From Phycicoccus sp. Root101 (GTDB lineage: Bacteria; Actinomycetota; Actinomycetes; Actinomycetales; Dermatophilaceae): a stretch of DNA of 64,000 bases. The translations under genes and the position numbers were made by a program. The stretch's first letter is position 1; every line of letters begins with the position of its first letter. The stretch spans positions 532,865 to 596,864 of the forward strand of contig NZ_LMCM01000006.1 of assembly GCF_001426245.1 (NCBI RefSeq). The letters are read 5' to 3'. The notes under the pieces were generated by a model. The model made no database searches, was not told where the DNA came from, and was given only the letters and a program-made list of their open reading frames with translations. Shown here one piece after another: positions 1-64,000 of this stretch.

Positions 1-1
1 C

Positions 2-112
2 CACTCGGGTCTGCCCGAGGACGTCGTCGTCGTGGGCCTGGTGGCCGGGTCCGTCGGCGCGGAGCCCATCCCCGCGTGGGGTCCGTCGGACTGCGCCCGA
101 CTCAGCTCGTGA
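2..112 (+). CDS. 3' end of an unidentified gene (partial)
   Basis: An open frame enters from the left edge and stops at a TGA at 110-112, leaving the last 36 residues of a protein, with a hydrophobic segment LPEDVVVVGLVAG. It overlaps the stop of the convergent ABC permease gene by 11 bases, a common arrangement in compact genomes. A segment of this type occurs near the C-terminus of hydrogenase-maturation-type proteases, but 36 residues are too few to name the family. The reading frame itself is moderately supported; function unknown. Confidence 0.4.
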   Translation, partial: HSGLPEDVVVVGLVAGSVGAEPIPAWGPSDCARLSS

Positions 113-917
113 TGTCCTTGGTGGCGAAGTTGGCCCATGCAGCCCCGAGGAGCACGGCGACGTAGACGGCCTGCAACCCGACGCCCCGCTCGACCCCGCT
201 CAGCAGGAGGGGGTCACGGTAGAGGTCGACGAACGTCAGCCAGTACCGCGTCGGCAGGTAGGGCTGCAGGGGACGGGCCGCGTCGATCGTGAGCAGCAGG
301 GAGGACCCGATGAGGAAGGCGAGTGCGCCCAGGGTCGCCGTCTGCGGTGAGTCGGTCAGCGTCGACAGGAACAGCGCCATCGCCGCCACCCCGAGCATCG
401 AGAAGGTGATGAAGGCGATCGCCAGCACGGTGCGCCAGGCGATCTGACCGGGAGTGAGCAGGGTGCCCGAGACGCTGACCATGGACTGCGACAGCGGTGC
501 GTTCCCGAGCGTGAGCCGCCCCACGACGAACCCGACGGCAGCCACGGTGAGCACCGACACGAGGACGTATGCCGTGCTCGCGACCAGCTTGGCCACGAGC
601 AGCCGCGTACGGCCGACAGGGCGGATCAGCAGGTACCGCAACGTTCCTGCCTGGGACTCACCCGCCACCGCCTCCCCGGCGACGACGGCAACGGAGATCG
701 GCAGGAACAGCGGGAGCACGATGGCCAGGGCCGCGATCGCGAACAGCGACCCGTTGGCCACCACGGCCGAGAGGAAGGCGGGCCCCTGACCCGGACGCGG
801 CGCGATACCGGTCACCGCGAGCAGCACCGCCACGATCGTCGGCAGCAGGTTGAGCAGGGCGATGGTCAGCCAGGTGCGGCGGCGGCGGAAGAGCTTGCCG
901 AGCTCGACGACGATCAC
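102..917 (-). CDS. ABC-2 type transporter permease
   Basis: Membrane subunit of an ABC-2 exporter, 271 residues. About six hydrophobic segments are visible: near residues 16-36, 55-80, 108-130, 160-185, 195-215 and 247-262. The segment GTLRYLLIRPVGRTRLLVAK between membrane segments 2 and 3 is typical of ABC-2 permeases, which dimerise and pair with a separate ATPase. The start is a GTG at 917 overlapping the stop of the ATPase gene (GTGA), so the two are translationally coupled. It is the last gene of a three-gene operon that begins with a LolA-like protein. Substrate unknown; family assignment firm. Confidence 0.88.
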   Translation of the reverse strand: MIVVELGKLFRRRRTWLTIALLNLLPTIVAVLLAVTGIAPRPGQGPAFLSAVVANGSLFAIAALAIVLPLFLPISVAVVAGEAVAGESQAGTLRYLLIRPVGRTRLLVAKLVASTAYVLVSVLTVAAVGFVVGRLTLGNAPLSQSMVSVSGTLLTPGQIAWRTVLAIAFITFSMLGVAAMALFLSTLTDSPQTATLGALAFLIGSSLLLTIDAARPLQPYLPTRYWLTFVDLYRDPLLLSGVERGVGLQAVYVAVLLGAAWANFATKDITS

Positions 918-1840
918 CGGGCCACCTCTCCCGGAGCCCGCGCGCTGGTGCGCTCGGCGATGACGTCCTCGAGGCGGCGGCGCTCGGGTCCGAGCTCCAC
1001 GACGCGCAGCCCCGCGGCCACGAGCCGGGCGTTGATCTCAGCGGCGTCGGCGGTGCGGACGAAGAGCAGGTCGTCCTCCCGCACCTCGACGCGGCCGTCG
1101 AGGAGGCGGTGCGCCTCGTCGGCGTCGGGGGTGCGCACCACCACTCTGCCGGTGGGTGCCCGCAACGTGGCGAGGTCCTCCTGGACGACCAGCCGGCCAC
1201 GGTCGAGCAGCCCGATGCGGGTGCAGAGCTCCTCGACCTCGGCGAGCAGGTGGCTGGAGAGGAAGACCGTCGTGCCGGCGGCGTTGAGGGTCTGCAGGAG
1301 GGTCCTGACCTCGAGGATGCCCTGGGGGTCGAGCCCGTTCGTCGGCTCGTCGAGGACGAGGAGCTCGGGCTGGCGCAGGAGGGCACCGGCCAGCCCCAGC
1401 CGCTGACGCATGCCGAGCGAGTAGGCACGCACCGGACGACGGCCCACGGACGCGAGGCCGACGAGCGAGAGGGCCTGCGCCACCCTGTCCCGGCGGCCGC
1501 GACGGCCACCACCCAACGGACCCTGGGGCGCCGGACCGCTCGCGTCGAGGATGGTGAGGTTCGCTGCACCGGAGAGGTGGCCGTATGCAGCCGGGCCCTC
1601 GACGAGGGCCCCGACACGGGGCAGCACGCTGGCCGCGTTCTTGGGCATCGGCTGTCCGAGGACCCGGACCTCCCCCGAGGTCGCCAGGACGAGCCCGAGC
1701 AGGCAGCGCACCGTCGTGGTCTTGCCCGATCCGTTGGCACCGAGGAAGCCGTAGACGTCACCGGGACGCACGTCGAGGTCGATGCCGTCGACGGCCGCGA
1801 CCGCGCCATACCGCTTGACCAGGCCCTCGGTGCGGATCAC
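914..1840 (-). CDS. ABC transporter ATP-binding protein
   Basis: ATPase subunit of the ABC-2 exporter encoded just downstream, 308 residues. Walker A GANGSGKTTT lies at about 34-43, the signature region YSLGMRQRLGLAGALL near 135, and Walker B LLVLDEPTNGLDP near 155. The C-terminal part resembles the regulatory tail of drug/antibiotic exporter ATPases (CcmA/NatA type). The open frame extends upstream, but the GTG at 1840 is preferred: it overlaps the preceding gene's stop (GTGA) and puts VIRTEGLVKRYG at the N-terminus, as expected for the family. It probably works with the permease at 102-917. Exported substrate unknown. Confidence 0.9.
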   Translation of the reverse strand: MIRTEGLVKRYGAVAAVDGIDLDVRPGDVYGFLGANGSGKTTTVRCLLGLVLATSGEVRVLGQPMPKNAASVLPRVGALVEGPAAYGHLSGAANLTILDASGPAPQGPLGGGRRGRRDRVAQALSLVGLASVGRRPVRAYSLGMRQRLGLAGALLRQPELLVLDEPTNGLDPQGILEVRTLLQTLNAAGTTVFLSSHLLAEVEELCTRIGLLDRGRLVVQEDLATLRAPTGRVVVRTPDADEAHRLLDGRVEVREDDLLFVRTADAAEINARLVAAGLRVVELGPERRRLEDVIAERTSARAPGEVAR

Positions 1841-2943
1841 GACGGGGCCCCTTGACCGTGGAGCAGCTCGTCCGCGGCCTCGGAGAGGCCCGCGGGGGTC
1901 ATCGTCCCGGTGAGCAGCCACTGGATCCCCGACCGGTCGGGCCGGGTCAGGAGGAGGGCGAGGGGGCCGACGTCGACGGCGGTGCCGGCCGGTACGGCGT
2001 GCGAGCCCGCTGCGAGCTGCAGCTGCCGGTCGAGGGACCGCGCCCTACGGCCCGGGAGTCCGGCCACCGCCAGCTGGGTGACTCCGCTGCCGTACAGGCC
2101 CACGCCGCGGGTGCCTGCGAGCGGATCCTGGCGTGGGTACCCGCGCAGGACGTCCGGGGGCTGGGCCGGTGAGAACCGCGCGATCGCATCGACGAGGTCG
2201 AACCGGCTGCTGATCCGCACCCGCGCCGACGGCGGCGGGGTGAACGAGATCGCCGCCTCCGGGGGTCGCCCGGGGGCGAAGTCGAGGAAGGTCGTCGACA
2301 TGGCTGCGCGGGACTCGCCCCGGCCGTAGACCTCGACCGACACGGGGATGCCGGACTCACGGTCGGCCCAGACGTCCAGGCGGTCGATGCTGCTCTGCGG
2401 GTCCTGCGGCCGGATGCGCAACCCGTCGGCGGCCCGACCCGCGACCCGGCGGGCCGCCAGCATCGACGCCTGGGCATCGGTGGCCCCACTGAGGAGGCGT
2501 GCAGCCAGCGCCGGGGGAAGACCGTCGTCGGCCCTCGGCAGTCGGACCGTGCCCGCGGGGGCGTCGGCGGCCCGTGTGGCCCGGTTGTCCTCGAAGTCCC
2601 ACGACCACGACCCGGAGGGGCTGACCCGCAGGCTCCGCTCACCGCCCGGGTCGAGGGTGTCCACGCGCCACTCGTCGTCGTCCCGCCACCAGACGCGCAG
2701 CTCGGTGCGACCACCGAGCAAGGTCGACACGTCGTTGAACTCGTCGCCGACGGGCAGGGCCAACGCACCGGTCGACTCGGCGTACCCCGAGTAGGCCGCC
2801 CCCCTGGCCGCCACGATCCGCTGGAGCAGAGCAGCAGCATCGTCGTGCTCCCCGCCGACCGGCAGGACACGGAGCACCAGCGGCACCGCCGCGATGGTCA
2901 GCGCCGAACCCACCACCACCGGCCATCGCCACGAGCGGATCAC
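1837..2943 (-). CDS. LolA-like / DUF2092-like membrane-anchored protein
   Basis: A 368-residue protein starting at the GTG at 2943 (VIRSWRWPVVVG), after a weak GGCGGG ribosome site. An N-terminal hydrophobic segment (about 5-26) is a signal or membrane anchor. The rest is hydrophilic, rich in Trp and beta-prone stretches (TELRVWWRDDDEWRVDTLD, SGSWSWDFEDN), matching actinobacterial proteins annotated as outer-membrane lipoprotein-sorting or sigma-E regulatory-like. It is the first gene of an operon with an ABC-2 ATPase and permease, so it may be an extracytoplasmic partner of that exporter. That link is inferred from coupling only. Confidence 0.7.
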   Translation of the reverse strand: MIRSWRWPVVVGSALTIAAVPLVLRVLPVGGEHDDAAALLQRIVAARGAAYSGYAESTGALALPVGDEFNDVSTLLGGRTELRVWWRDDDEWRVDTLDPGGERSLRVSPSGSWSWDFEDNRATRAADAPAGTVRLPRADDGLPPALAARLLSGATDAQASMLAARRVAGRAADGLRIRPQDPQSSIDRLDVWADRESGIPVSVEVYGRGESRAAMSTTFLDFAPGRPPEAAISFTPPPSARVRISSRFDLVDAIARFSPAQPPDVLRGYPRQDPLAGTRGVGLYGSGVTQLAVAGLPGRRARSLDRQLQLAAGSHAVPAGTAVDVGPLALLLTRPDRSGIQWLLTGTMTPAGLSEAADELLHGQGAPS

Positions 2944-3060
2944 CCCGCCCACGGTACGTCGCGGAGCCGGGAGCCGCGATGGCCTGCCAGCCTCGGTTCG
3001 GTCACGAGAACAACGCCCGTCGGGCGCGAAGACCGTCCTTCGCGGGCGGCACCGGTCCGT

Positions 3061-3098
3061 ACCAACGGTGCCCACCCCGAGGAGCGGACACCGTTGGT
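3061..3098 (-). terminator. Intrinsic terminator after the beta-propeller gene
   Basis: A perfect 10-bp inverted repeat, ACCAACGGTG at 3061-3070 and CACCGTTGGT at 3089-3098, with an 18-base loop. It lies 12 bases past the stop of the leftward gene 3110-4207 and before the LolA-like gene, where a terminator is expected. No U-tract is evident, as is common in actinobacteria. Confidence 0.65.
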
Positions 3099-3109
3099 GT
3101 CGACGTCCG

Positions 3110-4207
3110 TCAGTCGGCACTCAGGCCCGAGGTTCCGTATGCCGTGCCGGCAGCGGTGCCGGTGGAGGTGAGCCCTCCTTGGGCACCGACCCGGAAGGAA
3201 GACACCGAACCGTCACCCAGACGCACCGACAAGGTCCGTCCGTCCGACGACACCGCGGCGTCCGTGGGACCGGCGCCAGTCGTCGCAGCAACGGCCGCTG
3301 CCAGCGACAGCGAGCCGTCGTGGGAGATGCGGTAGGCCGAGATGGAGGTGCTGGCCGCGTTCACGACGAACGCCCAGTCGCCCGCGACGACCAACCAGCA
3401 GGCCGCCTTCTGCGTGTCGGCCAGGGCGCCGGTGATGGGCCGCAGAGGCCGGACCCGGTACGAGGATGCGGATCCGGTCGCCGCCTCCGACACGATGAGG
3501 TGTCCGCGTCGGTCGAAGTCGAAGCCGTAGGGCGTCGTACCCGCCGAGGCGTGTGGCCTCGCGTCCCCGGCGTAGCCGCCGACGACTCGGAACGTCTCGA
3601 TCCGGTTGGCGGCCTTCTCGGTCACGATGAGTGAGTGCCCATCGGGGGTGAAGGAGATCTGCGCGGCGTCGGTGGTGCCGCCTGCCGGGTTGGGGGTGAG
3701 GCTCCGCGTGGAACCGGGCAGGCTGTGCAGATCTCCGTCGGCGTCGTAGCGGAAGCCTCGGATCGTGTCGTCGCCCTGGTTCAGCACGTAGCCGACCCCA
3801 TCCCGCACCGTGACACTCACCGGGAAGTCGCCGCCGGAGCTGATCCGGTCTCGCAGGACAAGACCGCGGCGGGTCGAGACCAGGGCCGACACCGAACCGT
3901 CGCCGGCGTTGACCACGAACAAGATCCGGCCGTCCCGGGCGACGCCCCCCTGAGAGTGCAGCGATGCGCCGGCGCCGAGACCTCCGGTAGCGACTGTTCC
4001 AGCTGCGCGGAGCGAACCGTCCTGCGTGCGGTCGAAGACGGCGACGGCGTTCCCTGCCGCTGCGTTCGTGGCCTCGTACACGTGGCCGACGACCGCGTCG
4101 CCCGCCCTGGCTTCATGGGCGGAGGCGCCGCCCGCAGTCGCGGCGAGCATCAGTGCAGCCGCCGTGGCTGCAGCTGCAGCGAGGACTGATGTGCGTGTGG
4201 TGTTCAT
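3110..4207 (-). CDS. Secreted lactonase/YncE-like beta-propeller protein
   Basis: A 365-residue exported protein. The start is the ATG at 4207 (MNTTRTSVLA), preceded by GGGAGAG; an upstream ATG in frame is less well placed. Residues 1-31 are an Ala-rich signal peptide ending near GGASAHEA. The rest is repeats of the type G-hhYVLNQGDDTIRGFRYDADGDL, AFVVNAASTSISAYRISHDGSL and LIVTEKAANRIETFRVVGG, each a blade of a seven-bladed propeller like the 6-phosphogluconolactonase/YncE family. Whether it hydrolyses a lactone or only binds a ligand cannot be read from sequence. Followed by a terminator, so monocistronic. Confidence 0.85.
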   Translation of the reverse strand: MNTTRTSVLAAAAATAAALMLAATAGGASAHEARAGDAVVGHVYEATNAAAGNAVAVFDRTQDGSLRAAGTVATGGLGAGASLHSQGGVARDGRILFVVNAGDGSVSALVSTRRGLVLRDRISSGGDFPVSVTVRDGVGYVLNQGDDTIRGFRYDADGDLHSLPGSTRSLTPNPAGGTTDAAQISFTPDGHSLIVTEKAANRIETFRVVGGYAGDARPHASAGTTPYGFDFDRRGHLIVSEAATGSASSYRVRPLRPITGALADTQKAACWLVVAGDWAFVVNAASTSISAYRISHDGSLSLAAAVAATTGAGPTDAAVSSDGRTLSVRLGDGSVSSFRVGAQGGLTSTGTAAGTAYGTSGLSAD

Positions 4208-4309
4208 GAGGCTCTCCCGTTGAGTTGGTGGATGCGATGACTTCGAAACCACCCCTCAGGTGCCCGTGCTTCCCGGTTTCGGGGTCCGTAAGGAGGACGA
4301 AAGAATTGC

Positions 4310-4322
4310 GTTGTCCGACAAC
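4310..4322. promoter_or_regulatory. Short perfect palindrome upstream of the propeller gene
   Basis: GTTGTCCGACAAC is a 13-base perfect palindrome about 100 bases upstream of the secreted propeller protein start, in the gap between two leftward genes. It could be an operator or part of the haloacid dehalogenase gene's 3' end structure. Single copy and short, so weak evidence. Confidence 0.3.
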
Positions 4323-4358
4323 AGGTCTGCAGTCACGAATGTCGCCACGCACCCACGC

Positions 4359-5045
4359 TCAGAGCTCGCCCAGCACCTCAGCGAGTTCGAGCAGTGATGT
4401 CACCTCCACCTCGGGGCGCGCGAAGCAGGTCGGGTAGGTGGCACCCGTCCGGTTGATGAACGCCGTCCTCAGGCCGGCGTGGTGCGCGCCGTGGATGTCC
4501 CAGGGATGGACGGCGACCAACATCGCCTCATCGGCAGCCACCCCGCAGACGTCCAACGCGTACTGGTACGCGGCCCCGGCCGGCTTCCACAGGGGCGCCG
4601 CCTGCACGGACAGGAGTCGCTCGAACGTGGTCGTGAGGCCGTTGCGGTGGAGGAGACCCTCCGCCACGCCGGTCGAGCCGTTGCTCAGGGTCACGAGTCG
4701 GATCTCCAAGGCTGCCAACGCCGGGATCCCGGTCAGGACATCGGGGTGAACAGGCAAGGTGGCGAATGCAGCCATCACCCGATCGACCGCCAGGTCGACG
4801 TCATCGAGCTGCAGCGGCCGCAGCACCGTTGCCAACGACGTGGCGGCCAGGTCGGCGAAGTCGGGGTTGACCCCGGTGACGGTCAGGGCGAACCCATCGC
4901 GCAGCAACGACGCGAACCACGTCCCGGCCAGGGCGGGCGGGGCGCCCAGATCGGCGAAGGTCTGCTGCAGCCCGCTCATGTCCGACAAGGTCTCGTTGAC
5001 GTCGAAGACGACCAACCCTGGCCGAGGCCTGATCTCTGTGCCCAT
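4359..5045 (-). CDS. Haloacid dehalogenase, type II
   Basis: A 228-residue HAD-superfamily hydrolase of the 2-haloacid dehalogenase type. Motif I is FDVNETLSD near residue 14 (nucleophile Asp). Motif II is VTLSNGS near 120, the conserved Lys is in WKPAGAAYQYAL near 153, and motif III is MLVAVHPWDIHGAHHAG near 180. The start at the ATG at 5045 follows a clear AAGGAG; the longer frame upstream has no family similarity. Known members hydrolyse short 2-haloalkanoic acids, but many family members have other small substrates. It is divergent from an ECF sigma gene, with a perfect dyad between them. Confidence 0.9.
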   Translation of the reverse strand: MGTEIRPRPGLVVFDVNETLSDMSGLQQTFADLGAPPALAGTWFASLLRDGFALTVTGVNPDFADLAATSLATVLRPLQLDDVDLAVDRVMAAFATLPVHPDVLTGIPALAALEIRLVTLSNGSTGVAEGLLHRNGLTTTFERLLSVQAAPLWKPAGAAYQYALDVCGVAADEAMLVAVHPWDIHGAHHAGLRTAFINRTGATYPTCFARPEVEVTSLLELAEVLGEL

Positions 5046-5074
5046 CGATGACTCCTTGCGCGATTTCGTCTCCA

Positions 5075-5102
5075 CTGGTGCGATGTCAGCCTGTCGCACC
5101 AG
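5075..5102. promoter_or_regulatory. Perfect 9-bp dyad between divergent dehalogenase and sigma genes
   Basis: CTGGTGCGA at 5075-5083 and TCGCACCAG at 5094-5102 form a perfect inverted repeat with a 10-base spacer, 29 bases upstream of the dehalogenase ATG and 83 upstream of the sigma ATG. Position and symmetry suit a dimeric repressor site controlling one or both genes. No matching regulator is adjacent. Confidence 0.55.
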
Positions 5103-5185
5103 CGTCCTCATGTGCTGGACCTTCGCCCGGAACCGAAGGCGGCCGACACCTTCGTGAGGGACCGAACCCACCTGACGGGAACACC

Positions 5186-5779
5186 ATGAGCCACCCAGCG
5201 GATTCCCGGGGTGTGCCCGAACCCCGACCGGACGTTGACGCGCAGGCGTCGGCCCGCGCGTTCCGTGAGCATGTCGAACCACAGCTCGAGGTGCTCCTGC
5301 GCGTGGCTCAGTCGCTGACGGGCAACGCTGCCGACGCCGAGGACCTGACCCAGGAGACCCTGATCCGCGCCTACAACGCGGTCGGCCGCTTCGACGGACG
5401 TCATCCCCGGGCGTGGCTGCTGACCATCCTTCGACACACTCACCTGAACATGCACCGTCGCCAACGGCCCGAGACCGTGGCGGACTGGGAGTCGCTGCGC
5501 AGGACGCGACCGGCCTTCGGAGCAAGCGCGCCGCACAGCGCCGAGGAGGAGGTCATCGGCCTGGAGCTGCATGACCACCTGGAACGCGCTCTGGCCGAGC
5601 TGGACCCGCGCTTCCGTGCGGTCCTGTGGCTGGTCGACGTCGACGACCTCAGCTACGCCGAAGCAGCCGCGGCGCTCGGCGTGCCTGTCGGCACCGTGAT
5701 GTCCCGGCTCAGCCGTGCCCGAGAACGCGTCCGCCACCACCTCGGCCCGAACATCCTCACCGCAAGGAGGCTTCCATGA
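5186..5779 (+). CDS. ECF RNA polymerase sigma factor
   Basis: A 197-residue extracytoplasmic-function sigma factor. Region 2 is at about 30-95 (AQSLTGNAADAEDLTQETLIRAYNAVGRF, then HPRAWLLTILRHTHLNMHRR). Region 4 is at about 130-185 (LDPRFRAVLWLVDVDDLSYAEAAAALGVPVGTVMSRLSRARERVRHHL). The ATG at 5186 (MSHPADSRG) was chosen because the upstream in-frame part overlaps the divergent promoter region; its ribosome site is weak. The stop overlaps the ATG of a zinc-finger anti-sigma gene (ATGA), the usual coupling of ECF factor and regulator. Target promoters unknown; the neighbouring dehalogenase may be one. Confidence 0.93.
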   Translation: MSHPADSRGVPEPRPDVDAQASARAFREHVEPQLEVLLRVAQSLTGNAADAEDLTQETLIRAYNAVGRFDGRHPRAWLLTILRHTHLNMHRRQRPETVADWESLRRTRPAFGASAPHSAEEEVIGLELHDHLERALAELDPRFRAVLWLVDVDDLSYAEAAAALGVPVGTVMSRLSRARERVRHHLGPNILTARRLP

Positions 5780-6051
5780 TCCGCTCGCTGCGTGCCGTGG
5801 TCACCTGCCACTGGAGCGCGCGACGCATCCAGCGGTACCTCGATGCCGATCCAGCGGCACTGCTGACGCCCGGCGAGGTGTCCCGGCTCGAGTCGCATCT
5901 GGCGACCTGCGAGACCTGCGCCCAGGTGGCGAACGAGCACCGGACCCTGCACCGGGCCCTGTCGCGCTGGCCGGGACGACCGGCGCCCGACCCCGTTGCC
6001 GTGGCGCGCCTGCGCGGCTTCGTCGATCAGCTCGTGGGCGAGGAACAGTGA
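5776..6051 (+). CDS. Zinc-finger anti-sigma factor
   Basis: A 91-residue soluble protein starting at the ATG at 5776 after AAGGAGG. Residues 38-49, SHLATCETCAQV, contain the H-x3-C-x2-C zinc site of ZAS/zf-HC2 anti-sigma domains. No membrane segment follows, so it is a cytoplasmic, possibly redox- or metal-responsive, form. It should bind the ECF sigma encoded immediately upstream, to whose gene it is coupled by a 4-base overlap. Convergent with the epimerase gene. Confidence 0.85.
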   Translation: MIRSLRAVVTCHWSARRIQRYLDADPAALLTPGEVSRLESHLATCETCAQVANEHRTLHRALSRWPGRPAPDPVAVARLRGFVDQLVGEEQ

Positions 6052-6130
6052 TGAGTCCCTGACAGCAGCGCGGTCGGCGCCGCTGGGCTGTCCCTTGACG
6101 GACGAGATCGATCCGTACCGGCCGAGGCGT

Positions 6131-7177
6131 TCACGCGCGGAGCGGGTCCCGGGCGAACCGTGCCAGCCCCTCCATCGGCCCCACCCGGGCGGTGAATCCG
6201 AGCTCGTCGGCTGCGCGCGCCGGTGAGGCGACGACGTGTCGCACGTCGCCCAGCCGGTACTCCCCCGAGACGACCGGGCTGAGTGAGGCCGCCGAGCCGG
6301 CGGTGACCATCCGGGCCACGTCGAGAATGGTCACCGGCTCACCGGAGCACACGTTGTAGGCCGCGTGGCTGCCGTGGTCGCGCCCGCCAACGGCCTCCAC
6401 CGCGGCCACGTTGGCGCGGGCGACGTCCTCGACGTGGACGAAGTCGCGCACCTGACCGCCGTCCTCGAAGACGACCGGAGCCCGCCCGGCCTCCATGGCC
6501 GACCGGAAGATGGCGGCCACGCCCGAGTACGGCGTGTTCCTGGGCATCCCCGGGCCGTACACGTTGTGGTAGCGCAGCGAGATGGCCGAGCCGGGAGCCT
6601 GGCGTGCCCACGCGGTCGCGTAGTGCTCCTGGGCGACCTTGCTCGCGGCGTAGCTGCTGCGCGGGTCGAGGAGGGCGTCCTCGGTCACCGTCTCCCAGTC
6701 CAGCACCCTGCCGCAGCGCGGGCACGCGTTGTCGAACCGGCCCGCGTCCAGGTCCTCCACGGTGCGGGGTGCCGGCGTCTGGTGACCGTGGTCCGGACAC
6801 CGGTAGCGGCCTTCGCCGTAGACGACCATCGACGACGCCTGCACGAACCTTGGCACCCCGGCCCTGGCCATGGCGGCAAGGAGGGAGGCGGTACCGAGGT
6901 CGTTGTGTGCGGCATACAGGGGAAGGTCGGCGACCGTCACGCCGGCGCCGACCATCGCGGCAAGGTGGCACACCACGTCGACGCCGCGCAGGAGCCCGAC
7001 CCAGTCGTCGGCGGCGCGGACGTCGAGGACGTGCACACCCTCCGGTGCCGTTGCTGGACGGACATGGGCCTGCGGCACCATCGCATCCACGGCCACGACG
7101 TCGTGTCCTGCGGCGCGCAGGGCCGTTGCTGTCGCCGTGCCGATGAACCCCGCCGCGCCGGTCACCAGCACGGTCAT
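6131..7177 (-). CDS. NAD-dependent epimerase/dehydratase with zinc-ribbon insertion
   Basis: A 348-residue extended short-chain dehydrogenase. TGAAGFIGT at residues 6-14 is the dinucleotide-binding loop, and YAASKVAQEHY near 190 carries the catalytic YxxxK. SLRYHNVYGPGMP and DFVHVEDVA are the usual nucleotide-sugar epimerase signatures. Unusually, about 38 residues inserted before the active site hold RCPDHGH and ACPRCGRVLDW, a probable metal-binding loop. The ATG at 7177 is preferred over a longer frame that runs into the upstream gene, whose stop is 12 bases away. Probably a nucleotide-sugar enzyme working with the glycosyltransferases nearby; substrate unknown. Confidence 0.88.
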   Translation of the reverse strand: MTVLVTGAAGFIGTATATALRAAGHDVVAVDAMVPQAHVRPATAPEGVHVLDVRAADDWVGLLRGVDVVCHLAAMVGAGVTVADLPLYAAHNDLGTASLLAAMARAGVPRFVQASSMVVYGEGRYRCPDHGHQTPAPRTVEDLDAGRFDNACPRCGRVLDWETVTEDALLDPRSSYAASKVAQEHYATAWARQAPGSAISLRYHNVYGPGMPRNTPYSGVAAIFRSAMEAGRAPVVFEDGGQVRDFVHVEDVARANVAAVEAVGGRDHGSHAAYNVCSGEPVTILDVARMVTAGSAASLSPVVSGEYRLGDVRHVVASPARAADELGFTARVGPMEGLARFARDPLRA

Positions 7178-7188
7178 CGAAGCCTGCG

Positions 7189-8646
7189 TCACCACGGCGT
7201 CACCAGCAGCGACTGGACCAGCAGCCCCAGCGCGGCCTGGCCCACGAGGGCCCACCGCCGTGCCCGTACGGGGACCATGACCGTGGCCAGCAGCAGCCAC
7301 GGGACGAACGGGAGCCAGATGCGCTCCACCTCGGCCTTGCTCATCAGCGACAGGTCCGCGACCACGATCGCAAGGACGGCACCGACCACGAGTGTCAGCA
7401 CCGGGTCACCGTCGGGTCGGTGGGCAGTGGCCCGCAGTCGTCTGGCCGACGCGGCGAGGGCGCCGAACAGGACCGGCCCGGCGCACACGGCGAGCAGGGC
7501 CAGGTTGGCCCAGACCCAGTACCAGGCGGGCCGGGCGGAGGCGAGGCCGTCCCAGTACCGTTGGTGCAGAACCGGATACGCCCGCCAGTAAGCGAACCCG
7601 GACCAGGCAGAGGCACCCAGGACGACGCCTGCCCCGACGGCAACCACGGCCGCCAGCGCAACCACGTCACGGTGCCAACCTCGGGCGGCGACCAGTGCCG
7701 CGAGGACCAGCACCACCACGAGGGGCAGTCCGTAGGACAGCATGGCGCAGCCACCGAGGCCGAGTCCTGTGGCGACCGCCAACGCCGAGGACCTCACGCG
7801 GGTGGGCGCGGTACCGGACAATGCAGCCACGGCAACGGTCCAGGCCGCGACGGCGGCGAACACCGCATCCGCCGAGACGGCCTGCCAGACGGCGAACGGA
7901 CCCAGCACCAGGAAGGGCAGCACTCCCCTGGCCCGCGCGTCGTGGCCGAGGGCCCGGCAGGTCACGGCGACCGCGACCGGGACGGTCCCCGCGACGGCGA
8001 CCACGACCAGGCCGGCGGCCAGCCCGGAGCCGAGTCCCAGGTGGACGAGGGCGACGAAGAAGAGCAGTGCGCCCGGTGGGTGACCGGCCACGTGCACCGG
8101 CCAGTTGTCGTTGGCAGTCAACGGGATCCGACCGATGAACGAGCGAAGCAGCTCGCCGGTGTCACCGACGCCTCGAGCGCTGACCAGGTACTCGGTGTCG
8201 TGGTCCAGGACTGTGCCGATCCCGTCCACACCGTCCACGAGAGCGAGGGACACCATCCAGGCGACCGACAGTGCCCACACCGCCAGCAGGAGCCTGCCCC
8301 AGCCCAACCGCGCCATGACCGTCCACGGGTGCGGGGTCGCGGCCCACCCGAGCAACCCCAGCGCCGGGAGGGTGCCCACGCCGACCCGTGGGGACCACGC
8401 GGCCTGCAACGGCGCTGCCGCGCCGGCGTGCACGTTCACCCCTGGCAGGTGCGCCACCACGACCGCGGCGGTGATGAGCGAGATCGCCACCAGGACACCC
8501 CGCAGCAGTGCCCGCCCGTTCCGGGACCCGCCGTCCGCGCGCGGTTCGTGGTCCGTCGCTGTCGCCGTCGCTGTCGCCGTCGCCGTCGGCGTCGCCGAAT
8601 GGGCGGTTGCGTGCGTGGGAGCCGTGGCTGCACGTGGTGTGGTCAC
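7189..8646 (-). CDS. Polytopic membrane protein, GT-C glycosyltransferase-like
   Basis: A 485-residue protein with about eleven hydrophobic segments, starting at the GTG at 8646 (VTTPRAATAP). After a Thr/Ala-rich cytoplasmic N-terminus comes a first large loop with DHDTEYLVSARG. Further on, NWPVHVAGHPPGALLFF carries the HPPG motif common to GT-C (PMT/ArnT-like) enzymes using lipid-linked sugars. An acidic pair in the first loop is the GT-C catalytic signature, so the role is likely sugar transfer on the outer face of the membrane. It is divergent from a GT2 glycosyltransferase gene and upstream of an epimerase. GT-C assignment by motif only. Confidence 0.68.
   Translation of the reverse strand: MTTPRAATAPTHATAHSATPTATATATATATDHEPRADGGSRNGRALLRGVLVAISLITAAVVVAHLPGVNVHAGAAAPLQAAWSPRVGVGTLPALGLLGWAATPHPWTVMARLGWGRLLLAVWALSVAWMVSLALVDGVDGIGTVLDHDTEYLVSARGVGDTGELLRSFIGRIPLTANDNWPVHVAGHPPGALLFFVALVHLGLGSGLAAGLVVVAVAGTVPVAVAVTCRALGHDARARGVLPFLVLGPFAVWQAVSADAVFAAVAAWTVAVAALSGTAPTRVRSSALAVATGLGLGGCAMLSYGLPLVVVLVLAALVAARGWHRDVVALAAVVAVGAGVVLGASAWSGFAYWRAYPVLHQRYWDGLASARPAWYWVWANLALLAVCAGPVLFGALAASARRLRATAHRPDGDPVLTLVVGAVLAIVVADLSLMSKAEVERIWLPFVPWLLLATVMVPVRARRWALVGQAALGLLVQSLLVTPW
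8553..8596. repeat. Imperfect hexamer microsatellite inside a coding region
   Basis: GTCGCT and GTCGCC units alternate about seven times. On the coding (minus) strand they give a run of alternating Thr and Ala near the N-terminus of the GT-C-like protein. Whole-codon slippage here would change only the linker length. Not a transposable repeat. Confidence 0.7.
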
Positions 8647-8758
8647 GTCGCTGACCCTCGCACGCCCCGGGCACCGGTGACGGGCCACGGGCTCACTGGT
8701 CAGACTTCCGTAATGTTTGGCCCCGCAACGCGATCGGTGGCCGCCATAGCGTCGTCGC

Positions 8759-9418
8759 ATGGTCCTGGACTGCGAACTCATCCTCCCGTGCCGCAACGAG
8801 GCGCGAGCCCTGCCGGCCCTGCTCGCCAGGGTTCCCGCGGGCATGTCCGTCCTGGTCGTCGACAACGGCTCGACCGACGGAACCGCCGACGTCGCCCGCG
8901 GGCTGGGGGCGCGGGTGGTGGTCGAGCACCGTCCCGGGTACGGCGCAGCGGTCCAGGCCGGAGTGGCCGCGGCCCGAGCGAGGTACGTCGCCGTGATGGA
9001 CGGCGACGGTTCGCTGGACCCGGCGGAGCTGCTCCCCCTGCTCGAGGACGTCGCCGGAGGCCGGGCCACGATGGCCGTCGGGCGACGCCGCCCCGTCACC
9101 AGAGCCACCATGGACTGGCACGCGAAGGTCTTCAACGTGGTGGCGGCGTGGTGGATCGGCAGACGCACCGGGTTGCGGCTCCATGACGTCCCCTCCGTTC
9201 GGGTGACGCGCCGCGCAGACCTGCTCGCGCTCGGGGTCCGGGACCTGCGCTTCGGGTACCCGGTGGAGGTCCTGGTGAGGGCACACCGAGCAGGATGGTC
9301 CGTCGTCGAGCACGACATGACGTACCGGCCGCGGGCCGAGGGCACGACCTCCAAGGTGTCCGGCTCTTTGCTCGGCTCGGCCAGGGCTGCGCACGACCTC
9401 GTCAAGGCCCTCCCGTGA
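8759..9418 (+). CDS. GT2 family glycosyltransferase (DPM1-like)
   Basis: A 219-residue GT-A fold glycosyltransferase. ELILPCRNEARALPALL at residues 6-22 and VVDNGSTDGTADVA near 32-45 are the nucleotide-sugar binding signatures. VMDGDGSLDPAEL near 79-91 holds the DxD-type metal site. The enzyme is short and has no membrane segment, like dolichyl-phosphate mannose synthase catalytic domains. It is the first gene of a + strand operon; its stop overlaps the GTG of the next gene (GTGA). Likely donor is a GDP- or UDP-sugar; a lipid acceptor is an inference from the GT-C-like neighbour. Confidence 0.88.
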   Translation: MVLDCELILPCRNEARALPALLARVPAGMSVLVVDNGSTDGTADVARGLGARVVVEHRPGYGAAVQAGVAAARARYVAVMDGDGSLDPAELLPLLEDVAGGRATMAVGRRRPVTRATMDWHAKVFNVVAAWWIGRRTGLRLHDVPSVRVTRRADLLALGVRDLRFGYPVEVLVRAHRAGWSVVEHDMTYRPRAEGTTSKVSGSLLGSARAAHDLVKALP

Positions 9419-10098
9419 ACGGCGCGACGATCCTCGTGGTGGCCAAGGCCCCGGTCGCGGGTGAGGTGAAGACCCGCCTCGCAGCCACCGTGGGAGCACA
9501 CCACGCCGCACGCCTGGCGCAGGCGGCCCTGCTGGACACGCTGGCCGTGTGCGAGTCCGTCTTTCCGCAGGGACGTCGCGTGCTCGCGCTGGCCGGGAGC
9601 CTCCACCGTGCCGTCGACCCCGCCCAGCTGCTCCAGGCGCTGACCGGTTGGCACGTGGTCGGCCAGGACGGTCCGACGTTCGCGCACCGGCTCGCCACCG
9701 CGCACCGGGACGTCCACGCCACCCACGGCGGCCCGGTCGTCCAGCTCGGGATGGACACGCCCCACGTCACCGCCGGGCACCTCGAGGACGTCATCGCGGC
9801 CACCCGTGACGGTCGCCCCGTCCTGGGGCGTGCGCCGGACGGAGGCTGGTGGGTGCTGGCCACCACCTCGCCCGGGGACGTGGCCGGGCTGCACCTGGTG
9901 CCGATGTCCCACCCGGACACGTGGGTGCGCACCCGGGCCGCCGTGGAGGGCGCTGCCGGGACCGTCCTGCACACCGCCGAGCTCGGAGACGTCGACACCG
10001 CCTCGGACGCCCACGCAGTCGCCGCAGCAGCACCGCACACCAGGTTCGCCCACGCGTGGCGGCAGCTGGACACCACCCCGGAGAGCAGGACCGCATGA
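9415..10098 (+). CDS. TIGR04282-like glycosyltransferase (DUF2064)
   Basis: A 227-residue protein of the family annotated TIGR04282, arsenosugar-biosynthesis glycosyltransferase/DUF2064. The N-terminus ILVVAKAPVAGEVKTRLAATVG is the pyrophosphorylase-like loop with the conserved KTRL. LGMDTPHVTAGHLEDVI near residue 110 and LGRAPDGGWWVLA near 140 are the other family blocks. The start is the GTG at 9415 overlapping the previous stop. No other arsenosugar genes are nearby, so the arsenic link need not apply here. It is commonly seen next to DPM1-like GT2 genes in actinobacteria, as here. Confidence 0.82.
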   Translation: MNGATILVVAKAPVAGEVKTRLAATVGAHHAARLAQAALLDTLAVCESVFPQGRRVLALAGSLHRAVDPAQLLQALTGWHVVGQDGPTFAHRLATAHRDVHATHGGPVVQLGMDTPHVTAGHLEDVIAATRDGRPVLGRAPDGGWWVLATTSPGDVAGLHLVPMSHPDTWVRTRAAVEGAAGTVLHTAELGDVDTASDAHAVAAAAPHTRFAHAWRQLDTTPESRTA

Positions 10099-10829
10099 GC
10101 ACCGTCACCAGCCCGGCAGGCATCACCGCGGGGGCTGCTCGCGTCGGCCCGTTCACGGACGCGGAGGCGGGGGGCCGTCCCGGTCATGCCTCACCTGCGC
10201 GGGTGTTCGCCACGGCCCTCGCCCTGGGGACGCTCACGGCGGTGATCGAGGGGCACACCACCCATCGGGACCTCCCCGTCCGGAGCTGGACGGGCAAGGC
10301 CTCCCGCAGCGACAGGTTCCTGCTCGACCACTGCCACGGCTCCACCATCGACCTGGGGTGCGGTCCCGGTCGCCTGGCGGCCGAGCTCCGCACCCGGGGC
10401 CACGACGTCCTCGGCGTCGACACCTCCCGAACAGCGCTGGTCGAAGCCAGACGACGTGGCGTGCCCGTCGAGTGCGGCAGCCTGTTCGACCCCCTGCCGG
10501 GTGAGGGAACGTGGGAGACCGTCCTGCTCGCGGACGGCAACATCGGCATCGGCGGCGACCCCACCGCCCTCCTCGCCCGCGCCAGGCACCTCATCCACGA
10601 CCACGGTCGTGTGGTCGTCGACCTCGCGAAGGCGGGCACCGGCCTGCGCGTCCACCAGCTGCACCTGCGCGCCGGCGGCCTCGCGTCCACGTCGTTCCCG
10701 TGGGCGGAGCTCGGCCCCGACGCCTTGCCGCAGGCTGCCTCCGCGGCCGGCCTCGTCGTCGCTGCCGTCACCCAACGACACGGACGCACGGTCGGCGTCC
10801 TGGCCCCGTCCACCGGCGTGAAGTCGTGA
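10095..10829 (+). CDS. SAM-dependent class I methyltransferase
   Basis: A 244-residue protein starting at the ATG at 10095 that overlaps the preceding stop (ATGA). TIDLGCGPGRLAAELRTRGHDVLGVDTS near 85-112 is motif I and the acidic loop of a Rossmann-fold methyltransferase. TVLLADGNIGIGGDP near 147 corresponds to motif IV. Before it, about 40 residues (ATALALGTLTAVIEGHTTH...VRSWTGKAS) form an N-terminal cap. Substrate unknown; as the third gene of the coupled operon it may modify the product of the two glycosyltransferases. Confidence 0.85.
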   Translation: MSTVTSPAGITAGAARVGPFTDAEAGGRPGHASPARVFATALALGTLTAVIEGHTTHRDLPVRSWTGKASRSDRFLLDHCHGSTIDLGCGPGRLAAELRTRGHDVLGVDTSRTALVEARRRGVPVECGSLFDPLPGEGTWETVLLADGNIGIGGDPTALLARARHLIHDHGRVVVDLAKAGTGLRVHQLHLRAGGLASTSFPWAELGPDALPQAASAAGLVVAAVTQRHGRTVGVLAPSTGVKS

Positions 10830-11995
10830 GCGGCACCCGTTTCACCGACTCCCTCACGAGCCTCCTCGACCGAGCCCCCACGCCGGAGGACTTCACCAGC
10901 CCTGCCCGCAGCCCGCAGCTCACGGCGCGGGTCGGGACCTGGCTCGGCGTCTGCTTCCTGGTGGCCTTCCTCACCGGTGTCTGGAGCCACCTCGCACAGC
11001 TGCCGAACCCGCTGGTCCCCCTGCCGACCCGACCCATCTGGCTGTACCGGGTCACCCAGGGCGTGCACGTCGCGGCGGGGACCGCGGCCGTGCCGTTGCT
11101 GCTGGTCAAGCTGTGGTCGGTGTTCCCCCAGCTGTTCCGGCGCCCACCGACGCCGACCCGAGCCAGGCTGCTCGACGCCGTCGAACGGTTGTCCATCCTG
11201 GTGCTGGTCTCCAGCGCGTCGTTCCAGCTCGTCACCGGTCTGGCGAACTCCGCCCAGTGGTACCCGTGGTCGTTCTCGTTCCGGTCCACGCACTTCGCCC
11301 TCGGCTGGGTAGCCATGGGCTCCCTGCTCGTCCACGTCGCGGTGAAGCTGCCCGTCATTCGCAGCGCCTGGCTGGGGCCAGAGGTGGCACCCGTGCCGGG
11401 TGCTGTGTCCCGACGCACCATCCTGCGGGCCACCTGGGCGGCGGCCGGCGTCGCCGTGGTGACCAGCGCCGCCTCCGGGGTTCCGGGCGTCAGGCGCCTG
11501 TCGGCCCTCGCCCCACGCTCCGGCACAGGGCCCGGCAACGTGCCCGTCAACAAGTCCGCCGCCGCCGCGGGCGTCACGACCGCCGCGGCCGACCCCGGGT
11601 TCACCCTCGCCGTCAGCCGGGGCGGTGTCCACCGACAGCTGACCCGAGCAGACCTGGAGTCCATGCCGCAGACCACAGCCACCCTGCCCATCGCCTGCGT
11701 CGAAGGGTGGAGCGCCACCGGCACGTGGACCGGGGTGCGCATCACCGAGCTCATGGCCCTGGTCGACGCGCCCACCGGCTCGGCGGTCCTCGTCGAGTCC
11801 CTCCAACGCGGCGGTGCGTCGAGTCGGAGCCGAATGCCGGGCAACGTGGCCGCCGATCCGCAAGCCATCCTCGCCCTGACCCTCGACGGCGAACGACTGT
11901 CCCTCGACCACGGGTACCCGTGCCGGATCATCGCTCCCAACCGCCCCGGCGCGCTGCAGACGAAGTGGGTCAACCGGATCGAGGTGCAGGCATGA
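10826..11995 (+). CDS. Molybdopterin oxidoreductase fused to a cytochrome b-like membrane domain
   Basis: A 389-residue protein from the GTG at 10826 (GTGA overlap). Residues about 30-215 hold four to five membrane segments with histidines in GVHVAAG and in STHFALGWVAMGSLLVHVAVK, spaced as possible heme b ligands. After a linker, the C-terminal 150 residues match the sulfite-oxidase/YedY-type Moco domain. PIACVEGWSATGTWTGVRI carries the Cys that would ligate molybdenum. This puts electron transfer and catalysis on one chain. The two-component genes downstream may control it. Substrate unknown; sulfite is not assured. Confidence 0.84.
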   Translation: MSGTRFTDSLTSLLDRAPTPEDFTSPARSPQLTARVGTWLGVCFLVAFLTGVWSHLAQLPNPLVPLPTRPIWLYRVTQGVHVAAGTAAVPLLLVKLWSVFPQLFRRPPTPTRARLLDAVERLSILVLVSSASFQLVTGLANSAQWYPWSFSFRSTHFALGWVAMGSLLVHVAVKLPVIRSAWLGPEVAPVPGAVSRRTILRATWAAAGVAVVTSAASGVPGVRRLSALAPRSGTGPGNVPVNKSAAAAGVTTAAADPGFTLAVSRGGVHRQLTRADLESMPQTTATLPIACVEGWSATGTWTGVRITELMALVDAPTGSAVLVESLQRGGASSRSRMPGNVAADPQAILALTLDGERLSLDHGYPCRIIAPNRPGALQTKWVNRIEVQA

Positions 11996-12417
11996 CCGGC
12001 ACCCTGCGCGGCACACGCACCGTCATCGGCGCGGTGGGGCTCGTGCTCGGCCTGTATGGCGTCGTGCGCCTCCTCGGCCTCGGCTGGGGCAACCTCCTGG
12101 CGACCGTCCCCTGGCTGGCCGGTGTCGTGGTCGTCCACGACGGGCTCCTCGCCCCCGTGGTCGTCCTCGTCGGGGTCGCGGCGGCGCGCGTCCTGCCGAC
12201 CTGGGGCCGTCGTGCCGCACTGCTGGTCCTGGTCGTCCTCGGCCCACTGACGCTGCTGGCGGTGCCGGTGCTGGGCCGGTTCGGCGCGAAGGCCGACAAC
12301 CCCACCCTCCTCGACCGTCCGTATGCCGCAGGATGGGCCGCGGTCGTCGCCGTAGTCTTGGTCGCAGCGGCAGCTGTGGCCGTCCACGACCGACGCGAAG
12401 GAGCACCCCGTGGCTGA
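11992..12417 (+). CDS. Small polytopic membrane protein
   Basis: A 141-residue protein with about four hydrophobic segments (near 9-30, 33-52, 60-80 and 110-130) and short loops. It starts at an ATG overlapping the preceding stop (ATGA). No catalytic motif was recognised. Its place between the Moco protein and the response regulator, within an unbroken series of overlaps, suggests an accessory membrane subunit of the same system. The stop overlaps the response regulator start by 8 bases. Confidence 0.75.
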   Translation: MTGTLRGTRTVIGAVGLVLGLYGVVRLLGLGWGNLLATVPWLAGVVVVHDGLLAPVVVLVGVAAARVLPTWGRRAALLVLVVLGPLTLLAVPVLGRFGAKADNPTLLDRPYAAGWAAVVAVVLVAAAAVAVHDRREGAPRG

Positions 12418-13087
12418 GGTCCTCGTCGTCGACGACGACCTCACCGTCCGCGAGGTCGTCGTGTCCTACCTGCGGGCCGGTGGACACCGCGTACAGGAAG
12501 CCGGTGACGGCGAGGGTGCGCTGCGAGCCATGCGCGGCCGCGGTGCCGACCTGGTCGTCCTCGACCTGATGCTCCCCGGCGTCGACGGGCTCGAGGTGTG
12601 CCGCCGGCTGCGCGAGAGCAGCGACGTCCCGATCATCATGCTCACCGCCCTCGGCGCCGAGACCGACCGCCTCGTCGGTCTACGGCTCGGTGCCGACGAC
12701 TACGTCACGAAACCGTTCAGTCCCCGCGAGCTCGCCCTGCGCGTCGACTCCGTCCTGCGTCGCGTCGGGCAACGACACCCCAAGGGCGCGACCGTGACCG
12801 ACGGCGACCTCGTGGTCGAGCCGTCCGGGCACACGGCGACGCTGGCCGGTGCCGTCCTCCCGCTGACGGTGCGCGAGTTCGACCTGCTGCACTTCCTGGT
12901 CGCCAACCCCCGACAGGTCTGGTCCCGCGACGCGCTGCTGCGCGAGGTGTGGGGCTGGTCGTTCGGTGACCAGTCCACCGTCACCGTCCACGTCCGCCGC
13001 CTGCGCGAGAAGGTCGAGACCGACCCACGTCGCCCGGCCCGGCTGCTCACCGTGTGGGGCGTCGGCTACCGGTGGGAACCGCAGTGA
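12410..13087 (+). CDS. OmpR-family response regulator
   Basis: A 225-residue DNA-binding response regulator starting at the GTG at 12410. The receiver domain (1-115) has the acidic pair in VVDDDLT, the phospho-acceptor Asp in VVLDLMLPG near 50, and the conserved Lys in YVTKPFSPRE near 100. The C-terminal winged helix contains PLTVREFDLLHFLVANPRQVWSRD and STVTVHVRRLREKVE. It is coupled to the histidine kinase gene by GTGA and presumably controls this operon or its partners. Confidence 0.93.
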   Translation: MAEVLVVDDDLTVREVVVSYLRAGGHRVQEAGDGEGALRAMRGRGADLVVLDLMLPGVDGLEVCRRLRESSDVPIIMLTALGAETDRLVGLRLGADDYVTKPFSPRELALRVDSVLRRVGQRHPKGATVTDGDLVVEPSGHTATLAGAVLPLTVREFDLLHFLVANPRQVWSRDALLREVWGWSFGDQSTVTVHVRRLREKVETDPRRPARLLTVWGVGYRWEPQ

Positions 13088-14193
13088 CCGGCGACCAGGT
13101 CACCGTGGTCCTCATCGCCGCCGGCTGGTCCCTGGGCGTCGGTGTCGTCGGTGCCCTCATCGGGTGGCGCATCCGACGCGCGCCCATCCGCTGGTCCGCC
13201 GGGCTCATCGCCGTCGTCGCCGTCGGCGGTGTCGTCGCCGGTGTCGTCGGAACTGCACGGGCGATGTTCCTCTCGAGCCACGACCTGGGCGTCATCGTCC
13301 TCGTCTGCGGTGTCTCCGGTGTGGTGTCGGCAGCGTTCGCGCTCCTGCTGGCCCGCACCCTGGCCCTGTCCGCGCGAAGACTCCGAGGCATGGCCGCTGC
13401 TGTCGGTGCGGGGCAGGACGTGGACGCGCCCGCCGGAGACCCGTCAGAGATGCGCGAGGTCGCGGACGAGCTGGCACGCAGCAGTGAACGGTTGCGTACC
13501 TCCCAGGCGCGCGAACGCCAGCTCGAGCAGTCCCGCCGCGAGCTCGTCGCCTGGGTGTCCCACGACCTGCGGACCCCGTTGGCTGGGTTGCGTGCCATGG
13601 CCGAGGCGCTCGACGACGGCGTGGCCAGCGACCCGCGGCGCTACCACCGGCAGATGCTGACGGAGACGAACCGGATGGCCGGCATGGTCGACGATCTGTT
13701 CGAGCTGTCCCGCATCCACGCCGGCGCGCTCAACCTGACCCTGGAACCCATGGTCCTGCGGGACGTCGTCAGCGAGTCCATCGCCGGCGCCACCCCGGTG
13801 GCCACCACCCGCGGTGTCGAGCTCGGCGGGAACGTCGTGCCCGACGTCGAGGTCCGCGCCGACGCCACGGCGCTGTCCCGGGTGGTGGGGAACCTCGTCA
13901 TGAACGCCATCCGCCACACCCCGACCGACGGGGTCGTCCTCGTCGAGGGCCGCACGGCCGGGGACACCGTCGAGCTCACCGTGAGCGACGGCTGTGGCGG
14001 CATCGACCCCGACGACCTCGAGTCGGTGTTCGAGGTGGGCTGGCGCGGCACCCGCGCCCGGACACCGGGTCCGGACACCGGCGCCGGCCTCGGCCTGGCC
14101 ATCGTGCGAGGGCTCGTCGAGGCACACCAGGGAACCGTGACCGTCAGCAACCACGGCAACGGCTGCCGCTTCGTCGTCCGCCTGCCCGCCTAG
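13084..14193 (+). CDS. Sensor histidine kinase
   Basis: A 369-residue kinase from the GTG at 13084 (GTGA overlap with the response regulator). Three N-terminal membrane segments with very short outside loops (about 5-25, 38-60, 68-95) suggest sensing within or at the membrane. A HAMP-like segment follows. The H-box WVSHDLRTPLAGLRAMAEAL lies near 155-175. The ATPase domain has NLVMNAIRHTPTDG (N-box), VSDGCGGIDPDDL (G1) and GAGLGLAIVRGLVEAHQG (G2). Likely partner is the adjacent regulator. The signal is unknown. Confidence 0.92.
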   Translation: MTGDQVTVVLIAAGWSLGVGVVGALIGWRIRRAPIRWSAGLIAVVAVGGVVAGVVGTARAMFLSSHDLGVIVLVCGVSGVVSAAFALLLARTLALSARRLRGMAAAVGAGQDVDAPAGDPSEMREVADELARSSERLRTSQARERQLEQSRRELVAWVSHDLRTPLAGLRAMAEALDDGVASDPRRYHRQMLTETNRMAGMVDDLFELSRIHAGALNLTLEPMVLRDVVSESIAGATPVATTRGVELGGNVVPDVEVRADATALSRVVGNLVMNAIRHTPTDGVVLVEGRTAGDTVELTVSDGCGGIDPDDLESVFEVGWRGTRARTPGPDTGAGLGLAIVRGLVEAHQGTVTVSNHGNGCRFVVRLPA

Positions 14194-14236
14194 TCAGAAG
14201 TACGTTCCTGTGGCCGGGAGTCGATCGGAGAACGAC

Positions 14237-14845
14237 GTGGACCTCACCCAGACCCGCACCAGCCTGCACGCGGTGGCCGAGCTCCTCCTCGCGGGCCCCC
14301 AGTACGACGCCTGCGGCGACATCCGCCTGCGCGTCGTCCCCGGCGGCATCGCGACCGTGGCCCGGCCCGACCTGCGGCTGCTTGGCTCCGAGCTGGTCGG
14401 ACCGGGCGGGCGGCACCCGTTGACCGGGACCTATGCCGCGGCGGCCGCAGTCCTTGGGGTGACGCCCCGCGGGCTGGGCGACGTCTACAGCGACACCGTC
14501 GACGTCGCCCCGGAGGACTCGATCGTGACCGACTCCGACCACGTCGGCGTGCTGCTCGACGCGTTCGCCCGGGGCGACGCGGCACTGCGCACGTTCGCGG
14601 CGTCCGAGGAGCCGGTGCTCTGGCCCGAGCACTTCGACATCGGCATCTCGCTCGGCGAGGTCAACTACGGGGTCTCCCCCGGCGATGCGGTCATCCCCGA
14701 GCCCTACGCCTACGTCGGTCCGTGGCGGCGGCGACAGGGCGACTTCTGGAACCAGTCGTTCGGGGCGGCCAGGCTGATGGCAGAGCTGGACGACGTGGCG
14801 GCCTTCTTCGCCGAGGGCGCAGAGCGAGCCGTCACCGATTCCTGA
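14237..14845 (+). CDS. Conserved hypothetical protein
   Basis: A 202-residue soluble protein. The GTG at 14237 was chosen because CGGAG sits six bases ahead; an upstream GTG at 14210 has no such site. Blocks such as LRLRVVPGGIATVARPDLRLLGSELV and EHFDIGISLGEVNYGVSPGDAVIPEPYAYVGPW look conserved and ordered, and the start of the second reads like a small-molecule binding loop. I recognise no named family and no membrane segment. It lies 44 bases after the kinase gene and may be the operon's last gene. Confidence 0.7.
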   Translation: MDLTQTRTSLHAVAELLLAGPQYDACGDIRLRVVPGGIATVARPDLRLLGSELVGPGGRHPLTGTYAAAAAVLGVTPRGLGDVYSDTVDVAPEDSIVTDSDHVGVLLDAFARGDAALRTFAASEEPVLWPEHFDIGISLGEVNYGVSPGDAVIPEPYAYVGPWRRRQGDFWNQSFGAARLMAELDDVAAFFAEGAERAVTDS

Positions 14846-14898
14846 GGGCGCTGGGAAGGCGCACGGCTCACGGACGGAACCGCCCCCTGGGTGCTCTG

Positions 14899-15783
14899 TC
14901 AGCCGCGGCCGGCGCCACCGCCGTTGCGACCGTGCGTGGCCGGGTGGCGCTCATCGACGTCGTCGGCTGCGACCTCACCCACGTGACGCTTGGCGTATGC
15001 CGCGTCCTCGGCTCCCGCTTCGACGTGCGTCGGGTCGAGCACGCGCTGCAGGAAGACCTTGGTCCGCTCCTCGGTGGGCTCTCCGATGACCTGCTCGGGC
15101 GCGCCCTCCTCGACGATGACGCCACCGTCCATGAAGATCACGCGATCGGCGACATCGCGGGCGAAGGCCATCTCGTGGGTCACGACGAACATCGTCATTC
15201 CCTCGCTGGCGAGCCGGCGCATGACTGAGAGGACGTCACCCACCAGTTCGGGGTCCAGGGCGGATGTCGGCTCATCGAAGAGCATCAGCTTGGGGTCCAT
15301 CGACAGCGCTCGGGCGATGGCGACGCGCTGCTGCTGACCACCCGAGAGCTGCGCGGGGAAGGCGTCCTCCTTCTCGGAGAGGCCGACCTTCTCGAGGTTC
15401 TCGCGGGCCTTGGCCTGGGCCTCGTCCTTGCTCCGCTTGAGCACCGTGGTCTGGGCGACCGTGCAGTTCTCGAGGACCGACAGGTGCGGGAAGAGGTTGA
15501 ACTGCTGGAAGACCATGCCCATGTTGCGACGGATGGCGTCGATGTCGCAGTCGGGGTCGTTGACCTCCTCCCCTCCCACCTTGATCGAGCCGCTCGTGGG
15601 GCTCTCGAGGAGGTTGATGCAGCGCAGGAAGGTCGACTTGCCGGAACCTGAGGGACCGATGACACAGACGACCTCGCCCTGGCGGATGGTGGCACTCAGC
15701 CCGCGCAGGACGTCGTTGGCGCCGAACGACTTGTGGAGGTCGGTGACCTCGACGATCGGGGCGGCCGGGGTGGGTGCGGTCAC
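14899..15783 (-). CDS. Polar amino-acid ABC transporter ATP-binding protein
   Basis: A 294-residue ATPase of the GlnQ/HisP type. Walker [19 protein letters not shown] lies near 43-60, the Q-loop [15 protein letters not shown] near 92, the signature [15 protein letters not shown] near 148, and Walker [15 protein letters not shown] near 168. The C-terminal 45 residues after VFLQRVLDP are a low-similarity tail. The start is the GTG at 15783, three bases after the permease stop. It energises uptake through the permease at 15787-16611, with the binding protein at 16705-17532. The exact amino acid cannot be read from sequence. Confidence 0.92.
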
Positions 15784-15786
15784 GGC

Positions 15787-16611
15787 TCAGCGCTCCTTCT
15801 TCTGTCGGGCTTCCATGCGGCGCACGATGATGGAGAGCGGGAGGGTGATGATCAGGTAGCAGAAGCCGGCCACCACGAGAGGTGTCAGGCTGGCGTTGTC
15901 GCTGGAGAGCTGGCGTCCGTACTTGGTCAGCTCGTAGCCCGAGGCCGACAGCCCCAGGACGTAGACGAGCGAGGAGTCCTTGACGAGGAGGATGAGCTCA
16001 TTCGTCAACGGCGGAGTGATGACCCGGAAGGCCTGCGGCAGGACGATCTTCCGCGTGGCGACGCCGGACGGCATACCGAGCGAACGAGCAGCTTCGATCT
16101 GTCCGGGCGGTACGGCCTGGATTCCCGCTCGGATCGTCTCGGCCATGTAGGCGGAGGCGACGAGGCCGAGGGCGACCCACACCGTTCCGTAGGGGTCGTA
16201 CGGGATGACGAACCCCTCGAAGGCCAGCGACATGAGGCCGAACGCGATGAAGACGATGATCGCCGGAAGGCCTCGGAAGAACTCGATCCAGATGGTCGCG
16301 ATCCACCGGTAGGGGGCGACCGACGACAGTCGCATGAGGGCCAGCACCGTGCCCAGCAGGAGGCCGATGACGAAGGCGCCGGCTGTGTAGACGATGGTGT
16401 TCTTGAGCGCACCCCCGACGCCCTCGGTCAGGGTGGTCCTGATCAGGTCGCTGCGGAAGAACTGCTGCTGGATCTGGCCCCAGTCCGCGACGAACGCGAT
16501 GACCAGCGCCACGCCGACGAGAACTGCGTACTGCACCCACCGGATCCGCTGGGCGCGCCTGCGCGGGGACAGCTTCTTCTTCGGTGGCGCTTCGGTGTGG
16601 GTGGCGCTCAT
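15787..16611 (-). CDS. Polar amino-acid ABC transporter permease
   Basis: A 274-residue permease of the HisM/GlnP family. A positively charged N-terminus (PPKKKLSPRRRAQRIRW) precedes a first membrane segment at about 27-45, then an extracytoplasmic stretch. A five-segment core carries the EAA loop EAARSLGMPSGVATRKIVLPQAFRVI (quoted in part: EAARSLGMPS near 190), the docking site for the ATPase. Middle gene of a binding protein-permease-ATPase operon, the usual order. One permease gene suggests a homodimer. Confidence 0.92.
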   Translation of the reverse strand: MSATHTEAPPKKKLSPRRRAQRIRWVQYAVLVGVALVIAFVADWGQIQQQFFRSDLIRTTLTEGVGGALKNTIVYTAGAFVIGLLLGTVLALMRLSSVAPYRWIATIWIEFFRGLPAIIVFIAFGLMSLAFEGFVIPYDPYGTVWVALGLVASAYMAETIRAGIQAVPPGQIEAARSLGMPSGVATRKIVLPQAFRVITPPLTNELILLVKDSSLVYVLGLSASGYELTKYGRQLSSDNASLTPLVVAGFCYLIITLPLSIIVRRMEARQKKER

Positions 16612-16704
16612 CAGCTCTCCTGCCGACCTGCGGGGTCATGGGCCGCAACGCCGAGGGGCGACGGCCGGTCGAAACCGTACTGCCGCCCCCCACGCTGCGC
16701 GAGG

Positions 16705-17532
16705 TCACTTCGGTGCGTCGACTCCGAACCACTTCTTGTAGATCGTGTTGTAGCTGCCGTCGGCGACTGCAGCCTTGAGTACCTCGTTGGTCAGCTCGGT
16801 GAGCTTCTGACCGTTGGCGTCCTTCTTGAACATCAGGCCGTACTGCTCGCCGGTGTCGAACTCCTTGACGACCGCGGTCGTCGGGTTGTCCTTCACGTAG
16901 TCCAGGAGGGGCCCGTTGTCGTTGATCGCGGCGTCCACCCGACCTGCGAGCACGGCCGCGAGCTGGGTCGGCAGGTCATCGAAGACCACCGGCGTGAAGC
17001 CGTTGGCCCCCTTTTCCTTCTCGGCGAACTCCTGGCCCGTGGTGTCGGTCTGGACGCCGATCTTCTTGCCCTTGAGGCTGGCGAGGTCGGTGACACCCGA
17101 GTCCTTCTTGGTGATGAGTGCCGCCGTCGAGTCGAAGTACGGGTCCGAGAAGCTGATGGCCTGCTTGCGCTTGTCGTTGATCGTCGTCGCCCCGTAGCCG
17201 GCGTCGCACTTCTTGGCCGCGAAGGCAGCACCCGACGTGATCGTCGCGAACTCGATGTCGACGACCTCCTGCTCGACCCCGAGCTTCTTGGCGACGAGGT
17301 CCATGAGGTCCACGTCGAAGCCGACGACCTCGGAGCCTTCCTTGAACTCGAACGGCTTGTAGGACAGGTGGGTGCAGGCCTTGAGCTTGCCCCCCGTGAT
17401 CAGCGCCACGCCAGCGGAGTTCGTGGCGGCGGGGGCGGCATCGTCACCGGAACCGCACGCGGCAAGGGCCAACGTGGACGTGAGCGCGACGACAGCGAGG
17501 GCGCTGGCGCGGCGTGTGCGTGAGGTGGTCAC
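16705..17532 (-). CDS. Amino-acid ABC transporter substrate-binding lipoprotein
   Basis: A 275-residue extracytoplasmic solute-binding protein, family 3. The GTG at 17532 follows AGGAG by seven bases and gives a signal peptide ending in the lipobox LALAACGSG, so the mature protein is lipid-anchored at that Cys. Family features are ACTHLSYKPFEFKEGSEVVGFDVDLM near the start, then IEFATITSGAAFAAKKCDAGYGATTINDKR and LKGKKIGVQTDTTGQEFAE (parts shown). It delivers a polar amino acid to the permease. A CCCAGCGCTGGG palindrome at 17593-17604 lies upstream and could be an operator. Confidence 0.92.
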   Translation of the reverse strand: MTTSRTRRASALAVVALTSTLALAACGSGDDAAPAATNSAGVALITGGKLKACTHLSYKPFEFKEGSEVVGFDVDLMDLVAKKLGVEQEVVDIEFATITSGAAFAAKKCDAGYGATTINDKRKQAISFSDPYFDSTAALITKKDSGVTDLASLKGKKIGVQTDTTGQEFAEKEKGANGFTPVVFDDLPTQLAAVLAGRVDAAINDNGPLLDYVKDNPTTAVVKEFDTGEQYGLMFKKDANGQKLTELTNEVLKAAVADGSYNTIYKKWFGVDAPK

Positions 17533-17667
17533 CGGAGTACTCCTAGGCGGTAGTGAACGTGGTCGACCCACGTCTGACTGCCGCCGACAGTACCCAGCGC
17601 TGGGCGGCATACACCGCCTTGACTTCAGGCAACCCCGAATCGTGACCTGCTGCGCGGGGACCGCGGC

Positions 17668-18819
17668 TCAGGGCCGCTCCGAGGCCCTGACGTGCGGGTA
17701 CTCCTCGTCGCGGGACTGGAAGGCGAGGATCGCGGGGTTGCCGATCACGCCGTCACGGATCTCGACGGCGCGTTTGATGGTCTCGTCCGAGTCCCACGCG
17801 GCGGACCCCGCCAGCACCGTCGCCACGTGGGGAAGCAGTGCCTCGCTGATCTCCCAGGTCGCGGAGTCCCAGAGGTAGGACGGGCTGTGGTCGACCCCGT
17901 AGTAGCGGACGTGCTCACCCACGGTGAACATCGGGTCCTCGAACGTCGTCGGTCTGGCCCAGCTGAAACCCATGCCCTCGTCGCACGAGACATCGATGAC
18001 CAGCGTGCCGGGCGCCAGCGTCGGCAGGTCCGCGTCGTGGAGGAACACCATCGGCGCGTTCGGGTCCTGCAGCACGCAGTTGACGATGATGTCGTGCTCG
18101 GCCAGGTAGGTCGCCAACGGCACCGGGCCGTTCTCCGTGTAGGCGACGCTGCCGCTCCCGCCCTCGGGCCGGTCGAAGTTGACGATGTTCGCCGAGTGGA
18201 TGGGCGACGCGATCTCGGCGACCTCCCGCAGGCTGAGGACGTCCACCTGGTTGAGGCCCAGGGCGCTGAGGGCGGTCACTGCGCCACGGGCCGTGGCACC
18301 GAAGCCGATGACGGCGGCACTCAGTCGACGTCCGTAGTCACCTGTCGATCCCACCAGCGAGAGCGCGTGCAGCACCGACGCGTAGCCGGCGAGCTCGTTG
18401 TTCTTGTGCAGCACGTGCAGGTTGAAGGCACCATCGGGGCGCCAGTGGTTCATCGCCTCGAACGCGATGAGCGTCAGCCGCTTGTCGATCGCCAGCTGGG
18501 TGATCTCGGCGTCCTGGACGCAGTGCGGCCACCCCCAGAGGACCTGGCCCTCCCGCAGCTCCGCGACGTCGGCCGCGAGGGGCTTGGGCAGCATGATGAC
18601 GTCGCACTCGTCCACGAGCTGCTGGCGGGAGAGGATCCCGCCGACGAACGGGCGCAGCTGCTCGTCCGAGATCCCGAAGTTCTCGCCGTACCCCTGCTCG
18701 AGGAAGACCTGCCCCCGCAGTGCCGGGTCGAGGCGTTCCAGGTGCCGCGGGTGGATGGGAAGTCGGCGTTCGTTCTCCTTGCGTGAGCGGGAGACGATTC
18801 CAAGGCTGAGCTGCTGCAC
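17668..18819 (-). CDS. N5-(carboxyethyl)ornithine synthase / alanine dehydrogenase-like
   Basis: A 383-residue dehydrogenase of the alanine dehydrogenase/saccharopine family. The N-terminus LGIVSRSRKENERRLPIHPRHL is the substrate-binding block seen in N5-(carboxyethyl)ornithine synthases, which reductively condense pyruvate with ornithine or lysine. VLWGWPHCVQD and EAMNHW follow. A Rossmann segment, SAAVIGFGATARGAVTALSALG, lies near 175. The GTG at 18819 has AAGGGG five bases ahead and is preferred over the GTG at 18843. The amino-acid transporter next to it is transcribed the same way but separated by 135 bases. Exact substrate unproven. Confidence 0.8.
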   Translation of the reverse strand: MQQLSLGIVSRSRKENERRLPIHPRHLERLDPALRGQVFLEQGYGENFGISDEQLRPFVGGILSRQQLVDECDVIMLPKPLAADVAELREGQVLWGWPHCVQDAEITQLAIDKRLTLIAFEAMNHWRPDGAFNLHVLHKNNELAGYASVLHALSLVGSTGDYGRRLSAAVIGFGATARGAVTALSALGLNQVDVLSLREVAEIASPIHSANIVNFDRPEGGSGSVAYTENGPVPLATYLAEHDIIVNCVLQDPNAPMVFLHDADLPTLAPGTLVIDVSCDEGMGFSWARPTTFEDPMFTVGEHVRYYGVDHSPSYLWDSATWEISEALLPHVATVLAGSAAWDSDETIKRAVEIRDGVIGNPAILAFQSRDEEYPHVRASERP

Positions 18820-19124
18820 GGATACCCCTTCGAGTGGGTCCACTGTCTAACACACTCGACACGTCGTCCCTGAGGTCGTCGTCGGTTCCTCCGTGATCGG
18901 AGCCGACGAGCGAGGTCCGCGTCGGCCCTGACTCTGACCGGAGCCGACCTGCTCGTATGCGCTCTGGATTACATGCAATCTGCAGCGGATGAAGGGATAT
19001 GACAACTTCGGCAGGCGAGGAATCGCCTGTGGTCGATCCGTTCGCCCGTTTGCCCGGTGCGCGTGTAGGCGAGCACGAAGTCAGCCCTCGACCAGCTGGC
19101 AGTCCGAGGTCCGCGCGGCCGCCC
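18820..19124. other. Intergenic, 305 bases
   Basis: This gap must contain the promoter of the leftward dehydrogenase gene and the end of the rsb-like transcript. No open frame with a good start, strong hairpin or repeat was seen. Confidence 0.5.
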
Positions 19125-19436
19125 TCATCCATCCCCTGTGGAGGTCGTCGGACGGTCGTGCACGCTTCGATGGGCCATGTCGAAGGTCGACAGGACTTCG
19201 ACGAGGAAGTCGCTGGCCGCCGCCGTGATCGAAGGTATCTCCTGCTCCTGCGCCCCGGCGAGGACTTCGGCCAACACTCGGTGATGGACTCCGACAAGGT
19301 TCAGGAGGCTCACCCTGTCGTCGATCGCGTTGCGCCCCAGCTGGTAGCCGAGCGCCAGCGCTGCTTCACTCCGCTGTGGGAGGTAGCGCAGGAATGCGGC
19401 CCGGTAGTCACGCAGCAGGTCCTCCAGCCTGGTCAC
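19125..19436 (-). CDS. Stand-alone RsbU N-terminal (RsbU_N) domain protein
   Basis: A 103-residue helical protein starting at a GTG that overlaps the RsbS-like stop (GTGA). LEDLLRDYRAAFLRYLPQRSEAALALGYQLGRNAI and LLNLVGVHHRVLAEVL fit the RsbU_N (KipI-like four-helix) domain, which binds the kinase RsbT in the general stress pathway. The PP2C phosphatase domain that follows RsbU_N in true RsbU is absent: the frame stops after MAHRSVHDRPTTSTGDG. It is the last gene of the stressosome operon. It may sequester the RsbT domain of the sigma fusion, or act as an adaptor. The functional role is inferred. Confidence 0.75.
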   Translation of the reverse strand: MTRLEDLLRDYRAAFLRYLPQRSEAALALGYQLGRNAIDDRVSLLNLVGVHHRVLAEVLAGAQEQEIPSITAAASDFLVEVLSTFDMAHRSVHDRPTTSTGDG

Positions 19437-19813
19437 GAAGCACCCACAGCCCGAAGCCGGGCGAGGTAGGCGAGGCCTTCCTCCAGGTCCAGGGCGGTCG
19501 GCACCTGCCCCATGTCCATGCCCAGGCGCACCATCGCGAAAGCCACCTCGGGCTGGATGCCCACGATCACGGTGGTCGCACCCCGCAACCGGGCGATGTC
19601 GGCGATGGAGCGCAGGGTTCGGGACCCGAAGCTGTCGATCACGTCGAGGGCGGCGACGTCGATGATGATCCCGCGCGCCCGGACCTCGCCGATCTGCCTC
19701 ACGAGGTCGTTCTGGAACCGGATCATCTCGGAGTCGTCGAGGGCAGTGTGAACCGACGCCACAAGGGTGTCGCCTTGTCGCAGGATGGAGACGAGCGCCG
19801 GTCCTGAGTTCAC
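19433..19813 (-). CDS. rsbS: RsbS-like STAS-domain stressosome protein
   Basis: A 126-residue single STAS domain. VSILRQGDTLVASVHTALDD opens it, and GIIIDVAALDVIDSFGSRTL near 48-67 matches the RsbS phosphorylation region, in which the Ser of DSF is phosphorylated by RsbT. VGIQPEVAFAMVRLGMDM and TALDLEEGLAYLARL are further RsbS-specific stretches. The GTG at 19813 overlaps the RsbR-like stop. It should co-assemble with the RsbR-like protein and hold the RsbT domain of the fusion protein until its Ser is phosphorylated. Confidence 0.88.
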   Translation of the reverse strand: MNSGPALVSILRQGDTLVASVHTALDDSEMIRFQNDLVRQIGEVRARGIIIDVAALDVIDSFGSRTLRSIADIARLRGATTVIVGIQPEVAFAMVRLGMDMGQVPTALDLEEGLAYLARLRAVGAS

Positions 19814-20703
19814 GAGCCTTCACTCACCTCCTTGCGGGTGACGGAGTAGCCAAGCAGGCGCTCTGCCTCCTCGAGACCCCCTTGGAGGTCGCCGATGGTG
19901 TTCATCTTGCTCAGGTCGACACCGATGGTGACCAAGGTCTGGGCGATGGTTGGCGACAGGCCGGTGATGATGACGCTTGCCCCCATCAGTCGCGACGCGT
20001 CCACGGTCTGCACGAGGTGGTTGGCGACCGTCTCATCGACGTCCGGAGCGCCGGTGATGTCGATGACGACCACCTTGGCGCGATGGGTGCGTATGCCGCT
20101 CAGCAGCTGCTCGGTGAGCTGCTTGGCACGCTCGCTGTCCAGGACACCGATGATCGGGAGGATGAGAAGCCTCTCGCGCACGGGCAGCACAGGCGTGGAC
20201 AACTCACGGATGGCATCCTGCTGCTGGCGGATGACCCGCTCGCGCTCGTCCACGAAGCTGACGGCGACGGTGTTCGCGATGCGGTTCGCGGCGGGCTCGT
20301 AGGCATCGAGGATCTGGTTGAGCAGCCCGAAGTCTCGTTGGTACTTCTCGAACAGCGAGCGTGCGAGGACGTCGCGCAGAAGGAGGACGATGCCGACGAC
20401 CTCATGGGTTTCCACGCCTCTGGGGATGATGCGTTCCGAGAGGTCACGGGCGTAGTGCTGCAGCGCCTCGACGCTCCCGGTCTCGAGCACCTCGACATAG
20501 TTGTCGTACACCGAGGTGGTCTCGGCGACCATCTCCTGTGGGGTCATCGCCTCGAGCAGGTGGGCGTCACGGATCCGGGAAGCCCACTCGTCGCGCAGCT
20601 TGGCCCGGTGCTCCCTCAGGTGGGCCACCAGCTGCGGCAGGAGATGGTTCCCCGACAACGAGGAGCCTGGTTCCGTGTCCATCGCGGTTTCGTCGGTGTT
20701 CAT
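19810..20703 (-). CDS. rsbR: RsbR-like stressosome sensor with C-terminal STAS domain
   Basis: A 297-residue protein. Residues about 20-165 are an all-helical, globin-fold-like N-terminal region (HLREHRAKLRDEWASRIRD, then a long helix with LARSLFEKYQRDFGLL). A linker VRQQQDAIRELSTPVLPV follows, then a STAS domain with VVVIDITGAPDVDETVANHLV. Its Thr in DITG corresponds to a known RsbR phosphorylation site, and GLSPTIAQTLVTIGVDL lies near the second. The ATG at 20703 overlaps the stop of the sigma-RsbT fusion (ATGA). It would form the stressosome core with the RsbS-like protein and receive the stress input. Confidence 0.87.
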   Translation of the reverse strand: MNTDETAMDTEPGSSLSGNHLLPQLVAHLREHRAKLRDEWASRIRDAHLLEAMTPQEMVAETTSVYDNYVEVLETGSVEALQHYARDLSERIIPRGVETHEVVGIVLLLRDVLARSLFEKYQRDFGLLNQILDAYEPAANRIANTVAVSFVDERERVIRQQQDAIRELSTPVLPVRERLLILPIIGVLDSERAKQLTEQLLSGIRTHRAKVVVIDITGAPDVDETVANHLVQTVDASRLMGASVIITGLSPTIAQTLVTIGVDLSKMNTIGDLQGGLEEAERLLGYSVTRKEVSEGS

Positions 20704-21788
20704 GCGGATCCCTTCGGGTCGAACCACTTGGTCATGCTGACAGTCGTTCCGTGACCTGCCTCCGAGACGAGGTTGAACTCGTCCATGAGTCGTCGGGCGC
20801 CGGGAAGGCCCAACCCGAGCCCGCTGTAGGTGCTGTAGCCGTCCTGGAGCGCGGCCTCGACGTCCGCGATGCCCGGTCCCATGTCCCTGGCGACCACCCG
20901 GATCCCGCGGCGTGGCCGCTCCAGGAGCTCGATCGTCACGTCGCCGTTGTCGGCGAACCGGACGATGTTGCGGGCGACCTCGGAGACAGCGGTGGCAAGC
21001 ATGGTGAGGTCGGTGCCGGTGAAGCCGGCCTGGGCGGCCAGGTCTCGTGCCGCTCGCCGGGCGGACACGATGTCAGGGTCGGCTCCGATGGTCACGTGGA
21101 GAACATCGTCCCGGACCGGTCCACGGTCCAGCAGCGGTTCGCTGAGCCGGGCGCACACGTCGCACTCCAGCAGGTGCCGGGCAGCGTCCACCTCACGCTG
21201 GCGACGCCGGTCAGCACTCGACAGAGCCAGGAGGACAGGCCTGCACCTGTCGGTGGGTGGCTCGATGTGGTCGAGCGCCAAGAGGTACTCGACGCGGAGC
21301 CGCGCGCGTGTTCTCTTGAGCTGGGCGGCAACAGCCCCGGCCGTGCTCCCCGCTTCGTCGGCCAGCATCTGCGTGGCGGCGCCGCTGACCTCGTGGGCGA
21401 GCAGCACCTGTCTCTCGCGGTCGGTGAGCCTGCGCAGGGCCTCGTTGATGGCGAGCTGCTCCTCCGAGGCGACCAGCACGTTCTCGACGTCATCCGGCTG
21501 GGTGGGATCGAAGACCCTGTGTCGATTGCGCACCTCACGGTCGTCCCTGCGCCACATCGTCGCCATGACGTTGCGGACGGTCGCGATCGCGTATGGCTCG
21601 ATCATGCCGGGTTCGATCCGGTCCTCGGCGGCCAGGACCCGCACAAGAGTTTCCTGCACGAGATCCTCAGCCGACGGATGCTGTCCGACGCGAGCCGCGA
21701 CGATGCGGCGCAGCATCGGGATCAGAGCGGCGACGTCCTCCGCCCCTCCCGGCTCTGGAGGCTGGTCCGCCGTCCTGGCCGTCGTCAC
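20700..21788 (-). CDS. ECF-like sigma factor fused to a zinc finger and an RsbT-like kinase
   Basis: A 362-residue three-part protein. Residues 20-90 are sigma region 2 (VGQHPSAEDLVQETLVRVLAAED, then MIEPYAIATVRNVMATMWRRDDRE). Region 4 is near 112-165 (EALRRLTDRERQVLLAHEVSG, then STAGAVAAQLKRTRARLRVEYL). HLLECDVCARL near 205 has the H-x3-C-x2-C zinc site of anti-sigma domains. Residues 230-362 are a GHKL ATPase of the RsbT type: VSEVARNIVRFA (N-box), VARDMGPGIADVE (G1) and YSGLGLGLPGARRLMDEF (G2). The start is the GTG at 21788, with TAGGGT 8-13 bases ahead, suggesting a leaderless transcript. It heads an operon with RsbR, RsbS and RsbU_N. No separate rsbT is present. Confidence 0.86.
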   Translation of the reverse strand: MTTARTADQPPEPGGAEDVAALIPMLRRIVAARVGQHPSAEDLVQETLVRVLAAEDRIEPGMIEPYAIATVRNVMATMWRRDDREVRNRHRVFDPTQPDDVENVLVASEEQLAINEALRRLTDRERQVLLAHEVSGAATQMLADEAGSTAGAVAAQLKRTRARLRVEYLLALDHIEPPTDRCRPVLLALSSADRRRQREVDAARHLLECDVCARLSEPLLDRGPVRDDVLHVTIGADPDIVSARRAARDLAAQAGFTGTDLTMLATAVSEVARNIVRFADNGDVTIELLERPRRGIRVVARDMGPGIADVEAALQDGYSTYSGLGLGLPGARRLMDEFNLVSEAGHGTTVSMTKWFDPKGSA

Positions 21789-21905
21789 GAGGCCGACCCT
21801 ACGCCGGAGGACGGCGCTCCACCTCTCTGACGTGCGGCTTTGTCGGAGCGCGAGGCAGTAGCCAGCAAGGTAGGCCTCCTGCAGGCAACGCAGCCCTGAC
21901 CCGTT

Positions 21906-22136
21906 TCAGGAACTGCCGGGATCGCCTTCGGCGTCATCGCTCTCGGCGCCCGGGGACCGGGTGTCGGGCCCCCCGACGGGAGCCATCCCCGCCAGCAGCG
22001 TGCTCTCCGCGAGCGGGTCGACATACCCGGGCGGTAGCGGCGGGTCTCGGGGAAGGGGGACTGGGAAACCGTCCACCGAGCCACGTACGGCTGGGTCTTC
22101 ATGCACATCCCGATGGTCACCGTGGGGGCAGGACAC
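21906..22136 (-). CDS. Small proline-rich protein (paralogue of 27270-27434)
   Basis: A 76-residue protein from the GTG at 22136, which has GGAGG six bases upstream. The core GFPVPLPRDPPLPPGYVDPL and an acidic C-terminal SDDAEGDP are shared in order with the 54-residue protein at 27270-27434 (FPPVTPDPPPPPGYVEPV, then EDEARGDP). No signal peptide, membrane segment or known domain. Proline runs around PPGYV suggest an extended ligand-like peptide. The longer -1 frame here is a shadow. Function unknown. Confidence 0.6.
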   Translation of the reverse strand: MSCPHGDHRDVHEDPAVRGSVDGFPVPLPRDPPLPPGYVDPLAESTLLAGMAPVGGPDTRSPGAESDDAEGDPGSS

Positions 22137-22312
22137 TGGCGACCTCCCCCCGACGTAGGTGTTCCGGGGCGTCGGGTTGGGTTGACGCGGTGGTTGCGGT
22201 CACCGCCGTCGCGCCATGGGGCCAGGGTCGCTGTGGAGCGTCCAGAGCTCCACCTTGTGCAGCAGGTGCATGAGACCGAGGGCGAGGAGGGGCGTCGCGA
22301 GGGCGAGGGCGA

Positions 22313-22741
22313 TCACCGGCGGACCATTTCCTTTGCTGCTGCTGACTTGCCGCGGCGGGGACCGTGACCGCGAGGAAACGCCAGGCAGGGATCGATGACG
22401 AAGGCATCCACGTCGATGGTCATACCCATGAGGTCGAGCTTCAATCCACGGACGACGGGGCGAAGACCCTGTTCGTCACGCACGAGGTCCGCGGGCACGG
22501 TGGCACGTCGCGTGTCCACACCGATCAGGGTGCCGTCCGGCTCGCGGAGCTCCCCGGTGAAGATGCCCGAGACGAATGCGCCCCGAGGCGCGATGACCAG
22601 ACGGGTGAGACGAAGGCTGCCCACCATCGCCCCCATCCGTCCGCGTGGTGAGCGGAACCGACCGACGATCGGGGTGGTGTCGCGTGGATATCGCTCGGAA
22701 GAACTGGATCGAGCTCTCGGCTTGAAGGCGATCACGGTCAT
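22313..22741 (-). CDS. Hypothetical protein with a basic C-terminus
   Basis: A 142-residue soluble protein from the ATG at 22741, with GGAG seven bases ahead; an ATG 12 bases upstream is possible. The middle, FVSGIFTGELREPDGTLIGVDTR, and VRGLKLDLMGMTIDVDAFVIDP resemble in order the secreted neighbour encoded just upstream (GTLPDGTAFVG and LHLDVLGLVIDLAPVVLDV), so both may share a beta-rich fold. It ends in a Lys/Arg-rich tail. No family is recognised with confidence. A strong hairpin separates the two genes. Confidence 0.6.
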   Translation of the reverse strand: MTVIAFKPRARSSSSERYPRDTTPIVGRFRSPRGRMGAMVGSLRLTRLVIAPRGAFVSGIFTGELREPDGTLIGVDTRRATVPADLVRDEQGLRPVVRGLKLDLMGMTIDVDAFVIDPCLAFPRGHGPRRGKSAAAKEMVRR

Positions 22742-22780
22742 CGGGGGCTCCATGGGGTTGACGGAATGATGGCGGCCGGG

Positions 22781-22822
22781 CCGCGGTGGCACTCCGGAAT
22801 GAGGGGGGGAGCGCCACCGCGG
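22781..22822 (-). terminator. 15-bp stem terminator
   Basis: CCGCGGTGGCACTCC at 22781-22795 pairs with GGAGCGCCACCGCGG at 22808-22822. The single mismatch becomes a G-U wobble in minus-strand RNA, consistent with ending the transcript of the secreted protein gene (stop at 22841). Little U-rich sequence follows. Confidence 0.75.
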
Positions 22823-22840
22823 GGCAGGAAGGGGCTGGAG

Positions 22841-23380
22841 TCAGAGACCCAGGCCCGTGAGGAGGCGGTTGAGCAGGGCCGCGACACCACCCAGCGCGTT
22901 GCCGGGACCGTCGAACAGCCCGGCGACGGCGCACAGCAGGTTGCCCAAGAGGTTGCCCGCACCCGGCACGGCCGTGACGTCCAGGACGACTGGCGCGAGG
23001 TCGATGACGAGCCCGAGCACGTCGAGGTGCAGTGGACCGAGGTCCAGGTTGAGGATGCTGCATCCGTCGGGCGCGGCAAGGTTCTGCACGGGGGCCGTGA
23101 AGGTCGTTCCACCCGCTGGCAGGCCGGTACCGCTGATGGTGCCTGAGAGCTGGACCACTCCGTTGACGACAGAGGTGGTCAGGTTGCTGAGGCTGCCGAC
23201 GAAGGCTGTGCCGTCTGGCAGCGTTCCCGTCACAGGCAGAGTGGTGGCTGCGGGTTGCGCCGCCGGGGCCACCGTCGCGCGCGGCGGTGCCGCGCTGGCC
23301 GAGGTGGCTGAAGGGACGAGCCCCACGGCGCCTGCGATGAGGATGGCCGTTCCGGTTCCGATGAGCTTGGTCTTCATCAT
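22841..23380 (-). CDS. Secreted protein of unknown function
   Basis: A 179-residue exported protein. The ATG at 23380 follows AAGGAG by six bases, and a second ATG is the next codon. A signal peptide (KLIGTGTAILIAGAVGLVPS) with cleavage near SASAAPP is followed by an Ala/Pro linker. The mature part has VTGTLPDGTAFVGSLSNLTT and a hydrophobic C-terminal region, ILNLDLGPLHLDVLGLVIDL. A late GAGNLLGNLLCAVAGLFDG region contains one of only two Cys residues, possibly a disulfide with Cys in DGCSIL. Similar secreted proteins of unknown function occur in other actinobacteria (from memory). Confidence 0.72.
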   Translation of the reverse strand: MMKTKLIGTGTAILIAGAVGLVPSATSASAAPPRATVAPAAQPAATTLPVTGTLPDGTAFVGSLSNLTTSVVNGVVQLSGTISGTGLPAGGTTFTAPVQNLAAPDGCSILNLDLGPLHLDVLGLVIDLAPVVLDVTAVPGAGNLLGNLLCAVAGLFDGPGNALGGVAALLNRLLTGLGL

Positions 23381-23813
23381 GAGGTTCTCCTTGGGCGGGC
23401 CGGTGGGCCCTTGAGGATCGAGTTGCTGCTGACGGCGGACCAGGTCGGCCCTGCACTCTCCCGTCACACCCATGAAGACCCCCTCACCTCCTCGACATGA
23501 CGCGGCGATGATGCGGCGGTTCGTCGGGTGTTCGCGCCTGAAGCTGCCCAGACGGGGCGAGGAAGAGCTCCGAGGCACTCGTGGAGCGGGTGTTTCGCGG
23601 CCGAGGGCAGGCAACGCCCGATCGAAGCTGCAGCGCGAGGACGTGTCCCACGCACACGGACGACGTGTGGACGCCGATGCCCCCCTCACGTGACGCGATG
23701 CCTCGTTCACGGCCCCGGACGGGCGCAGGAGGAACGCCCATGAGCCCTTCGAGAACCTTCAAGCCCTCGGACGAGTCGATGCGCGAACCGCGCGTCCGTG
23801 GCTTCCCGTGCCC
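23381..23813. other. Intergenic, 433 bases
   Basis: Holds the promoter region of the leftward secreted-protein gene. Short frames on both strands lack a ribosome site and family similarity. No hairpin or repeat stood out. Confidence 0.5.
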
Positions 23814-24446
23814 TCAACCAGTTGCGGCGTCGGCGGGCTCCGCAGCTGCGGGACCGAAGGCCGCCAGGATGTTGAGCAGGTTGCGACCCGGGTCGAGGCT
23901 CGAGTACCTCGGGTCTGACAGCCCTTCGGTGATGCGCGCGGCCACCACAGAAAGCTTGAGGTTTGACCGACTGGAGTAGGTGCGCAGAAGGTCGAACGCC
24001 GCCTCGTCGTCGATGCCGAAGCTCAGCATCAGCGCCCCCTTGGCCTGCTCGATCGCCGCCCGGTGTTCCATTGCACCGTGGACCGCCTCGTTGGCGTACT
24101 CACGCAGCATGTCCGTGAGGTCGAGGACAAAGCCGAAAAGGCGTGTGACCTGGCCCTGGTACGCCTCGGCGTACCCCACGTAGCGGACTCGACGTAAGCG
24201 CCCGTGCGGGTCGCGCAGCTCATAGACGCAGGTATAGGGGCCCGGCGTGGCGAGATGCTTCTGGAACCGGGCGAGCATCTCGTCGCGATGTTCCTCCACC
24301 ATTCGGTCGAGCATGATCTCCGTAGTGGGGACGTCGTCCACCGACAGGCCGTGAAGAGCCCGCAGGCCCGTCGACCACGACCAGCGCCCTGCGAGGACGT
24401 CGTACTCGAAGGCGAGCTTCGGCTCATCCACTCGTGGTGACGACAT
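23814..24446 (-). CDS. PAS-ANTAR domain RNA-binding regulator
   Basis: A 210-residue protein from the ATG at 24446, with AGGAGG eight bases ahead. Residues 10-110 look like a PAS domain (FEYDVLAGRWSWSTGLRALHG, then YTCVYELRDPHGRLRRVRYVGYAE). The C-terminal ANTAR domain is HRAAIEQAKGALMLSFGIDDEAAFDLLRTYSSRSNLKLSVVA (part shown). ANTAR proteins bind paired RNA hairpins and prevent termination. PAS-ANTAR proteins are common in actinobacteria. No clear target hairpin pair was found nearby. Confidence 0.86.
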   Translation of the reverse strand: MSSPRVDEPKLAFEYDVLAGRWSWSTGLRALHGLSVDDVPTTEIMLDRMVEEHRDEMLARFQKHLATPGPYTCVYELRDPHGRLRRVRYVGYAEAYQGQVTRLFGFVLDLTDMLREYANEAVHGAMEHRAAIEQAKGALMLSFGIDDEAAFDLLRTYSSRSNLKLSVVAARITEGLSDPRYSSLDPGRNLLNILAAFGPAAAEPADAATG

Positions 24447-24940
24447 GAAGGACCTCCTACCACCAAAGCGCCTCATCAGGATCGCTGCTAAAGGGGCGGC
24501 CGCTCCTTGACCAATTCACAGGATGCCACAGATCGGCACCGCTGATCCCAGCGCATTCGAGGGAATGGACCACGGCCCGTCAGGGTAGTTAGCCGGCAGA
24601 CTGCCCCCGGTACGGCTCCAACAGCGCGGGCCTTCAGGGGCCGGGGGCAGTCGCCTGCCAGTCACCATAAATGGGGCACCTCGACACGGCAACGACCCCG
24701 CCGCCCCGACCGGCTGGCGAACAGTCCGGGTGCTCCGCCCAACGCCGGCCACCTGGAATCGCTGACGCGCCCGGGCTACTACCGGGCCGGCGCGATCTCG
24801 TCAGACGTGACTGGTCCTGCAGATGCAGCTGTCGATCCGCGGACTCGTGTCAACACCCAGTTCGTCGAGGTGAAGGGACTCGTCACTCACGTCAGCCCGT
24901 GAACGTGTTCGTGGGCAGCGGGTCCGAATGACGCCCACGC
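24447..24940. other. Intergenic, 494 bases, with one imperfect hairpin
   Basis: No convincing gene. An imperfect GC-rich hairpin near 24766-24793 (GCGCCCGG and CCGGGCCGGCGC around CTACTA) may terminate the leftward gene 24941-25198. The rest shows no repeat or clear promoter. Confidence 0.4.
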
Positions 24941-25198
24941 TCAGTAGGGGTGCCCGACATAGCTGTTTGGCGACGATACCTGCGAGTGTTCCAGGCAGTC
25001 GAACAGTTCTTGCAACGAGCCGAACGCACGAGCACGCGGAAGCCCTGACAGGCGCCACAAAAGGTGGCTGGGGGCATGCTTGCGTAGCAGGACCGCGGCC
25101 AGGTCGTCATATCCGGCCGGAAAGCAATCGACTGGCAGAACCATGGCCAACTCCTGACGCCAATCTGCCTCGGGAATGACCGGAGACTGGTCCTCCAT
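24941..25198 (-). CDS. DUF2795-like small protein
   Basis: An 85-residue soluble protein from the ATG at 25198, after GAGGAAAC. The stretch FPAGYDDLAAVLLRKHAPSHLLWRLSGLPRARAFGSLQELFDCL (part) fits the DUF2795 pattern, in which a start YPA/FPA, a helix, and a final LP-x-R-x-F/Y-x-S-x-x-E element recur. DUF2795 proteins are small and of unknown function, often in stress-related loci. The frame extends upstream without support. Confidence 0.62.
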   Translation of the reverse strand: MEDQSPVIPEADWRQELAMVLPVDCFPAGYDDLAAVLLRKHAPSHLLWRLSGLPRARAFGSLQELFDCLEHSQVSSPNSYVGHPY

Positions 25199-25488
25199 GT
25201 TTCCTCGCTTCCATGTCGGTTCAGAGGTCCGCACAGGACCGTCGCCCGTTACTGCCCTCACCGGGACATCGCCAAACGTTGACGCCACGTCAGACAACCG
25301 TGTCTCGGACTGAGCAGCGACAGGTCCTGGGGCCGTCCGGTCGCATCGTCCACGATCGGGGGTACGGTGATCAGGTAGCGCACCTGGACCCGTGCGCCTC
25401 AGCGATGGCATGCGTCCGGGTCCAGCAGCGCGGCTCAACGGCGGCCATCTCGGGTCGTCGTCATCTCGACTAGACGACGTCACCCGGG

Positions 25489-25522
25489 CAGTGCCCTCGC
25501 TCCCCCGCGTGCGAGGGCACTG
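25489..25522 (-). terminator. Perfect 12-bp hairpin downstream of whiB-like gene
   Basis: CAGTGCCCTCGC at 25489-25500 and GCGAGGGCACTG at 25511-25522 with a 10-base loop, 72 bases past the stop of the leftward WhiB gene. Position suits an intrinsic terminator lacking a U-tract. The rest of 25199-25594 holds no gene. Confidence 0.7.
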
Positions 25523-25594
25523 TCGCCGCGGGGACCGATCACGGTCTGGGAGCCTGACGTTGGGCCTTGCGAGCGGATCTGCGGCCCCTGGAGG

Positions 25595-25891
25595 TCAGGC
25601 AGAACGCCGTGCGGCGACCGCCACCTGTCGGTACTGCTCACGCTCTTCAGGGGTGGTGCCACCCCACACGCCATACGGCTCCTGGACCGTCATCGCGTGC
25701 TCCAGGCACGCCTGGGTGACCGGGCAGGTCGCGCACAGCGCCTTGGCGCGCTCCTCACGCGTCAGGCGGCGGTTGCCGCGCTCTGAGTCCGCAGGAAAGA
25801 ACTCGTTCGGGTCCGTGGTGCGGCACGCACCGCGGGTCTGCCACTCATAGGAGCTGAGAAGTGGCTTGGGCAGTCGACTGATGTTCGTCAT
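25595..25891 (-). CDS. WhiB-family iron-sulfur transcription factor
   Basis: A 98-residue WhiB-like protein from the ATG at 25891, after AGAGGAG. The four cluster-binding cysteines are at 23, 53, 56 and 62 (C-x29-C-x2-C-x5-C, with LCATCPVTQACLEH), and GVWGG at 74-78 is the invariant turn. The C-terminal EEREQYRQVAVAARRSA is the basic DNA-binding part. These proteins bind a 4Fe-4S cluster and act with the principal sigma factor in development, redox and stress responses. The subtype is not assigned. Its promoter region holds DnaA-box-like repeats. Confidence 0.93.
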   Translation of the reverse strand: MTNISRLPKPLLSSYEWQTRGACRTTDPNEFFPADSERGNRRLTREERAKALCATCPVTQACLEHAMTVQEPYGVWGGTTPEEREQYRQVAVAARRSA

Positions 25892-25922
25892 GACGGGGCT
25901 CCTCTTTCCGTGGGGAAATGTC

Positions 25923-25957
25923 GAACTTGTCCACAAGTTATGCAGAACTTGTTCACG
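25923..25957. promoter_or_regulatory. Paired DnaA-box-like repeats upstream of whiB
   Basis: GAACTTGTCCAC at 25923 and GAACTTGTTCAC at 25945 are direct repeats 22 bases apart. The first contains TTGTCCACA (25927-25935), the actinobacterial DnaA-box consensus, and lies in a perfect AACTTGT-CC-ACAAGTT palindrome at 25924-25939. They sit 32-66 bases upstream of the WhiB ATG, where a regulator would overlap the promoter. Either DnaA or an unrelated repressor could bind. Confidence 0.5.
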
Positions 25958-26079
25958 ATGCAAGGCCCGGACCCGTGGGCTGTGCGCTCCAGGTGCCTCA
26001 CGCGATCACCGGCCGCGTGCCGCTGACCTGCGCGGATGTGGCCTTCCGGTGGGCTCGAGCGGCTGGATAGGGTCAAGTC

Positions 26080-26490
26080 GTGACTGTTTTGCGCCCGTTG
26101 CTTGCTGTCGTCGCAGTGCTGACCGCGTGCGGTGCACTGGCGGGGTGTGCGGGACAGGGCAACGCCGAGAACGACAACGCCCTGGCCGTCGCCGGTCAGT
26201 TCACCCGGTCCGTCCGCACCGACCCCGCCCGAGCCTGCGCACTCCTGGCGCCCCAGACGCTGAAGACCGTCGAGGACGAGGGCGGGACCTGCGCCACAGC
26301 CCTGCCTCGGGAGGTGCAGCCAGCGATCGGAGGTACCAGCGCGGTGCAGGTCTACGGCAAGGACGCCATCGTCCACCTGGGCACGAGCACGCTGTTCCTG
26401 GCCCGCTTCGGGCTCGGCTGGCGCGTGACAGCCGCCGGCTGCACCCCGCAGCCCGACCGGCCCTACGACTGCACCGTCAGGGGGAGCTGA
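26080..26490 (+). CDS. Small lipoprotein
   Basis: A 136-residue exported protein from the GTG at 26080, with TAGGGT at 26068-26073 just ahead as a likely -10. The signal peptide ends in LAGCAGQ, a lipobox placing the lipidated Cys at about 23. The mature part has an Asp/Ala-rich helix (NALAVAGQFTRSVRTDPARACALLAP) and later Cys residues that may pair. Resembles DUF-type extracytoplasmic proteins with an NTF2-like outline, but the family is not certain. First of a three-gene + strand set. Confidence 0.7.
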   Translation: MTVLRPLLAVVAVLTACGALAGCAGQGNAENDNALAVAGQFTRSVRTDPARACALLAPQTLKTVEDEGGTCATALPREVQPAIGGTSAVQVYGKDAIVHLGTSTLFLARFGLGWRVTAAGCTPQPDRPYDCTVRGS

Positions 26491-26491
26491 C

Positions 26492-26575
26492 GTGCGTGCC
26501 CTCTTCCTGTCCTACGTCGCGTTCATCGTGCTCGGCCTCGCGTACTGCATCGCGATCGGGGTGGTCCACCGATGA
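26492..26575 (+). CDS. 27-residue single-pass membrane peptide
   Basis: A GTG at 26492 preceded by GGGGAG six bases ahead opens a 27-codon frame ending in a TGA that overlaps the ATG of the next gene (ATGA). The peptide is almost entirely one membrane segment (LFLSYVAFIVLGLAYCIAIGVV) flanked by Arg and His-Arg. The tight coupling suggests it is translated with, and may assemble with, the DUF6766-like membrane protein. No database family is known to me. Confidence 0.6.
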   Translation: MRALFLSYVAFIVLGLAYCIAIGVVHR

Positions 26576-27246
26576 GGAAGACGTTGCGCGAGAACGGACT
26601 CACGCTCGCCTTCACCGCCCTGCTCGTCCTCGCGCTCGCCGGGCAGGCCCTCACGGGGCAGGCGAGCTACAACGACGCTGCCACGGACGCCGGGTTGCCG
26701 ACCCTGAGCATCGTCGAGTACGTCACGTCGTCGCAGTTCACGGTCGACGTCGCAGAGAACTGGCAGTCGGAGTACCTGCAGTTCCTCCTCTACATCCTGC
26801 TCACCGTGTGGCTGCTGCAGAAGGGCTCGCCGGAGTCCAAGCCCCTGGACTCGGCGGGGCGCGAGTCCGACAAGGACCAGAAGGTCGGGGTGTACGCCGA
26901 CCAGGACTCCCCGAGATGGGCGGCCGTCGGTGGGTGGCGTACCGAGCTGTTCTCGCGATCCCTCGGGCTGGCCATGGGGGCCGTCTTCCTCGGGTCGTGG
27001 GCTGCCCAGCTCGTCGCCGGGCGCTCCGCCTACAACGCCGAGCAGCTCCAGGACCTGCAGGACCCCCTCACCTGGTCCCAGTACCTGGACGCCCCGGACT
27101 TCTGGAACCGCACCTTCCAGAACTGGCAGTCCGAGTTCCTCGCCGTCGGCAGCATGGTCGTGTTCAGCATCTACCTGCGCGAACGCGGCTCCCCGGAGTC
27201 CAAGCCGGTCGGTACCGCCGACACGGCGACGGGCGTCGAGGGCTGA
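26572..27246 (+). CDS. DUF6766-like membrane protein with internal duplication
   Basis: A 224-residue protein with about four membrane segments. Two halves repeat the same plan: a first segment, then ASYNDAATDAG / SAYNAEQLQDL, then NWQSEYLQF / NWQSEFLAV before a second segment, then QKGSPESKP / ERGSPESKP. This internal duplication marks the actinobacterial family annotated DUF6766. Cytoplasmic or periplasmic loops are short except a charged linker near 95-118. Function unknown. Coupled by ATGA to the 27-residue peptide upstream. Confidence 0.75.
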   Translation: MRKTLRENGLTLAFTALLVLALAGQALTGQASYNDAATDAGLPTLSIVEYVTSSQFTVDVAENWQSEYLQFLLYILLTVWLLQKGSPESKPLDSAGRESDKDQKVGVYADQDSPRWAAVGGWRTELFSRSLGLAMGAVFLGSWAAQLVAGRSAYNAEQLQDLQDPLTWSQYLDAPDFWNRTFQNWQSEFLAVGSMVVFSIYLRERGSPESKPVGTADTATGVEG

Positions 27247-27269
27247 CGCCGCGCACCCCACCGGAGTGA

Positions 27270-27434
27270 TCAGTCCGGCGGCTCCGCGACGGGATCACCT
27301 CGTGCCTCGTCCTCAGCCAGCCCACAGTCCGGTATCACGGGCTCGACGTAGCCGGGCGGCGGTGGCGGGTCCGGTGTCACGGGCGGGAACGTCGTCCCGT
27401 CGGGGCGCAGGTGCGATGTGTTGTCGGTCATCAT
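27270..27434 (-). CDS. Small proline-rich protein (paralogue of 21906-22136)
   Basis: A 54-residue protein, ATG at 27434 (or the next ATG at 27431), with GGAGG six bases ahead. The sequence DGTTFPPVTPDPPPPPGYVE and the acidic end EDEARGDP match in order the 76-residue protein at 21906-22136. No signal, membrane or catalytic feature. The downstream frame stops at a TGA at 27270. A coding call is supported by the ribosome site and the paralogy, not by known function. Confidence 0.6.
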   Translation of the reverse strand: MMTDNTSHLRPDGTTFPPVTPDPPPPPGYVEPVIPDCGLAEDEARGDPVAEPPD

Positions 27435-27499
27435 TGGCCACCTCCTCCGTCACGATGCCCACCCGGGACCGCCCCAAACATCCGGCGCACCGAGGTGCA

Positions 27500-28102
27500 T
27501 CAGTGGGCAGACGGGGCGTCGGTGGACCAGGTAGGGGTCGTGGCAAGGTCCGCGGCGACGGGAGCCGACACCGGACGGGGCTCCCCTGAAGGAATCGGCA
27601 GCTGGCCGGTTCCGGGGCGGCGGGGGTGCAGGTCACGCTGTCCGCGGCACGCACCGACGAGAAGCCGCAACGCCTCGCTCACCGTCTGGGCGACCACTCG
27701 CTCCGGCGGCCCGTCGAAGTGGAAGAGGTGGGACTCCACGCGGCCCGGGCGCCGGACAGCAAGCCAGGTGGTCCCCGCCACCACGCCGCTCTCGGGGCCG
27801 GGACCGGCCACTCCTGTCGCTGCCAGGGTGAGGTCGGCACTGAAGAGCTCTGCTGCAGATGCCGCCATGGTGCACGCGGCCGTCGGGCTGACGACCGGGC
27901 CCGGTGCGACCCCGAGGACGTCGAACTTCGTTCGTGAGGCGTAGACGACGACGCCACCGAGGAACCACGCGGACGCGTCAGGACCGCGGCCCAGCTCCGT
28001 CGCGATGGCCCCGGACGTCAGCGACTCTGCCACCGCGACCGTCCAACCGCGCTCCTGCACGAGCCCGGCGAGGACCTCGGCACGCGTCCGGACGTCGGTC
28101 AT
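27500..28102 (-). CDS. CinA C-terminal domain protein, likely NMN deamidase (PncC)
   Basis: A 200-residue protein. LVQERGWTVAVAESLTSGAIATELG near 13-37 holds the AESLTxG block, and GVVVYASRTKFDVLGV and TLAATGVAGPGPESGVVAGTTWLAV (parts) the remaining CinA_C motifs with the GVAGP loop. Stand-alone CinA_C proteins deamidate nicotinamide mononucleotide to nicotinate mononucleotide in NAD recycling. The ATG at 28102 overlaps the stop of an 83-codon ORF (ATGA). The C-terminal 40 residues are a Pro-rich unconserved tail. Confidence 0.87.
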   Translation of the reverse strand: MTDVRTRAEVLAGLVQERGWTVAVAESLTSGAIATELGRGPDASAWFLGGVVVYASRTKFDVLGVAPGPVVSPTAACTMAASAAELFSADLTLAATGVAGPGPESGVVAGTTWLAVRRPGRVESHLFHFDGPPERVVAQTVSEALRLLVGACRGQRDLHPRRPGTGQLPIPSGEPRPVSAPVAADLATTPTWSTDAPSAH

Positions 28103-28350
28103 GCTGGACGCCCCCCGTCCATCGCTCCCGGGAGGCGGGGAGGTGACGGCGTCGCCGCCGCCGGCTCACCGCATCCGTGGTTGGGGACCGAGTGCACCGT
28201 GTCGGCGTCGGGTCGACCCATGACGTGGACGACCTGCCGACGTACGATGGGAACGCCCTTCGGGGCCCCGGGCGGGCGTCGAGGGCCGAGCGCAGCATCC
28301 CCCCTGCTGCAGCCCCGGTACTCCGCCCGTTCGGGTTGCACCTCACGCAT
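28099..28350 (-). CDS. Hypothetical 83-residue protein linking YihY-like and CinA_C genes
   Basis: The ATG at 28350 has a near-ideal AAGGAG six bases ahead, and its stop overlaps the CinA_C ATG. The start overlaps the end of the YihY-like gene by 8 bases. The protein (MREVQPERAEYRG) is Arg/Pro-rich with a short patch VPIVRRQVVHVMGRPDADTV and no recognised domain. It may be a real small gene or serve mainly to couple translation. The ribosome site and the two overlaps are the evidence. Confidence 0.5.
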   Translation of the reverse strand: MREVQPERAEYRGCSRGDAALGPRRPPGAPKGVPIVRRQVVHVMGRPDADTVHSVPNHGCGEPAAATPSPPRLPGAMDGGRPA

Positions 28351-29413
28351 CGGGATCTCCTTGGCCCCCGGTCTCCCGCAGCTCCCGCCCCCGCTCCACG
28401 TCCTGCTCCTCCTTGGCCCGTGACTTGTCGCTCGTGCGCGTGTCCCGGGGGGGCAGCTGCAGCGTGCGTTCGGCGGGCACCCCCGACTGGAGCTCCCGGC
28501 CACGTTCGAGCTCGCTGTCCAGCTCTGCACCGAAGAGGAGTGCGAGGTTGGTGAGCCACAGCCACAGCAGGAAGACCACCACCCCCGCAAGGGCGCCATA
28601 CGTCTTGTCGTAGCTGGAGAACCTCGAGACGTAGAAGCCGAACGCGAGCGAGGCCAGCACCCACACGACGATGGCCACCAGCGCCCCCACGCTGAGCCAC
28701 CGGAACCGCGGCTGCTCGACGTTGGGGGTGGCGTAGTACAGCAGCGCCACCACGAGTGCGACCACGACGAGGATGACGGGCCACTTGGCGATGTTCCAGA
28801 CGAGCAAGGCGGTGGACCCGACCCCGATCGCGTCGCCTACGGCCTTGGCGGCAGGGCCCGTGAGCACGAGCGCGACGGCGACCAGCGCCACGAGGACGAG
28901 GGCGACGAGGGTCACGACGAGCATCACCGGCCGCAGCTTCCAGAACGGGCGGCCTTCCTCCACCTCGTACATGCGGTTCATGGCCCGCCCGAAGGCTCCG
29001 ACGTAGCCCGATGCGGACCAGAGAGAGGCGGCGAGGCCGATGACGAATGCCACGCCCGCTGCCCCACCACGGTCGGCGAGCGACTGCAGCGTGGGTCCGA
29101 GGGTCGTGGCGGCAGAGCCCGCACCCACGTCACGCAGGATGCCCAGAAGCGTGTCGACCGTCGTCCGGCTCTGCCCGACGAGGCCCACGAGGGACAGGAG
29201 CGCGATCGCGGCTGGGAAGAGCGCCAGCACCGCGTAGTAGGTCAGCGCGGCCGCAAGGTCCGTGCACTGGTCCCTGCTGAACTCCCTCAGCGTCTTGCGG
29301 GCGATGAACTGCCATGACTCCTTCGAGACCTCGGTGGGTGAGTCCGGCTGTCGCTCGGGTGCATCGCCCCCATGGGCGTCGGTTCCGGTGTCGGTGTGCG
29401 TCGTTGCTGGCAT
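28343..29413 (-). CDS. YihY/UPF0761 family inner-membrane protein
   Basis: A 356-residue membrane protein of the YihY/virulence factor BrkB family. After a hydrophilic N-terminus come FSRDQCTDLAAALTYYAVLALFPA near 55-78, a family hallmark, and about six membrane segments. YYATPNVEQPRFRWLSVGAL and YGALAGVVVFLLWLWLTNLALLFGAEL (parts) are the conserved late blocks. The C-terminal 60 residues are charged and cytoplasmic. The ATG at 29413 is preferred over a longer frame; its ribosome site is weak. Long called RNase BN in error; the actual function is unknown. Confidence 0.88.
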   Translation of the reverse strand: MPATTHTDTGTDAHGGDAPERQPDSPTEVSKESWQFIARKTLREFSRDQCTDLAAALTYYAVLALFPAAIALLSLVGLVGQSRTTVDTLLGILRDVGAGSAATTLGPTLQSLADRGGAAGVAFVIGLAASLWSASGYVGAFGRAMNRMYEVEEGRPFWKLRPVMLVVTLVALVLVALVAVALVLTGPAAKAVGDAIGVGSTALLVWNIAKWPVILVVVALVVALLYYATPNVEQPRFRWLSVGALVAIVVWVLASLAFGFYVSRFSSYDKTYGALAGVVVFLLWLWLTNLALLFGAELDSELERGRELQSGVPAERTLQLPPRDTRTSDKSRAKEEQDVERGRELRETGGQGDPDA

Positions 29414-29539
29414 GCCTGCCCTGTGCCCCGCCGAGGACGTCCTCAACCGTGTTTTTGACCAGTACTGCCGGGCACTTCTGGCGGCGAGCGTGGCGACGCG
29501 GTTGCGGTTCGCCCCGCACAAGTCGCCCACGTCGCGGAC

Positions 29540-30367
29540 TCAGGGGATGTCGGCCAGGCGCTCCAGGAGGGACACGGCGTCGTGCGGAGCCCGGCCGTCG
29601 ATGTCGTTGTCGAAGTAGACGTAGGAGTCGATCCCCTCGGCGCTCCATCCGCGGATGCGCTCGGCCCACGCGTCGAGGGTCGCAGCGGCGTAGCCACCCC
29701 CGTACAGCCTGTCCTCCCCGTGCAGCCTGACGTAGGCGTGGTCCGTGGTGAGCGCAGCGAACCTGGGCCAGGTGCCGGCGCTGTCCGACTCGACCAGCGC
29801 CACACCGTGGCGGTCCAGCAGTGCGCGCGCGCGGGGGTCGTCGAAGCTCTGGTGCCGGGGTTCCAGCGCGTGACGAACCGGTGTGGCCGGGTCCACGCCC
29901 ACCTCCAGCTGGGTCTGGGTCCGCCCCTCGGCAACCTTGTCGTCGTGCTGGCATGCCAGGGTCGCGGCCTCGCCCGCGGTGAGCGGCAGGAGGGAGAGGA
30001 AGGTGTCGAGCCGGTCCTCGTCGAATTGGGACCGGGCGGGCAGCTGCCACAGGGTCGGTCCCAGAGCTGGTCCCAGGGCCAGGACTCCCGAGGCCCAGTG
30101 GTTCGCCAGCGCGGTCTCGACGCCCTGCAACTGCCGGAGGTGGGTGATGTACCGCCCGCCCTTGACGGCGAACTCGAAGTGTGGCGGGGCCGCGGCAGCC
30201 CAGCTGCGGTACCGCTCAGGGCGTTGCAGGGAGTAGAACGAGCCGTTCACCTCGACACTGGTGACGAGGCGGCTGAGGTGGGACAGCTCGTCGCGCTGCC
30301 GCAACCCCGCAGGGTAGAAGTCGCCCCGCCAGCTCGCGTAGCGCCACCCCGAGGTGCCGACCCGCAC
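29540..30367 (-). CDS. DUF72 domain protein
   Basis: A 275-residue TIM-barrel-like protein. VRVGTSGWRYASWRGDFYPAG opens it, followed by FEFAVKGGRYITHLRQL, PTLWQLPARSQFDEDRL, VRHALEPRHQSF and AYVRLHGEDRLYGGGYA. WAERIRGWSAEGIDSYVYFDND is the conserved C-terminal block. These are the DUF72 (YecE-like) signatures. The GTG at 30367 gives the expected N-terminus; the open frame further upstream is Arg/Pro-rich and unlikely to be translated. Biochemical role unknown. Confidence 0.88.
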   Translation of the reverse strand: MRVGTSGWRYASWRGDFYPAGLRQRDELSHLSRLVTSVEVNGSFYSLQRPERYRSWAAAAPPHFEFAVKGGRYITHLRQLQGVETALANHWASGVLALGPALGPTLWQLPARSQFDEDRLDTFLSLLPLTAGEAATLACQHDDKVAEGRTQTQLEVGVDPATPVRHALEPRHQSFDDPRARALLDRHGVALVESDSAGTWPRFAALTTDHAYVRLHGEDRLYGGGYAAATLDAWAERIRGWSAEGIDSYVYFDNDIDGRAPHDAVSLLERLADIP

Positions 30368-30434
30368 ACGCCCGGCCCCGCGCCTCAGGGCTGCCCCTGC
30401 TCGCCAGGGCCCCGATGGGCGCGGTGCCGTGGGC

Positions 30435-30656
30435 TCACCGGAGCGCGCCGCGGTCGGGCTGCGGGCTCGGCGTCGGCGCAGTGGGGTCCGGGGAGGGCGC
30501 GGGGCTCGGACCGGGCTCGGGCGAGGAGACCGGCGACGGGCCGGGATCACTCGGGTCGGGTCTCGGCGTCGGGCTGCCACCCGGTCCAGCGGGGACGGAG
30601 AGCGGGTCGGGTGCGCCGCCCGGATCGGTCGCCGGGGGCTGCTGGCGAGTCGCCAT
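30435..30656 (-). CDS. Small proline/serine-rich protein
   Basis: A 73-residue protein from the ATG at 30656, with AAAGGA ahead. Most of it is tandem P-x-P-S-P-x type sequence (DPSDPGPSPVSSPEPGPSPA), predicted disordered. No signal peptide or domain. It follows the 42-residue membrane peptide gene by 35 bases and precedes the DUF72 gene, probably on one transcript. Low-complexity coding is hard to prove, so moderate confidence only. Confidence 0.5.
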   Translation of the reverse strand: MATRQQPPATDPGGAPDPLSVPAGPGGSPTPRPDPSDPGPSPVSSPEPGPSPAPSPDPTAPTPSPQPDRGALR

Positions 30657-30691
30657 GGGTGGATCCTTTCGTTCGGGGTCGACCGGTTGGT

Positions 30692-30820
30692 TCAGCCCTG
30701 CTTGGCACTCGTGGCGATGCCGTCGAGGATGTGCCGTTGGGCCACGGCGAAGACGATGATCAGGTGCAGCGCCAACAGGGCCGGTGTCGCGAGCCGGCCG
30801 GTCAGTCTCCGTGTGTCCAT
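30692..30820 (-). CDS. 42-residue single-pass membrane peptide
   Basis: The ATG at 30820 has GGAGG seven bases ahead. The peptide MDTRRLTGRL then one hydrophobic segment, ATPALLALHLIIVFAVA, then QRHILDGIATSAKQG, reads as a small inner-membrane protein with positive-inside ends. First gene after the sigma factor terminator at 30888-30909, so it probably has its own promoter just upstream. Function unknown. Confidence 0.6.
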   Translation of the reverse strand: MDTRRLTGRLATPALLALHLIIVFAVAQRHILDGIATSAKQG

Positions 30821-30887
30821 GTCGCAACCTCCAGGAGTGAGCTGGATTCGTCCCAGCATTGCATCCATCCGCTCGGACGTCGGAGAA

Positions 30888-30909
30888 ACACTTCGACGAC
30901 GAGAAGTGT
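30888..30909 (-). terminator. Terminator of the SigB/SigF-like gene
   Basis: ACACTTC at 30888-30894 and GAAGTGT at 30903-30909 with an 8-base loop. In minus-strand RNA the stem is followed by TTTCTCC. It lies 19 bases after the sigma gene stop. Confidence 0.72.
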
Positions 30910-30927
30910 CGGAGAGGCCTCACGTCC

Positions 30928-31806
30928 TCAGGCCACCAGGCCGGAGACGTCCAGCTCGTGCCGCAGCCGCGCCACGATCCCGCTGAGGAGGCGCGACACC
31001 TGCATCTGGCTCACGCCGAGCTCCTCGCCGATCTCGGTCTGTGTCATCTCCTCGACGAACCGAAGGTGGACGATCCGGCGCTCACGGTCACTGAGCGACT
31101 GCAGGCAGGTCGTCAGGGCCAAGTGGTTGTCCACGGCCGTCGACTCGTCCTGGGCCAGCAGCGAATCCACCCACCCGGACACACCATGAGCGACATGGTC
31201 CAGCGACGCAGCCCGGAACGCCCGGCGGCAGGCCATGACCTCATCCACCTCCTGGGTGCTCCAGCCCAACGAGGCCGCGAGCTCCGTGGCCGTGGGTTCG
31301 GATTGCAGTTCCTGGCGCAGCCGCTCCTGCTCGGCGATCATCCGCTCACGGCTCTCCTGCAGGCCCCTGGGGGGTCGCACGGCCCAGCAGCAGTCACGGA
31401 AGTAGTGCTTGATCTCGCCTTGGATGGTTGCGCGGGCGAAGGCGCCGAAACCGGAACCCTTTCCACTGACATACCGGTTGGCCGCCTTGACGAGCGCGGC
31501 ATGGGCGACCTGCGACAGGTCCTCGAACTCGACTCCTCGTCGGCTGTAGCGACGTGCGCACGAGGAAGCCAGGTCGAGGCAGAGCAGGACGGCGTCGTGC
31601 CTGAGGCGGCTGGCCTCCGTCGCGTCCCTGCACGCGAGCGCGGCTTCGAGCAGCGCCTCCGCGCGCTGGAGGTTCGGGCCGCGACCGGCGCCAGAAGGGT
31701 CGGGGTGGGAAGGCTGGGCAACGGGTCCATGGGGCGCCCTTCGTGCTGGTGGGTATGCACCGGCGCCGCTGTTGGACCATGCGTTCGATCTAGAAAAGCA
31801 CCCCAT
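30928..31806 (-). CDS. SigB/SigF-type alternative sigma factor
   Basis: Region 2 is CARRYSRRGVEFEDLSQVAHAALVKAANRY with the downstream IQGEIKHYFRDCCWAVRPPRG, region 3 LQSEPTATELAASLGWSTQEV, and region 4 LSDRERRIVHLRFVEEMTQTEIGEELGVSQMQVSRLL (parts shown). This is the SigB/SigF/SigG general-stress or developmental class. The in-frame ATG at 31806 gives 292 residues but has no ribosome site. An ATG at 31730 in another frame has GAAGGG ahead and a plausible N-terminus (MDPLPSLPTPTLLAPVAA), so an indel near 31680 is possible. Divergent from a gene set with a SigF-type promoter. Confidence 0.82.
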   Translation of the reverse strand: MGCFSRSNAWSNSGAGAYPPARRAPHGPVAQPSHPDPSGAGRGPNLQRAEALLEAALACRDATEASRLRHDAVLLCLDLASSCARRYSRRGVEFEDLSQVAHAALVKAANRYVSGKGSGFGAFARATIQGEIKHYFRDCCWAVRPPRGLQESRERMIAEQERLRQELQSEPTATELAASLGWSTQEVDEVMACRRAFRAASLDHVAHGVSGWVDSLLAQDESTAVDNHLALTTCLQSLSDRERRIVHLRFVEEMTQTEIGEELGVSQMQVSRLLSGIVARLRHELDVSGLVA

Positions 31807-32109
31807 ATCGGACCGCGCAACACAGGCGGGGCGCGCGCCTGTCCAGCTGGCGCGGCGCGACAGGCGGTCGTGATTCGTCACCGGGGGTCGAGCCGAACCC
31901 GGGTCTCGCGCAACGTTATCCAACCGTGCCCGGTTCGACAGCGTCCGGGTAGTGGGCGCGGCAGCAGATTCCCGAGGCAGCCCTGAAGCGGGCTGTTCCC
32001 TTGAACCCGGGCAAATTGATCCGGCCCGACGCAAGCCGATGCTCGGTGCCACGAGCGGCCAGCTCGAGACCGACTCCCCTCGGGCCGCCCAGCGGCCCAC
32101 CGCCCCGGG
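31807..32109. other. Intergenic, about 300 bases
   Basis: Between the divergent sigma factor gene and the hydrolase operon promoter. No gene with a ribosome site was found. Likely holds the sigma gene promoter, which I could not place. Confidence 0.45.
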
Positions 32110-32136
32110 GGAATGGAACCGCTGAGGACCGGGTAT
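32110..32136 (+). promoter_or_regulatory. SigF-type promoter
   Basis: GGAAT at 32110-32114, 16 bases, then GGGTAT at 32131-32136: an exact match to the GGWWT-N16-GGGTAY consensus of actinobacterial SigF/SigB promoters. A start site near 32143 would give a leader of about 34 bases to the 28-codon ORF. The adjacent divergent gene encodes a sigma factor of this class. Confidence 0.7.
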
Positions 32137-32176
32137 CCCCGTGGTACCGAGTCGGGGCCCATGACCAGGAGGACCA

Positions 32177-32263
32177 ATGACCCGTCCCTTTCGCATGCAC
32201 CAGACGACCTGTCGTGAATCAGTGACTGCGCTCCGCGTCGACTGGATGCCGGAGCGCTCGTAA
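32177..32263 (+). CDS. 28-residue leader ORF coupled to the hydrolase gene
   Basis: An ATG at 32177 with AGGAGG five bases ahead opens 28 codons ending in a TAA that overlaps the hydrolase ATG (TAATG). The peptide (MTRPFRMHQTTCRESVTALR...) has no domain, signal or obvious regulatory codon run. The hydrolase lacks its own ribosome site, so its translation likely depends on termination of this ORF. The role may be coupling only. Confidence 0.6.
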   Translation: MTRPFRMHQTTCRESVTALRVDWMPERS

Positions 32264-32928
32264 TGGCCCAGCTCATCGCGACCCGTTCCGTGACGGCACC
32301 GGAGGGATTGTGCCTCGTCCTGCATGGTGGCGGTTCCCGACGCGGCATGATGCGGGTGAGCCCCGCACACCGCTCGGTGCTGCGGATGATCCCCACGGCT
32401 GCTCGCACGGCGCTGGCCGGGCGTGGTCGGCTCGGCGTCTACCGGCTCCTCAACACCATCCGCGGCTGGGACACCCACCAGACCCCGGTGGTCGACGTCG
32501 AGTGGGCGCTGGACCAGCTCGGACTCGAGTTCGGGCCCGAGCTACCGGTCGCCCTGATCGGGCACTCCCTCGGTGGCCGAGCAGCGTTGTTGGCCGGTGG
32601 AGCACCGCAGGTCCGGACCGTGGTGGCCTTGGCACCGTGGTTGTACCCCGGTGAGGATGTTCCTCTGAGAGGGCGGCAGGTGCTCTTCGTCCACGGCGAC
32701 GAGGACCGAGTCGCCAGTGCCACTCGGGCCATGTCTGTGGCACGTCAGCTGGAGGTCGAGAACGACGTCGGCTTCATCAGTGTGCTCGGCGGCAAGCACG
32801 CGATGCTGCGCCGCCACGGGGTGTTCGATGGCGCCGCTGCCGACTTCGCGGTCAGCACACTCCTCCACGAGCCTGTGCGCGGCCCGGTCTCCGCGATCAT
32901 GCAGGGACGCTCGTGGCTGGAGGTCTAG
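32263..32928 (+). CDS. Alpha/beta hydrolase
   Basis: A 221-residue serine hydrolase. LVLHGGGSRRG near 18-28 is the oxyanion-hole loop, ALIGHSLGGRAALLAGG near 97-113 the nucleophile elbow, HGDEDRVA near 143 the acid, and GGKHAML near 177 the catalytic His. Short, like dienelactone-hydrolase-type esterases. The ATG at 32263 overlaps the stop of the 28-codon leader ORF. Substrate unknown. Probably transcribed from the SigF-type promoter at 32110-32136. Confidence 0.87.
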   Translation: MAQLIATRSVTAPEGLCLVLHGGGSRRGMMRVSPAHRSVLRMIPTAARTALAGRGRLGVYRLLNTIRGWDTHQTPVVDVEWALDQLGLEFGPELPVALIGHSLGGRAALLAGGAPQVRTVVALAPWLYPGEDVPLRGRQVLFVHGDEDRVASATRAMSVARQLEVENDVGFISVLGGKHAMLRRHGVFDGAAADFAVSTLLHEPVRGPVSAIMQGRSWLEV

Positions 32929-33132
32929 CCCAGCGACGCGGGGAACGGGACCACCCGGGCGGCGACTTCCCGCCACCGCGTCGACAACCTGCGGAAGGCC
33001 GGTTTGCGGCGGCCACCCCCGGGTAGACGGACCATCGACACTTGCTCGCCGCGTGATCGACGATCGGAGAACCATGATGACTTCCGCGTCCGGCCGGGGA
33101 CGGACCGAACGGACCAGCACGACCCTGAGCCG

Positions 33133-33900
33133 ATGACCCCGGTCTTCGGCGCCATGGACCGCGGTCCTGCCCAACTGGTCCTCGTACGCCACGGCGAGAG
33201 CATCGGCAACCTCGCCGACCGGGCCGCCCGGGATGCCGGTGCCTCGCGACTGGACCTCGACGCCAGGGACGCCGACGTCCCCCTGTCCGACACGGGACAA
33301 GAGCAGGCACGAGCCCTTGGGCACCATCTCAGGAACCTGCCCGAGGATGGCCGACCGACGGTCGTGGTCAGCTCTCCCTACCGTCGTAGCGCGGACACGG
33401 CGCACCTGGCACTCCGTGCGGCCGCCGTGGGACTCGAGGTGCAACGGGACGAACGACTGAGGGAGCGCGAACTGGGGGCCTTCGACGGTCTCACCGGGAC
33501 GGGGATCCGCGCCGAGTTCAGGGTGGAGTCAGTCCGCCGAGACCATCTCGGCAAGTTCTACTACCGCCCTCCGAGCGGTGAGAGCTGGTGCGACGTCGTC
33601 CTGCGCGTCCGCTCCTTCCTGCGCGACGTCCGGACACTGCCGTCGTCCGACCGCCTCTGGGTCTTCACGCACCAGGCAGTCATCACGTGCTTCCGCTACG
33701 TCCTCGAGGGTCTGGACGAGACCACCCTCATGCACATCGACCGGACGGTGGACGTACCCAACGCGTCGACCACCTCCTACCGACGAGGCGCCGGGGACGT
33801 GCTAGAGCTGGTCGACTACGCGTCCTCGGCGGCGGTCGAGTCCAGTGGAGGCCACACCACGCAGGAATCCGAGCACGCAGGACGCGGGGGCCTGTCGTGA
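33133..33900 (+). CDS. Histidine phosphatase (phosphoglycerate-mutase-like)
   Basis: A 255-residue protein. LVLVRHGESIGNLAD near 15 holds the phosphohistidine RHGE, SSPYRRSADTA near 85 the second Arg, RERELGAFDGLTG the acid loop, and VFTHQAVITCFRYVL the second His. The family removes phosphate from small molecules or proteins. The ATG at 33133 (MTPVFGAMDRG) is preferred to an upstream frame. Its stop overlaps the GTG of the NnrD-like gene (GTGA). Confidence 0.88.
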   Translation: MTPVFGAMDRGPAQLVLVRHGESIGNLADRAARDAGASRLDLDARDADVPLSDTGQEQARALGHHLRNLPEDGRPTVVVSSPYRRSADTAHLALRAAAVGLEVQRDERLRERELGAFDGLTGTGIRAEFRVESVRRDHLGKFYYRPPSGESWCDVVLRVRSFLRDVRTLPSSDRLWVFTHQAVITCFRYVLEGLDETTLMHIDRTVDVPNASTTSYRRGAGDVLELVDYASSAAVESSGGHTTQESEHAGRGGLS

Positions 33901-34790
33901 CGTGGTCGACACGCATCCTCGATGCGGAGGCTCTCCGTGCGTGGCCCCTTCCCGACGCCGGCGGGGGCAAGGACTCCCGTGGACGGGTAGTGGTCGTCGG
34001 TGGAAGTCGCCGTACCCCTGGCGCAGTCCTGCTGGCGGCCGAGGCAGCCGTGCGAGCAGGAGCCGGCAAACCCCAGGTCGCCACCGTGGCCAGCGTGGCA
34101 GTCGCGGCCAGCGTCGCTCTTCCGGAGGCCTTGGTCACCGACCTGCCGGAGACGGATGACGGCGAGATCTCAACCAGTGCAGCCCAACAGATCATCAGCC
34201 TGGCCTCCGACTGCGACGCCCTGCTCTTCGGCCCCGGCCTGCTGTCCCCGGAGGGCGCTCGCGAGCTGCTCGAGGAGCTGGCTGCCGAGCTGAACTGCCC
34301 GCTCGTGGTCGACGCTCTCGGCATGGCCTACCTCACCGCCCACCCGGACGGCCTCAGGCACCTCAGCGGAAGCGTGGTCCTGACCCCCAACGAGTCCGAG
34401 CTCGCCGAGACCCTGCAGCGTGACGAGGACGACGTTCGCGATCACCTGGCCGACTGCTGCGCAGAGCTGGCTGACCGCTCGGGCGCGACCGTCGTCGCAG
34501 GAGGGGAGCAAACGTGGGTCGTCAGCCCGGGTGACGACGAGCGTTGGCGCTACGACGGCGGCGTGCCCGGGCTCGGGGTGGCTGGATCCGGGGACGTCAA
34601 GGCCGGCGTGGTGGCTGGGCTCCTCGCCCGTGGACTGCCTCCTCACGGTGCCGCCGCATGGGGCGTACTGCTCCACGCCGGTGCCGGCCATTCCGCCAGC
34701 CAGCACCTGGCCCCGCTCGGCTTCCTGGCCCGGGAGGTTCTGCCCTGGGTGCCTCGGGTCATGAACCAGCTGTCCGAGAGCGCGGAGTAG
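33897..34790 (+). CDS. nnrD: ADP-dependent NAD(P)H-hydrate dehydratase-like
   Basis: A 297-residue carbohydrate-kinase-like enzyme. GRVVVVGGSRRTPGAVLLAAEAAVRAGAGKPQVAT (part), LLFGPGLLSPEGA, VVDALGMAYLTAHP, VVLTPNESELAETL and GVAGSGDVKAGVVAGLLARG are the NnrD motifs. The family repairs S-NAD(P)H hydrates using ADP. It lacks the NnrE epimerase half. The usual GSGDVLAG motif reads GSGDVKAG here. The GTG at 33897 overlaps the preceding stop. Metabolite repair beside a SigF-type promoter fits a stress role. Confidence 0.87.
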   Translation: MTWSTRILDAEALRAWPLPDAGGGKDSRGRVVVVGGSRRTPGAVLLAAEAAVRAGAGKPQVATVASVAVAASVALPEALVTDLPETDDGEISTSAAQQIISLASDCDALLFGPGLLSPEGARELLEELAAELNCPLVVDALGMAYLTAHPDGLRHLSGSVVLTPNESELAETLQRDEDDVRDHLADCCAELADRSGATVVAGGEQTWVVSPGDDERWRYDGGVPGLGVAGSGDVKAGVVAGLLARGLPPHGAAAWGVLLHAGAGHSASQHLAPLGFLAREVLPWVPRVMNQLSESAE

Positions 34791-35123
34791 ACAGCCTCGG
34801 GCCGCGTCCGCCCGCCGATCGCGCCCAGTCCTGCGGCCGCGACCCCAGGCCCACGGCCACAGGACCGCGACCCCGGGGTCTGCGAGGCGGATCGTGAAAC
34901 GTGTGCCCTGGCGCGTCAACGAGTCCCGTGCCCCGGCTCTGGCAAGCACCCCCGCGCGTGATCCGAGCCGGGACACGGTCACCCACTGTGTGCCCCGAAC
35001 CGGTGACGCCAAACGACGCGCTCACAGGTGGCGACAAGTCGCCACGGGTTGGCGCGGCCCCACCGGACCTCGATCGTCGTGCGCGCCGGACGCCCAACGA
35101 GTCGGACAACTGCTCGGTGCTGG
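34791..35123. other. Intergenic, 333 bases
   Basis: Convergent gap between the NnrD-like gene and the DUF6582-like gene. Very GC-rich with short inverted repeats but no clean terminator. No gene is supported. Confidence 0.45.
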
Positions 35124-35333
35124 TCAGTCGTCCTTCTTCAGGCTCGGATACTTCTTCTCGACCGCTGACCGCACCTGCTTCTTCTCCTCCGCCGTACCGT
35201 GCTGCGCCACCCTGGCCAAGGCGTTCCGTGCGTGCTCGATATCCGGTATCGGGTACTTCCTCTGTTCCGGAAGGGCAAATGACGACTCCTTCAGCTTCTT
35301 GCGGTTGTCGTTGTCACTGAGATCCTTGGACAT
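35124..35333 (-). CDS. DUF6582-like small basic protein
   Basis: A 69-residue protein from the ATG at 35333, with AAGGAG six bases ahead. KKLKESSFALPEQRKYPIPDIEHARNALARVAQHGT (part) and VRSAVEKKYPSL are the signatures of the family annotated DUF6582, found widely in actinobacteria and phage. Charged, soluble, no catalytic residues apparent. A near-SigF-type promoter (GGTTG-N14-GGGTAG, 35365-35389 on the minus strand) precedes it. Function unknown. Confidence 0.78.
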   Translation of the reverse strand: MSKDLSDNDNRKKLKESSFALPEQRKYPIPDIEHARNALARVAQHGTAEEKKQVRSAVEKKYPSLKKDD

Positions 35334-35478
35334 TGCAGACTCCTTGCTCGGGGTTCCACTCCTACTACCCCTTCGGCGACTGCTCAACCTGCTGGCGGCG
35401 TGGTGTGTCCTTCCTTCCCGGTGCCCGCGCCCAAGGGCTCCGGGCCTTGGCTAACGCCGTTCACGTTGGGATCATCGG

Positions 35479-35667
35479 ATGATGGCTGGGAAACCCGAGA
35501 CCTGCCCGAACTGCGACTCCCCCAAGTGGACGATCGTCACCCTTCCGCGCGCACGGGACGAGCCAGGACCGCACAGGATCCGGCACGTCGCCCGTTGCCT
35601 TGCCTGCAGTCACCAGTGGGAGCTGGCGCCTTCGACCTACCGGCCCGGTCAGTCCAAGCAGGGGTGA
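35479..35667 (+). CDS. Small zinc-ribbon protein
   Basis: A 62-residue protein with TCPNCDSPKW near residue 8 and RCLACSHQWEL near 39, two CxxC pairs forming a zinc ribbon. The ATG at 35479 is preceded by a weak GGGATC. The nearby hairpin and tRNA fragment lie 90 bases downstream. It is the last gene before the first attachment site. A nucleic-acid binding or redox role is possible but unsupported. Confidence 0.55.
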   Translation: MMAGKPETCPNCDSPKWTIVTLPRARDEPGPHRIRHVARCLACSHQWELAPSTYRPGQSKQG

Positions 35668-35756
35668 CGCCCTTGGAACAGATCGCTCGCCTCGTCGTGC
35701 ACCGTCGCAGGGACGTCACCGAGGGCGTCGATCTCAGCCGAGGTGACTCACGAATA

Positions 35757-35792
35757 CAGCCCCTGATCTGCGCTTCCGCAGGTCAGGGGCTG
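35757..35792. terminator. tRNA-associated terminator hairpin, copy 1
   Basis: CAGCCCCTGA at 35757-35766 and TCAGGGGCTG at 35783-35792, with an inner CTGCG-CTTC-CGCAG hairpin. On the minus strand it lies just 3' of the tRNA-Val fragment, as the terminator of that tRNA gene would. Confidence 0.7.
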
Positions 35793-35801
35793 TTTCACTG
35801 T

Positions 35802-35842
35802 TGGGCGATACTGGGTTTGAACCAGTGACCTCTTCCGTGTCA
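35802..35842 (-). repeat. att copy 1: 3' half of tRNA-Val(GAC)
   Basis: On the minus strand: anticodon-loop TGACAC, GGAAG, AGGTC, T-arm ACTGG-TTCAAAC-CCAGT, then acceptor strand ATCGCCCA. The anticodon is GAC (Val). The sequence after the acceptor reads ACA rather than CCA. No 5' tRNA half lies at higher coordinates. Only its right side carries arm motifs, so it marks the left chromosomal junction. Confidence 0.8.
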
Positions 35843-35935
35843 GCGACTTTCGCACCGTCCTTGGCCGTCCGCCGGCATCCGTCTGAGCACAACCACTCCC
35901 CCGCAGTCCCCCGACGTCCGCCCGAATCCGCGTTC

Positions 35936-35960
35936 GTTGTCACTCACTTAGTCACTCACC
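35936..35960. repeat. Arm-type tandem motif, right of att copy 1
   Basis: Two units of TCACTCAC separated by TTAG, 94 bases right of the tRNA fragment. It matches the CACTCA-type motif left of att copy 2 (42419-42443), as the two ends of one element would. Confidence 0.6.
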
Positions 35961-36315
35961 GCCGATACCTCGCCCGGCGCCCTTAGCCATGAGACCACCT
36001 GCGTCGACTACCAGTCCCCAGGGCACCTTCGCGGATCGGGACCGCACGCCGCCCGGACATGGCGCGCCGTCGACCCGCGTCTTCCCGCCGCTTTCGCAGC
36101 GTCCTGACCTGCCGACGACGGCCGGAAGGGCCCGCCCTGGATGCCGTTCGAGTGGTCGTTTCTATCGAGCGTGACGGCCTGCTTGGCTACGGACCTCGAG
36201 TTGTGCACCATGCTCTCAAACCCAGCGATGCCGCGATGATCGCGAGGTGTCTGGCTGCACGTCGCACTTCTCTGGTGGGCTCAGCCAATGATGTCTCCAA
36301 CCCGACCCGACCCGG

Positions 36316-36343
36316 TTGACGAATGCTTCACCGTCGATAATAG
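36316..36343 (+). promoter_or_regulatory. Promoter of the ArsR operon, with palindrome
   Basis: TTGACG at 36316-36321 and TAATAG at 36338-36343 with 16-base spacing. An inverted TTAGG-N6-CCTAA (36344-36359) lies at the start site and covers the GTG at 36352. This suggests a leaderless, autorepressed transcript. Confidence 0.6.
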
Positions 36344-36351
36344 TTAGGTCC

Positions 36352-36690
36352 GTGCCTAAGTATTATGACGAGCTGGACGCCGTGATCCGCGCTCTCGCGG
36401 ATCCGACGCGTCGGGCAGTCGTGGAACGGTTGGCCAAGTCCCCCGCCGTCGTGTCCGAACTCGCGGCACCGTTCTCGATGGCGTTGCCCTCGCTCATGCA
36501 GCACCTGCGCGTCCTGGAGAACGCCGGACTGGTCACCTCGCAGAAGCACGGACGCATCCGCACCGTGAGCCTGCGACCGGGCGCCCTCGACGTCCTTCAC
36601 TTGTGGCTGGGCCAGCAACGAACTCCCGCAGAGCACCAGGCCGACCGGCTCGGCATTCACCTGACCCGCAGCACCGCGAAGGAGACCTGA
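36352..36690 (+). CDS. ArsR-family transcriptional regulator
   Basis: A 112-residue winged-helix repressor from the GTG at 36352 (VPKYYDELDAVIRAL). ALADPTRRAVVERLAKSPAVVSELAAPFSMALPSLMQHLRVLENAGLV (part) is the ArsR DNA-binding core. No metal-binding CxC is present, so it belongs to the non-metal group often placed before SRPBCC genes. A TTG at 36316 in frame is unlikely because it is part of the -35. It is followed by two genes it likely controls. Confidence 0.88.
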   Translation: MPKYYDELDAVIRALADPTRRAVVERLAKSPAVVSELAAPFSMALPSLMQHLRVLENAGLVTSQKHGRIRTVSLRPGALDVLHLWLGQQRTPAEHQADRLGIHLTRSTAKET

Positions 36691-36691
36691 C

Positions 36692-37339
36692 ATGACCCGC
36701 GTCCGTATCAACCTGTTCGTCTCGCTGGACGGCTACACCTGTGCCACCGATCACGCGCCCGACGATCCGATGGGTGAGGACTGGGGGCGCCTCACGGCGG
36801 CCTGGGCGGCGACGCGCACGTTCCACGAGCGAATCCTCGGCGACAGCACCGGCATTGGCACGACCGGCATCGACGACTCCTACGCCGCCGCGCACTCCGA
36901 CGACATCGGCGCCGAGATCATGGGCGCAGCCATGTTCGGCCTGCACACGTTCCCCGACGATCCCGACTGGAAGGGGTGGTGGGGTGACCAGCCCCCGTTC
37001 GGCACCCCGGTCTACGTCCTCACCCACACAGCACCGCGCCCGTCGATCCCGATGGCGGGCGGAACGACGTTCCACTTCCGCAACGCAGCGATCAAGGACG
37101 TGCTCGCCGAGGCAACCGAGGCTGCCGGCGGGCAGGACGTGCGCATCGGAGGCGGGGTCGGCACCGCGCGCGACTTCTTGCACGCCGGCCTGGTCGACGA
37201 CCTGCACCTCATGGTCGCCCCGATCGTCCTCGGCCGGGGCAATCGGCTTTGGGACGACCTGCCGAGCCTCGACCTCACCCACAGGGTGACGACGGAAGTG
37301 GCCGAGAGCGGCACGATCCACGTCGCCTTCACGCGATAG
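36692..37339 (+). CDS. Dihydrofolate reductase / RibD C-terminal domain protein
   Basis: A 215-residue protein from the ATG at 36692 after GAAGGAG. RVRINLFVSLDGYTCATD opens a DHFR-like fold. VRIGGGVGTARDFLHAGLVDDLHLMVAPIVLGRGNRLWDDL (part) is the RibD_C signature. Known relatives act on pterins or flavin precursors, but this stand-alone group is mostly uncharacterised. Second gene of the ArsR operon, one base after the regulator's stop. Confidence 0.87.
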   Translation: MTRVRINLFVSLDGYTCATDHAPDDPMGEDWGRLTAAWAATRTFHERILGDSTGIGTTGIDDSYAAAHSDDIGAEIMGAAMFGLHTFPDDPDWKGWWGDQPPFGTPVYVLTHTAPRPSIPMAGGTTFHFRNAAIKDVLAEATEAAGGQDVRIGGGVGTARDFLHAGLVDDLHLMVAPIVLGRGNRLWDDLPSLDLTHRVTTEVAESGTIHVAFTR

Positions 37340-37348
37340 GACGAACAC

Positions 37349-37810
37349 ATGACGATCGAACGCCGGCTCGCCCGCGCCGGGTTCACCCTGACCCGCGACT
37401 ACCCCGCTCCCCTCGAGCGCGTCTGGGACGCGTTCGCCGAGGAGGACCAGAAGCTGGGCTGGTGGGGTGCCGGGGACGCCATCGAGTCCGGCGAGTGGAC
37501 GTTCGACTTCCGCGTCGGCGGACGCGATGTCGCCGAGGGAAAGTTTCACGACGGTCCCGTCTCGCGCTACGAGGCCACCTACACCGACATCGTCGAGCAT
37601 GTCCGCATCGTCACGACGTACGACATGTGGCAGGACGGGGTCCACATGTCCACGTCGGTGGCGTCGTTGGAGTTCGAGCCGATCGACGAGGGCACCCGAT
37701 ATACGCACGTCGAGCACGGCATTTTCTTCGACCAGTTCTGGGCCGACGGGCCGGGCCGCGAAGAAGGCAGCCGTGGCCTGCTCAAGGCCCTAGGCAACTA
37801 CCTTGCGTAA
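37349..37810 (+). CDS. SRPBCC (AHSA1-like) domain protein
   Basis: A 153-residue START-like protein. FTLTRDYPAPLERVWDAFAEEDQKLGWWG opens it, and FDFRVGGRDVAEG and YEATYTDIVEHVRIVTTYDMW follow, the AHSA1/SRPBCC hallmarks of a hydrophobic ligand-binding fold. Third gene of the ArsR/RibD-like/SRPBCC operon, nine bases after the preceding stop. Ligand unknown. Confidence 0.87.
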   Translation: MTIERRLARAGFTLTRDYPAPLERVWDAFAEEDQKLGWWGAGDAIESGEWTFDFRVGGRDVAEGKFHDGPVSRYEATYTDIVEHVRIVTTYDMWQDGVHMSTSVASLEFEPIDEGTRYTHVEHGIFFDQFWADGPGREEGSRGLLKALGNYLA

Positions 37811-38501
37811 CCCGCGCGACTGGGCGGTAGCAGAGCAAGCAGCCCGGGCCGACACCCTGGCGCGCGTTAGCCGAGAAGTGCGACCTCCTTTGGCCAGGGC
37901 CTGCTCGACTTCTCCATCGACGAGGTTGAGGAACCGATCGACCAGCGCCCGCCGGTATCCACACGGTGCCTCGTATCGCCGCCTGTCGACCATCTGGGGC
38001 GGCGCCTCGCAGGCGCCCCTCGGTCAACCGAACTTTGCCGCCGCGACAAGGTACGTTCCGACCCAACGCTGAAGGTGGTCGAGGATCCGTGTCATGGCTT
38101 CAATCGTGCGGTCATGACCCAACCTGGGCTACCCGACAGATCTGCACCACCTGGCTGAGAAGGTGGCGGTGTCCGTCGCGGCACTCGAGCGCGACGAACC
38201 GACACGCCTTTGCCTGCGCCCACCTGCCCGAGTGAACGCCGCCGACCTGCTGCAGCATCAGACGCGTCGAAGCCCCTGTCCGGCCGAGCGTCATCCGGGC
38301 TCTTGACGGAACGATGAGTGCCGAACGTAGGCAAGGACCTAGGGCAGCGGATCGCTCAGGGCCGTTGGCGACTCGGCTGAGGGTCGGCCAGGTCAATCGC
38401 AGGCTTTGCTGCCATACGGGCACTCTCGGCCTCCTGAGCGTCGCGCCTCCTCGCCAGGATACGGCGTCCACGGCGAGCCGCCCACACGGCACACTCGGAG
38501 G
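37811..38501. other. Gap of 691 bases, possibly with gene remnants
   Basis: No intact gene. On the minus strand a 23-codon frame (MTRILDHLQRWVGTYLVAAAKFG, near 38025-38096) stops early, and a second frame at 37790-37993 has protein-like stretches (VDRFLNLVDGEVEQALAKGG). They could be remnants of a decayed gene, weakly supported. Confidence 0.35.
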
Positions 38502-39152
38502 ATGCAGACGTTCCTGCCGTACGCCGACTTTGAGCGCTCGGCGCGCGCTTTGGACCACAAGCGGCTCGGCAAGCAGCGCGTGGAGACGATCCAGGTGATA
38601 CGTGCGCTGACTAGGCCTGGCTACGGATGGGCCAACCACCCCGCAGTGCTCATGTGGAGAGGATTCGAGGAAGCGCTTGGCCGGTATGGCTTCACCTGCT
38701 GCCAAGCATGGGCCGAGCTCGGCTTCGGCGACACCTGCGCCCTCACCATCGCGACGGACCTACGCGCAGCCGGCGTCGACACTGTTCGCACGCAGCCAGA
38801 ACTTGCCGCCGCCGAAGCGATGCCCCCATGGCTCGGGGATGAGGCGGTACACCGCAGCCACCAGTCCGCGCTCGTGCGCAAGGCCCCCGAGCACTACCGA
38901 CCGCTCTTCCCAGACATCCCCGATGACCTGCCATACGTGTGGCCGGTTCGATCCCTGAGGGTCATTGCCGCGGAACAGCGCAGAGCCGACAACGAAATGC
39001 GGCGACAGCAACGGGTAGTCGAGCAAGAGCGACTCGAGGCCGAACGACTGCGCCGCATGCGCAGCCGGGCCGCCAAGAAGGCCTGGCAGACACGGCGGCA
39101 GAACAATGCTCCTCCGACTCGCGCTCGGTCCGAGCCTGACAAGGACGGATGA
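38502..39152 (+). CDS. MSMEG_6728-like protein
   Basis: A 216-residue soluble protein from the ATG at 38502. MQTFLPYADFERSARALDHKRLGKQRVETIQVIRAL (part), GYGWANHPAVLMWRGFEEAL, and later HRSHQSALVRKAPEHYRPLF are the blocks of the family annotated MSMEG_6728. From memory it is related to pyrimidine-dimer glycosylase-type proteins. The C-terminal 60 residues are a charged Arg/Glu-rich helix (EQERLEAERLRRMRSRAAKKAW). GGAGG abuts the ATG directly, so translation may start without a spaced ribosome site. Confidence 0.78.
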   Translation: MQTFLPYADFERSARALDHKRLGKQRVETIQVIRALTRPGYGWANHPAVLMWRGFEEALGRYGFTCCQAWAELGFGDTCALTIATDLRAAGVDTVRTQPELAAAEAMPPWLGDEAVHRSHQSALVRKAPEHYRPLFPDIPDDLPYVWPVRSLRVIAAEQRRADNEMRRQQRVVEQERLEAERLRRMRSRAAKKAWQTRRQNNAPPTRARSEPDKDG

Positions 39153-40158
39153 CACCCATGGCTACCCGCCCGCCTCGCTCGGTGAGCCGAGCAGCACCCA
39201 TAGGCGATCACTACGGGCTATGGGTAAGAGCCAGCCAGAAAAGGGACAGTCGAAGAAGTTCGGCCTTGGCACGAAGGCTTCGGAGTGGCGACCGGCGCCG
39301 CGCAGGACGACAGCTGGGAGCAACCGATGCACGTGGGAGACGACGCGACCGTGCGGTCGGTCACTGACGTGCTCGCGCATATCAAAGAACCCGCCGATCG
39401 CGTCGGCAACCTGAGCACGTACCCGTGTCTCGCGACCCGCATACCGGGGGTACCGAGGACCGGCTGAGACGCCGCGATCCGGCGGCCGTGAACACAACGG
39501 GTGGTCCTGATGAAGGTCCGCACCCGGATTGTCACTGTCCTGGTCGGCACGCTGCAGGTCATCGGGTGCCCTACCTCACCCACGGCCCTGCTCCGATCAC
39601 CGGGCTAGTCGAGCCAATGCCATCCTGCGCGCCGGAGATTTGCCGATAAGTCTTTCTGACCAGACCCTCACCGCTTCGGGTACATCTTGCTCACCGCCGG
39701 CTCCTTGTCCGCCTCACGCGCGTGCCAAAGATGGCCAAATTTCGGTCCGCCCCTTATGTGCTGGCACGTGTCTGCACCGTCCTCACGAGGCTGGCACCCG
39801 ACGGGCCGCGCGATAGGACGGTTCCCGCAGCGCTGAGACGACGGAATACCGAGGGGTGCCCGGCAAGGTATGCAGGACGGGGTCGTACCGACGCCGGTCG
39901 TGCGAATTCTCCTGAGCGACGCCTGTGAGGCTGGTGCCTCGGAGCCGTTGAAGGGCTGTCGTGCTCATCCGGCCGGGCACACCGCGTCGCGGTAGTGCCC
40001 CTGCTCATCCCCTGCTGAGTGGGGGCGTTCACGTCTACGGCAGGCCAGAGGCGGCGGCACGGCCGGGCCTTCGTAACGGTCACGTATCGGCCGTCACTTC
40101 GCGGTGGCACCGGACCAAAGTCACTTTTTCATCCGTCATGCGCAGACATACTGTGCCC
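39153..40158. other. Gap of about 1 kb, possibly with a small remnant
   Basis: No gene is firmly supported. A frame near 39285-39467 (QPMHVGDDATVRSVTDVLAH) and another near 39221-39414 (MGKSQPEKGQSKKFGLGTKA) look protein-like but lie in different frames and lack ribosome sites. They may be parts of a frameshifted small gene. Lower GC than neighbours. Confidence 0.35.
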
Positions 40159-40527
40159 ATGAGCGACGAGAAGCAGGACGAGTTGGTGTCGCAGCGGCGC
40201 TTCGAGGAACTCAGCGCCAGAGTGAATGCCAACCGCGCGGACATCGAGGCCTTGCGAACGAGGGTCGACGTGGACCAGGAGCTGATCGCCGCCATCGACG
40301 CCCAGGCAGCGTTGGGTCTGGAGCGCGCTTCTCAGTTGCAGGTCGCCCTGCGTACGTCGCGAAAGATCGGTGCCGCGATGGGCATCATCATGGCCGAGCG
40401 CAAGTTGGGCGAGACCGACGCCTTCGCGGTTCTGTGCAAGGCCAGCCAAGACACGAACCGGAAGCTTCGCGACATCGCCGAGGCAGTTGTCGAGACGGGC
40501 GACGCGAGCGGGCTGCCGCAGCTGTAG
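40159..40527 (+). CDS. ANTAR domain protein with coiled-coil N-terminus
   Basis: A 122-residue protein from the ATG at 40159; CATACT at 40147-40152 is a possible -10 for a leaderless message. Residues 8-60 are helical and coiled-coil-like (FEELSARVNANRADIEALRTRVD, then QAALGLERASQLQ). The ANTAR domain is TSRKIGAAMGIIMAERKLGETDAFAVLCKASQDTNRKLRDIAE (part). No sensory domain, so it may be regulated by a partner. Binds paired RNA hairpins in known cases. Confidence 0.83.
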   Translation: MSDEKQDELVSQRRFEELSARVNANRADIEALRTRVDVDQELIAAIDAQAALGLERASQLQVALRTSRKIGAAMGIIMAERKLGETDAFAVLCKASQDTNRKLRDIAEAVVETGDASGLPQL

Positions 40528-40686
40528 GAGGTCGGCTCGCATCGCAGCCGTCCAACAGGGCCGTCGGCGTTTAGGTGCTCGGCTCTGGGTAGATCTTCAA
40601 CCGTGGCACGGCCTCGCCGTGGGGCGTGAATGGGGGGCCACGGCAGGGCAAACGCTACCCATGTCGCCACGACGTCGGACGAAGAG

Positions 40687-40715
40687 CCCGGCCGGGGCTG
40701 GGTGCACCGGCCGGG
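40687..40715. terminator. Bidirectional terminator
   Basis: CCCGGCCGG at 40687-40695 and CCGGCCGGG at 40707-40715, flanked by AGAG and TTCTCT. Lies between the rightward ANTAR gene and leftward DUF4383 gene, which converge here. Confidence 0.75.
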
Positions 40716-40727
40716 TTCTCTCGTCGA

Positions 40728-41204
40728 TCACGTGGCGCGGACGTCACCCGTGCGAGCGGCTTGACGGCGCAGCATCAGGCCAGCAGCGATCATGGCGGCA
40801 CCGAGGAAGAAGTGCAGCCAGTCGTCCGCGGAGTTGACAGGCACGAAGTTGGCGGAGGACTCCTTGTCGATGAACAGACCGTAGAGCCACAGCACCAGGT
40901 ATATGGCGCCCCCGCCGACGAGGTAGGTGAAGGCAGTGCGAGCCCTCTTCGCCATCACCAGACCAGCGACACCGAACGCAAGGTGCACGAGGTTGTGCAG
41001 CACCGACACCTGGAAGATGCCGAGCAGCTTGGCCTGGGAGTGATGGTCGGCGAACGCGAGTTGGTCGTAGTTGGTGGTGATGCCTGGGACGAATCCGAGG
41101 ATCCCCACGAGAAGGAACACGGCGCCAACGAGGGCCGCCACGCGCTGAATTGTGGTCCGAGCGCCCGTCCCCGTGTCAGTGTCGAGTGTTCGGTTGGTGC
41201 TCAT
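40728..41204 (-). CDS. DUF4383 membrane protein
   Basis: A 158-residue protein with four membrane segments (about 23-42, 62-85, 93-112 and 122-145). GILGFVPGITTNYDQLAFADHHSQAKLLGIFQVSVLHNLVHLAFGVAGL (part) is the DUF4383 signature, with its conserved His near the segment ends. The ATG at 41204 has GGAGG four bases ahead. Function unknown; widespread in actinobacteria. A bidirectional terminator follows. Confidence 0.85.
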   Translation of the reverse strand: MSTNRTLDTDTGTGARTTIQRVAALVGAVFLLVGILGFVPGITTNYDQLAFADHHSQAKLLGIFQVSVLHNLVHLAFGVAGLVMAKRARTAFTYLVGGGAIYLVLWLYGLFIDKESSANFVPVNSADDWLHFFLGAAMIAAGLMLRRQAARTGDVRAT

Positions 41205-41453
41205 CAATCCTCCGTCTCATGCTCCGCGGCCATCGCGAGGCAACTTCTATCTGCCCCTTCCACGACCCGCCCAAACAATCGCCGTTCGGCGACGGCGCGG
41301 TCGGGCACGCGAACGCAGTCGACTCCGCATGGGAGAGGCTTGGCCCAGCCGAGGAGCCGGACAGACCACTACCGATGACGCATGCCATGCGCAGAGCACT
41401 CGCGCATGGTCATGCGAGTGCGGATCAAGGTGTGTCTTTTCGCCGCTCTTGCA

Positions 41454-42281
41454 TCAACTCTCGCTAGAGCGAAGCCGACCCGGACGTGAGGAGCCGGCGC
41501 TCTCGTGAGCATGACGAGTCTTGGCTCCGGCGTGTGCATCACGCATGGCCTGATGGCTCCGGAGGATCTCGTGGAGCTCCTTTGCCCGGGCCGCGCTGAT
41601 GTCACCGACGTTGCAGTAACGGAGCCAAGCATCCGCGGCGGCGACCCCCTTGACGACGTGGACCTCGTCCACAACCGTCCAGTCGTTCTCCAGTTGTCGC
41701 GCGCCGGGTCCCCAGATCATCAGCACCGCGTCGACAGGTACGTCCCTGACTCCTTGGGAGCGAAAGATCGATCGCACAGACCTGGCACTCGCGCGGGCAC
41801 CATCCATCGCAGCCTCGCGATAGTGATCCGTCGCCCACTGCCGGCCAGCACCCACGAACTTGGTCTCGATCGCCAGCACCGCGCGGGGACTGACCGCGAC
41901 GTGATCGATGTTGCGCTTCTCCATCGGGACGTCGTCCAGGAACGGCCAGCCGAACTCGCGACTGGCAAGGACCTCCCGCGTGAAGGACTCGCCCCACTCC
42001 CCCATCGTCACCGGATACGTCCGGATCAACGACGTCACGAACACCATCCACGCCCAGCTCGTTACCAGCGCCCCGGCGAAGGCCCCTCGAACCATGGTCG
42101 GCCCGACCGGCAGCACGACCACTACCAAGGCGGCACCCAGCATCCAGGCGGCCGCCGCCGCGATGTTGCGCCGACTACTCCATAGCTCGGCCCGCCCCAG
42201 CTCCCACCGGCGCCGCTGCTCGAACGTCTTCCTCCCCCGCCTCAACACCCCCACAGTCTGCGGCAGCCAGACATCGACCAC
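41454..42281 (-). CDS. NERD domain membrane protein
   Basis: A 275-residue protein. Two membrane segments at about 40-60 and 66-84 follow a basic N-terminus. The NERD (nuclease-related) domain is at about 95-215: GESFTREVLASREFGWPFLDDVPMEKRNIDHVAVSPRAVLAIETKFV (part) holds the D-x-x-x ... E-x-K catalytic-type residues. The C-terminus is basic and unstructured. The GTG at 42281 is the start used. NERD proteins resemble restriction-type nucleases; a role in DNA handling of the island is only a possibility. Confidence 0.8.
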   Translation of the reverse strand: MVDVWLPQTVGVLRRGRKTFEQRRRWELGRAELWSSRRNIAAAAAWMLGAALVVVVLPVGPTMVRGAFAGALVTSWAWMVFVTSLIRTYPVTMGEWGESFTREVLASREFGWPFLDDVPMEKRNIDHVAVSPRAVLAIETKFVGAGRQWATDHYREAAMDGARASARSVRSIFRSQGVRDVPVDAVLMIWGPGARQLENDWTVVDEVHVVKGVAAADAWLRYCNVGDISAARAKELHEILRSHQAMRDAHAGAKTRHAHESAGSSRPGRLRSSES

Positions 42282-42418
42282 GGCCCGAATGCGCTCAACC
42301 CACGGAAGAGGTCATCAGTGAGTCAACCCAAGGCCCACGGCCCGGGACCGAGTACCCACGCATGGCCAGGGATCGCCACGGACCCCGATGGACGACCGCT
42401 CCGAGTGAGCGCGAGGGA

Positions 42419-42443
42419 CTTAGTCACTCAGTTAGTCACTCAC
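42419..42443. repeat. Arm-type tandem motif, left of att copy 2
   Basis: Two TTAGTCACTCA-type units, 91 bases left of the tRNA fragment. The CACTCA spelling matches the motif right of copy 1, so both belong to island 1. Confidence 0.6.
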
Positions 42444-42489
42444 CCGCACGGAAGAGGTCAGAATCGGCCCTCCGCAGCTGGCAACGAAA

Positions 42490-42525
42490 CAGCCCCTGAC
42501 CGATGTTTCCGCAGGTCAGGGGCTG
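42490..42525. terminator. tRNA-associated terminator hairpin, copy 2
   Basis: CAGCCCCTGA at 42490-42499 and TCAGGGGCTG at 42516-42525; the inner loop differs from copies 1 and 3 on its left side. Confidence 0.7.
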
Positions 42526-42533
42526 TTTCGTAC

Positions 42534-42577
42534 TGGTGGGCGATACTGGGTTTGAACCAGTGACCTCTTCCGTGTCA
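42534..42577 (-). repeat. att copy 2: 3' half of tRNA-Val(GAC)
   Basis: Same fragment as copy 1 but with the encoded CCA end. From 42505 to 42584 it is identical over 80 bases to copy 3 (55815-55894). Arms lie on both sides, as at the junction of two tandem elements. The 5' tRNA half is missing. Confidence 0.82.
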
Positions 42578-42671
42578 AGCATTCTCATGCCGTGCGTCAC
42601 TGTTCGTCGACGTCCTGCTGCGCACGAACCAGTACCCCGATGTTCCTCGACATCCGGTCTAGCACGCCGGC

Positions 42672-42694
42672 GTTGTCAAGCAGTTAGTCAAGCA
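42672..42694. repeat. Arm-type tandem motif, right of att copy 2
   Basis: GTCAAGCAGTTAGTCAAGCA preceded by GTT, 95 bases right of the tRNA fragment; identical to the motif right of copy 3. Confidence 0.62.
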
Positions 42695-42873
42695 GACGTT
42701 ATGCGACTGTCACGGGAACCGGGGGTCGGCCGGGGCGCGACCTTGGGTGGTTTCGTGCTGACGCGTCCGTGCCCGTCGCCACCCCAGACACGTTGCGATC
42801 TTTCGTTCCGCCGACCCGGACGAGCTAAACGGCCAGTCGATAGCCAGGCCCCTCCTCTGCACCTCCAAGGTGC

Positions 42874-43554
42874 TCAGCCTTCTCTTGATCGGAGCGCAGT
42901 GAAGGAGGGTATGCGGTCGTGCTCAATATGGGTGTAGGCGAGTGCCTCAGCCAGGCGCTCGTTGCCCGAGCGAATCGCATCAGTCAGATGCACGTGATCG
43001 TTGAACGCCTCGTCGGCATCGAGCTGCGAGGTCAGGTAGAACAGCCAGAGGGCTCGTTCCGAGACTGACCGCATCAACGTGGCCATCAGGTCGTTACCCG
43101 CCAGCTGAACGATTGCCTCGTGGTAGCGGGTGCTGGCCTCCGCGATCTTGTAGGGGTCACCCTCGTGCACGACATCTTGAGCTAATTGCAGTGCCGCATC
43201 CAGTGGCTCTGTCGACGCCCCGGCAGCGACCCGTGCGGCGGCGTAGCGCGCAGCCCCGACTTCGAGGCTCAGCCGCAGGTCGAACAGGTCGTTCACCCGC
43301 TTGGCGTCCCACGTGGCCACCACGGCACCTCTGCGGGGAGACGTCTCCACAAAGCCATGCATCTCCAGCTGCGGAACTGCCTCCCGGAGTGGAACCCGGG
43401 AGACTTCGAGCTCTTCGGCAAGGCGTTGCTCGATCAGACGCGAACCTTGCGGGTAGGTCCCGAGGATGATTCCTTCGCGCAGCGCCAAGTAGACCTGCCG
43501 CGCCAACGAGTCCTTCTGAGCAACCTCGACCAGTTCCCGTTCCTGGGTGGCCAT
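42874..43554 (-). CDS. GntR-family (FCD) transcriptional regulator
   Basis: A 226-residue regulator from the ATG at 43554 after AAGGAG. The winged helix is QVYLALREGIILGTYPQGSRLIEQRLAEELEVSRVPLREAV (part), followed by an all-helical FCD effector domain with FDLRLSLEVGAARYAAARVAA and YHEAIVQLAGNDLMATLM. FCD domains often bind a carboxylic acid with a metal. It lies at the end of the catabolic operon behind a terminator and probably controls the promoter at 55163-55191. Confidence 0.88.
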   Translation of the reverse strand: MATQERELVEVAQKDSLARQVYLALREGIILGTYPQGSRLIEQRLAEELEVSRVPLREAVPQLEMHGFVETSPRRGAVVATWDAKRVNDLFDLRLSLEVGAARYAAARVAAGASTEPLDAALQLAQDVVHEGDPYKIAEASTRYHEAIVQLAGNDLMATLMRSVSERALWLFYLTSQLDADEAFNDHVHLTDAIRSGNERLAEALAYTHIEHDRIPSFTALRSREG

Positions 43555-43609
43555 GTGACTCCTTCATTTGGGTACGTGCGGCACTCGTGCGGTGACCCGA
43601 TCTCGCCTG

Positions 43610-43638
43610 GGGGGCCAGCAGTCAGTCTGCTGGCCCCC
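43610..43638 (-). terminator. Strong terminator ending the catabolic operon
   Basis: GGGGGCCAGCAG at 43610-43621 and CTGCTGGCCCCC at 43627-43638, a perfect 12-bp stem with a 5-base loop, 17 bases after the binding-protein stop and before the GntR gene. Confidence 0.82.
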
Positions 43639-43654
43639 GCTGTCGCGGGCGTGT

Positions 43655-45253
43655 CTACTTCTTGATGGACAGCATGCTGAAGTTGAGCTCATTGGCGCCA
43701 ATATTCTGGGACTCCGGCACGCCTGTGAGCCACTTCTGCGCCACCACCCAGTCCTTGTTGTAGGACAGGTTCATCCAGCAACCCGTGGCTGAGTACGTCT
43801 GGGCGGCCTTGGCGAACAGCGCCTTGTCGCCGGTCTTTAGCGCGGCGTTGAGGTCGGCGTCCGTGGACGGGTCGTCGCACTTGAAGTAGTTGATGCCTCC
43901 GGTCTTGTCCCAGAATACGTGGCCCCACATGTACGGGCTGCCTCCGTCAGGTCCGTTGTTGCCGTCGAAGAAGACGTCTGGGCCCTTGGTGGGGTCGTTG
44001 GGCCAGTTGAAGACCTGCGACGTCGGATAGCTCTGAGCGCTGGCCTTGATCCCGAGGGCCTGCAACTGCGCAGCCACGATGTTGGCCATCTGCTGAGCGT
44101 TGACATTGTCAGAAGCATGTCCGATCACCATTGCCGTCCCGGCGGGCAAGCTTTTCGCATACTTGCTCAGCACGGACGGGTCGTACGTGATGTTCTGCTT
44201 GTCTGACCCGTCGTCGATCATTCCCTTGGCGTAGATCGTCGTCGCGGGCGTCGACCGGGCGCCCAGCACCTGTTCGACGAGCTGCTTCTGGTTGATGGAT
44301 TGGAGGAATGCGGTCCGGGCCTCCTGCTTGGCGAAGAAGTCCTTGCTGGGGTTCATGAAGATCATCGCGGACTGGATGGTCGGCAGGAAGTAGCTGGCAA
44401 CGGTCTGGCTGTCTTGGTACTTCTTCAGGCTCGAGGACGGCAGGTTTGCCACGCTGACGGATACGTCGCCGTTGTCGATTGCCAGTTGCAGCGACGACAC
44501 GTCGTCGTAGACCGGCATGTTGATGGTCTTGAACGGCGAGATCGTCCCCCAGTAGTCCTTGTACTGGCTCAGGACGTACTTCGATCCCACCTGCACGTCA
44601 CTCAACTCGTAGGGGCCTGTGCCAAGGTCGTGGGTGGACAGGTACGTCTGGGCGTTGTCCGAGCCCGCGTTCTTCTTCACACCGTCGGGCGAGACCATCT
44701 TCGGGCCGAAGGGGGATGCCAGATAGTCCAGGAAGGCGGAGTTCGAGGACTTGAGCTCGACGACGGCCGTGGCTGCGTCGGGGGTCTTAACCGACGCGAC
44801 ATCCTCGACCATGTAAGCAGCGCCACCCTTGACCGCCGCGCGGCGGGCGAAGGACGAGCGGACAGCGTCCGAGGTGAACGGGGTGCCGTCGTGGAAGGTG
44901 ACGCCCTTGCGCAACTTGAAGGTATAGGTCTTGAAGTCCGGTGAAACGGTCCAGGACTCAGCCAGACGCGGCGCGACCTCTACCTTGTCGAGGTTGTTCT
45001 TGTACTGCACCAAACCTTCGTAGACGTTGAGGATGATGGCACAGCCATTGTTGGCGTAGTACACATCGGGGTCAGGTGGCTGTCCGATGTCACCCAGCAG
45101 TCCAACCGTCAACACGCCGTCGGTAGGGGCCGCCTTACCGCCCGCGGACCCCTGGGAGCTGGTCTTGCCAGCACAGCCGGCGACTGCGAGCAGAGGAAGG
45201 ATGGCGACGGCGACCAACGCCTTCAGAGCCCTCTTCCCACCTAGTTGATTCAT
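43655..45253 (-). CDS. Oligopeptide-type ABC substrate-binding lipoprotein
   Basis: A 532-residue family 5 solute-binding protein. The signal peptide ends in LLAVAGCAGK, a lipobox. VEVAPRLAESWTVSPDFKTYTFKLRKGVTFHDGTPFTSDAV (part) is the family 5 hallmark. The start is the ATG at 45253; a GTG one codon earlier has better spacing from AAGGAG. Family 5 proteins bind peptides, nickel chelates, opines or sugars. Partner permeases and ATPase are encoded just upstream. Confidence 0.9.
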   Translation of the reverse strand: MNQLGGKRALKALVAVAILPLLAVAGCAGKTSSQGSAGGKAAPTDGVLTVGLLGDIGQPPDPDVYYANNGCAIILNVYEGLVQYKNNLDKVEVAPRLAESWTVSPDFKTYTFKLRKGVTFHDGTPFTSDAVRSSFARRAAVKGGAAYMVEDVASVKTPDAATAVVELKSSNSAFLDYLASPFGPKMVSPDGVKKNAGSDNAQTYLSTHDLGTGPYELSDVQVGSKYVLSQYKDYWGTISPFKTINMPVYDDVSSLQLAIDNGDVSVSVANLPSSSLKKYQDSQTVASYFLPTIQSAMIFMNPSKDFFAKQEARTAFLQSINQKQLVEQVLGARSTPATTIYAKGMIDDGSDKQNITYDPSVLSKYAKSLPAGTAMVIGHASDNVNAQQMANIVAAQLQALGIKASAQSYPTSQVFNWPNDPTKGPDVFFDGNNGPDGGSPYMWGHVFWDKTGGINYFKCDDPSTDADLNAALKTGDKALFAKAAQTYSATGCWMNLSYNKDWVVAQKWLTGVPESQNIGANELNFSMLSIKK

Positions 45254-45338
45254 CACGCGCTACTCCTTAGTTGTGATCCGGCAGACTTCTTGTGTTCAAG
45301 CTGGGGGCACGCGCGCCCTTTCGGGGCAGCACGGCGGG

Positions 45339-46325
45339 TCATAGGTTCAAGCGTGGGTCGGCGGCCGCCTGAAGGAGATCTACCAGCGCGTTGGCGATGA
45401 TGTAGATCGTGCCGAGGACAAGCGTGACCGCGGCGATGGCCGGGAAGTCTGATACCGGAATGCTCCGAGCCAGGTAGTTCCCGATGCCGGGCCAACTGAA
45501 GATCTGCTCGACGACGACCACGCCCGCAAACATGAAGCCGAGTTGCAGGCCGGCCATCGACAGCGCTGGTCCGATCGAGTTACGAACTACGTGGCCTCCC
45601 AGAACCGCCCCTTCGCTGAGGCCCTTGGCACGCGCGGTGCGGACGTGGTCGGCATTCATCGTGGTCTCTAGGCTCGCGCGCAGGATGCGTCCGATGGCGA
45701 TGGCCGGGGCGATCGCCAGGGCAAGGGCGGGCAGAACCAGGTGCTGAAGGGCTGTCGCCCACTGCGCTACGTCTCCATGGAGGAGACTGTCGATCATCAG
45801 GAACCCGGTCGGGCCCGAGGCGTTGGCGCCGCGGTCGCCGCCCGGGAGCCAGCCGAGACGAGAGTAGAAGAGGACGATGCCGCCCAGGGCCAGGAGAAAG
45901 GACGGGCCGGTGGCCAGCACGAGCAGCAGGCCGCGTAGGACCGAGGTTCCCCACCACCGCAGTGCCCCCGATACGGCGAACAGAATGCCCAGCACAAGGG
46001 CGAACACGAACGCCACCGTCACCAGCTCGGCCGTCGCTGGCAGGAAGTCGCCTAGGTCGGAGACGACCGACCTGTGAGTGCGGAAGGAGACGCCAAGGTC
46101 ACCGTGTAGGAGGCGTCCCAAGAAGTGCAGGTAGCGCAGGGGAAGTGGGCTGTTCAACCCGAGAGACTCCCGGGCCGCCGCAACGGCTTCCGGCGAGGCG
46201 TTCAGTCCGATGTAGGCCCTGACAGGGTCCCCGGGGGTGATCTCTTGGAGAAGGAAGATGATTGCTGACAGCACGAGGATGAGAACGAGGCTCGACCCTA
46301 GGCGACGCACGATGAACTTGAGCAC
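45339..46325 (-). CDS. DppB-type ABC permease
   Basis: A 328-residue permease with six membrane segments. LKFIVRRLGSSLVLILVLSAIIF and the block ITPGDPVRAYIGLNASPEAVAAARESLGLNSPLPLRYLHFL (part) are the DppB/OppB signature. The EAA-like loop is RTARAKGLSEGAVLGGHVVRNS near 225. It forms the channel with the DppC-type permease at 46336-47199. Confidence 0.92.
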   Translation of the reverse strand: MLKFIVRRLGSSLVLILVLSAIIFLLQEITPGDPVRAYIGLNASPEAVAAARESLGLNSPLPLRYLHFLGRLLHGDLGVSFRTHRSVVSDLGDFLPATAELVTVAFVFALVLGILFAVSGALRWWGTSVLRGLLLVLATGPSFLLALGGIVLFYSRLGWLPGGDRGANASGPTGFLMIDSLLHGDVAQWATALQHLVLPALALAIAPAIAIGRILRASLETTMNADHVRTARAKGLSEGAVLGGHVVRNSIGPALSMAGLQLGFMFAGVVVVEQIFSWPGIGNYLARSIPVSDFPAIAAVTLVLGTIYIIANALVDLLQAAADPRLNL

Positions 46326-46335
46326 GGTCGTCCCC

Positions 46336-47199
46336 TTATCGCTTTGAGTTCAGTAGTTGCCGGACGGCGTCCCCGCCCAGGTTGGCGATCAGGCTCATTA
46401 ACAACACGGCAATGCCTGGAGTGATGGGAATCCACCACTGGGTCAGCAAGAGCTGCAGACTGCGGGCAGTGTCTGCTCCGAGCTCGGGGGCAGGGGCGGA
46501 CTGGCCGAGCCCGAGGAATGACAGACCTGCCAGGAGCAGGATCACGTTCCCGATGTCCAGGCTGGCCGTCACCAGGGCCGTGGGCACGGCTCCGGGGACG
46601 ATGTGTCGCAGCACCAAGCGACCGCGCCCGACACCGGCGAGCCGCGCCGCCTCCACATGCGGTCTCGATGCGAGGGACTTCACCTCGGCACGGATGATGC
46701 GGGCGTAGTAGGGCCACCAGACGATCATGATTCCGATCAGGGTGTTCTTGAGTCCGGGTCCGAGCGCAGCGACGATGGCGATGGCCACCAGAGCGCCGGG
46801 TAGCGCCAGAAACAGGTCGGTGAACCGCATCAGCAGGTTGTCGATCCAACCGCCACACACCCCTGCCGTGACGCCGATGGCACCGCCAATGACCAAGCCG
46901 GAGGCCACGACGACCAGTGAGGTGAACCAGCTGATTTGGATGCCCCACAGGGTTCGGCTGAGCAGGTCACGGCCGATCGAGTCGGTGCCGAGAAGGTGGT
47001 CGGGAGACCCTGGCGGCAAGTTGAGCATCCCCACCGGCTGGACTGGGTCGTAGGGCGAGAGGACGCGACCGAGAACGGCAACGATGGTGACGAGCAGAAG
47101 CAGTGAGGCGACAGCCATACTGGCCCGTGACCCCGAGGGGGTGCGAGACGTGAACGCCAGCACGCGCATTCGTGACGCAGGGATCTTCGCAACAGTCAT
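46336..47199 (-). CDS. DppC-type ABC permease
   Basis: A 287-residue permease with about six membrane segments. HLLGTDSIGRDLLSRTLWGIQISWFTSLVVV (part) and PHVEAARLAGVGRGRLVLRHIVPGA (EAA loop) are the DppC/OppC signatures. The ATG at 47199 overlaps the stop of the ATPase gene (ATGA). Ten bases separate it from the DppB-type gene. Confidence 0.92.
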   Translation of the reverse strand: MTVAKIPASRMRVLAFTSRTPSGSRASMAVASLLLLVTIVAVLGRVLSPYDPVQPVGMLNLPPGSPDHLLGTDSIGRDLLSRTLWGIQISWFTSLVVVASGLVIGGAIGVTAGVCGGWIDNLLMRFTDLFLALPGALVAIAIVAALGPGLKNTLIGIMIVWWPYYARIIRAEVKSLASRPHVEAARLAGVGRGRLVLRHIVPGAVPTALVTASLDIGNVILLLAGLSFLGLGQSAPAPELGADTARSLQLLLTQWWIPITPGIAVLLMSLIANLGGDAVRQLLNSKR

Positions 47200-49040
47200 G
47201 ACGTCGTCACCTCGATCGTCGGGACCGAGGCAAGAAGAGAGCGCGTATAGGGGTGCTCCGGTCTCTCGATGACATCCGTCGCCGGTCCCATCTCGACGAT
47301 CTGCCCTTGGGTCATCACGGCGATCTGGTCACCCATGAGGCGAGCTACCGACAGGTCGTGCGTCACGAAGATGACGGTCATCGCGAATGCGCTGCGCAGC
47401 TCACGGATGAGGTTGAGCACACTGGCCGCCAAGGAGGCGTCGAGGGCACTGGTCGGCTCGTCGCACAACAGCACGGACGGTGGGATGACGGTGGCACGAG
47501 CGAGGGCGACACGCTGCTTCTGGCCGCCGGACAGCTCGCTCGGGCGGGCGTTGGCAATACCAGCCGGGAGACCGATCGTGGTGAGCGCCAAGTCCAGCCG
47601 GCGCTGCACCTCAGCCGAACCCAGGCGCAGCGGGCGCAGGCGCTCACGGAGGAGTTCACCCACCGTCAACCAGGGCGTGAGAGATGAGCCGGCATCCTGG
47701 AAGACCATCTGCGCTCCCTTGTTGCCCACGTGCACGGCACCGGAGGTGGGGGGAATCAGTCCCGCCACCACGCGCAGCAGGGTGGACTTCCCCGACCCGC
47801 TCTCACCCACGATCGAGAGTGATTCGCCGGCTCCGACCGTCAGGTCGACGCCACGAAGGGCATGCACCTCCTCGCGGTGGCGCGCCCCGGACTTCAGGAC
47901 GAACCGCACGTGCACGTCGTCGAGGCGTACCGACTCCCCTGCCTCCGAGAGCTGACGGCTCTCGGACCGCAGCACCGTATCGACGGGAGCCCGCGAGTGG
48001 GCAAGAGCCTGCACCTGAGCCACGGATCGCCAGCACGACCGTTCGTGCAGGAGCGTCGCATCGGCGCCCAAGGCGACGGGAGCTAGCGGCGGCTGTTCGC
48101 GCGAGCACTTTTCGTCGGCGAGGGGGCACCGCGAGTGGTAGGCGCAACCCAGCATGCGCTCGGCCGGGGTAGCCGTCTCCGGCTTCAAGGTCGTCAGTGG
48201 CAGGTTGCGTGGTGTCTCGAGGGAGAGCCGGGAACTCAGCAGCCCCACGGTGTACGGGTGCGTGGGACGTCGCAGCATCTCCGCGACGGGACCGAGCTCA
48301 GCCACCCGTCCGGCGTAGAGAACAGCGATGCGATCGGCAATCTGGGCAGCGACGGCGAGGTCGTGGGTGATCAGGACGACACTGCAGCCAAAGGTGTCAC
48401 GGAGGTCGGCGAGCAGTTCCAGCACTTGGGCCTGCACCGTGACGTCCAGGGCGGTGGTGGGTTCGTCGGCGATGATCAAGGAGGGTCGCCCTGCTACAGC
48501 GATGGCCGTCATCACCCGCTGGCGCAGTCCGCCTGAGAGCTCGTGGGGGAATACCCGGAAACGTAGTTCGGGATCAGGGATCCCGACCGACGTCATCAGC
48601 TGGAGCGACGTTTCCCGGTCGTGGCTGACCTCACTGATCTGCGTGCCCACCCGCATGGTCGGATTGAGCGAGGTCATTGGATCCTGGAAGATCACACCTA
48701 GCTCGTGGCGGCGCAGGTCACGCAGCTCAGATGGCGCGCTGTTGAGGACGTCCACGCCCGCGATCTCAATCGAACCGTGCGTGCGCGGTCGGGACGCCTG
48801 GGGCAGCAGGCCCATCATGCTCAGCGCAAGCACGCTCTTGCCCGATCCGGACTCGCCCACCAGTCCTACGATCTCGCCGCGTCCGACGTCAAGGTCGACA
48901 CCACGCAGCACCTCGCTGCGTGCACCGTCGCGTTCCAGGCTGACCGTGAGCCCACGGATGGAGGCAGCCAAACCCTCGGCGGGGTGCGTGTCGGGCCGGT
49001 CCCCGGTCGACCGCTTCGAGCGAACGTCAGCGAACTTCAT
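47196..49040 (-). CDS. Dual ABC ATPase (DppD-DppF fusion)
   Basis: A 614-residue protein with two nucleotide-binding domains in one chain. Domain 1 (30-300) has GESGSGKSVLALSMMGL, LSGGLRQRVMTAI and LIIADEPTTALDVT, ending in the oligo_HPY extension LGCAYHSRCPLADEKCSREQPPL (part) with its Cys cluster. Domain 2 (360-610) has GESGSGKSTLLRVVAGL, LSGGQKQRVALARA and [14 protein letters not shown]. It drives the permeases encoded downstream. The start overlaps the deacetylase stop by 14 bases. Confidence 0.92.
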   Translation of the reverse strand: MKFADVRSKRSTGDRPDTHPAEGLAASIRGLTVSLERDGARSEVLRGVDLDVGRGEIVGLVGESGSGKSVLALSMMGLLPQASRPRTHGSIEIAGVDVLNSAPSELRDLRRHELGVIFQDPMTSLNPTMRVGTQISEVSHDRETSLQLMTSVGIPDPELRFRVFPHELSGGLRQRVMTAIAVAGRPSLIIADEPTTALDVTVQAQVLELLADLRDTFGCSVVLITHDLAVAAQIADRIAVLYAGRVAELGPVAEMLRRPTHPYTVGLLSSRLSLETPRNLPLTTLKPETATPAERMLGCAYHSRCPLADEKCSREQPPLAPVALGADATLLHERSCWRSVAQVQALAHSRAPVDTVLRSESRQLSEAGESVRLDDVHVRFVLKSGARHREEVHALRGVDLTVGAGESLSIVGESGSGKSTLLRVVAGLIPPTSGAVHVGNKGAQMVFQDAGSSLTPWLTVGELLRERLRPLRLGSAEVQRRLDLALTTIGLPAGIANARPSELSGGQKQRVALARATVIPPSVLLCDEPTSALDASLAASVLNLIRELRSAFAMTVIFVTHDLSVARLMGDQIAVMTQGQIVEMGPATDVIERPEHPYTRSLLASVPTIEVTTS

Positions 49041-49944
49041 CAGTCACGTCCATTCCGGTTGCTGCGGATCGTTCGTCAGCCATGACGCGGTAGATCTCAC
49101 GCGGTTGGGTGAACCAGACTTGGTCTCCCCTGCCGGCGAGGTGCTCCAGCGCGCGAGCGAGCTGCCGAAGTCGGAACGGCGCGCCCGAGATGAACGAATG
49201 GATCACGATGCTCATGACCAGTCGCTGTTCCCCTGCAGCCAGCAGCAACTCCTCGAACTCGTCGATGATCATGTCCGCGAACTCGCGGGCGCCCACGTTG
49301 CGACCGATGATCGACGTGCTGTCGTTGAGCTCGAGGGCGTAAGGAATCGCCAGCAACGGAGCCGAGCGAGTGTTTAGCCAGACGGGCTGGTCGTCCAGGC
49401 GGAGGTCCAGCACGTACCGGTAGCCGCTCTCCCCCAGCAGGTCGAGCGTGTTGCTGGTCTGGGTCAGCCATGGGCTTGACCAGCCGAGGGGGGCTGCACC
49501 CTCCTCGTCATGGATCCGCGCAGCCACCTCCTTGAGGTACAGGAGCTCTTCGGGCTCGCTGAAGGAACCCAGAGAGTGTGAGTTGGACACTCCGTGGCCC
49601 ACCACCTCGGCGCCGCTTCGACGCACGGCCTCGAGCAGCTGAGGCGCGCTGTCATAGAGCGCCGTGTTGAGCAGGACCGTAGGTGCGATGTCGAAGGTCT
49701 CCATGCGCCGTAGCAGCCTGAAGGCGCCCACGCGGTTGCCGTAGTCGCGCCAGCTGGCGTTCACCAGATCGGGCGCCGAGACTCCTTCAAGGAGGTCCTC
49801 GGTCTGGCCCTCTCCGAAGGTGTAGTGCTCCACGCCCATGGCCACGTAGACGGCGAGCTTCTTACCACCGGGCCAGGAGGCGGATGGGCGGTCCAGGATG
49901 GGTGAGTAGTCGTAACGCTCGTCAGGCCTTGGCACGCATGTCAT
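49027..49944 (-). CDS. Polysaccharide deacetylase / allantoinase-like protein
   Basis: A 305-residue NodB-homology protein of the PuuE (cofactor-independent allantoinase-like) group. PILDRPSASWPGGKKLAVYVAMGVEHY is its N-terminal block, VVGHGVSNSHSLG the metal-site region, LGWSSPWLTQTSNTLDLLGESGYRYVLD (part) and MSIVIHSFISGAPFRL the later ones. The usual NodB Asp-Asp pair is not obvious. The ATG at 49944 overlaps the amidohydrolase stop. Amide- or ring-opening hydrolysis of a nitrogen compound is a likely role. Confidence 0.8.
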   Translation of the reverse strand: MTCVPRPDERYDYSPILDRPSASWPGGKKLAVYVAMGVEHYTFGEGQTEDLLEGVSAPDLVNASWRDYGNRVGAFRLLRRMETFDIAPTVLLNTALYDSAPQLLEAVRRSGAEVVGHGVSNSHSLGSFSEPEELLYLKEVAARIHDEEGAAPLGWSSPWLTQTSNTLDLLGESGYRYVLDLRLDDQPVWLNTRSAPLLAIPYALELNDSTSIIGRNVGAREFADMIIDEFEELLLAAGEQRLVMSIVIHSFISGAPFRLRQLARALEHLAGRGDQVWFTQPREIYRVMADERSAATGMDVTDEVR

Positions 49945-51476
49945 GCAGATCCCACCCATCGGTTCATGCCGACGTCGGCGAGCGCCGCGTCGTGGACGAG
50001 CCCCTTGTAATGGGGAAGGAAAGCCTCGGCGTCATGGCGGGCGCGCTCGACCGCTGGCCGCTTCCGGGCGAAGAGGTCGCGCGCTTCGTCCAGGAGGGCG
50101 GATTCGTCGACGGTCGAGATGGCGCCGTCCTCGAAGACGATGCGCCCATCCACCATGGTCAGTTCCACGCTATTGCCGGACTCGCAGTAGACGAGCTGAC
50201 CGCGCAGGTCGTTGAAGGGCGTGAAGGCCCGGCTATGAAGGTCAAGGACGACCAGGTCGGCCAAGAACCCCTCTCGCACCGCGCCGAGCTCATCAGACCT
50301 CAACAGGGCCGCCGCGCCGCCCACCCAAAGACTGTCGAGAACCTCATGAGGCGATGGCCAATCATCGCTCTCGAGTCCGGACACGTTGTGGATCAGGCCG
50401 GCCATCTTGACGACTCCCCACAGGTTGCACGAGTCGTCGCAAATCGCCTCGTCAATCCCCAGGCAGGTGGTGATCCCGCGATCCTTGAGCTTGCGGAAGG
50501 GCGCCACGCCGCTTCCCAGCCGCAGATTGCTGACCGGGTTGTGGGCGACGATGGCTCCAGAGGATGCGATGAGGTCCAGGTCGTGGTCATCGACCCAGAC
50601 AGCATGGATGACGTTCATCCGCTCACTCAGCAGGCCGAGGTCCGCGGTGTACTCCACCAGGGACCGGCCAGCGAACCGTGGCTGGGTCGTCGCCAACGTC
50701 CGTTGCAACTTCGTCTCGAGCATGTGCGCGAACAGAGGGATCCGGTGGACACGACTCAGGTCGTCCAGCGCCGCAAAGTACTCAGGGCTCACTCGTTGCG
50801 GTGCCGACACGGACACGGCGGCAGTGAGGCGACCGCCCTCGGAGCCGTGCCAGCGGGAGATCAGGTGGTCGTACATGTCGAGCAGCGCCGCCGCGCCCAT
50901 CGGGGGCGACGCCGACAGGGCGGCACGGACGTGGGGGTCTGCCGTCTGGGAGAGGGGGAGCTTGTCCGCCTCCGTGACCTCGGGCTGGTCCAGCGCCACG
51001 CTGGCACGCATGCCGGAATCCGCGTAGGCCTGCATGACGGCGTCGATGATCTCCGAGGTGGGAAAGGGCATGAGGAACGCGTCGTCCTGCACCGTGGTCA
51101 CACCCGTGCGAAGCATCTCGAGAGCCGCCAGCATCGTGCGCACGTACGCTTCCCGCGGCGTGGGAACGAGCTGCTCGTCCGACGGTGACTCGAAGAGCAT
51201 GAACATTTCCAGTGGCAGGCTGCGCAGCGAACCCTTGAGGTGGTTCGCGGGCGAATGGAAGTGAGCGTTGACCAGACCGGGGACGATGAGCTTCTGTGCC
51301 CTGCCGTCGATGACCCGGTGCGGGCCGTCCTGGCCGAGCCCCTCGTCGAAAAGCCGTCGAGCGTCAGCCCCGATCGAGGTCACCCGGTTGCCGAGGACCA
51401 GAAGGTCGGTGGGGCCCACCATCCCTGCAGGGTGGTCGCCGTCGTACACGAAGACATCCGTGAACAGGACGCTCAT
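49941..51476 (-). CDS. Amidohydrolase (SsnA/TrzN-like aminohydrolase)
   Basis: A 511-residue metal-dependent hydrolase. GLVNAHFHSPANHLKGSL holds the HxH at 72 and 74, VIHAVWVDDHDLDLIASSGAIVAHNPVSNLRLGSG (part) the third and fourth metal or substrate His, and TTCLGIDEAICDDSCN the catalytic Asp. Relatives deaminate or dechlorinate heterocycles such as guanine, cytosine, triazines and methylthioadenosine. The ATG start at 51476 overlaps the racemase stop. Confidence 0.9.
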   Translation of the reverse strand: MSVLFTDVFVYDGDHPAGMVGPTDLLVLGNRVTSIGADARRLFDEGLGQDGPHRVIDGRAQKLIVPGLVNAHFHSPANHLKGSLRSLPLEMFMLFESPSDEQLVPTPREAYVRTMLAALEMLRTGVTTVQDDAFLMPFPTSEIIDAVMQAYADSGMRASVALDQPEVTEADKLPLSQTADPHVRAALSASPPMGAAALLDMYDHLISRWHGSEGGRLTAAVSVSAPQRVSPEYFAALDDLSRVHRIPLFAHMLETKLQRTLATTQPRFAGRSLVEYTADLGLLSERMNVIHAVWVDDHDLDLIASSGAIVAHNPVSNLRLGSGVAPFRKLKDRGITTCLGIDEAICDDSCNLWGVVKMAGLIHNVSGLESDDWPSPHEVLDSLWVGGAAALLRSDELGAVREGFLADLVVLDLHSRAFTPFNDLRGQLVYCESGNSVELTMVDGRIVFEDGAISTVDESALLDEARDLFARKRPAVERARHDAEAFLPHYKGLVHDAALADVGMNRWVGSA

Positions 51477-52204
51477 GATCGGTCCCCCGTCGTCGGTCGG
51501 TCGGGCCGAGCCCAGGTACCCGCACGGGAGGTGGCCACGCCCTGCGCGACCAGCCCCTCGGCCAGCACGACTGCTGCTGCTACTCCCTCGATCACCGGGA
51601 CGCCGAGGCGCGCCTGAAGCGGAACGACGAGGTCAGCCAAGCCGGCACAGCCGAGAATGATGGCCTCGCTCGATTCCTGTTGGATGGCGATCCTGCCCTG
51701 CTCCACGAATGCTTCGAGCAGGTGGCTGGATCCGTCAGCCAGTTCGCTGACCGGCACGTCGATCGCACGAACCGTGCAGCGGTGCCCCAGCCCCAGGGCG
51801 CGCACGACCCGGTCAGACTGGGCCAGCGTGCGCCGCGGCATCGTGATCACCGTGAACCGGTGCGCCACCAAGGTCGCGGTGAGCAGCGCGGCCTCGGTCA
51901 TCCCCACCACCGGGCCGAGTGCGACTTCGCGGGCCGCCTGCAGTCCCGTGTCACCGAAGCAGGCGATCACGTAGGCAGCCGGCGGCTCGTCCGTCGCCTC
52001 CGCCTTCTCGACCTCCTCGAGGACGCTGAGGGCAGCGGTGACCTCATCGGTGTGGCTCTCCACCGTGGCCACGCCGTGTCCCGGCGTGACACCCACCAGT
52101 TCTGTCCCCGGCCGGGTCGCCAGGGAAGCGCGAGCCACCACACCAGCAGTCATCGACTCGGTGGTGTTGGGATTGACGACCGCGATCCGCAGTACGTCCT
52201 TCAT
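51473..52204 (-). CDS. Asp/Glu/hydantoin racemase family protein
   Basis: A 243-residue protein. RIAVVNPNTTESMTAGVV is its N-terminal signature. Two Cys motifs, AYVIACFGDTGLQAA near 80 and AIILGCAGLADLV near 183, are the two-base catalytic pair of the Asp/Glu/hydantoin racemases. Hydantoin and allantoin racemases of this class sit in purine- and hydantoin-degradation operons, which fits its allantoinase-like and amidohydrolase neighbours. Coupled to both by overlap. Confidence 0.88.
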   Translation of the reverse strand: MKDVLRIAVVNPNTTESMTAGVVARASLATRPGTELVGVTPGHGVATVESHTDEVTAALSVLEEVEKAEATDEPPAAYVIACFGDTGLQAAREVALGPVVGMTEAALLTATLVAHRFTVITMPRRTLAQSDRVVRALGLGHRCTVRAIDVPVSELADGSSHLLEAFVEQGRIAIQQESSEAIILGCAGLADLVVPLQARLGVPVIEGVAAAVVLAEGLVAQGVATSRAGTWARPDRPTTGDRS

Positions 52205-53133
52205 CTGCCGACACCTCCATCCCCAGCGCCTGGCCCAAACATCTGACCGGATCTTTCGACCTGTTGAGCTGCTGACACGAGGGCGTCGACGCCGTAGGCA
52301 CTGATCGCGACCCTCGCTGCCGTGGCTCCGGCACGGGCGGCCGTCGCGGCGTCACCGGTGCGCAGGTGGACTGCCGCGAACGCTCCGCAGAAGGCATCTC
52401 CCGCCCCGGTGCTGTCGATCGCGGGAACAGGCTCGGTCGGCACTTCGAGGACGCGGCCTTCCTCGACCACGAGGCTCCCCCGCTCGGCCCGCTTGATCAC
52501 GACCGTCCGCGGCCCAAGTCCTCGGAACTGTTGCGCGGCCGCCACCAGGTCCGTGGTGCCGGTCAAGGCGACAGCTTCGACCTCACTGGGCAGGAACACG
52601 TCGCAGCACGAGATCATCGCGTTGATCGACTCCCGGTTCCCCTCCAGGTAGTCCTCCTGGAGATCCAGGTAGAGGCGGGCACCACTGTTCTTCTTCAGCC
52701 ACGGTGTGAGCGCGAGCTGCGAGGCCAAGCTCATGGCCAACAGGACGATGCCGTCGGCGCCCAACGCTGCGCGCGGGACGTCCACTGGGTAGACCGACAT
52801 GAGGTCGAAGTCCTCCTCGGTCGACAACATGTCCCAGGTGCGGGTCCCGTCCGCGTGGTAGGTGATGATGTTGCGGATGGTCGCGCTGTCCCTCTCGGGG
52901 AGGTGATCGGCGCCGACGCCTGCCGTAGCGAGGGCGCTGAGGAGCTCCTGCGGGACGTCGTGCCCCACCGGGGCCAGCATCCTGACGTTCTCGGTGAACA
53001 GACGGGCGGCCAGCGCCGCATACGCCGCATCACCACCGAGCGCCGGTCTGCCGCGCTCTCCGCCGTACCTTGCTTCGTCGATCGTCAGGTTGCCGACGCA
53101 GACCAACGAGCGGTCCGACGTCCCGTCAGTCAC
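52201..53133 (-). CDS. PfkB-family carbohydrate kinase
   Basis: A 310-residue ribokinase-type kinase from the GTG at 53133. RSLVCVGNLTIDEARYGG and ALGGDAAYAALAARLF give the sugar-binding Gly pair. VPAIDSTGAGDAFCGAFAAV near 242 holds the catalytic Asp and anion hole. The family phosphorylates sugars, nucleosides or sugar acids. It lies between SIS and racemase genes, overlapping the former by 8 bases. The substrate may be a sugar freed by the pathway. Confidence 0.9.
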   Translation of the reverse strand: MTDGTSDRSLVCVGNLTIDEARYGGERGRPALGGDAAYAALAARLFTENVRMLAPVGHDVPQELLSALATAGVGADHLPERDSATIRNIITYHADGTRTWDMLSTEEDFDLMSVYPVDVPRAALGADGIVLLAMSLASQLALTPWLKKNSGARLYLDLQEDYLEGNRESINAMISCCDVFLPSEVEAVALTGTTDLVAAAQQFRGLGPRTVVIKRAERGSLVVEEGRVLEVPTEPVPAIDSTGAGDAFCGAFAAVHLRTGDAATAARAGATAARVAISAYGVDALVSAAQQVERSGQMFGPGAGDGGVGR

Positions 53134-54301
53134 CGAGGGCCGCCTCAGCAAGGGCGAACTTCGCCATCCCGAGGTGATAACCGATCATCTGGGCCGGCAC
53201 TAGGTACAGCAGGGGGCTCAGGGTCTCCGAGACCGCAGGCATCTCCACAACCTGGTTGGCGTCCGCGTCGAAGGCTCGTTCTCCTTCGGTACTGATGGCG
53301 TAGAGCGTGCCGCCGTACCGTCGAGCGTCCCGCCCGGTGTATGTGGCCCGAGCTACCGAAGGTCCTGTGGGCGCGAAGAGGAACAACGGCTCGTGCGGCT
53401 TCTGGGAGTTGTAGTGGTGGTACTCCTCGACCTGGATCTCCACCGCGTGGTCTGGAGTCGTCTCCTTGACCTTGGCGGCGCCGACGATTGCAGCGGCCCA
53501 GTTCGGGCCTGCCGCCGAGAACAGGTACATCTGCCGTGCTGCTTCGGCAGCAGCGATCTGGGCGATGGGCCCGTCCACTCGATCAAGCACACGGGCCATC
53601 AGCTCGGGGGCACCAGCGAGTTCACGACCCAGGTCGGCCGCCCCCGTCGCGCCACGCTGGATACCGACCTTGCTCGCCAGTCGGAGCAGGAGCGCGAGAG
53701 CGGCTGTGGACGACTGCGTGGGCCAGCCCACTCTCGTGGCCTCGATCATCAGGGAGTGCTGGCTTTCCTGGTCGATCGAGGAGGCGGGTGTGTTCGTCAG
53801 CGCAAGGGTGTAGGCGCCAGCGTGCTGGGCCACCAGCACTGCCTCGACCGTGCGAGTCGTCTCTCCCGAGCTGGACAGGGCGATGACCATGGAGCGGTTG
53901 GTGACGAGGTGTTGCTGGTAGTAGGCGAACTCCATGCACTGCACGGCCTCGCAGGGCACGCCGGTCATCAGCTCCAGTGCCTGTCGCGCCGCGATCATCA
54001 CGGCCAGGGAGTCACCGGCGCCGACCAGGAAGATCCGGTCGAACGACCGGGTAGCCATGTGCTCGCTCACCGAGTCGAGACCAGCGACGTTCCGCTCCCA
54101 CGTGTCGAGGATGGCTTGCGGCTGGCCGAACATCTCTCCTCGGGTGACCTCGACGCGGTGTCGACGCTTCGGGTCCAAGGGGTCGTCGGTCGGCAGCGCG
54201 AGAATGCTCGCGCGTTCCGCTTCGGAGACACGCGCGACGACAGACTGCTGGCGCGCATCGAGGGGGCTGCCCGGCCCCAGGAGGGGGCTGTCGAGGGTCA
54301 T
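53126..54301 (-). CDS. Double-SIS domain sugar isomerase/deaminase-like protein
   Basis: A 391-residue protein with two SIS domains, like AgaS or the isomerase part of GlmS. IFLVGAGDSLAVMIAARQALELMTG and MVIALSSSGETTRTVEAVLVAQ form SIS1's phosphosugar site. The second half has YLFSAAGPNWAAAIVGAAKVKETTPDHAVEIQVEEYHH (part) with the catalytic-type Glu and Glu-His pair. No glutamine amidotransferase domain. Likely acts on a phosphorylated amino- or ketosugar made by the PfkB kinase. Confidence 0.86.
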   Translation of the reverse strand: MTLDSPLLGPGSPLDARQQSVVARVSEAERASILALPTDDPLDPKRRHRVEVTRGEMFGQPQAILDTWERNVAGLDSVSEHMATRSFDRIFLVGAGDSLAVMIAARQALELMTGVPCEAVQCMEFAYYQQHLVTNRSMVIALSSSGETTRTVEAVLVAQHAGAYTLALTNTPASSIDQESQHSLMIEATRVGWPTQSSTAALALLLRLASKVGIQRGATGAADLGRELAGAPELMARVLDRVDGPIAQIAAAEAARQMYLFSAAGPNWAAAIVGAAKVKETTPDHAVEIQVEEYHHYNSQKPHEPLFLFAPTGPSVARATYTGRDARRYGGTLYAISTEGERAFDADANQVVEMPAVSETLSPLLYLVPAQMIGYHLGMAKFALAEAALGD

Positions 54302-54352
54302 TGGCAGGTGCCTTTCAGGTCAGTGGTCAACGGGTCACAGGGGCCGACGACG

Positions 54353-55135
54353 TCAGCGCGGAAGGGAGTCGCGATACAGCGACCCCAGATGATCGGCCCT
54401 CGCGGCGTCGATCCGCGGCGCGGACCCGCCGGAGGTCTTGAGCACGCTTCCTAGGATCGCTCCGTCGGCTCCCCGAAGAACCGCAGGCAATGACTCGGCA
54501 GTGACCCTGCCGCCAACAAGCACGTCGATCCCGGCGCCCAACTCGGCCTTGACGCGAGCGATGTCGTCGATCGCGTCGCCGACTCCGCTGTCTCGGGTCA
54601 CGATGAGCTTGTCAGCCCCGCCGAAAGCCACGGCCTGCGCTGCCGCCCAGGGGGTGTCGCCAAGGAGGGATGCACTGGTCGCCTCGTGGGCGTCTGCCCA
54701 GACTTCCACCTCGCTGCCGAGAAGCCGCTTCATCTGTGCAACCTGCAGCGAGCAACCCTGGATGAACCCCGTCGGGCCCGCGGAGACGCCAGTGAGGACC
54801 TTGACACGGACAAACTGCGCGCCAACAGCATGGGCGACCGCAACGGAAGCGGCTCCATCGTTGTGGCCCACGATCACACCCAGCCCCAAGCTGGTGGCAG
54901 CGCGCACGGCCGCTCCAACCACGGCCAATGCCGCGACGGTCGGGGCCCCCACCAAGGAGGGCTGAGGATTGTCGCTGGCGTCTTGCACCATCACGTCGGT
55001 GAATCCCGCGGCCTCCAATATCTTGGCATCGGCCGCGGCGGCCTTCGCCATCTCCCGGACGCAGGCACCACCATAGTTGGCGGCCCCCGGCAGCGGCGGG
55101 AGATGCAGCACCCCTACAAGGCGGAACGTGCTCAT
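54353..55135 (-). CDS. BtpA/SgcQ-family TIM-barrel protein
   Basis: A 260-residue protein from the ATG at 55135, with AGAGG ahead. LVGVLHLPPLPGAANYGG and DVMVQDASDNPQPSLVG open it; GVIVGHNDGAASVAVAHAVGAQFVRVKVLTG (part) and VLVGGRVTAESLPAVLRGADGAILGSVLK are the BtpA blocks. BtpA is needed for photosystem I in cyanobacteria, but SgcQ-like members occur in sugar-phosphate operons as here. First gene of the operon, after the promoter at 55163-55191. Reaction unknown. Confidence 0.85.
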   Translation of the reverse strand: MSTFRLVGVLHLPPLPGAANYGGACVREMAKAAAADAKILEAAGFTDVMVQDASDNPQPSLVGAPTVAALAVVGAAVRAATSLGLGVIVGHNDGAASVAVAHAVGAQFVRVKVLTGVSAGPTGFIQGCSLQVAQMKRLLGSEVEVWADAHEATSASLLGDTPWAAAQAVAFGGADKLIVTRDSGVGDAIDDIARVKAELGAGIDVLVGGRVTAESLPAVLRGADGAILGSVLKTSGGSAPRIDAARADHLGSLYRDSLPR

Positions 55136-55162
55136 TGGCACCTCTCAGTCGATAGATCTCGG

Positions 55163-55191
55163 ACGGTATACAATCGCTCGCGACACGTCAA
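55163..55191 (-). promoter_or_regulatory. Promoter of the catabolic operon with overlapping GntR-type operator
   Basis: On the minus strand TTGACG (55186-55191) and TACCGT (55163-55168) with 17-base spacing. TGTATACCG (55164-55172) overlaps the -10. GTATAC-type palindromes are operators of FCD GntR regulators. A second copy of CGGTATACA lies at 55325-55333. Confidence 0.68.
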
Positions 55192-55750
55192 TGGTCGCAG
55201 GAGCTGAAATCTCGGCTCTTGGACGAGCGCAGCGCTGAACGTCGCTCATTCCAACGACTTTGCCTCGATGACGGCACCGATCGACTCCTGAAGCCTATGG
55301 ACTCCGAACTATTCGCGCCCAGTTCGGTATACATAGCGTGGGAAGCGTGGGCGACGTCCACCTGCCTGTTGATGACGCACCGCCTGGGCCACGTTTCAGA
55401 CGTCATGGACGTGACAGTGGATGCGTCGGCCAATAGACCGGGGATTGCCCCGGCAGGATGCCGCTCTGCTGGGAAGTCCCCTAGTCCCAATCCTTCGAGG
55501 TGGTCGACCCACACCGAGATCCTGCGGCCCAGCTCCGCGGCACGTCAGGCCGCCCAGAGGGCGGACGTACTCGTCCAAGGTCCACAACACGATCGCCATG
55601 GCCGTGAGGTCGGTCTCAGGAGACTCGAGAGACGGCCTCGAGACGCAGCGACTGACCTCTTCCCTGCGCGGGAAGTGACTGGCTCCCCTCCGGACGTCCA
55701 CGCACGTCAGCGGACGCGCAGGGACTGGCGCCGAGGTCGAAACGCGACCT

Positions 55751-55774
55751 CTTAGTCAAGCAGTTAGTCACGCA
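55751..55774. repeat. Arm-type tandem motif, left of att copy 3
   Basis: TTAGTCAAGCA then TTAGTCACGCA, 70 bases left of the tRNA fragment; one unit differs by one base from the CAAGCA type right of copy 2. Marks the right end of island 2. The rest of 55192-55750 shows no gene. Confidence 0.6.
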
Positions 55775-55800
55775 GACTCTATGGACGCCAAGCAACGAAG

Positions 55801-55834
55801 AAGCCCCTGATCTGCGTTTCCGCAGGTCAGGGGC
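55801..55834. terminator. tRNA-associated terminator hairpin, copy 3
   Basis: AGCCCCTGA and TCAGGGGCT around an inner CTGCG-TTTC-CGCAG hairpin. In minus-strand RNA the stem is followed by TCTTCGTT. Confidence 0.72.
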
Positions 55835-55843
55835 TGTTTCGTA

Positions 55844-55887
55844 CTGGTGGGCGATACTGGGTTTGAACCAGTGACCTCTTCCGTGTC
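55844..55887 (-). repeat. att copy 3: 3' half of tRNA-Val(GAC)
   Basis: Same fragment as copy 2 including CCA. Arms lie on both sides, so another element begins to its right. No 5' tRNA half lies in the next 150 bases. Confidence 0.82.
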
Positions 55888-55983
55888 AAGCATTCCCAGA
55901 CCATCCGCGAACCTGCCTCGACGTCCGTGTGAGTACGAAACCAGTCCCCCGACGTTCGCCTGCGCCCACCCGGACGCGCTCCA

Positions 55984-56006
55984 GTTGTCAAGCAGTTAGT
56001 CAAGCA
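55984..56006. repeat. Arm-type tandem motif, right of att copy 3
   Basis: Identical to the motif right of copy 2, 97 bases from the tRNA fragment. It implies that a third element of the same type starts here. Confidence 0.62.
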
Positions 56007-56104
56007 TCCTCGGTCCTTCACTCTGTCGCTCGAGCGGCCTCGCGCACTCGCCATGTCTACCGACCTGCCAGCGCACACCCTCGCCCGTGACATCCCCGAA
56101 ACAA

Positions 56105-56130
56105 GGGACCTTTGGCACTAGTCAGGCCAA
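56105..56130. promoter_or_regulatory. Candidate operator upstream of narK
   Basis: GGGACCTTTGGCAC (56105-56118), which resembles half of a DosR box (GGGAC-N4-GNCCC type), overlaps a TTGGC-N9-GCCAA dyad (56112-56130). It lies about 65-90 bases upstream of the narK ATG. Oxygen or nitrate control is expected but not shown. Confidence 0.4.
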
Positions 56131-56192
56131 GAAACTTCCCTATCTTTGGTTCGCGTGGCGCCCGCCGCCGATGGACATCGAGGAGACTGGAC

Positions 56193-57503
56193 ATGGCGAG
56201 CGAGGCCGTCGCATCTTCCGGTCATGGCGTCGAAGCAGACGAGCCACGGCCGCCGAGTGGAAGCGAGGCGACTTCTCCTCCGGTCGGTGTGCACCCGTCC
56301 GGCTTGGGAACCGGGTCGCCGTGGGTGATGCTGGCGATGGCCACTCTGGGTTTCGCCGTGAACTTCTGGGCCTGGGCGCTCATCAGCCCCTTGGGTCCAC
56401 TCTTCCGCACGACCGGATCACTCGGTGAGCTCAGCGAGTCCGACGTCGCGCTGCTGGTGGCAGTGCCGGTCGTGGTTGGCTCGCTGGGACGCATCGTCGT
56501 CGGCGGCTTGACCGACCGGTACGGCGGCCGGGTGATGTTCCCCATCGTCTCGGGCGTGACGATCCTGCCCATCCTGTTCATCGCCTTCTTCGCGCTCGAG
56601 TCGTACGCACTGCTCCTCCTCGGCGGCTTCTTCCTCGGGATCGCAGGCACGGCGTTCGCCGTGGGCGTCCCCTTCGTCAACGCTTGGTTCCCACCGGAAA
56701 AGCGCGGCCTCGCCATTGGCGTCTTCGGCGCCGGCATGGGCGGAACGGCCATCAGCGCCCTGACCACGGTCAAGCTCACGGCTCACCTCGGTGCGAGGTC
56801 TCCCTTCCTCATTACGGCCGCCGTGCTGGCGGTGTATGCCGTCGCCGCCTGGGTGATCCTGCGTGACGCACCCGGCAGGGCCGTGCCCACCACCTCCCTC
56901 GCCTCACGGATCTCCGCGAACGCCCGGCTCCCGATCACCTGGCAGGCATGCCTCCTGTATGCGGTCGCATTCGGTGGGTACGTGGCGTTCTCGGTCTACC
57001 TCCCCGCCTACCTCAAGACCGCCCACCACCTCACCCCCGACAACGCCGCCAGCCGAATGGCGGGCTTCGTGCTCGTCGCCGTTGTCATGCGCCCGGTCGG
57101 GGGTTGGCTCGCAGACAAGGTGGGGGCGATCCCGGTGCTCGCGGCCGGTTTCGGCGTGGTCGTGGTGTGCGCAGGCATCTCGGCGGGGACCCCGCCCCTG
57201 CGGGGCATCGGCACCGTCGCCTTCCTCGCCATGGCCGCCGCACTCGGATCCGGCAGCGGGGCCACCTTCGCCCTCATCGCCAAGGTCACCGAACCGTCCC
57301 GCGTCGGCGGCGTCACCGGGCTCGTCGGAGCTGCCGGCGGCCTGGGCGGCTTCGTACCGCCCCTGGTCATGGGCTACGTGTACGGTCGCACAGAGTCCTA
57401 CGCCATCGGCTTGTGGATGCTCTGCGCCACAGCCGCCCTCGCCCTGCTTCTCACCGTCACCGTCGTCCGACGAACAGCCGCCCAAGGACAGGAAGCGCGT
57501 TGA
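56193..57503 (+). CDS. narK: Nitrate/nitrite transporter
   Basis: A 436-residue major-facilitator protein with 12 membrane segments. GFAVNFWAWALISPLGPLF is segment 1, GSLGRIVVGGLTDRYGGRVMFP the loop 2-3 motif with its Arg, and GIAGTAFAVGVPFVNAWFPPEKRGLAIGVFGAGMGGTA (part) and GSGSGATFALIAKV the nitrate-signature regions. The ATG at 56193 has GAGGAG seven bases ahead. Leads the narKGHJI operon; its stop overlaps the narG TTG (TTGA). Could be nitrate-nitrite antiport or nitrite export. Confidence 0.93.
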   Translation: MASEAVASSGHGVEADEPRPPSGSEATSPPVGVHPSGLGTGSPWVMLAMATLGFAVNFWAWALISPLGPLFRTTGSLGELSESDVALLVAVPVVVGSLGRIVVGGLTDRYGGRVMFPIVSGVTILPILFIAFFALESYALLLLGGFFLGIAGTAFAVGVPFVNAWFPPEKRGLAIGVFGAGMGGTAISALTTVKLTAHLGARSPFLITAAVLAVYAVAAWVILRDAPGRAVPTTSLASRISANARLPITWQACLLYAVAFGGYVAFSVYLPAYLKTAHHLTPDNAASRMAGFVLVAVVMRPVGGWLADKVGAIPVLAAGFGVVVVCAGISAGTPPLRGIGTVAFLAMAAALGSGSGATFALIAKVTEPSRVGGVTGLVGAAGGLGGFVPPLVMGYVYGRTESYAIGLWMLCATAALALLLTVTVVRRTAAQGQEAR

Positions 57504-60500
57504 CCCCTCCGCGGAAGAACTCCACGCCCGACATCGGTATGGACGGCCCCCTGTTGGGGGCCCTCGTCCGCAGCAGGAGGTTCTTCACCCGCGGGACCGT
57601 CTCCGCCGACCTGCGGACCATCTCGCAGGTCGGTGGTCGCCAGGCCGACGACTTCTACCGGGACCGGTGGAGCCACGACAAGGTGGTGCGGTCCACCCAC
57701 GGCGTGAACTGCACGGGCTCCTGCTCGTGGAAGGTGTACGTCAAGGACGGGATCATCACCTGGGAGACCCAGCAGACCGACTACCCCTCCGTCGGTCCGG
57801 ACTCCCCCGAGTACGAACCGCGCGGCTGCCCTCGAGGGGCGGCGTTCTCCTGGTACACCTACTCACCAACCCGTGTGCGCTACCCCTACGTCCGCGGCGT
57901 GCTGCTCCAGATGTTCCGCGAGGCCAAGGCCCAGCACGACGGCGACCCGGTCAAGGCTTGGGAGCACATCGTCGAGAACCCTTTGCGCGCCAAGGCCTAC
58001 AAGTCCGCCCGCGGCAAGGGCGGACTCGTCCGGGCCACCTGGGACGAAGCGACCGAGATCATCGCCGCCGCGCACGTCCACACGATCAAGAAGTACGGGC
58101 CCGACCGCGTCGCCGGGTTCTCCCCCATCCCTGCCATGTCGATGGTCTCCCACGCGTCAGGCGCACGGTTCGTCAACCTCATCGGCGGCTCGATGCTGAG
58201 CTTCTACGACTGGTACGCCGACCTGCCCGTCGCCTCACCCCAGGTCTTCGGGGACCAGACCGACGTCCCCGAGTCCGGTGACTGGTGGAACGCCGGCTAC
58301 CTCATCATGTGGGGTTCCAACCTCCCAGTGACCCGGACGCCGGACGCGCACTGGATGACCGAGGCCCGCTACCGCGGCCAGAAGGTGATCGCGGTGGCCC
58401 CCGACTACGCCGACAACGTGAAGTTCGCCGACGAGTGGCTTGCCGCCAAGCCCGGCACCGACGGTGCCCTGGCGATGGCGATGGGCCACGTCGTCCTCAA
58501 GGAGTTCTTCGTCGACCGGCAGACGCCGTACTTCACCCAGTACGTCAAGACCTACACCGACCTGTCCCACCTCGTGCGTCTCGAGGAATCGGCCAACGGG
58601 GAGTACACCGCTGGCAAGTTCCTCACGGCAGACGACCTCCCGGCCCACGCCGCGGAGGAGAACGCAGCCTTCAGGACCGTCCTCCTCGACTCGGTCACCG
58701 ACCAGGCCGTCATACCCAACGGCTCCCTGGGCCACCGCTACGGCGAGAGCGGCATCGGGTCCTGGAACCTCGACCTCGGGGACGTCGACCCCCATCTGTC
58801 GCTCCTCGACTCCGCCACCGAGTCGGTCGTGGTCCGTATGCCGCGGTTCGACACCGCCGACGGCGCTGCCGCCGACCTCCCGCGCGGCGTCCCCGTGCGT
58901 CGTGTGGACGGCCACCTGGTCACCACCGTCTTCGACCTGCTCCTCGCCCAGTACGGGGTGGGCCGCACCTTCCAGGGCCAGCCGCTGCCCGGAGCGTGGC
59001 CGACCGGGGACGACAGGGGGTATGGCGACGCGTCCGCGCCATACACCCCTGCGTGGCAGGAGAAGATCACCGGCGTTCCGGCAGCCACGGCCGCACGGAT
59101 CGGGCGCGAGTTCGCCCAGAACGCCGAGGAGTCCAAGGGCCGCTCGATGATCGTCATGGGTGCGGGCACCAACCACTGGTTCCACTCCGACACGATCTAC
59201 CGCGCCTTCCTCACCCTGACCAACCTCACGGGCTGCCAGGGCGTCAACGGCGGCGGCTGGGCGCACTACGTCGGCCAGGAGAAGGTCCGCCCGATCACCG
59301 GATACACCCAGATCGCCAACGCGTTGGACTGGAACCGCCCTCCCCGCAACATGATCCAGACCGCGTACTGGTACCTGCACACCAACCAGTTCCGCTACGA
59401 CCAGTTCGGCGCCGACACCCTCTCGGCCACCACCGGCAAGGGGCAGCTCGCTGGCAAGTCCACCGCCGACGTCATTGCGCAGAGCGCCCGCATGGGCTGG
59501 ATGCCCTCCTACCCCACGTTCGACCGCAACCCCCTGGACCTGAGCGACGACGCCGCCGCCGCCGGAAAGCCGGTCGGCGAGTACGTCGTCGACCAGCTCA
59601 AGTCCGGCGACCTAGAGTTCGCCGGCGAGGATCCCGACGCACCCGGCAACTACCCCCGCATCCTGTCCATCTGGCGCGCCAACCTGCTGGGCTCCTCTGG
59701 CAAGGGAAACGAGTACTTCCTCAAGCACCTGCTGGGCACCGACTCCTCCGTACGCGCCACCGAGACACCCGTGGACCAACGCCCTGTCGACGTGACGTGG
59801 CGCGACACGGCACCCGAGGGCAAGCTCGACCTGCTGATGACGATCGACTTCCGCCAGACCAGCACCACGATCTTCTCCGACGTCGTCCTCCCTGCCGCGA
59901 CCTGGTACGAGAAGCACGACCTCAACACGACCGACATGCATCCCTTCGTGCACTCGTTCAACCCGGCCATCGCACCTCCTTGGCAGACCCGCACCGACTG
60001 GGACGCCTGGCAGACGATCGCCGAGAAGTTCAGCGAGCTCGCAGGCACACACCTGGGGGTCCGTAAGGACGTCGTCGCGGTGCCGCTGACGCACGACACC
60101 CCGGACGCCATGGCCAACCCGCACGGCGTCGTCCGCGACTGGAAGAAGGGCGACTGCGAACCGATCCCGGGCGTCACGATGCCCAGGCTGGTCGAGGTCG
60201 AACGCGACTACGGCGCCGTGTTCGAGAAGATGAATGCCCTCGGTCCCCTGGTGGACACCCTCGGCGCGACCACCAAGGGCGTCACCTTCGAGCTCAGCAA
60301 GCAGGTCGACTACCTCCGGGCCAAGAACGGAGCCGTCCGCGGCGGTGTGGCCGACGGCCGGCCCTCCCTGAAGAAGGATGTCAACGTCTGCGAGGCGATC
60401 CTCGCCCTGTCCGGGACCACGAACGGACACCTGGCCACCCAGGGTTTCAGGACCCTCGAGAAGCGCACCGGTGTCCAGCTCGCAGACCTCGCTGCCGAGC

Positions 60501-61255
60501 ACGAGGGAAAACAGATCACGTTCGCGGACACGCAAGGGCCACCGGTCCCCGTGATCACGTCTCCCGAGTGGTCCGGCTCCGAGACCGGAGGACGGCGATA
60601 CTCCCCCTTCACCATCAACGTGGAACGCAAGAAGCCATGGCACACCCTCACGGGACGGATGCACTTCTACCTCGACCACGACTGGATGACCGAACTCGGT
60701 GAAGGCCTCCCGGTCTACCGGCCACCCCTGAACATGGCAGCCCTGTTTTCCGAGCCCACGTTGGGGACGGTGTCGGACGGGTCCGACGGCCAGGTCGAGG
60801 GGCTGACCCTGCGCTACCTGACACCCCACAACAAGTGGTCGATCCACTCCGAGTACCAGGACAACCTGTTCATGCTCTCGCTGTCACGCGGAGGCCAGAA
60901 CATCTGGATGAGCGACCGAGACGCGGTCAAGGTCGGCATCAAGGACAACGACTGGATCGAGGCGGTCAACCGCAACGGCGTCGTCGTGGCCAGGGCGATC
61001 GTGTCCCACCGCATGCCGGAAGGAACCGTGTACATGTACCACGCCCAGGACCGGCTGATCGACGTGCCGCTGGCAGAGACCTCGGGCAAGCGCGGAGGCA
61101 TCCACAACTCGCTGACCCGGTTGCTCGTCAAGCCCTCCCACCTGATCGGCGGCTATGCGCAGCTCACCTTCGCGTTCAACTACCTCGGCCCGACCGGCAA
61201 CCAGCGCGACGAGGTCACCATCATCCGCAAGCGCAGCCAGGACGTGACGTACTGA
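57500..61255 (+). CDS. narG: Respiratory nitrate reductase alpha subunit
   Basis: A 1251-residue molybdenum catalytic subunit, close to E. coli NarG (1247). The Fe-S binding residues are His67, Cys71, Cys75 and Cys110, with the same 35-residue spacing before the last Cys. RGCPRGAAFSWYTYSPTRVRYPYVRGVL (part) and GSNLPVTRTPDAHW follow. No Tat twin-arginine signal is seen, as for cytoplasmic NarG. The likely start is the TTG at 57500, overlapping the narK stop; the first ATG (57539) has no ribosome site. Confidence 0.94.
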   Translation: MTPPRKNSTPDIGMDGPLLGALVRSRRFFTRGTVSADLRTISQVGGRQADDFYRDRWSHDKVVRSTHGVNCTGSCSWKVYVKDGIITWETQQTDYPSVGPDSPEYEPRGCPRGAAFSWYTYSPTRVRYPYVRGVLLQMFREAKAQHDGDPVKAWEHIVENPLRAKAYKSARGKGGLVRATWDEATEIIAAAHVHTIKKYGPDRVAGFSPIPAMSMVSHASGARFVNLIGGSMLSFYDWYADLPVASPQVFGDQTDVPESGDWWNAGYLIMWGSNLPVTRTPDAHWMTEARYRGQKVIAVAPDYADNVKFADEWLAAKPGTDGALAMAMGHVVLKEFFVDRQTPYFTQYVKTYTDLSHLVRLEESANGEYTAGKFLTADDLPAHAAEENAAFRTVLLDSVTDQAVIPNGSLGHRYGESGIGSWNLDLGDVDPHLSLLDSATESVVVRMPRFDTADGAAADLPRGVPVRRVDGHLVTTVFDLLLAQYGVGRTFQGQPLPGAWPTGDDRGYGDASAPYTPAWQEKITGVPAATAARIGREFAQNAEESKGRSMIVMGAGTNHWFHSDTIYRAFLTLTNLTGCQGVNGGGWAHYVGQEKVRPITGYTQIANALDWNRPPRNMIQTAYWYLHTNQFRYDQFGADTLSATTGKGQLAGKSTADVIAQSARMGWMPSYPTFDRNPLDLSDDAAAAGKPVGEYVVDQLKSGDLEFAGEDPDAPGNYPRILSIWRANLLGSSGKGNEYFLKHLLGTDSSVRATETPVDQRPVDVTWRDTAPEGKLDLLMTIDFRQTSTTIFSDVVLPAATWYEKHDLNTTDMHPFVHSFNPAIAPPWQTRTDWDAWQTIAEKFSELAGTHLGVRKDVVAVPLTHDTPDAMANPHGVVRDWKKGDCEPIPGVTMPRLVEVERDYGAVFEKMNALGPLVDTLGATTKGVTFELSKQVDYLRAKNGAVRGGVADGRPSLKKDVNVCEAILALSGTTNGHLATQGFRTLEKRTGVQLADLAAEHEGKQITFADTQGPPVPVITSPEWSGSETGGRRYSPFTINVERKKPWHTLTGRMHFYLDHDWMTELGEGLPVYRPPLNMAALFSEPTLGTVSDGSDGQVEGLTLRYLTPHNKWSIHSEYQDNLFMLSLSRGGQNIWMSDRDAVKVGIKDNDWIEAVNRNGVVVARAIVSHRMPEGTVYMYHAQDRLIDVPLAETSGKRGGIHNSLTRLLVKPSHLIGGYAQLTFAFNYLGPTGNQRDEVTIIRKRSQDVTY

Positions 61256-62904
61256 TGAAGGTCATGGCCCAGATGGCGATGGTGATGAACCTCGACAAGT
61301 GCATCGGTTGCCACACCTGCTCGGTGACCTGCAAGCAGGCGTGGACCAACCGGTCTGGCACGGAGTACATCTGGTTCAACAACGTCGAGACCCGGCCGGG
61401 TCTGGGCTATCCACGCACCTACGAGGACCAGGAGAAGTGGAAGGGCGGCTGGGAGCTCGACAAGCGCGGACGGATGAAGCTCAAGGCGGGCGGGCGCCTG
61501 AAGAACCTCATGACGATCTTCTCCAACCCCGTCCTGCCCTCGATCGGTGAGTACTACGAGCCGTGGACCTACGACTACTCGACCCTGACCGACGCCCCGG
61601 CGCAGGAGCAGACCCCGGTCGCACGACCCAAGTCCCTCATCAGCGGCAAGAACATGAAGATCGAGTGGTCGGCCAACTGGGACGACGACCTCGGAGGGTC
61701 GATGGCCACGGCCCACCGTGACCCGATGCTCAAGAAGATCGCCGACAAGGTGAAGTTCGAGTTCGAGCAGACCTTCATGTTCTACCTGCCCCGGATCTGC
61801 GAGCACTGCCTCAACCCGTCGTGTGCCGCGTCCTGCCCCAGCGGCGCGATCTACAAACGCGAGGAGGACGGCATCGTCCTGGTCGACCAGGAGAAGTGTC
61901 GTGGATGGCGCAAGTGCGTCTCTGGTTGCCCCTACAAGAAGATCTACTTCAACCACCGCACCGGCAAGGCCGAGAAGTGCACGTTCTGCTTCCCGCGCAT
62001 CGAGGTCGGGCTGCCGACCGTCTGCGCGGAGACCTGCGTGGGGCGACTGCGATACATCGGGCTGATGCTCTACGACGCGGACAAGGTCCTCGCGGCCGCC
62101 TCGACCACCGATGACGAAGGTCTCGTCGAGGCCCAGCGAGACGTGTTCCTGGACCCCTTCGACCCCGAGGTGATGCGCGAGGCAGAGCGGGCGGGCATCG
62201 CCCGGGACTGGGTCGACGCCGCCCAGCGCTCCCCCATCTACGCGCTCATCAACACCTTTCGCGTCGCCCTGCCCCTGCACCCGGAGTACCGCACCATGCC
62301 GATGGTCTGGTACATCCCGCCGCTGTCCCCGGTGGTGGACGTCGTTGCCGAGACCGGCGAGGACGCCGAGGACACGGGCAACCTCTTCGCTGCCATCGAC
62401 GCCCTCCGGATCCCGGTCGAGTACCTCGCGGAGCTGTTCACCGCCGGTGACGTCGGGCCCGTCGACGCGGTGCTCAAGAAGCTCGCAGCCATGCGCTGCT
62501 ACATGCGCGACATCAACATGGGGCGCGACCCGGACGCGTCCATCCCCGCCGCGGTGGAGATGACCGAGGAGCAGATGTACGACATGTACCGACTCCTCGC
62601 GATCGCCAAGTACGACGAGCGGTACGTCATCCCACCGGCGCATGCCGAGCTGGCGCACTCCCTGGAGGAGCTGTCGACGGAGTGCTCCGTCTCGGACTAC
62701 GGCGGCGGGCAGCAGGACGTCTTCGGCGAGGGGTCCGGAACGCCCACTCCGGTGGCGGTCGAGAACTTCCAGATGCTCCAGGCCCGGCAGACCTCCGACT
62801 CCCTTGCGGGACCGGTCAACAAGGCGGGACGCGTCAACCTGCTCAACTGGGACGGCAAGGGCTCACCCCCCGGCATGTTCCCGCCGACCGGGTCCGACTC
62901 ATGA
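61255..62904 (+). CDS. narH: Respiratory nitrate reductase beta subunit
   Basis: A 549-residue iron-sulfur subunit from the ATG at 61255 (one base of overlap with the narG stop). The first cluster motif DKCIGCHTCSVTC holds Cys16, 19, 22 and 26. Others are RICEHCLNPSCAASCPSG, EKCRGWRKCVSGCPYKK and KCTFCFPRIEVGLPTVCAETC (part), with the Trp in place of Cys that gives the 3Fe-4S centre. Slightly longer than E. coli NarH (512), mainly in the C-terminus. Transfers electrons from NarI to NarG. Confidence 0.95.
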   Translation: MKVMAQMAMVMNLDKCIGCHTCSVTCKQAWTNRSGTEYIWFNNVETRPGLGYPRTYEDQEKWKGGWELDKRGRMKLKAGGRLKNLMTIFSNPVLPSIGEYYEPWTYDYSTLTDAPAQEQTPVARPKSLISGKNMKIEWSANWDDDLGGSMATAHRDPMLKKIADKVKFEFEQTFMFYLPRICEHCLNPSCAASCPSGAIYKREEDGIVLVDQEKCRGWRKCVSGCPYKKIYFNHRTGKAEKCTFCFPRIEVGLPTVCAETCVGRLRYIGLMLYDADKVLAAASTTDDEGLVEAQRDVFLDPFDPEVMREAERAGIARDWVDAAQRSPIYALINTFRVALPLHPEYRTMPMVWYIPPLSPVVDVVAETGEDAEDTGNLFAAIDALRIPVEYLAELFTAGDVGPVDAVLKKLAAMRCYMRDINMGRDPDASIPAAVEMTEEQMYDMYRLLAIAKYDERYVIPPAHAELAHSLEELSTECSVSDYGGGQQDVFGEGSGTPTPVAVENFQMLQARQTSDSLAGPVNKAGRVNLLNWDGKGSPPGMFPPTGSDS

Positions 62905-63611
62905 GCGACCGCAGACCTGCTCCCACGCTGCCCCCCGACCAGCTGACCATCGTGTGGCAGTCGGTCTCCCTCCTGCTCGACTACCCCGACGACCGGCTCC
63001 CGGACCGGGTCGCGCTCGTCCGATCGGCATCGCGCGACGTGTCCCCGGTCATCCGCGACTCCCTCACGACCTTCCTCGACCACGTCGAGCAGACACCCCT
63101 GCCTGAGCTCCAGGCCGACTACGTGGAGACGTTCGACACGCGTCGTCGCTGCAACCTGTTCCTCACGTACTTCGCGCACGGTGACACCCGCAAGCGTGGG
63201 ATGGCGCTGCTGCGCTTCAAGCAGACCTACCTGCAGGCAGGTTTCGAGCTCGATGACGCGGAGCTGCCTGACCACCTCTGCGTCGTGCTCGAGTTCGCGG
63301 CCACGGTCGACCGGGCCCGCGGTCGGGACCTGCTCCTCGACCACCGCGCCGGCCTGGAGCTGTTGCGGCTCTCGTTGCGCGACATGGGTTCTCCGTGGGC
63401 CGACCTCATCGACGCGGTCACTACCACCCTGCCCAAGCTGCGTGGCGACGAGCGGGACGCAGTTCGACGGCTGGCCGCAGAGGGCCCACCCGAGGAGGAG
63501 GTCGGGCTCGCCCCGTTCGCCAGCCCGCAGTTCAGCCCCGGCGCCTCCAGCGGCGAGGTCGCCGGGTCCATCCAGCTGCCCATGCCCTCGTTCCCCGGAG
63601 CCCGGACATGA
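62901..63611 (+). CDS. narJ: Nitrate reductase assembly chaperone
   Basis: A 236-residue TorD-family chaperone from the ATG at 62901, overlapping the narH stop (ATGA). WQSVSLLLDYPDDRLPDRVALV, then LQADYVETFDTRRRCNLFLTYFAHGDTRKRGMALLRFKQTY (part) and LPDHLCVVLEFAATVD are the NarJ blocks. It helps insert the molybdenum cofactor into NarG and is not part of the mature enzyme. The C-terminal 30 residues are unconserved. Confidence 0.93.
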   Translation: MSDRRPAPTLPPDQLTIVWQSVSLLLDYPDDRLPDRVALVRSASRDVSPVIRDSLTTFLDHVEQTPLPELQADYVETFDTRRRCNLFLTYFAHGDTRKRGMALLRFKQTYLQAGFELDDAELPDHLCVVLEFAATVDRARGRDLLLDHRAGLELLRLSLRDMGSPWADLIDAVTTTLPKLRGDERDAVRRLAAEGPPEEEVGLAPFASPQFSPGASSGEVAGSIQLPMPSFPGART

Positions 63612-64000
63612 GCGTGTTCTTCTTCGTCATCTTTCCATACGTCTGCCTGACGACCTTCGTCGTCGGACACCTGTGGCGCTACCGCTACGACAAGTTCGGC
63701 TGGACCACCCGGTCGTCCCAGCTCTACGAGAACCGACTGCTGCGGATCGGGAGCCCGCTGTTCCACTTCGGCATGCTCGGGGTCGTCGGTGGCCACATCA
63801 TCGGTCTCCTCGTGCCGGAGTCCTGGACCGAGGCGGTAGGGATCAGTGAACACGGCTACCACGTGGTGGCCGTGGCGGGAGGCCTCGTCGCCGGGCTGGC
63901 GGCCCTGGTGGGCATGGTCATCCTCATCTATCGCCGCCGCACCGTGGGGCCGGTGTTCTCCGCGACCACCGTGATGGACAAGGTGATGTACGCGTTCCTG
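63608..64000 (+). CDS. narI: Respiratory nitrate reductase gamma subunit (partial)
   Basis: The first 131 residues of the membrane cytochrome b subunit, cut by the window edge. The ATG at 63608 overlaps the narJ stop. FFFVIFPYVCLTTFVVGHLWRYRYDKFGWTTRSSQLYE (part) is the NarI N-terminus, followed by GSPLFHFGMLGVVGGHIIGLLVPE with two His that bind heme b. It oxidises menaquinol and passes electrons to NarH. Confidence 0.93.
   Translation, partial: MSVFFFVIFPYVCLTTFVVGHLWRYRYDKFGWTTRSSQLYENRLLRIGSPLFHFGMLGVVGGHIIGLLVPESWTEAVGISEHGYHVVAVAGGLVAGLAALVGMVILIYRRRTVGPVFSATTVMDKVMYAFL

Follow-up and report, generated by a model that had tools for sequence, protein, structure and literature searches.

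An ECF-type sigma factor fused to an RsbT-type kinase in a conserved stressosome operon of Actinomycetota

The operon and its four proteins

The window, a stretch of 64,000 nucleotides of DNA, carries on its minus strand an operon of four genes in the order fusion, RsbR, RsbS and RsbU_N. The first (20700..21788, GTG start) encodes a protein of 362 residues in which domain profiles and alignment place a sigma factor, a putative zinc domain and an RsbT kinase in one chain, and it is the only full-length fusion copy in the genome. The genes are joined by 4-base overlaps, ATGA between the fusion and RsbR and GTGA at both the RsbR/RsbS and the RsbS/RsbU_N junctions; the likeliest starts are therefore an ATG at 20703 for RsbR (297 residues, in a frame open from a GTG at 20727, or 305 residues) and a GTG at 19436 for RsbU_N (103 residues). 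The original prediction of a protein with sigma regions 2 and 4, an HxxxCxxC motif and RsbT-type kinase boxes, in an operon with RsbR-like, RsbS-like and lone RsbU_N proteins and with no phosphatase, RsbV or RsbW, is borne out by Pfam and NCBIfam profiles, alignment and these reading frames.

A -10-like TAGGGT (21796..21801, minus strand) stands 7 nt before the start codon of the fusion and probably marks a leaderless promoter. Of 34 loci (L172 and L177 left out), 26 have TANNNT 4 to 9 nt ahead of a start codon in frame, against a mean of 1.2 and a maximum of 6 of 34 in shuffles. No conserved -35 accompanies the aligned motif, so there is no sign of autoregulation; a gapped-word search upstream of 34 operons gave nothing clear, as its best word pair (11 loci, shuffles 7 to 9) was the -10 and the start codon, and we make no claim of autoregulation.

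Sigma region 2 (residues 20-84; 21537..21731) matches Sigma70_r2 of Pfam at 3e-11, and region 4 with its helix-turn-helix (residues 112-164; 21297..21455) matches Sigma70_r4_2 at 6e-5, slightly below the curated cut-off, while the NCBIfam sigma70-ECF profile covers residues 23-167 at 1.2e-17, above its cut-off. Sigma70_r3 was found at four places in the genome and at none within the fusion gene, whose protein thus has the ECF layout, in which regions 2 and 4 are present and region 3 is missing. D42, Q45 and E46 of region 2 are invariant in all 19 aligned fusions (19 of the 26 found in the family, see below), and belong to D-x-x-Q-E, the core-binding motif of this region. Judged by its regions 2 and 4, the protein would be an ECF-type sigma factor.

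Between the sigma and kinase parts lies the motif C182-x22-H205-x3-C209-x2-C212 (21153..21245, minus strand), which adds a cysteine, C182, upstream of the HxxxCxxC first noticed. All four residues are invariant in the 19 aligned fusions, and the spacing is identical in all 35 fusions found and in each of the 10 membrane-anchored relatives compared (11 sigma-zinc-only matches were found; the eleventh, G1065, L137, was left out of the spacing and hydropathy comparison). In these relatives the sigma-zinc module is followed not by a kinase but by a membrane helix plus an outside domain, a layout like that of ECF48, ECF52 and ECF53. Their 19-residue hydropathy maximum is 1.68-2.35, against 0.92-1.60 in the 35 fusions, where it falls inside the kinase and no membrane helix follows the zinc finger.

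An AlphaFold model of the whole fusion, as had been proposed, was obtained with a pTM of 0.40, so that the packing of the domains cannot be read from it. Within the model, H205 lies in a helix (196-208), C212 in the next (210-219) and C209 between them, so that Hx3Cx2C runs across helices 2 and 3 as in class I anti-sigma domains. The zinc domain modelled in isolation had low confidence (pLDDT 63); it had no supporting match in Pfam, PDB sequences or Foldseek, and the two structure predictions with Foldseek yielded no evidence on its fold. Since the sigma-zinc module recurs in membrane-anchored proteins resembling known sigma/anti-sigma fusions, the putative zinc finger probably serves as a class I anti-sigma domain in cis. 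For SCO4117, which has a like layout, PMC5826349 describes a form that lacks the zinc finger as well as the membrane and carbohydrate parts and with which expression of the SCO4117 gene was activated.

The kinase part (residues 236-356; 20721..21083, minus strand) matches HATPase_c_2 at residues 241-354 (9e-14) and keeps the N, G1 and G2 boxes of a GHKL kinase. It is 44% identical to a Bacillales RsbT whose gene adjoins those of a PP2C phosphatase, a STAS protein, RsbW and SigB, and its non-fused relatives are RsbT genes standing in the order RsbR-RsbS-RsbT at nine of nine loci examined (from 11 kinase-only matches). By sequence and gene context, then, this part is an RsbT and not an RsbW. The invariant R244 and R248 of the fusion align with R19 and R23 of RsbT, in the numbering of the B. 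subtilis sequence; N24 of RsbT is not retained. Both arginines have been implicated in RsbU binding (PMC12143880).

RsbR (19810..20703, minus strand) has an RsbRD_N-like sensor, marginal at 7e-5 and slightly below the cut-off, and a STAS domain (1e-14), and matches solved RsbR chains over residues 36-300 at 2e-37. Its site aligned with T171, a phospho-threonine of B. subtilis RsbR, is serine in 24, threonine in two and another residue in seven of 33 aligned proteins, and the site aligned with T205 is never threonine or serine (E 20, Q 7, V 3, A 2, H 1), so that the known phosphorylation scheme is partly missing and the STAS domain does not hold both phospho-threonines. RsbS (19433..19813, minus strand) is a single STAS domain (5e-13; 2.5e-24 to a solved RsbS), and its Ser61 (codon 19633-19631), aligned with the phosphorylated serine, is invariant in 33 of 33. 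By their sequences, the genes for an RsbR sensor with STAS, an RsbS and an RsbT-type kinase are those of a stressosome module.

The last gene (19125..19436, minus strand) encodes a lone RsbU_N domain (6e-16) and is present in all 34 complete loci. Beyond alignment column 95, each of the 33 aligned proteins has just 6 to 37 residues, with no conserved linker and no effector. E30, which aligns with E24, an RsbT contact of RsbU, is invariant in 33 of 33; the equivalents of the further contacts Y28, I74 and I78 are variable or changed. These partner alignments leave out L177 (a near-copy of L151), L172 (a remnant) and L173 (at a contig end).

Distribution and origin of the fusion

The survey of genomes suggested with the original prediction found the same fusion at no fewer than 35 loci, spread over at least four families of Actinomycetota, a lower bound, the surveys of the class, order and phylum being samples. 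The four genes stand in the same order at 34 of the 35 fusion loci (34 of 36 loci examined), the 35th being cut by a contig end. Within the family, 26 of 186 genomes, the window's own included, carry a full-length or nearly full-length fusion, and the other 25 proteins are 54-81% identical to that of the window. Mean pairwise identity among the 19 aligned sequences is similar in sigma region 2 (0.69), region 4 (0.68), the zinc part (0.72) and the kinase (0.71), and is 0.48 and 0.44 in the linkers 85-111 and 220-235. This share of the family's genomes and the like conservation of the domains indicate more than a chance joining; chance fusion and assembly error are ruled out by the 35 loci, the unfused relatives of both halves and the similar domain conservation.

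In quick trees of the sigma and kinase parts, the fusions do not form a single clade, and each tree implies two changes. The phylum-distant fusions L175 and L176 group with the membrane-anchored forms in the sigma tree (support 99) and with free RsbT in the kinase tree (support 94). Both trees would fit one origin with the L175/L176 lineage deepest, the rooting on long branches being unsure. Each tree has 34 fusion rows: L177 is left out of both and L172 out of the sigma tree, L172 is kept as a group of its own in the kinase tree, and the ECF outgroup is without L005 (two stops). The same genus also has a free-standing kinase that derives from the fusion (G139, L034/L172), but this does not look like a working variant: nothing aligns except the kinase piece and remnants of the DNA around it, and no RsbR, RsbS or RsbU_N was found near it in 14 kb.

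A proposed direct output and its rivals

The genome yielded no phosphatase bearing an RsbU_N domain, and no RsbU_N apart from the lone one of the operon. The genome has four PP2C phosphatases (PF07228 places), all outside the operon and none with an RsbU_N by eye. Single-sequence queries (1e-4, no positive control) gave no match to a PP2C phosphatase, RsbV or RsbX in the flanks of the 36 loci, and so no phosphatase for a reset beside the operon; one locus (L149) has nearby another HATPase gene, matching one in the window's own genome. Since no RsbU_N other than this lone, effector-free one turned up in the genome, the output seems to have passed from RsbU to RsbT.

It had been proposed that release from the stressosome frees the sigma factor directly. 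The direct link is well supported by the anatomy: the kinase is fused to the sigma factor, RsbR and RsbS share its operon, Ser61 is invariant, and neither an RsbU_N-bearing phosphatase in the genome nor, by those single-sequence queries, a PP2C, RsbV or RsbX match in the flanks was found. Simple release is an incomplete account, since an anti-sigma role in cis is probable for the zinc finger and a conserved RsbU_N without effector needs a role. The reading we favour, and think rather probable, is that the stressosome directly controls an ECF sigma factor that the zinc domain restrains in cis, with an RsbU_N dimer as second partner. We infer an order of events and its polarity as follows. Without stress, the RsbR/RsbS core would hold the RsbT part, while clamping of the sigma regions by the zinc domain would keep sigma off. 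When RsbR senses stress, the kinase part would phosphorylate Ser61 of RsbS and the entire sigma-zinc-RsbT protein would depart from the core. The freed RsbT part would then bind the RsbU_N dimer, a second contact that would stabilise the freed state and help to unlock the zinc clamp, leaving sigma able to bind RNA polymerase; a PP2C phosphatase encoded away from the operon would reset the system. More speculatively, and in our view possible rather than likely, the pathway may be reversed, with the sigma factor and its brake borne by the kinase and the bare RsbU_N dimer as the activator, taking two freed sigma-RsbT molecules and opening their clamps, so that release, partner switch and transcription would occur in one molecule without an RsbV/RsbW relay.

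The role of the RsbU_N protein is also where a rival reading enters, in which it is a sink that captures the freed fusion and ends the response or silences a basal pool. Given an anatomy with neither an effector nor a conserved linker, capture is the simplest thing that the protein could do. We nevertheless consider a sink unlikely, because elsewhere the binding of RsbT to RsbU_N and its linker activates (PMC12143880). The identity of the kinase bears on another alternative. RsbW and SpoIIAB are GHKL kinases that bind sigma factors, and the best fold matches of the fusion model are SpoIIAB chains, with RsbW within the top ten; the GHKL part could thus be an anti-sigma that inhibits the sigma regions of the same chain, with docking on unphosphorylated RsbS/RsbR freeing sigma and phosphorylation turning it off. 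However, the fold ranking cannot discriminate between RsbT and RsbW/SpoIIAB, because no chain named RsbT is among the 25 solved-structure sequence matches, and the kinase's assignment to RsbT together with the separate probable anti-sigma domain already present between sigma and kinase leads us to give this opposite polarity less credence than the sink.

Less credible again is that the sigma part does not work as a sigma factor and serves, in the manner of PhyR, as a decoy or tether, with function residing in the kinase; a weak PhyR_sigma2 match (Pfam, below cut-off) and the lack of a conserved ECF-type promoter upstream of the operon point that way, but the invariant D42, Q45 and E46, and sigma regions conserved as strongly as the kinase, argue against it, and no NepR-like gene was noticed in the operon. 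Finally, since canonical RsbT acts in trans and the genome holds four PP2C phosphatases, the kinase could mainly target an RsbU-type effector elsewhere, with the sigma fusion incidental; with the lone RsbU_N as the only one found, and no such domain seen on the four phosphatases, we find this very hard to credit.

Relation to known systems

The operon shares with the RsbRST-RsbU-RsbV-RsbW-SigB system of Bacillus and Listeria an RsbR-type sensor with STAS, the phospho-serine of RsbS, an RsbT kinase and an RsbU_N domain. However, its RsbT is fused to an ECF sigma, its RsbU_N has no phosphatase, the operon has no RsbV, RsbW or SigB gene, and the gene order is T-R-S-U rather than R-S-T-U. RSTX modules with other outputs, namely two-component systems and c-di-GMP, are described in PMC9237108, some with effectors carrying RsbU_N. 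They too have a stressosome without the SigB relay, whereas here the effector sits on RsbT instead of on RsbU_N and is a sigma factor, and no RsbX match was found beside the operon by the single-sequence queries without positive control. With SpoIIAB and RsbW the kinase shares the GHKL serine kinase fold, but it is RsbT-type and covalently joined to sigma. Among the open-licence PMC papers listed in literature searches, none describes an RsbT-sigma fusion in its title or the start of its abstract.

Known stressosome outputs use separate target proteins. In the fusion a single chain unites the switch kinase with the transcription factor, and distant actinobacteria share the compact operon of four genes to which it belongs; this suggests that stressosomes may switch on genes directly, bypassing the customary protein-to-protein relay. 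The four proteins would make a minimal system for reconstituting sensing, release of the kinase and transcription, and one in which the role of RsbU_N can be asked apart from an effector. ECF48, ECF52 and ECF53 are ECF sigma factors with a C-terminal zinc finger and membrane helices, according to PMC8999054 and PMC5826349. Like them, the fusion has a zinc-finger, probably anti-sigma, domain after an ECF sigma in one chain; the membrane-anchored relatives found here share the sigma-zinc module and are likened to these groups by layout only. Unlike them, the fusion has the RsbT kinase in place of the membrane helix and outside domain, so that a cytoplasmic stress-complex kinase stands where a membrane sensor stands elsewhere, as if input modules had been exchanged behind one sigma/anti-sigma core.

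A conserved operon and its distribution

The original prediction of a 362-residue protein that combines sigma regions 2 and 4, a zinc-type motif and an RsbT-type GHKL kinase is borne out by domain searches. Its placement in one operon with RsbR, RsbS and a lone RsbU_N protein also stands: the four genes occupy window 21788-19125 on the minus strand, in the order fusion (21788-20700), RsbR (20703-19810), RsbS and a 103-residue protein consisting of an RsbU_N domain and little else, their junctions are 4-base start/stop overlaps (ATGA, GTGA and GTGA), and 34 of 36 loci hold all four genes in this order on one strand. The other two are L173, which ends at a contig edge, and L172, in the family genome G139, where the operon is a decayed remnant. 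There a kinase piece and flanking traces align (7153-8224), 0.5-0.8 kb from a tRNA-Thr gene, and the RsbR, RsbS and RsbU_N partner genes were not found in the 14 kb examined. At another locus (L040, 9241-9780), an additional RsbS-like STAS gene lies a short way past the four-gene operon.

In 26 of 34 loci, a TANNNT hexamer has its end 4-9 nt ahead of an in-frame start codon. Shuffling the 20 nt preceding each start 1000 times gave such a hexamer in 1.2 loci on average and in 6 at most, a contrast that points to the fusion gene as the start of a leaderless transcript. No conserved -35 accompanies this motif.

The fusion is present at full length in a single copy in its own genome (4.4 Mb, rated 100% complete), and the survey for further examples proposed in the original prediction found it to be recurrent. 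In the family Dermatophilaceae (186 genomes), 27 genomes have a match with E up to 1e-40; in 26 of them, own genome included, it extends over almost the full protein, and in G139 it is confined to the kinase. Matches were found in 6 of 394 genomes of a class sample (4 full-length, two already counted), 10 of 396 of an order sample (9 full-length, all already counted) and 20 of 396 of a phylum sample (4 full-length, two already counted), adding four new full-length fusions in all. With further fusions in two Nocardioidaceae MAGs, Geodermatophilus aquaeductus, Modestobacter caceresii and one Nocardioides MAG among the matches listed, the total reaches at least 35 loci. Judged by sequence comparison, the fusion is real and conserved. 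Its presence is patchy: among 11 genomes of the window's own genus, six hold the whole fusion, one a remnant and four no match at the threshold (E up to 1e-40). None of 106 matching plasmid records covers 80% of the query.

In quick-method trees of both halves, the fusions do not form one clade, and two fusions distant within the phylum (L175 and L176) are nearest to unfused relatives in the sigma and the kinase tree alike, the rooting being insecure. This topology is compatible with a single event that joined a sigma-zinc module and an RsbT. Both halves are of known kinds. We found no description of an RsbT-sigma fusion by title or abstract start in the open-licence PMC papers searched, and as far as the literature could be searched, the joined halves, the bare RsbU_N and a direct stressosome-to-sigma wiring are undescribed.

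The kinase part and its stressosome partners

By sequence, the kinase part is an RsbT, sharing 44% identity across 126 residues with a Lysinibacillus "anti-sigma regulatory factor" whose gene adjoins those of a PP2C phosphatase, a STAS protein, RsbW and SigB. The phylum survey yielded 11 kinase-only matches, and all nine given as loci, for which gene context was read, sit directly behind RsbR and RsbS. Downstream of seven of these nine lies an RsbU_N match, and the open frame that contains it is 299-503 residues long in six cases and 169 in one; by eye, two of these carry GGDEF-like or HD-like effectors. The RsbU_N proteins of actinobacterial RsbRST operons at L142 (2408-3397) and L143 (3-902) seem, by eye, to continue into HD-type and GGDEF-type domains.

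RsbS Ser61 is invariant (33/33) and corresponds to the DSF-motif serine in solved RsbS proteins. At the first RsbR site, which aligns with T171, 24 of 33 loci have S, 2 have T and 7 another residue. The second, at the B. subtilis T205 position, is often a natural glutamate (E 20, Q 7, V 3, A 2, H 1). T205 corresponds to Listeria T209 (PMC9237128), and the equivalent of its partner T241 is T in 33/33. The RsbR sensor domain (within window 20703-19810) contains long invariant runs in all 33 aligned loci, and these suggest a single specific ligand. A close relative belongs to RsbR-RsbS-RsbT operons that look canonical and include PP2C and STAS genes (L227-L229).

In the known stressosome pathway the effector is carried on RsbU_N, whereas in this operon it is carried on RsbT. 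The lone operon protein is the one RsbU_N match in its genome, and none of that genome's four PP2C phosphatases shows the domain. Across 33 aligned loci, the protein runs on for just 6 to 37 residues past column 95, which falls near RsbU residue 84. The RsbU linker has no conserved counterpart: variation or gaps fill columns 100-105, where T89 to Q94 of RsbU would be matched. RsbU E24 aligns with the invariant E30, the equivalents of Y28 and I78 are not kept, I74 is variable, and Y37 and H57 are invariant. On the kinase side, RsbT R19 and R23 align with the invariant R244 and R248 of the fusion; an equivalent of N24 is not kept. All three RsbT residues have been implicated in RsbU binding, and RsbT contacts the RsbU linker, residues 82-112 (PMC12143880).

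The zinc domain and membrane-anchored relatives

C182, H205, C209 and C212 are invariant in 19/19 aligned fusions, and the spacing C-x22-H-x3-C-x2-C is identical in 35/35. An Hx3Cx2C motif over helices 2 and 3 marks zinc-binding class I anti-sigma domains (PMC7406223); in the predicted structure model of the fusion, H205 to C212 lie at the junction of two successive helices. The class, order and phylum surveys (E up to 1e-50) returned 11 proteins sharing only the sigma and zinc parts. All 10 tested for motif and hydropathy keep the full motif and have a membrane-helix-like stretch 13 to 45 residues behind it, followed by another domain. Their 19-residue hydropathy is 1.68-2.35 versus 0.92-1.60 in the fusions, a narrow margin by this measure alone, and the fusions' maximum falls inside the kinase. 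In the four sigma-zinc-membrane proteins scanned, no Pfam family beyond the sigma regions exceeded the cut-off. The loci L132, L133, L137 and L178-L187 hold a sigma-zinc finger-membrane family whose C-terminal domain has a DEGFWVG...VWVQL-like motif.

In layout, these relatives match ECF groups 48, 52 and 53, described as sigma factors joined to zinc-finger-bearing membrane anti-sigma parts (PMC8999054). With a version of SCO4117 (ECF52) that lacked the zinc finger along with the membrane and carbohydrate parts, the protein's own gene showed activated expression (PMC5826349). Because the zinc domain gave no supporting profile or fold match in Pfam, PDB-sequence or Foldseek searches, its role as a brake on the sigma part, which we consider probable, is inferred from motif, place and kinship.

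A possible direct route from stressosome to sigma factor

The most likely reading is that the stressosome is wired directly to the sigma factor, its parts seen in the sequence and every transition inferred. In the off state, the kinase part would be docked on RsbR/RsbS, with the sigma part clamped by its own zinc domain. Under stress, the kinase would phosphorylate RsbS Ser61 and the whole fusion protein would then depart. In the on state, an RsbU_N dimer would hold the kinase, the clamp would open and RNA polymerase would carry the sigma part; reset would fall to a phosphatase encoded elsewhere. The strongest rivals are a scheme of opposite polarity and one in which the RsbU_N protein acts as a sink.

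About 9 kb from the operon, the minus strand encodes a sigma factor that looks like SigB/SigF (window 31600-30931), with region 3 matched at 31338-31192.
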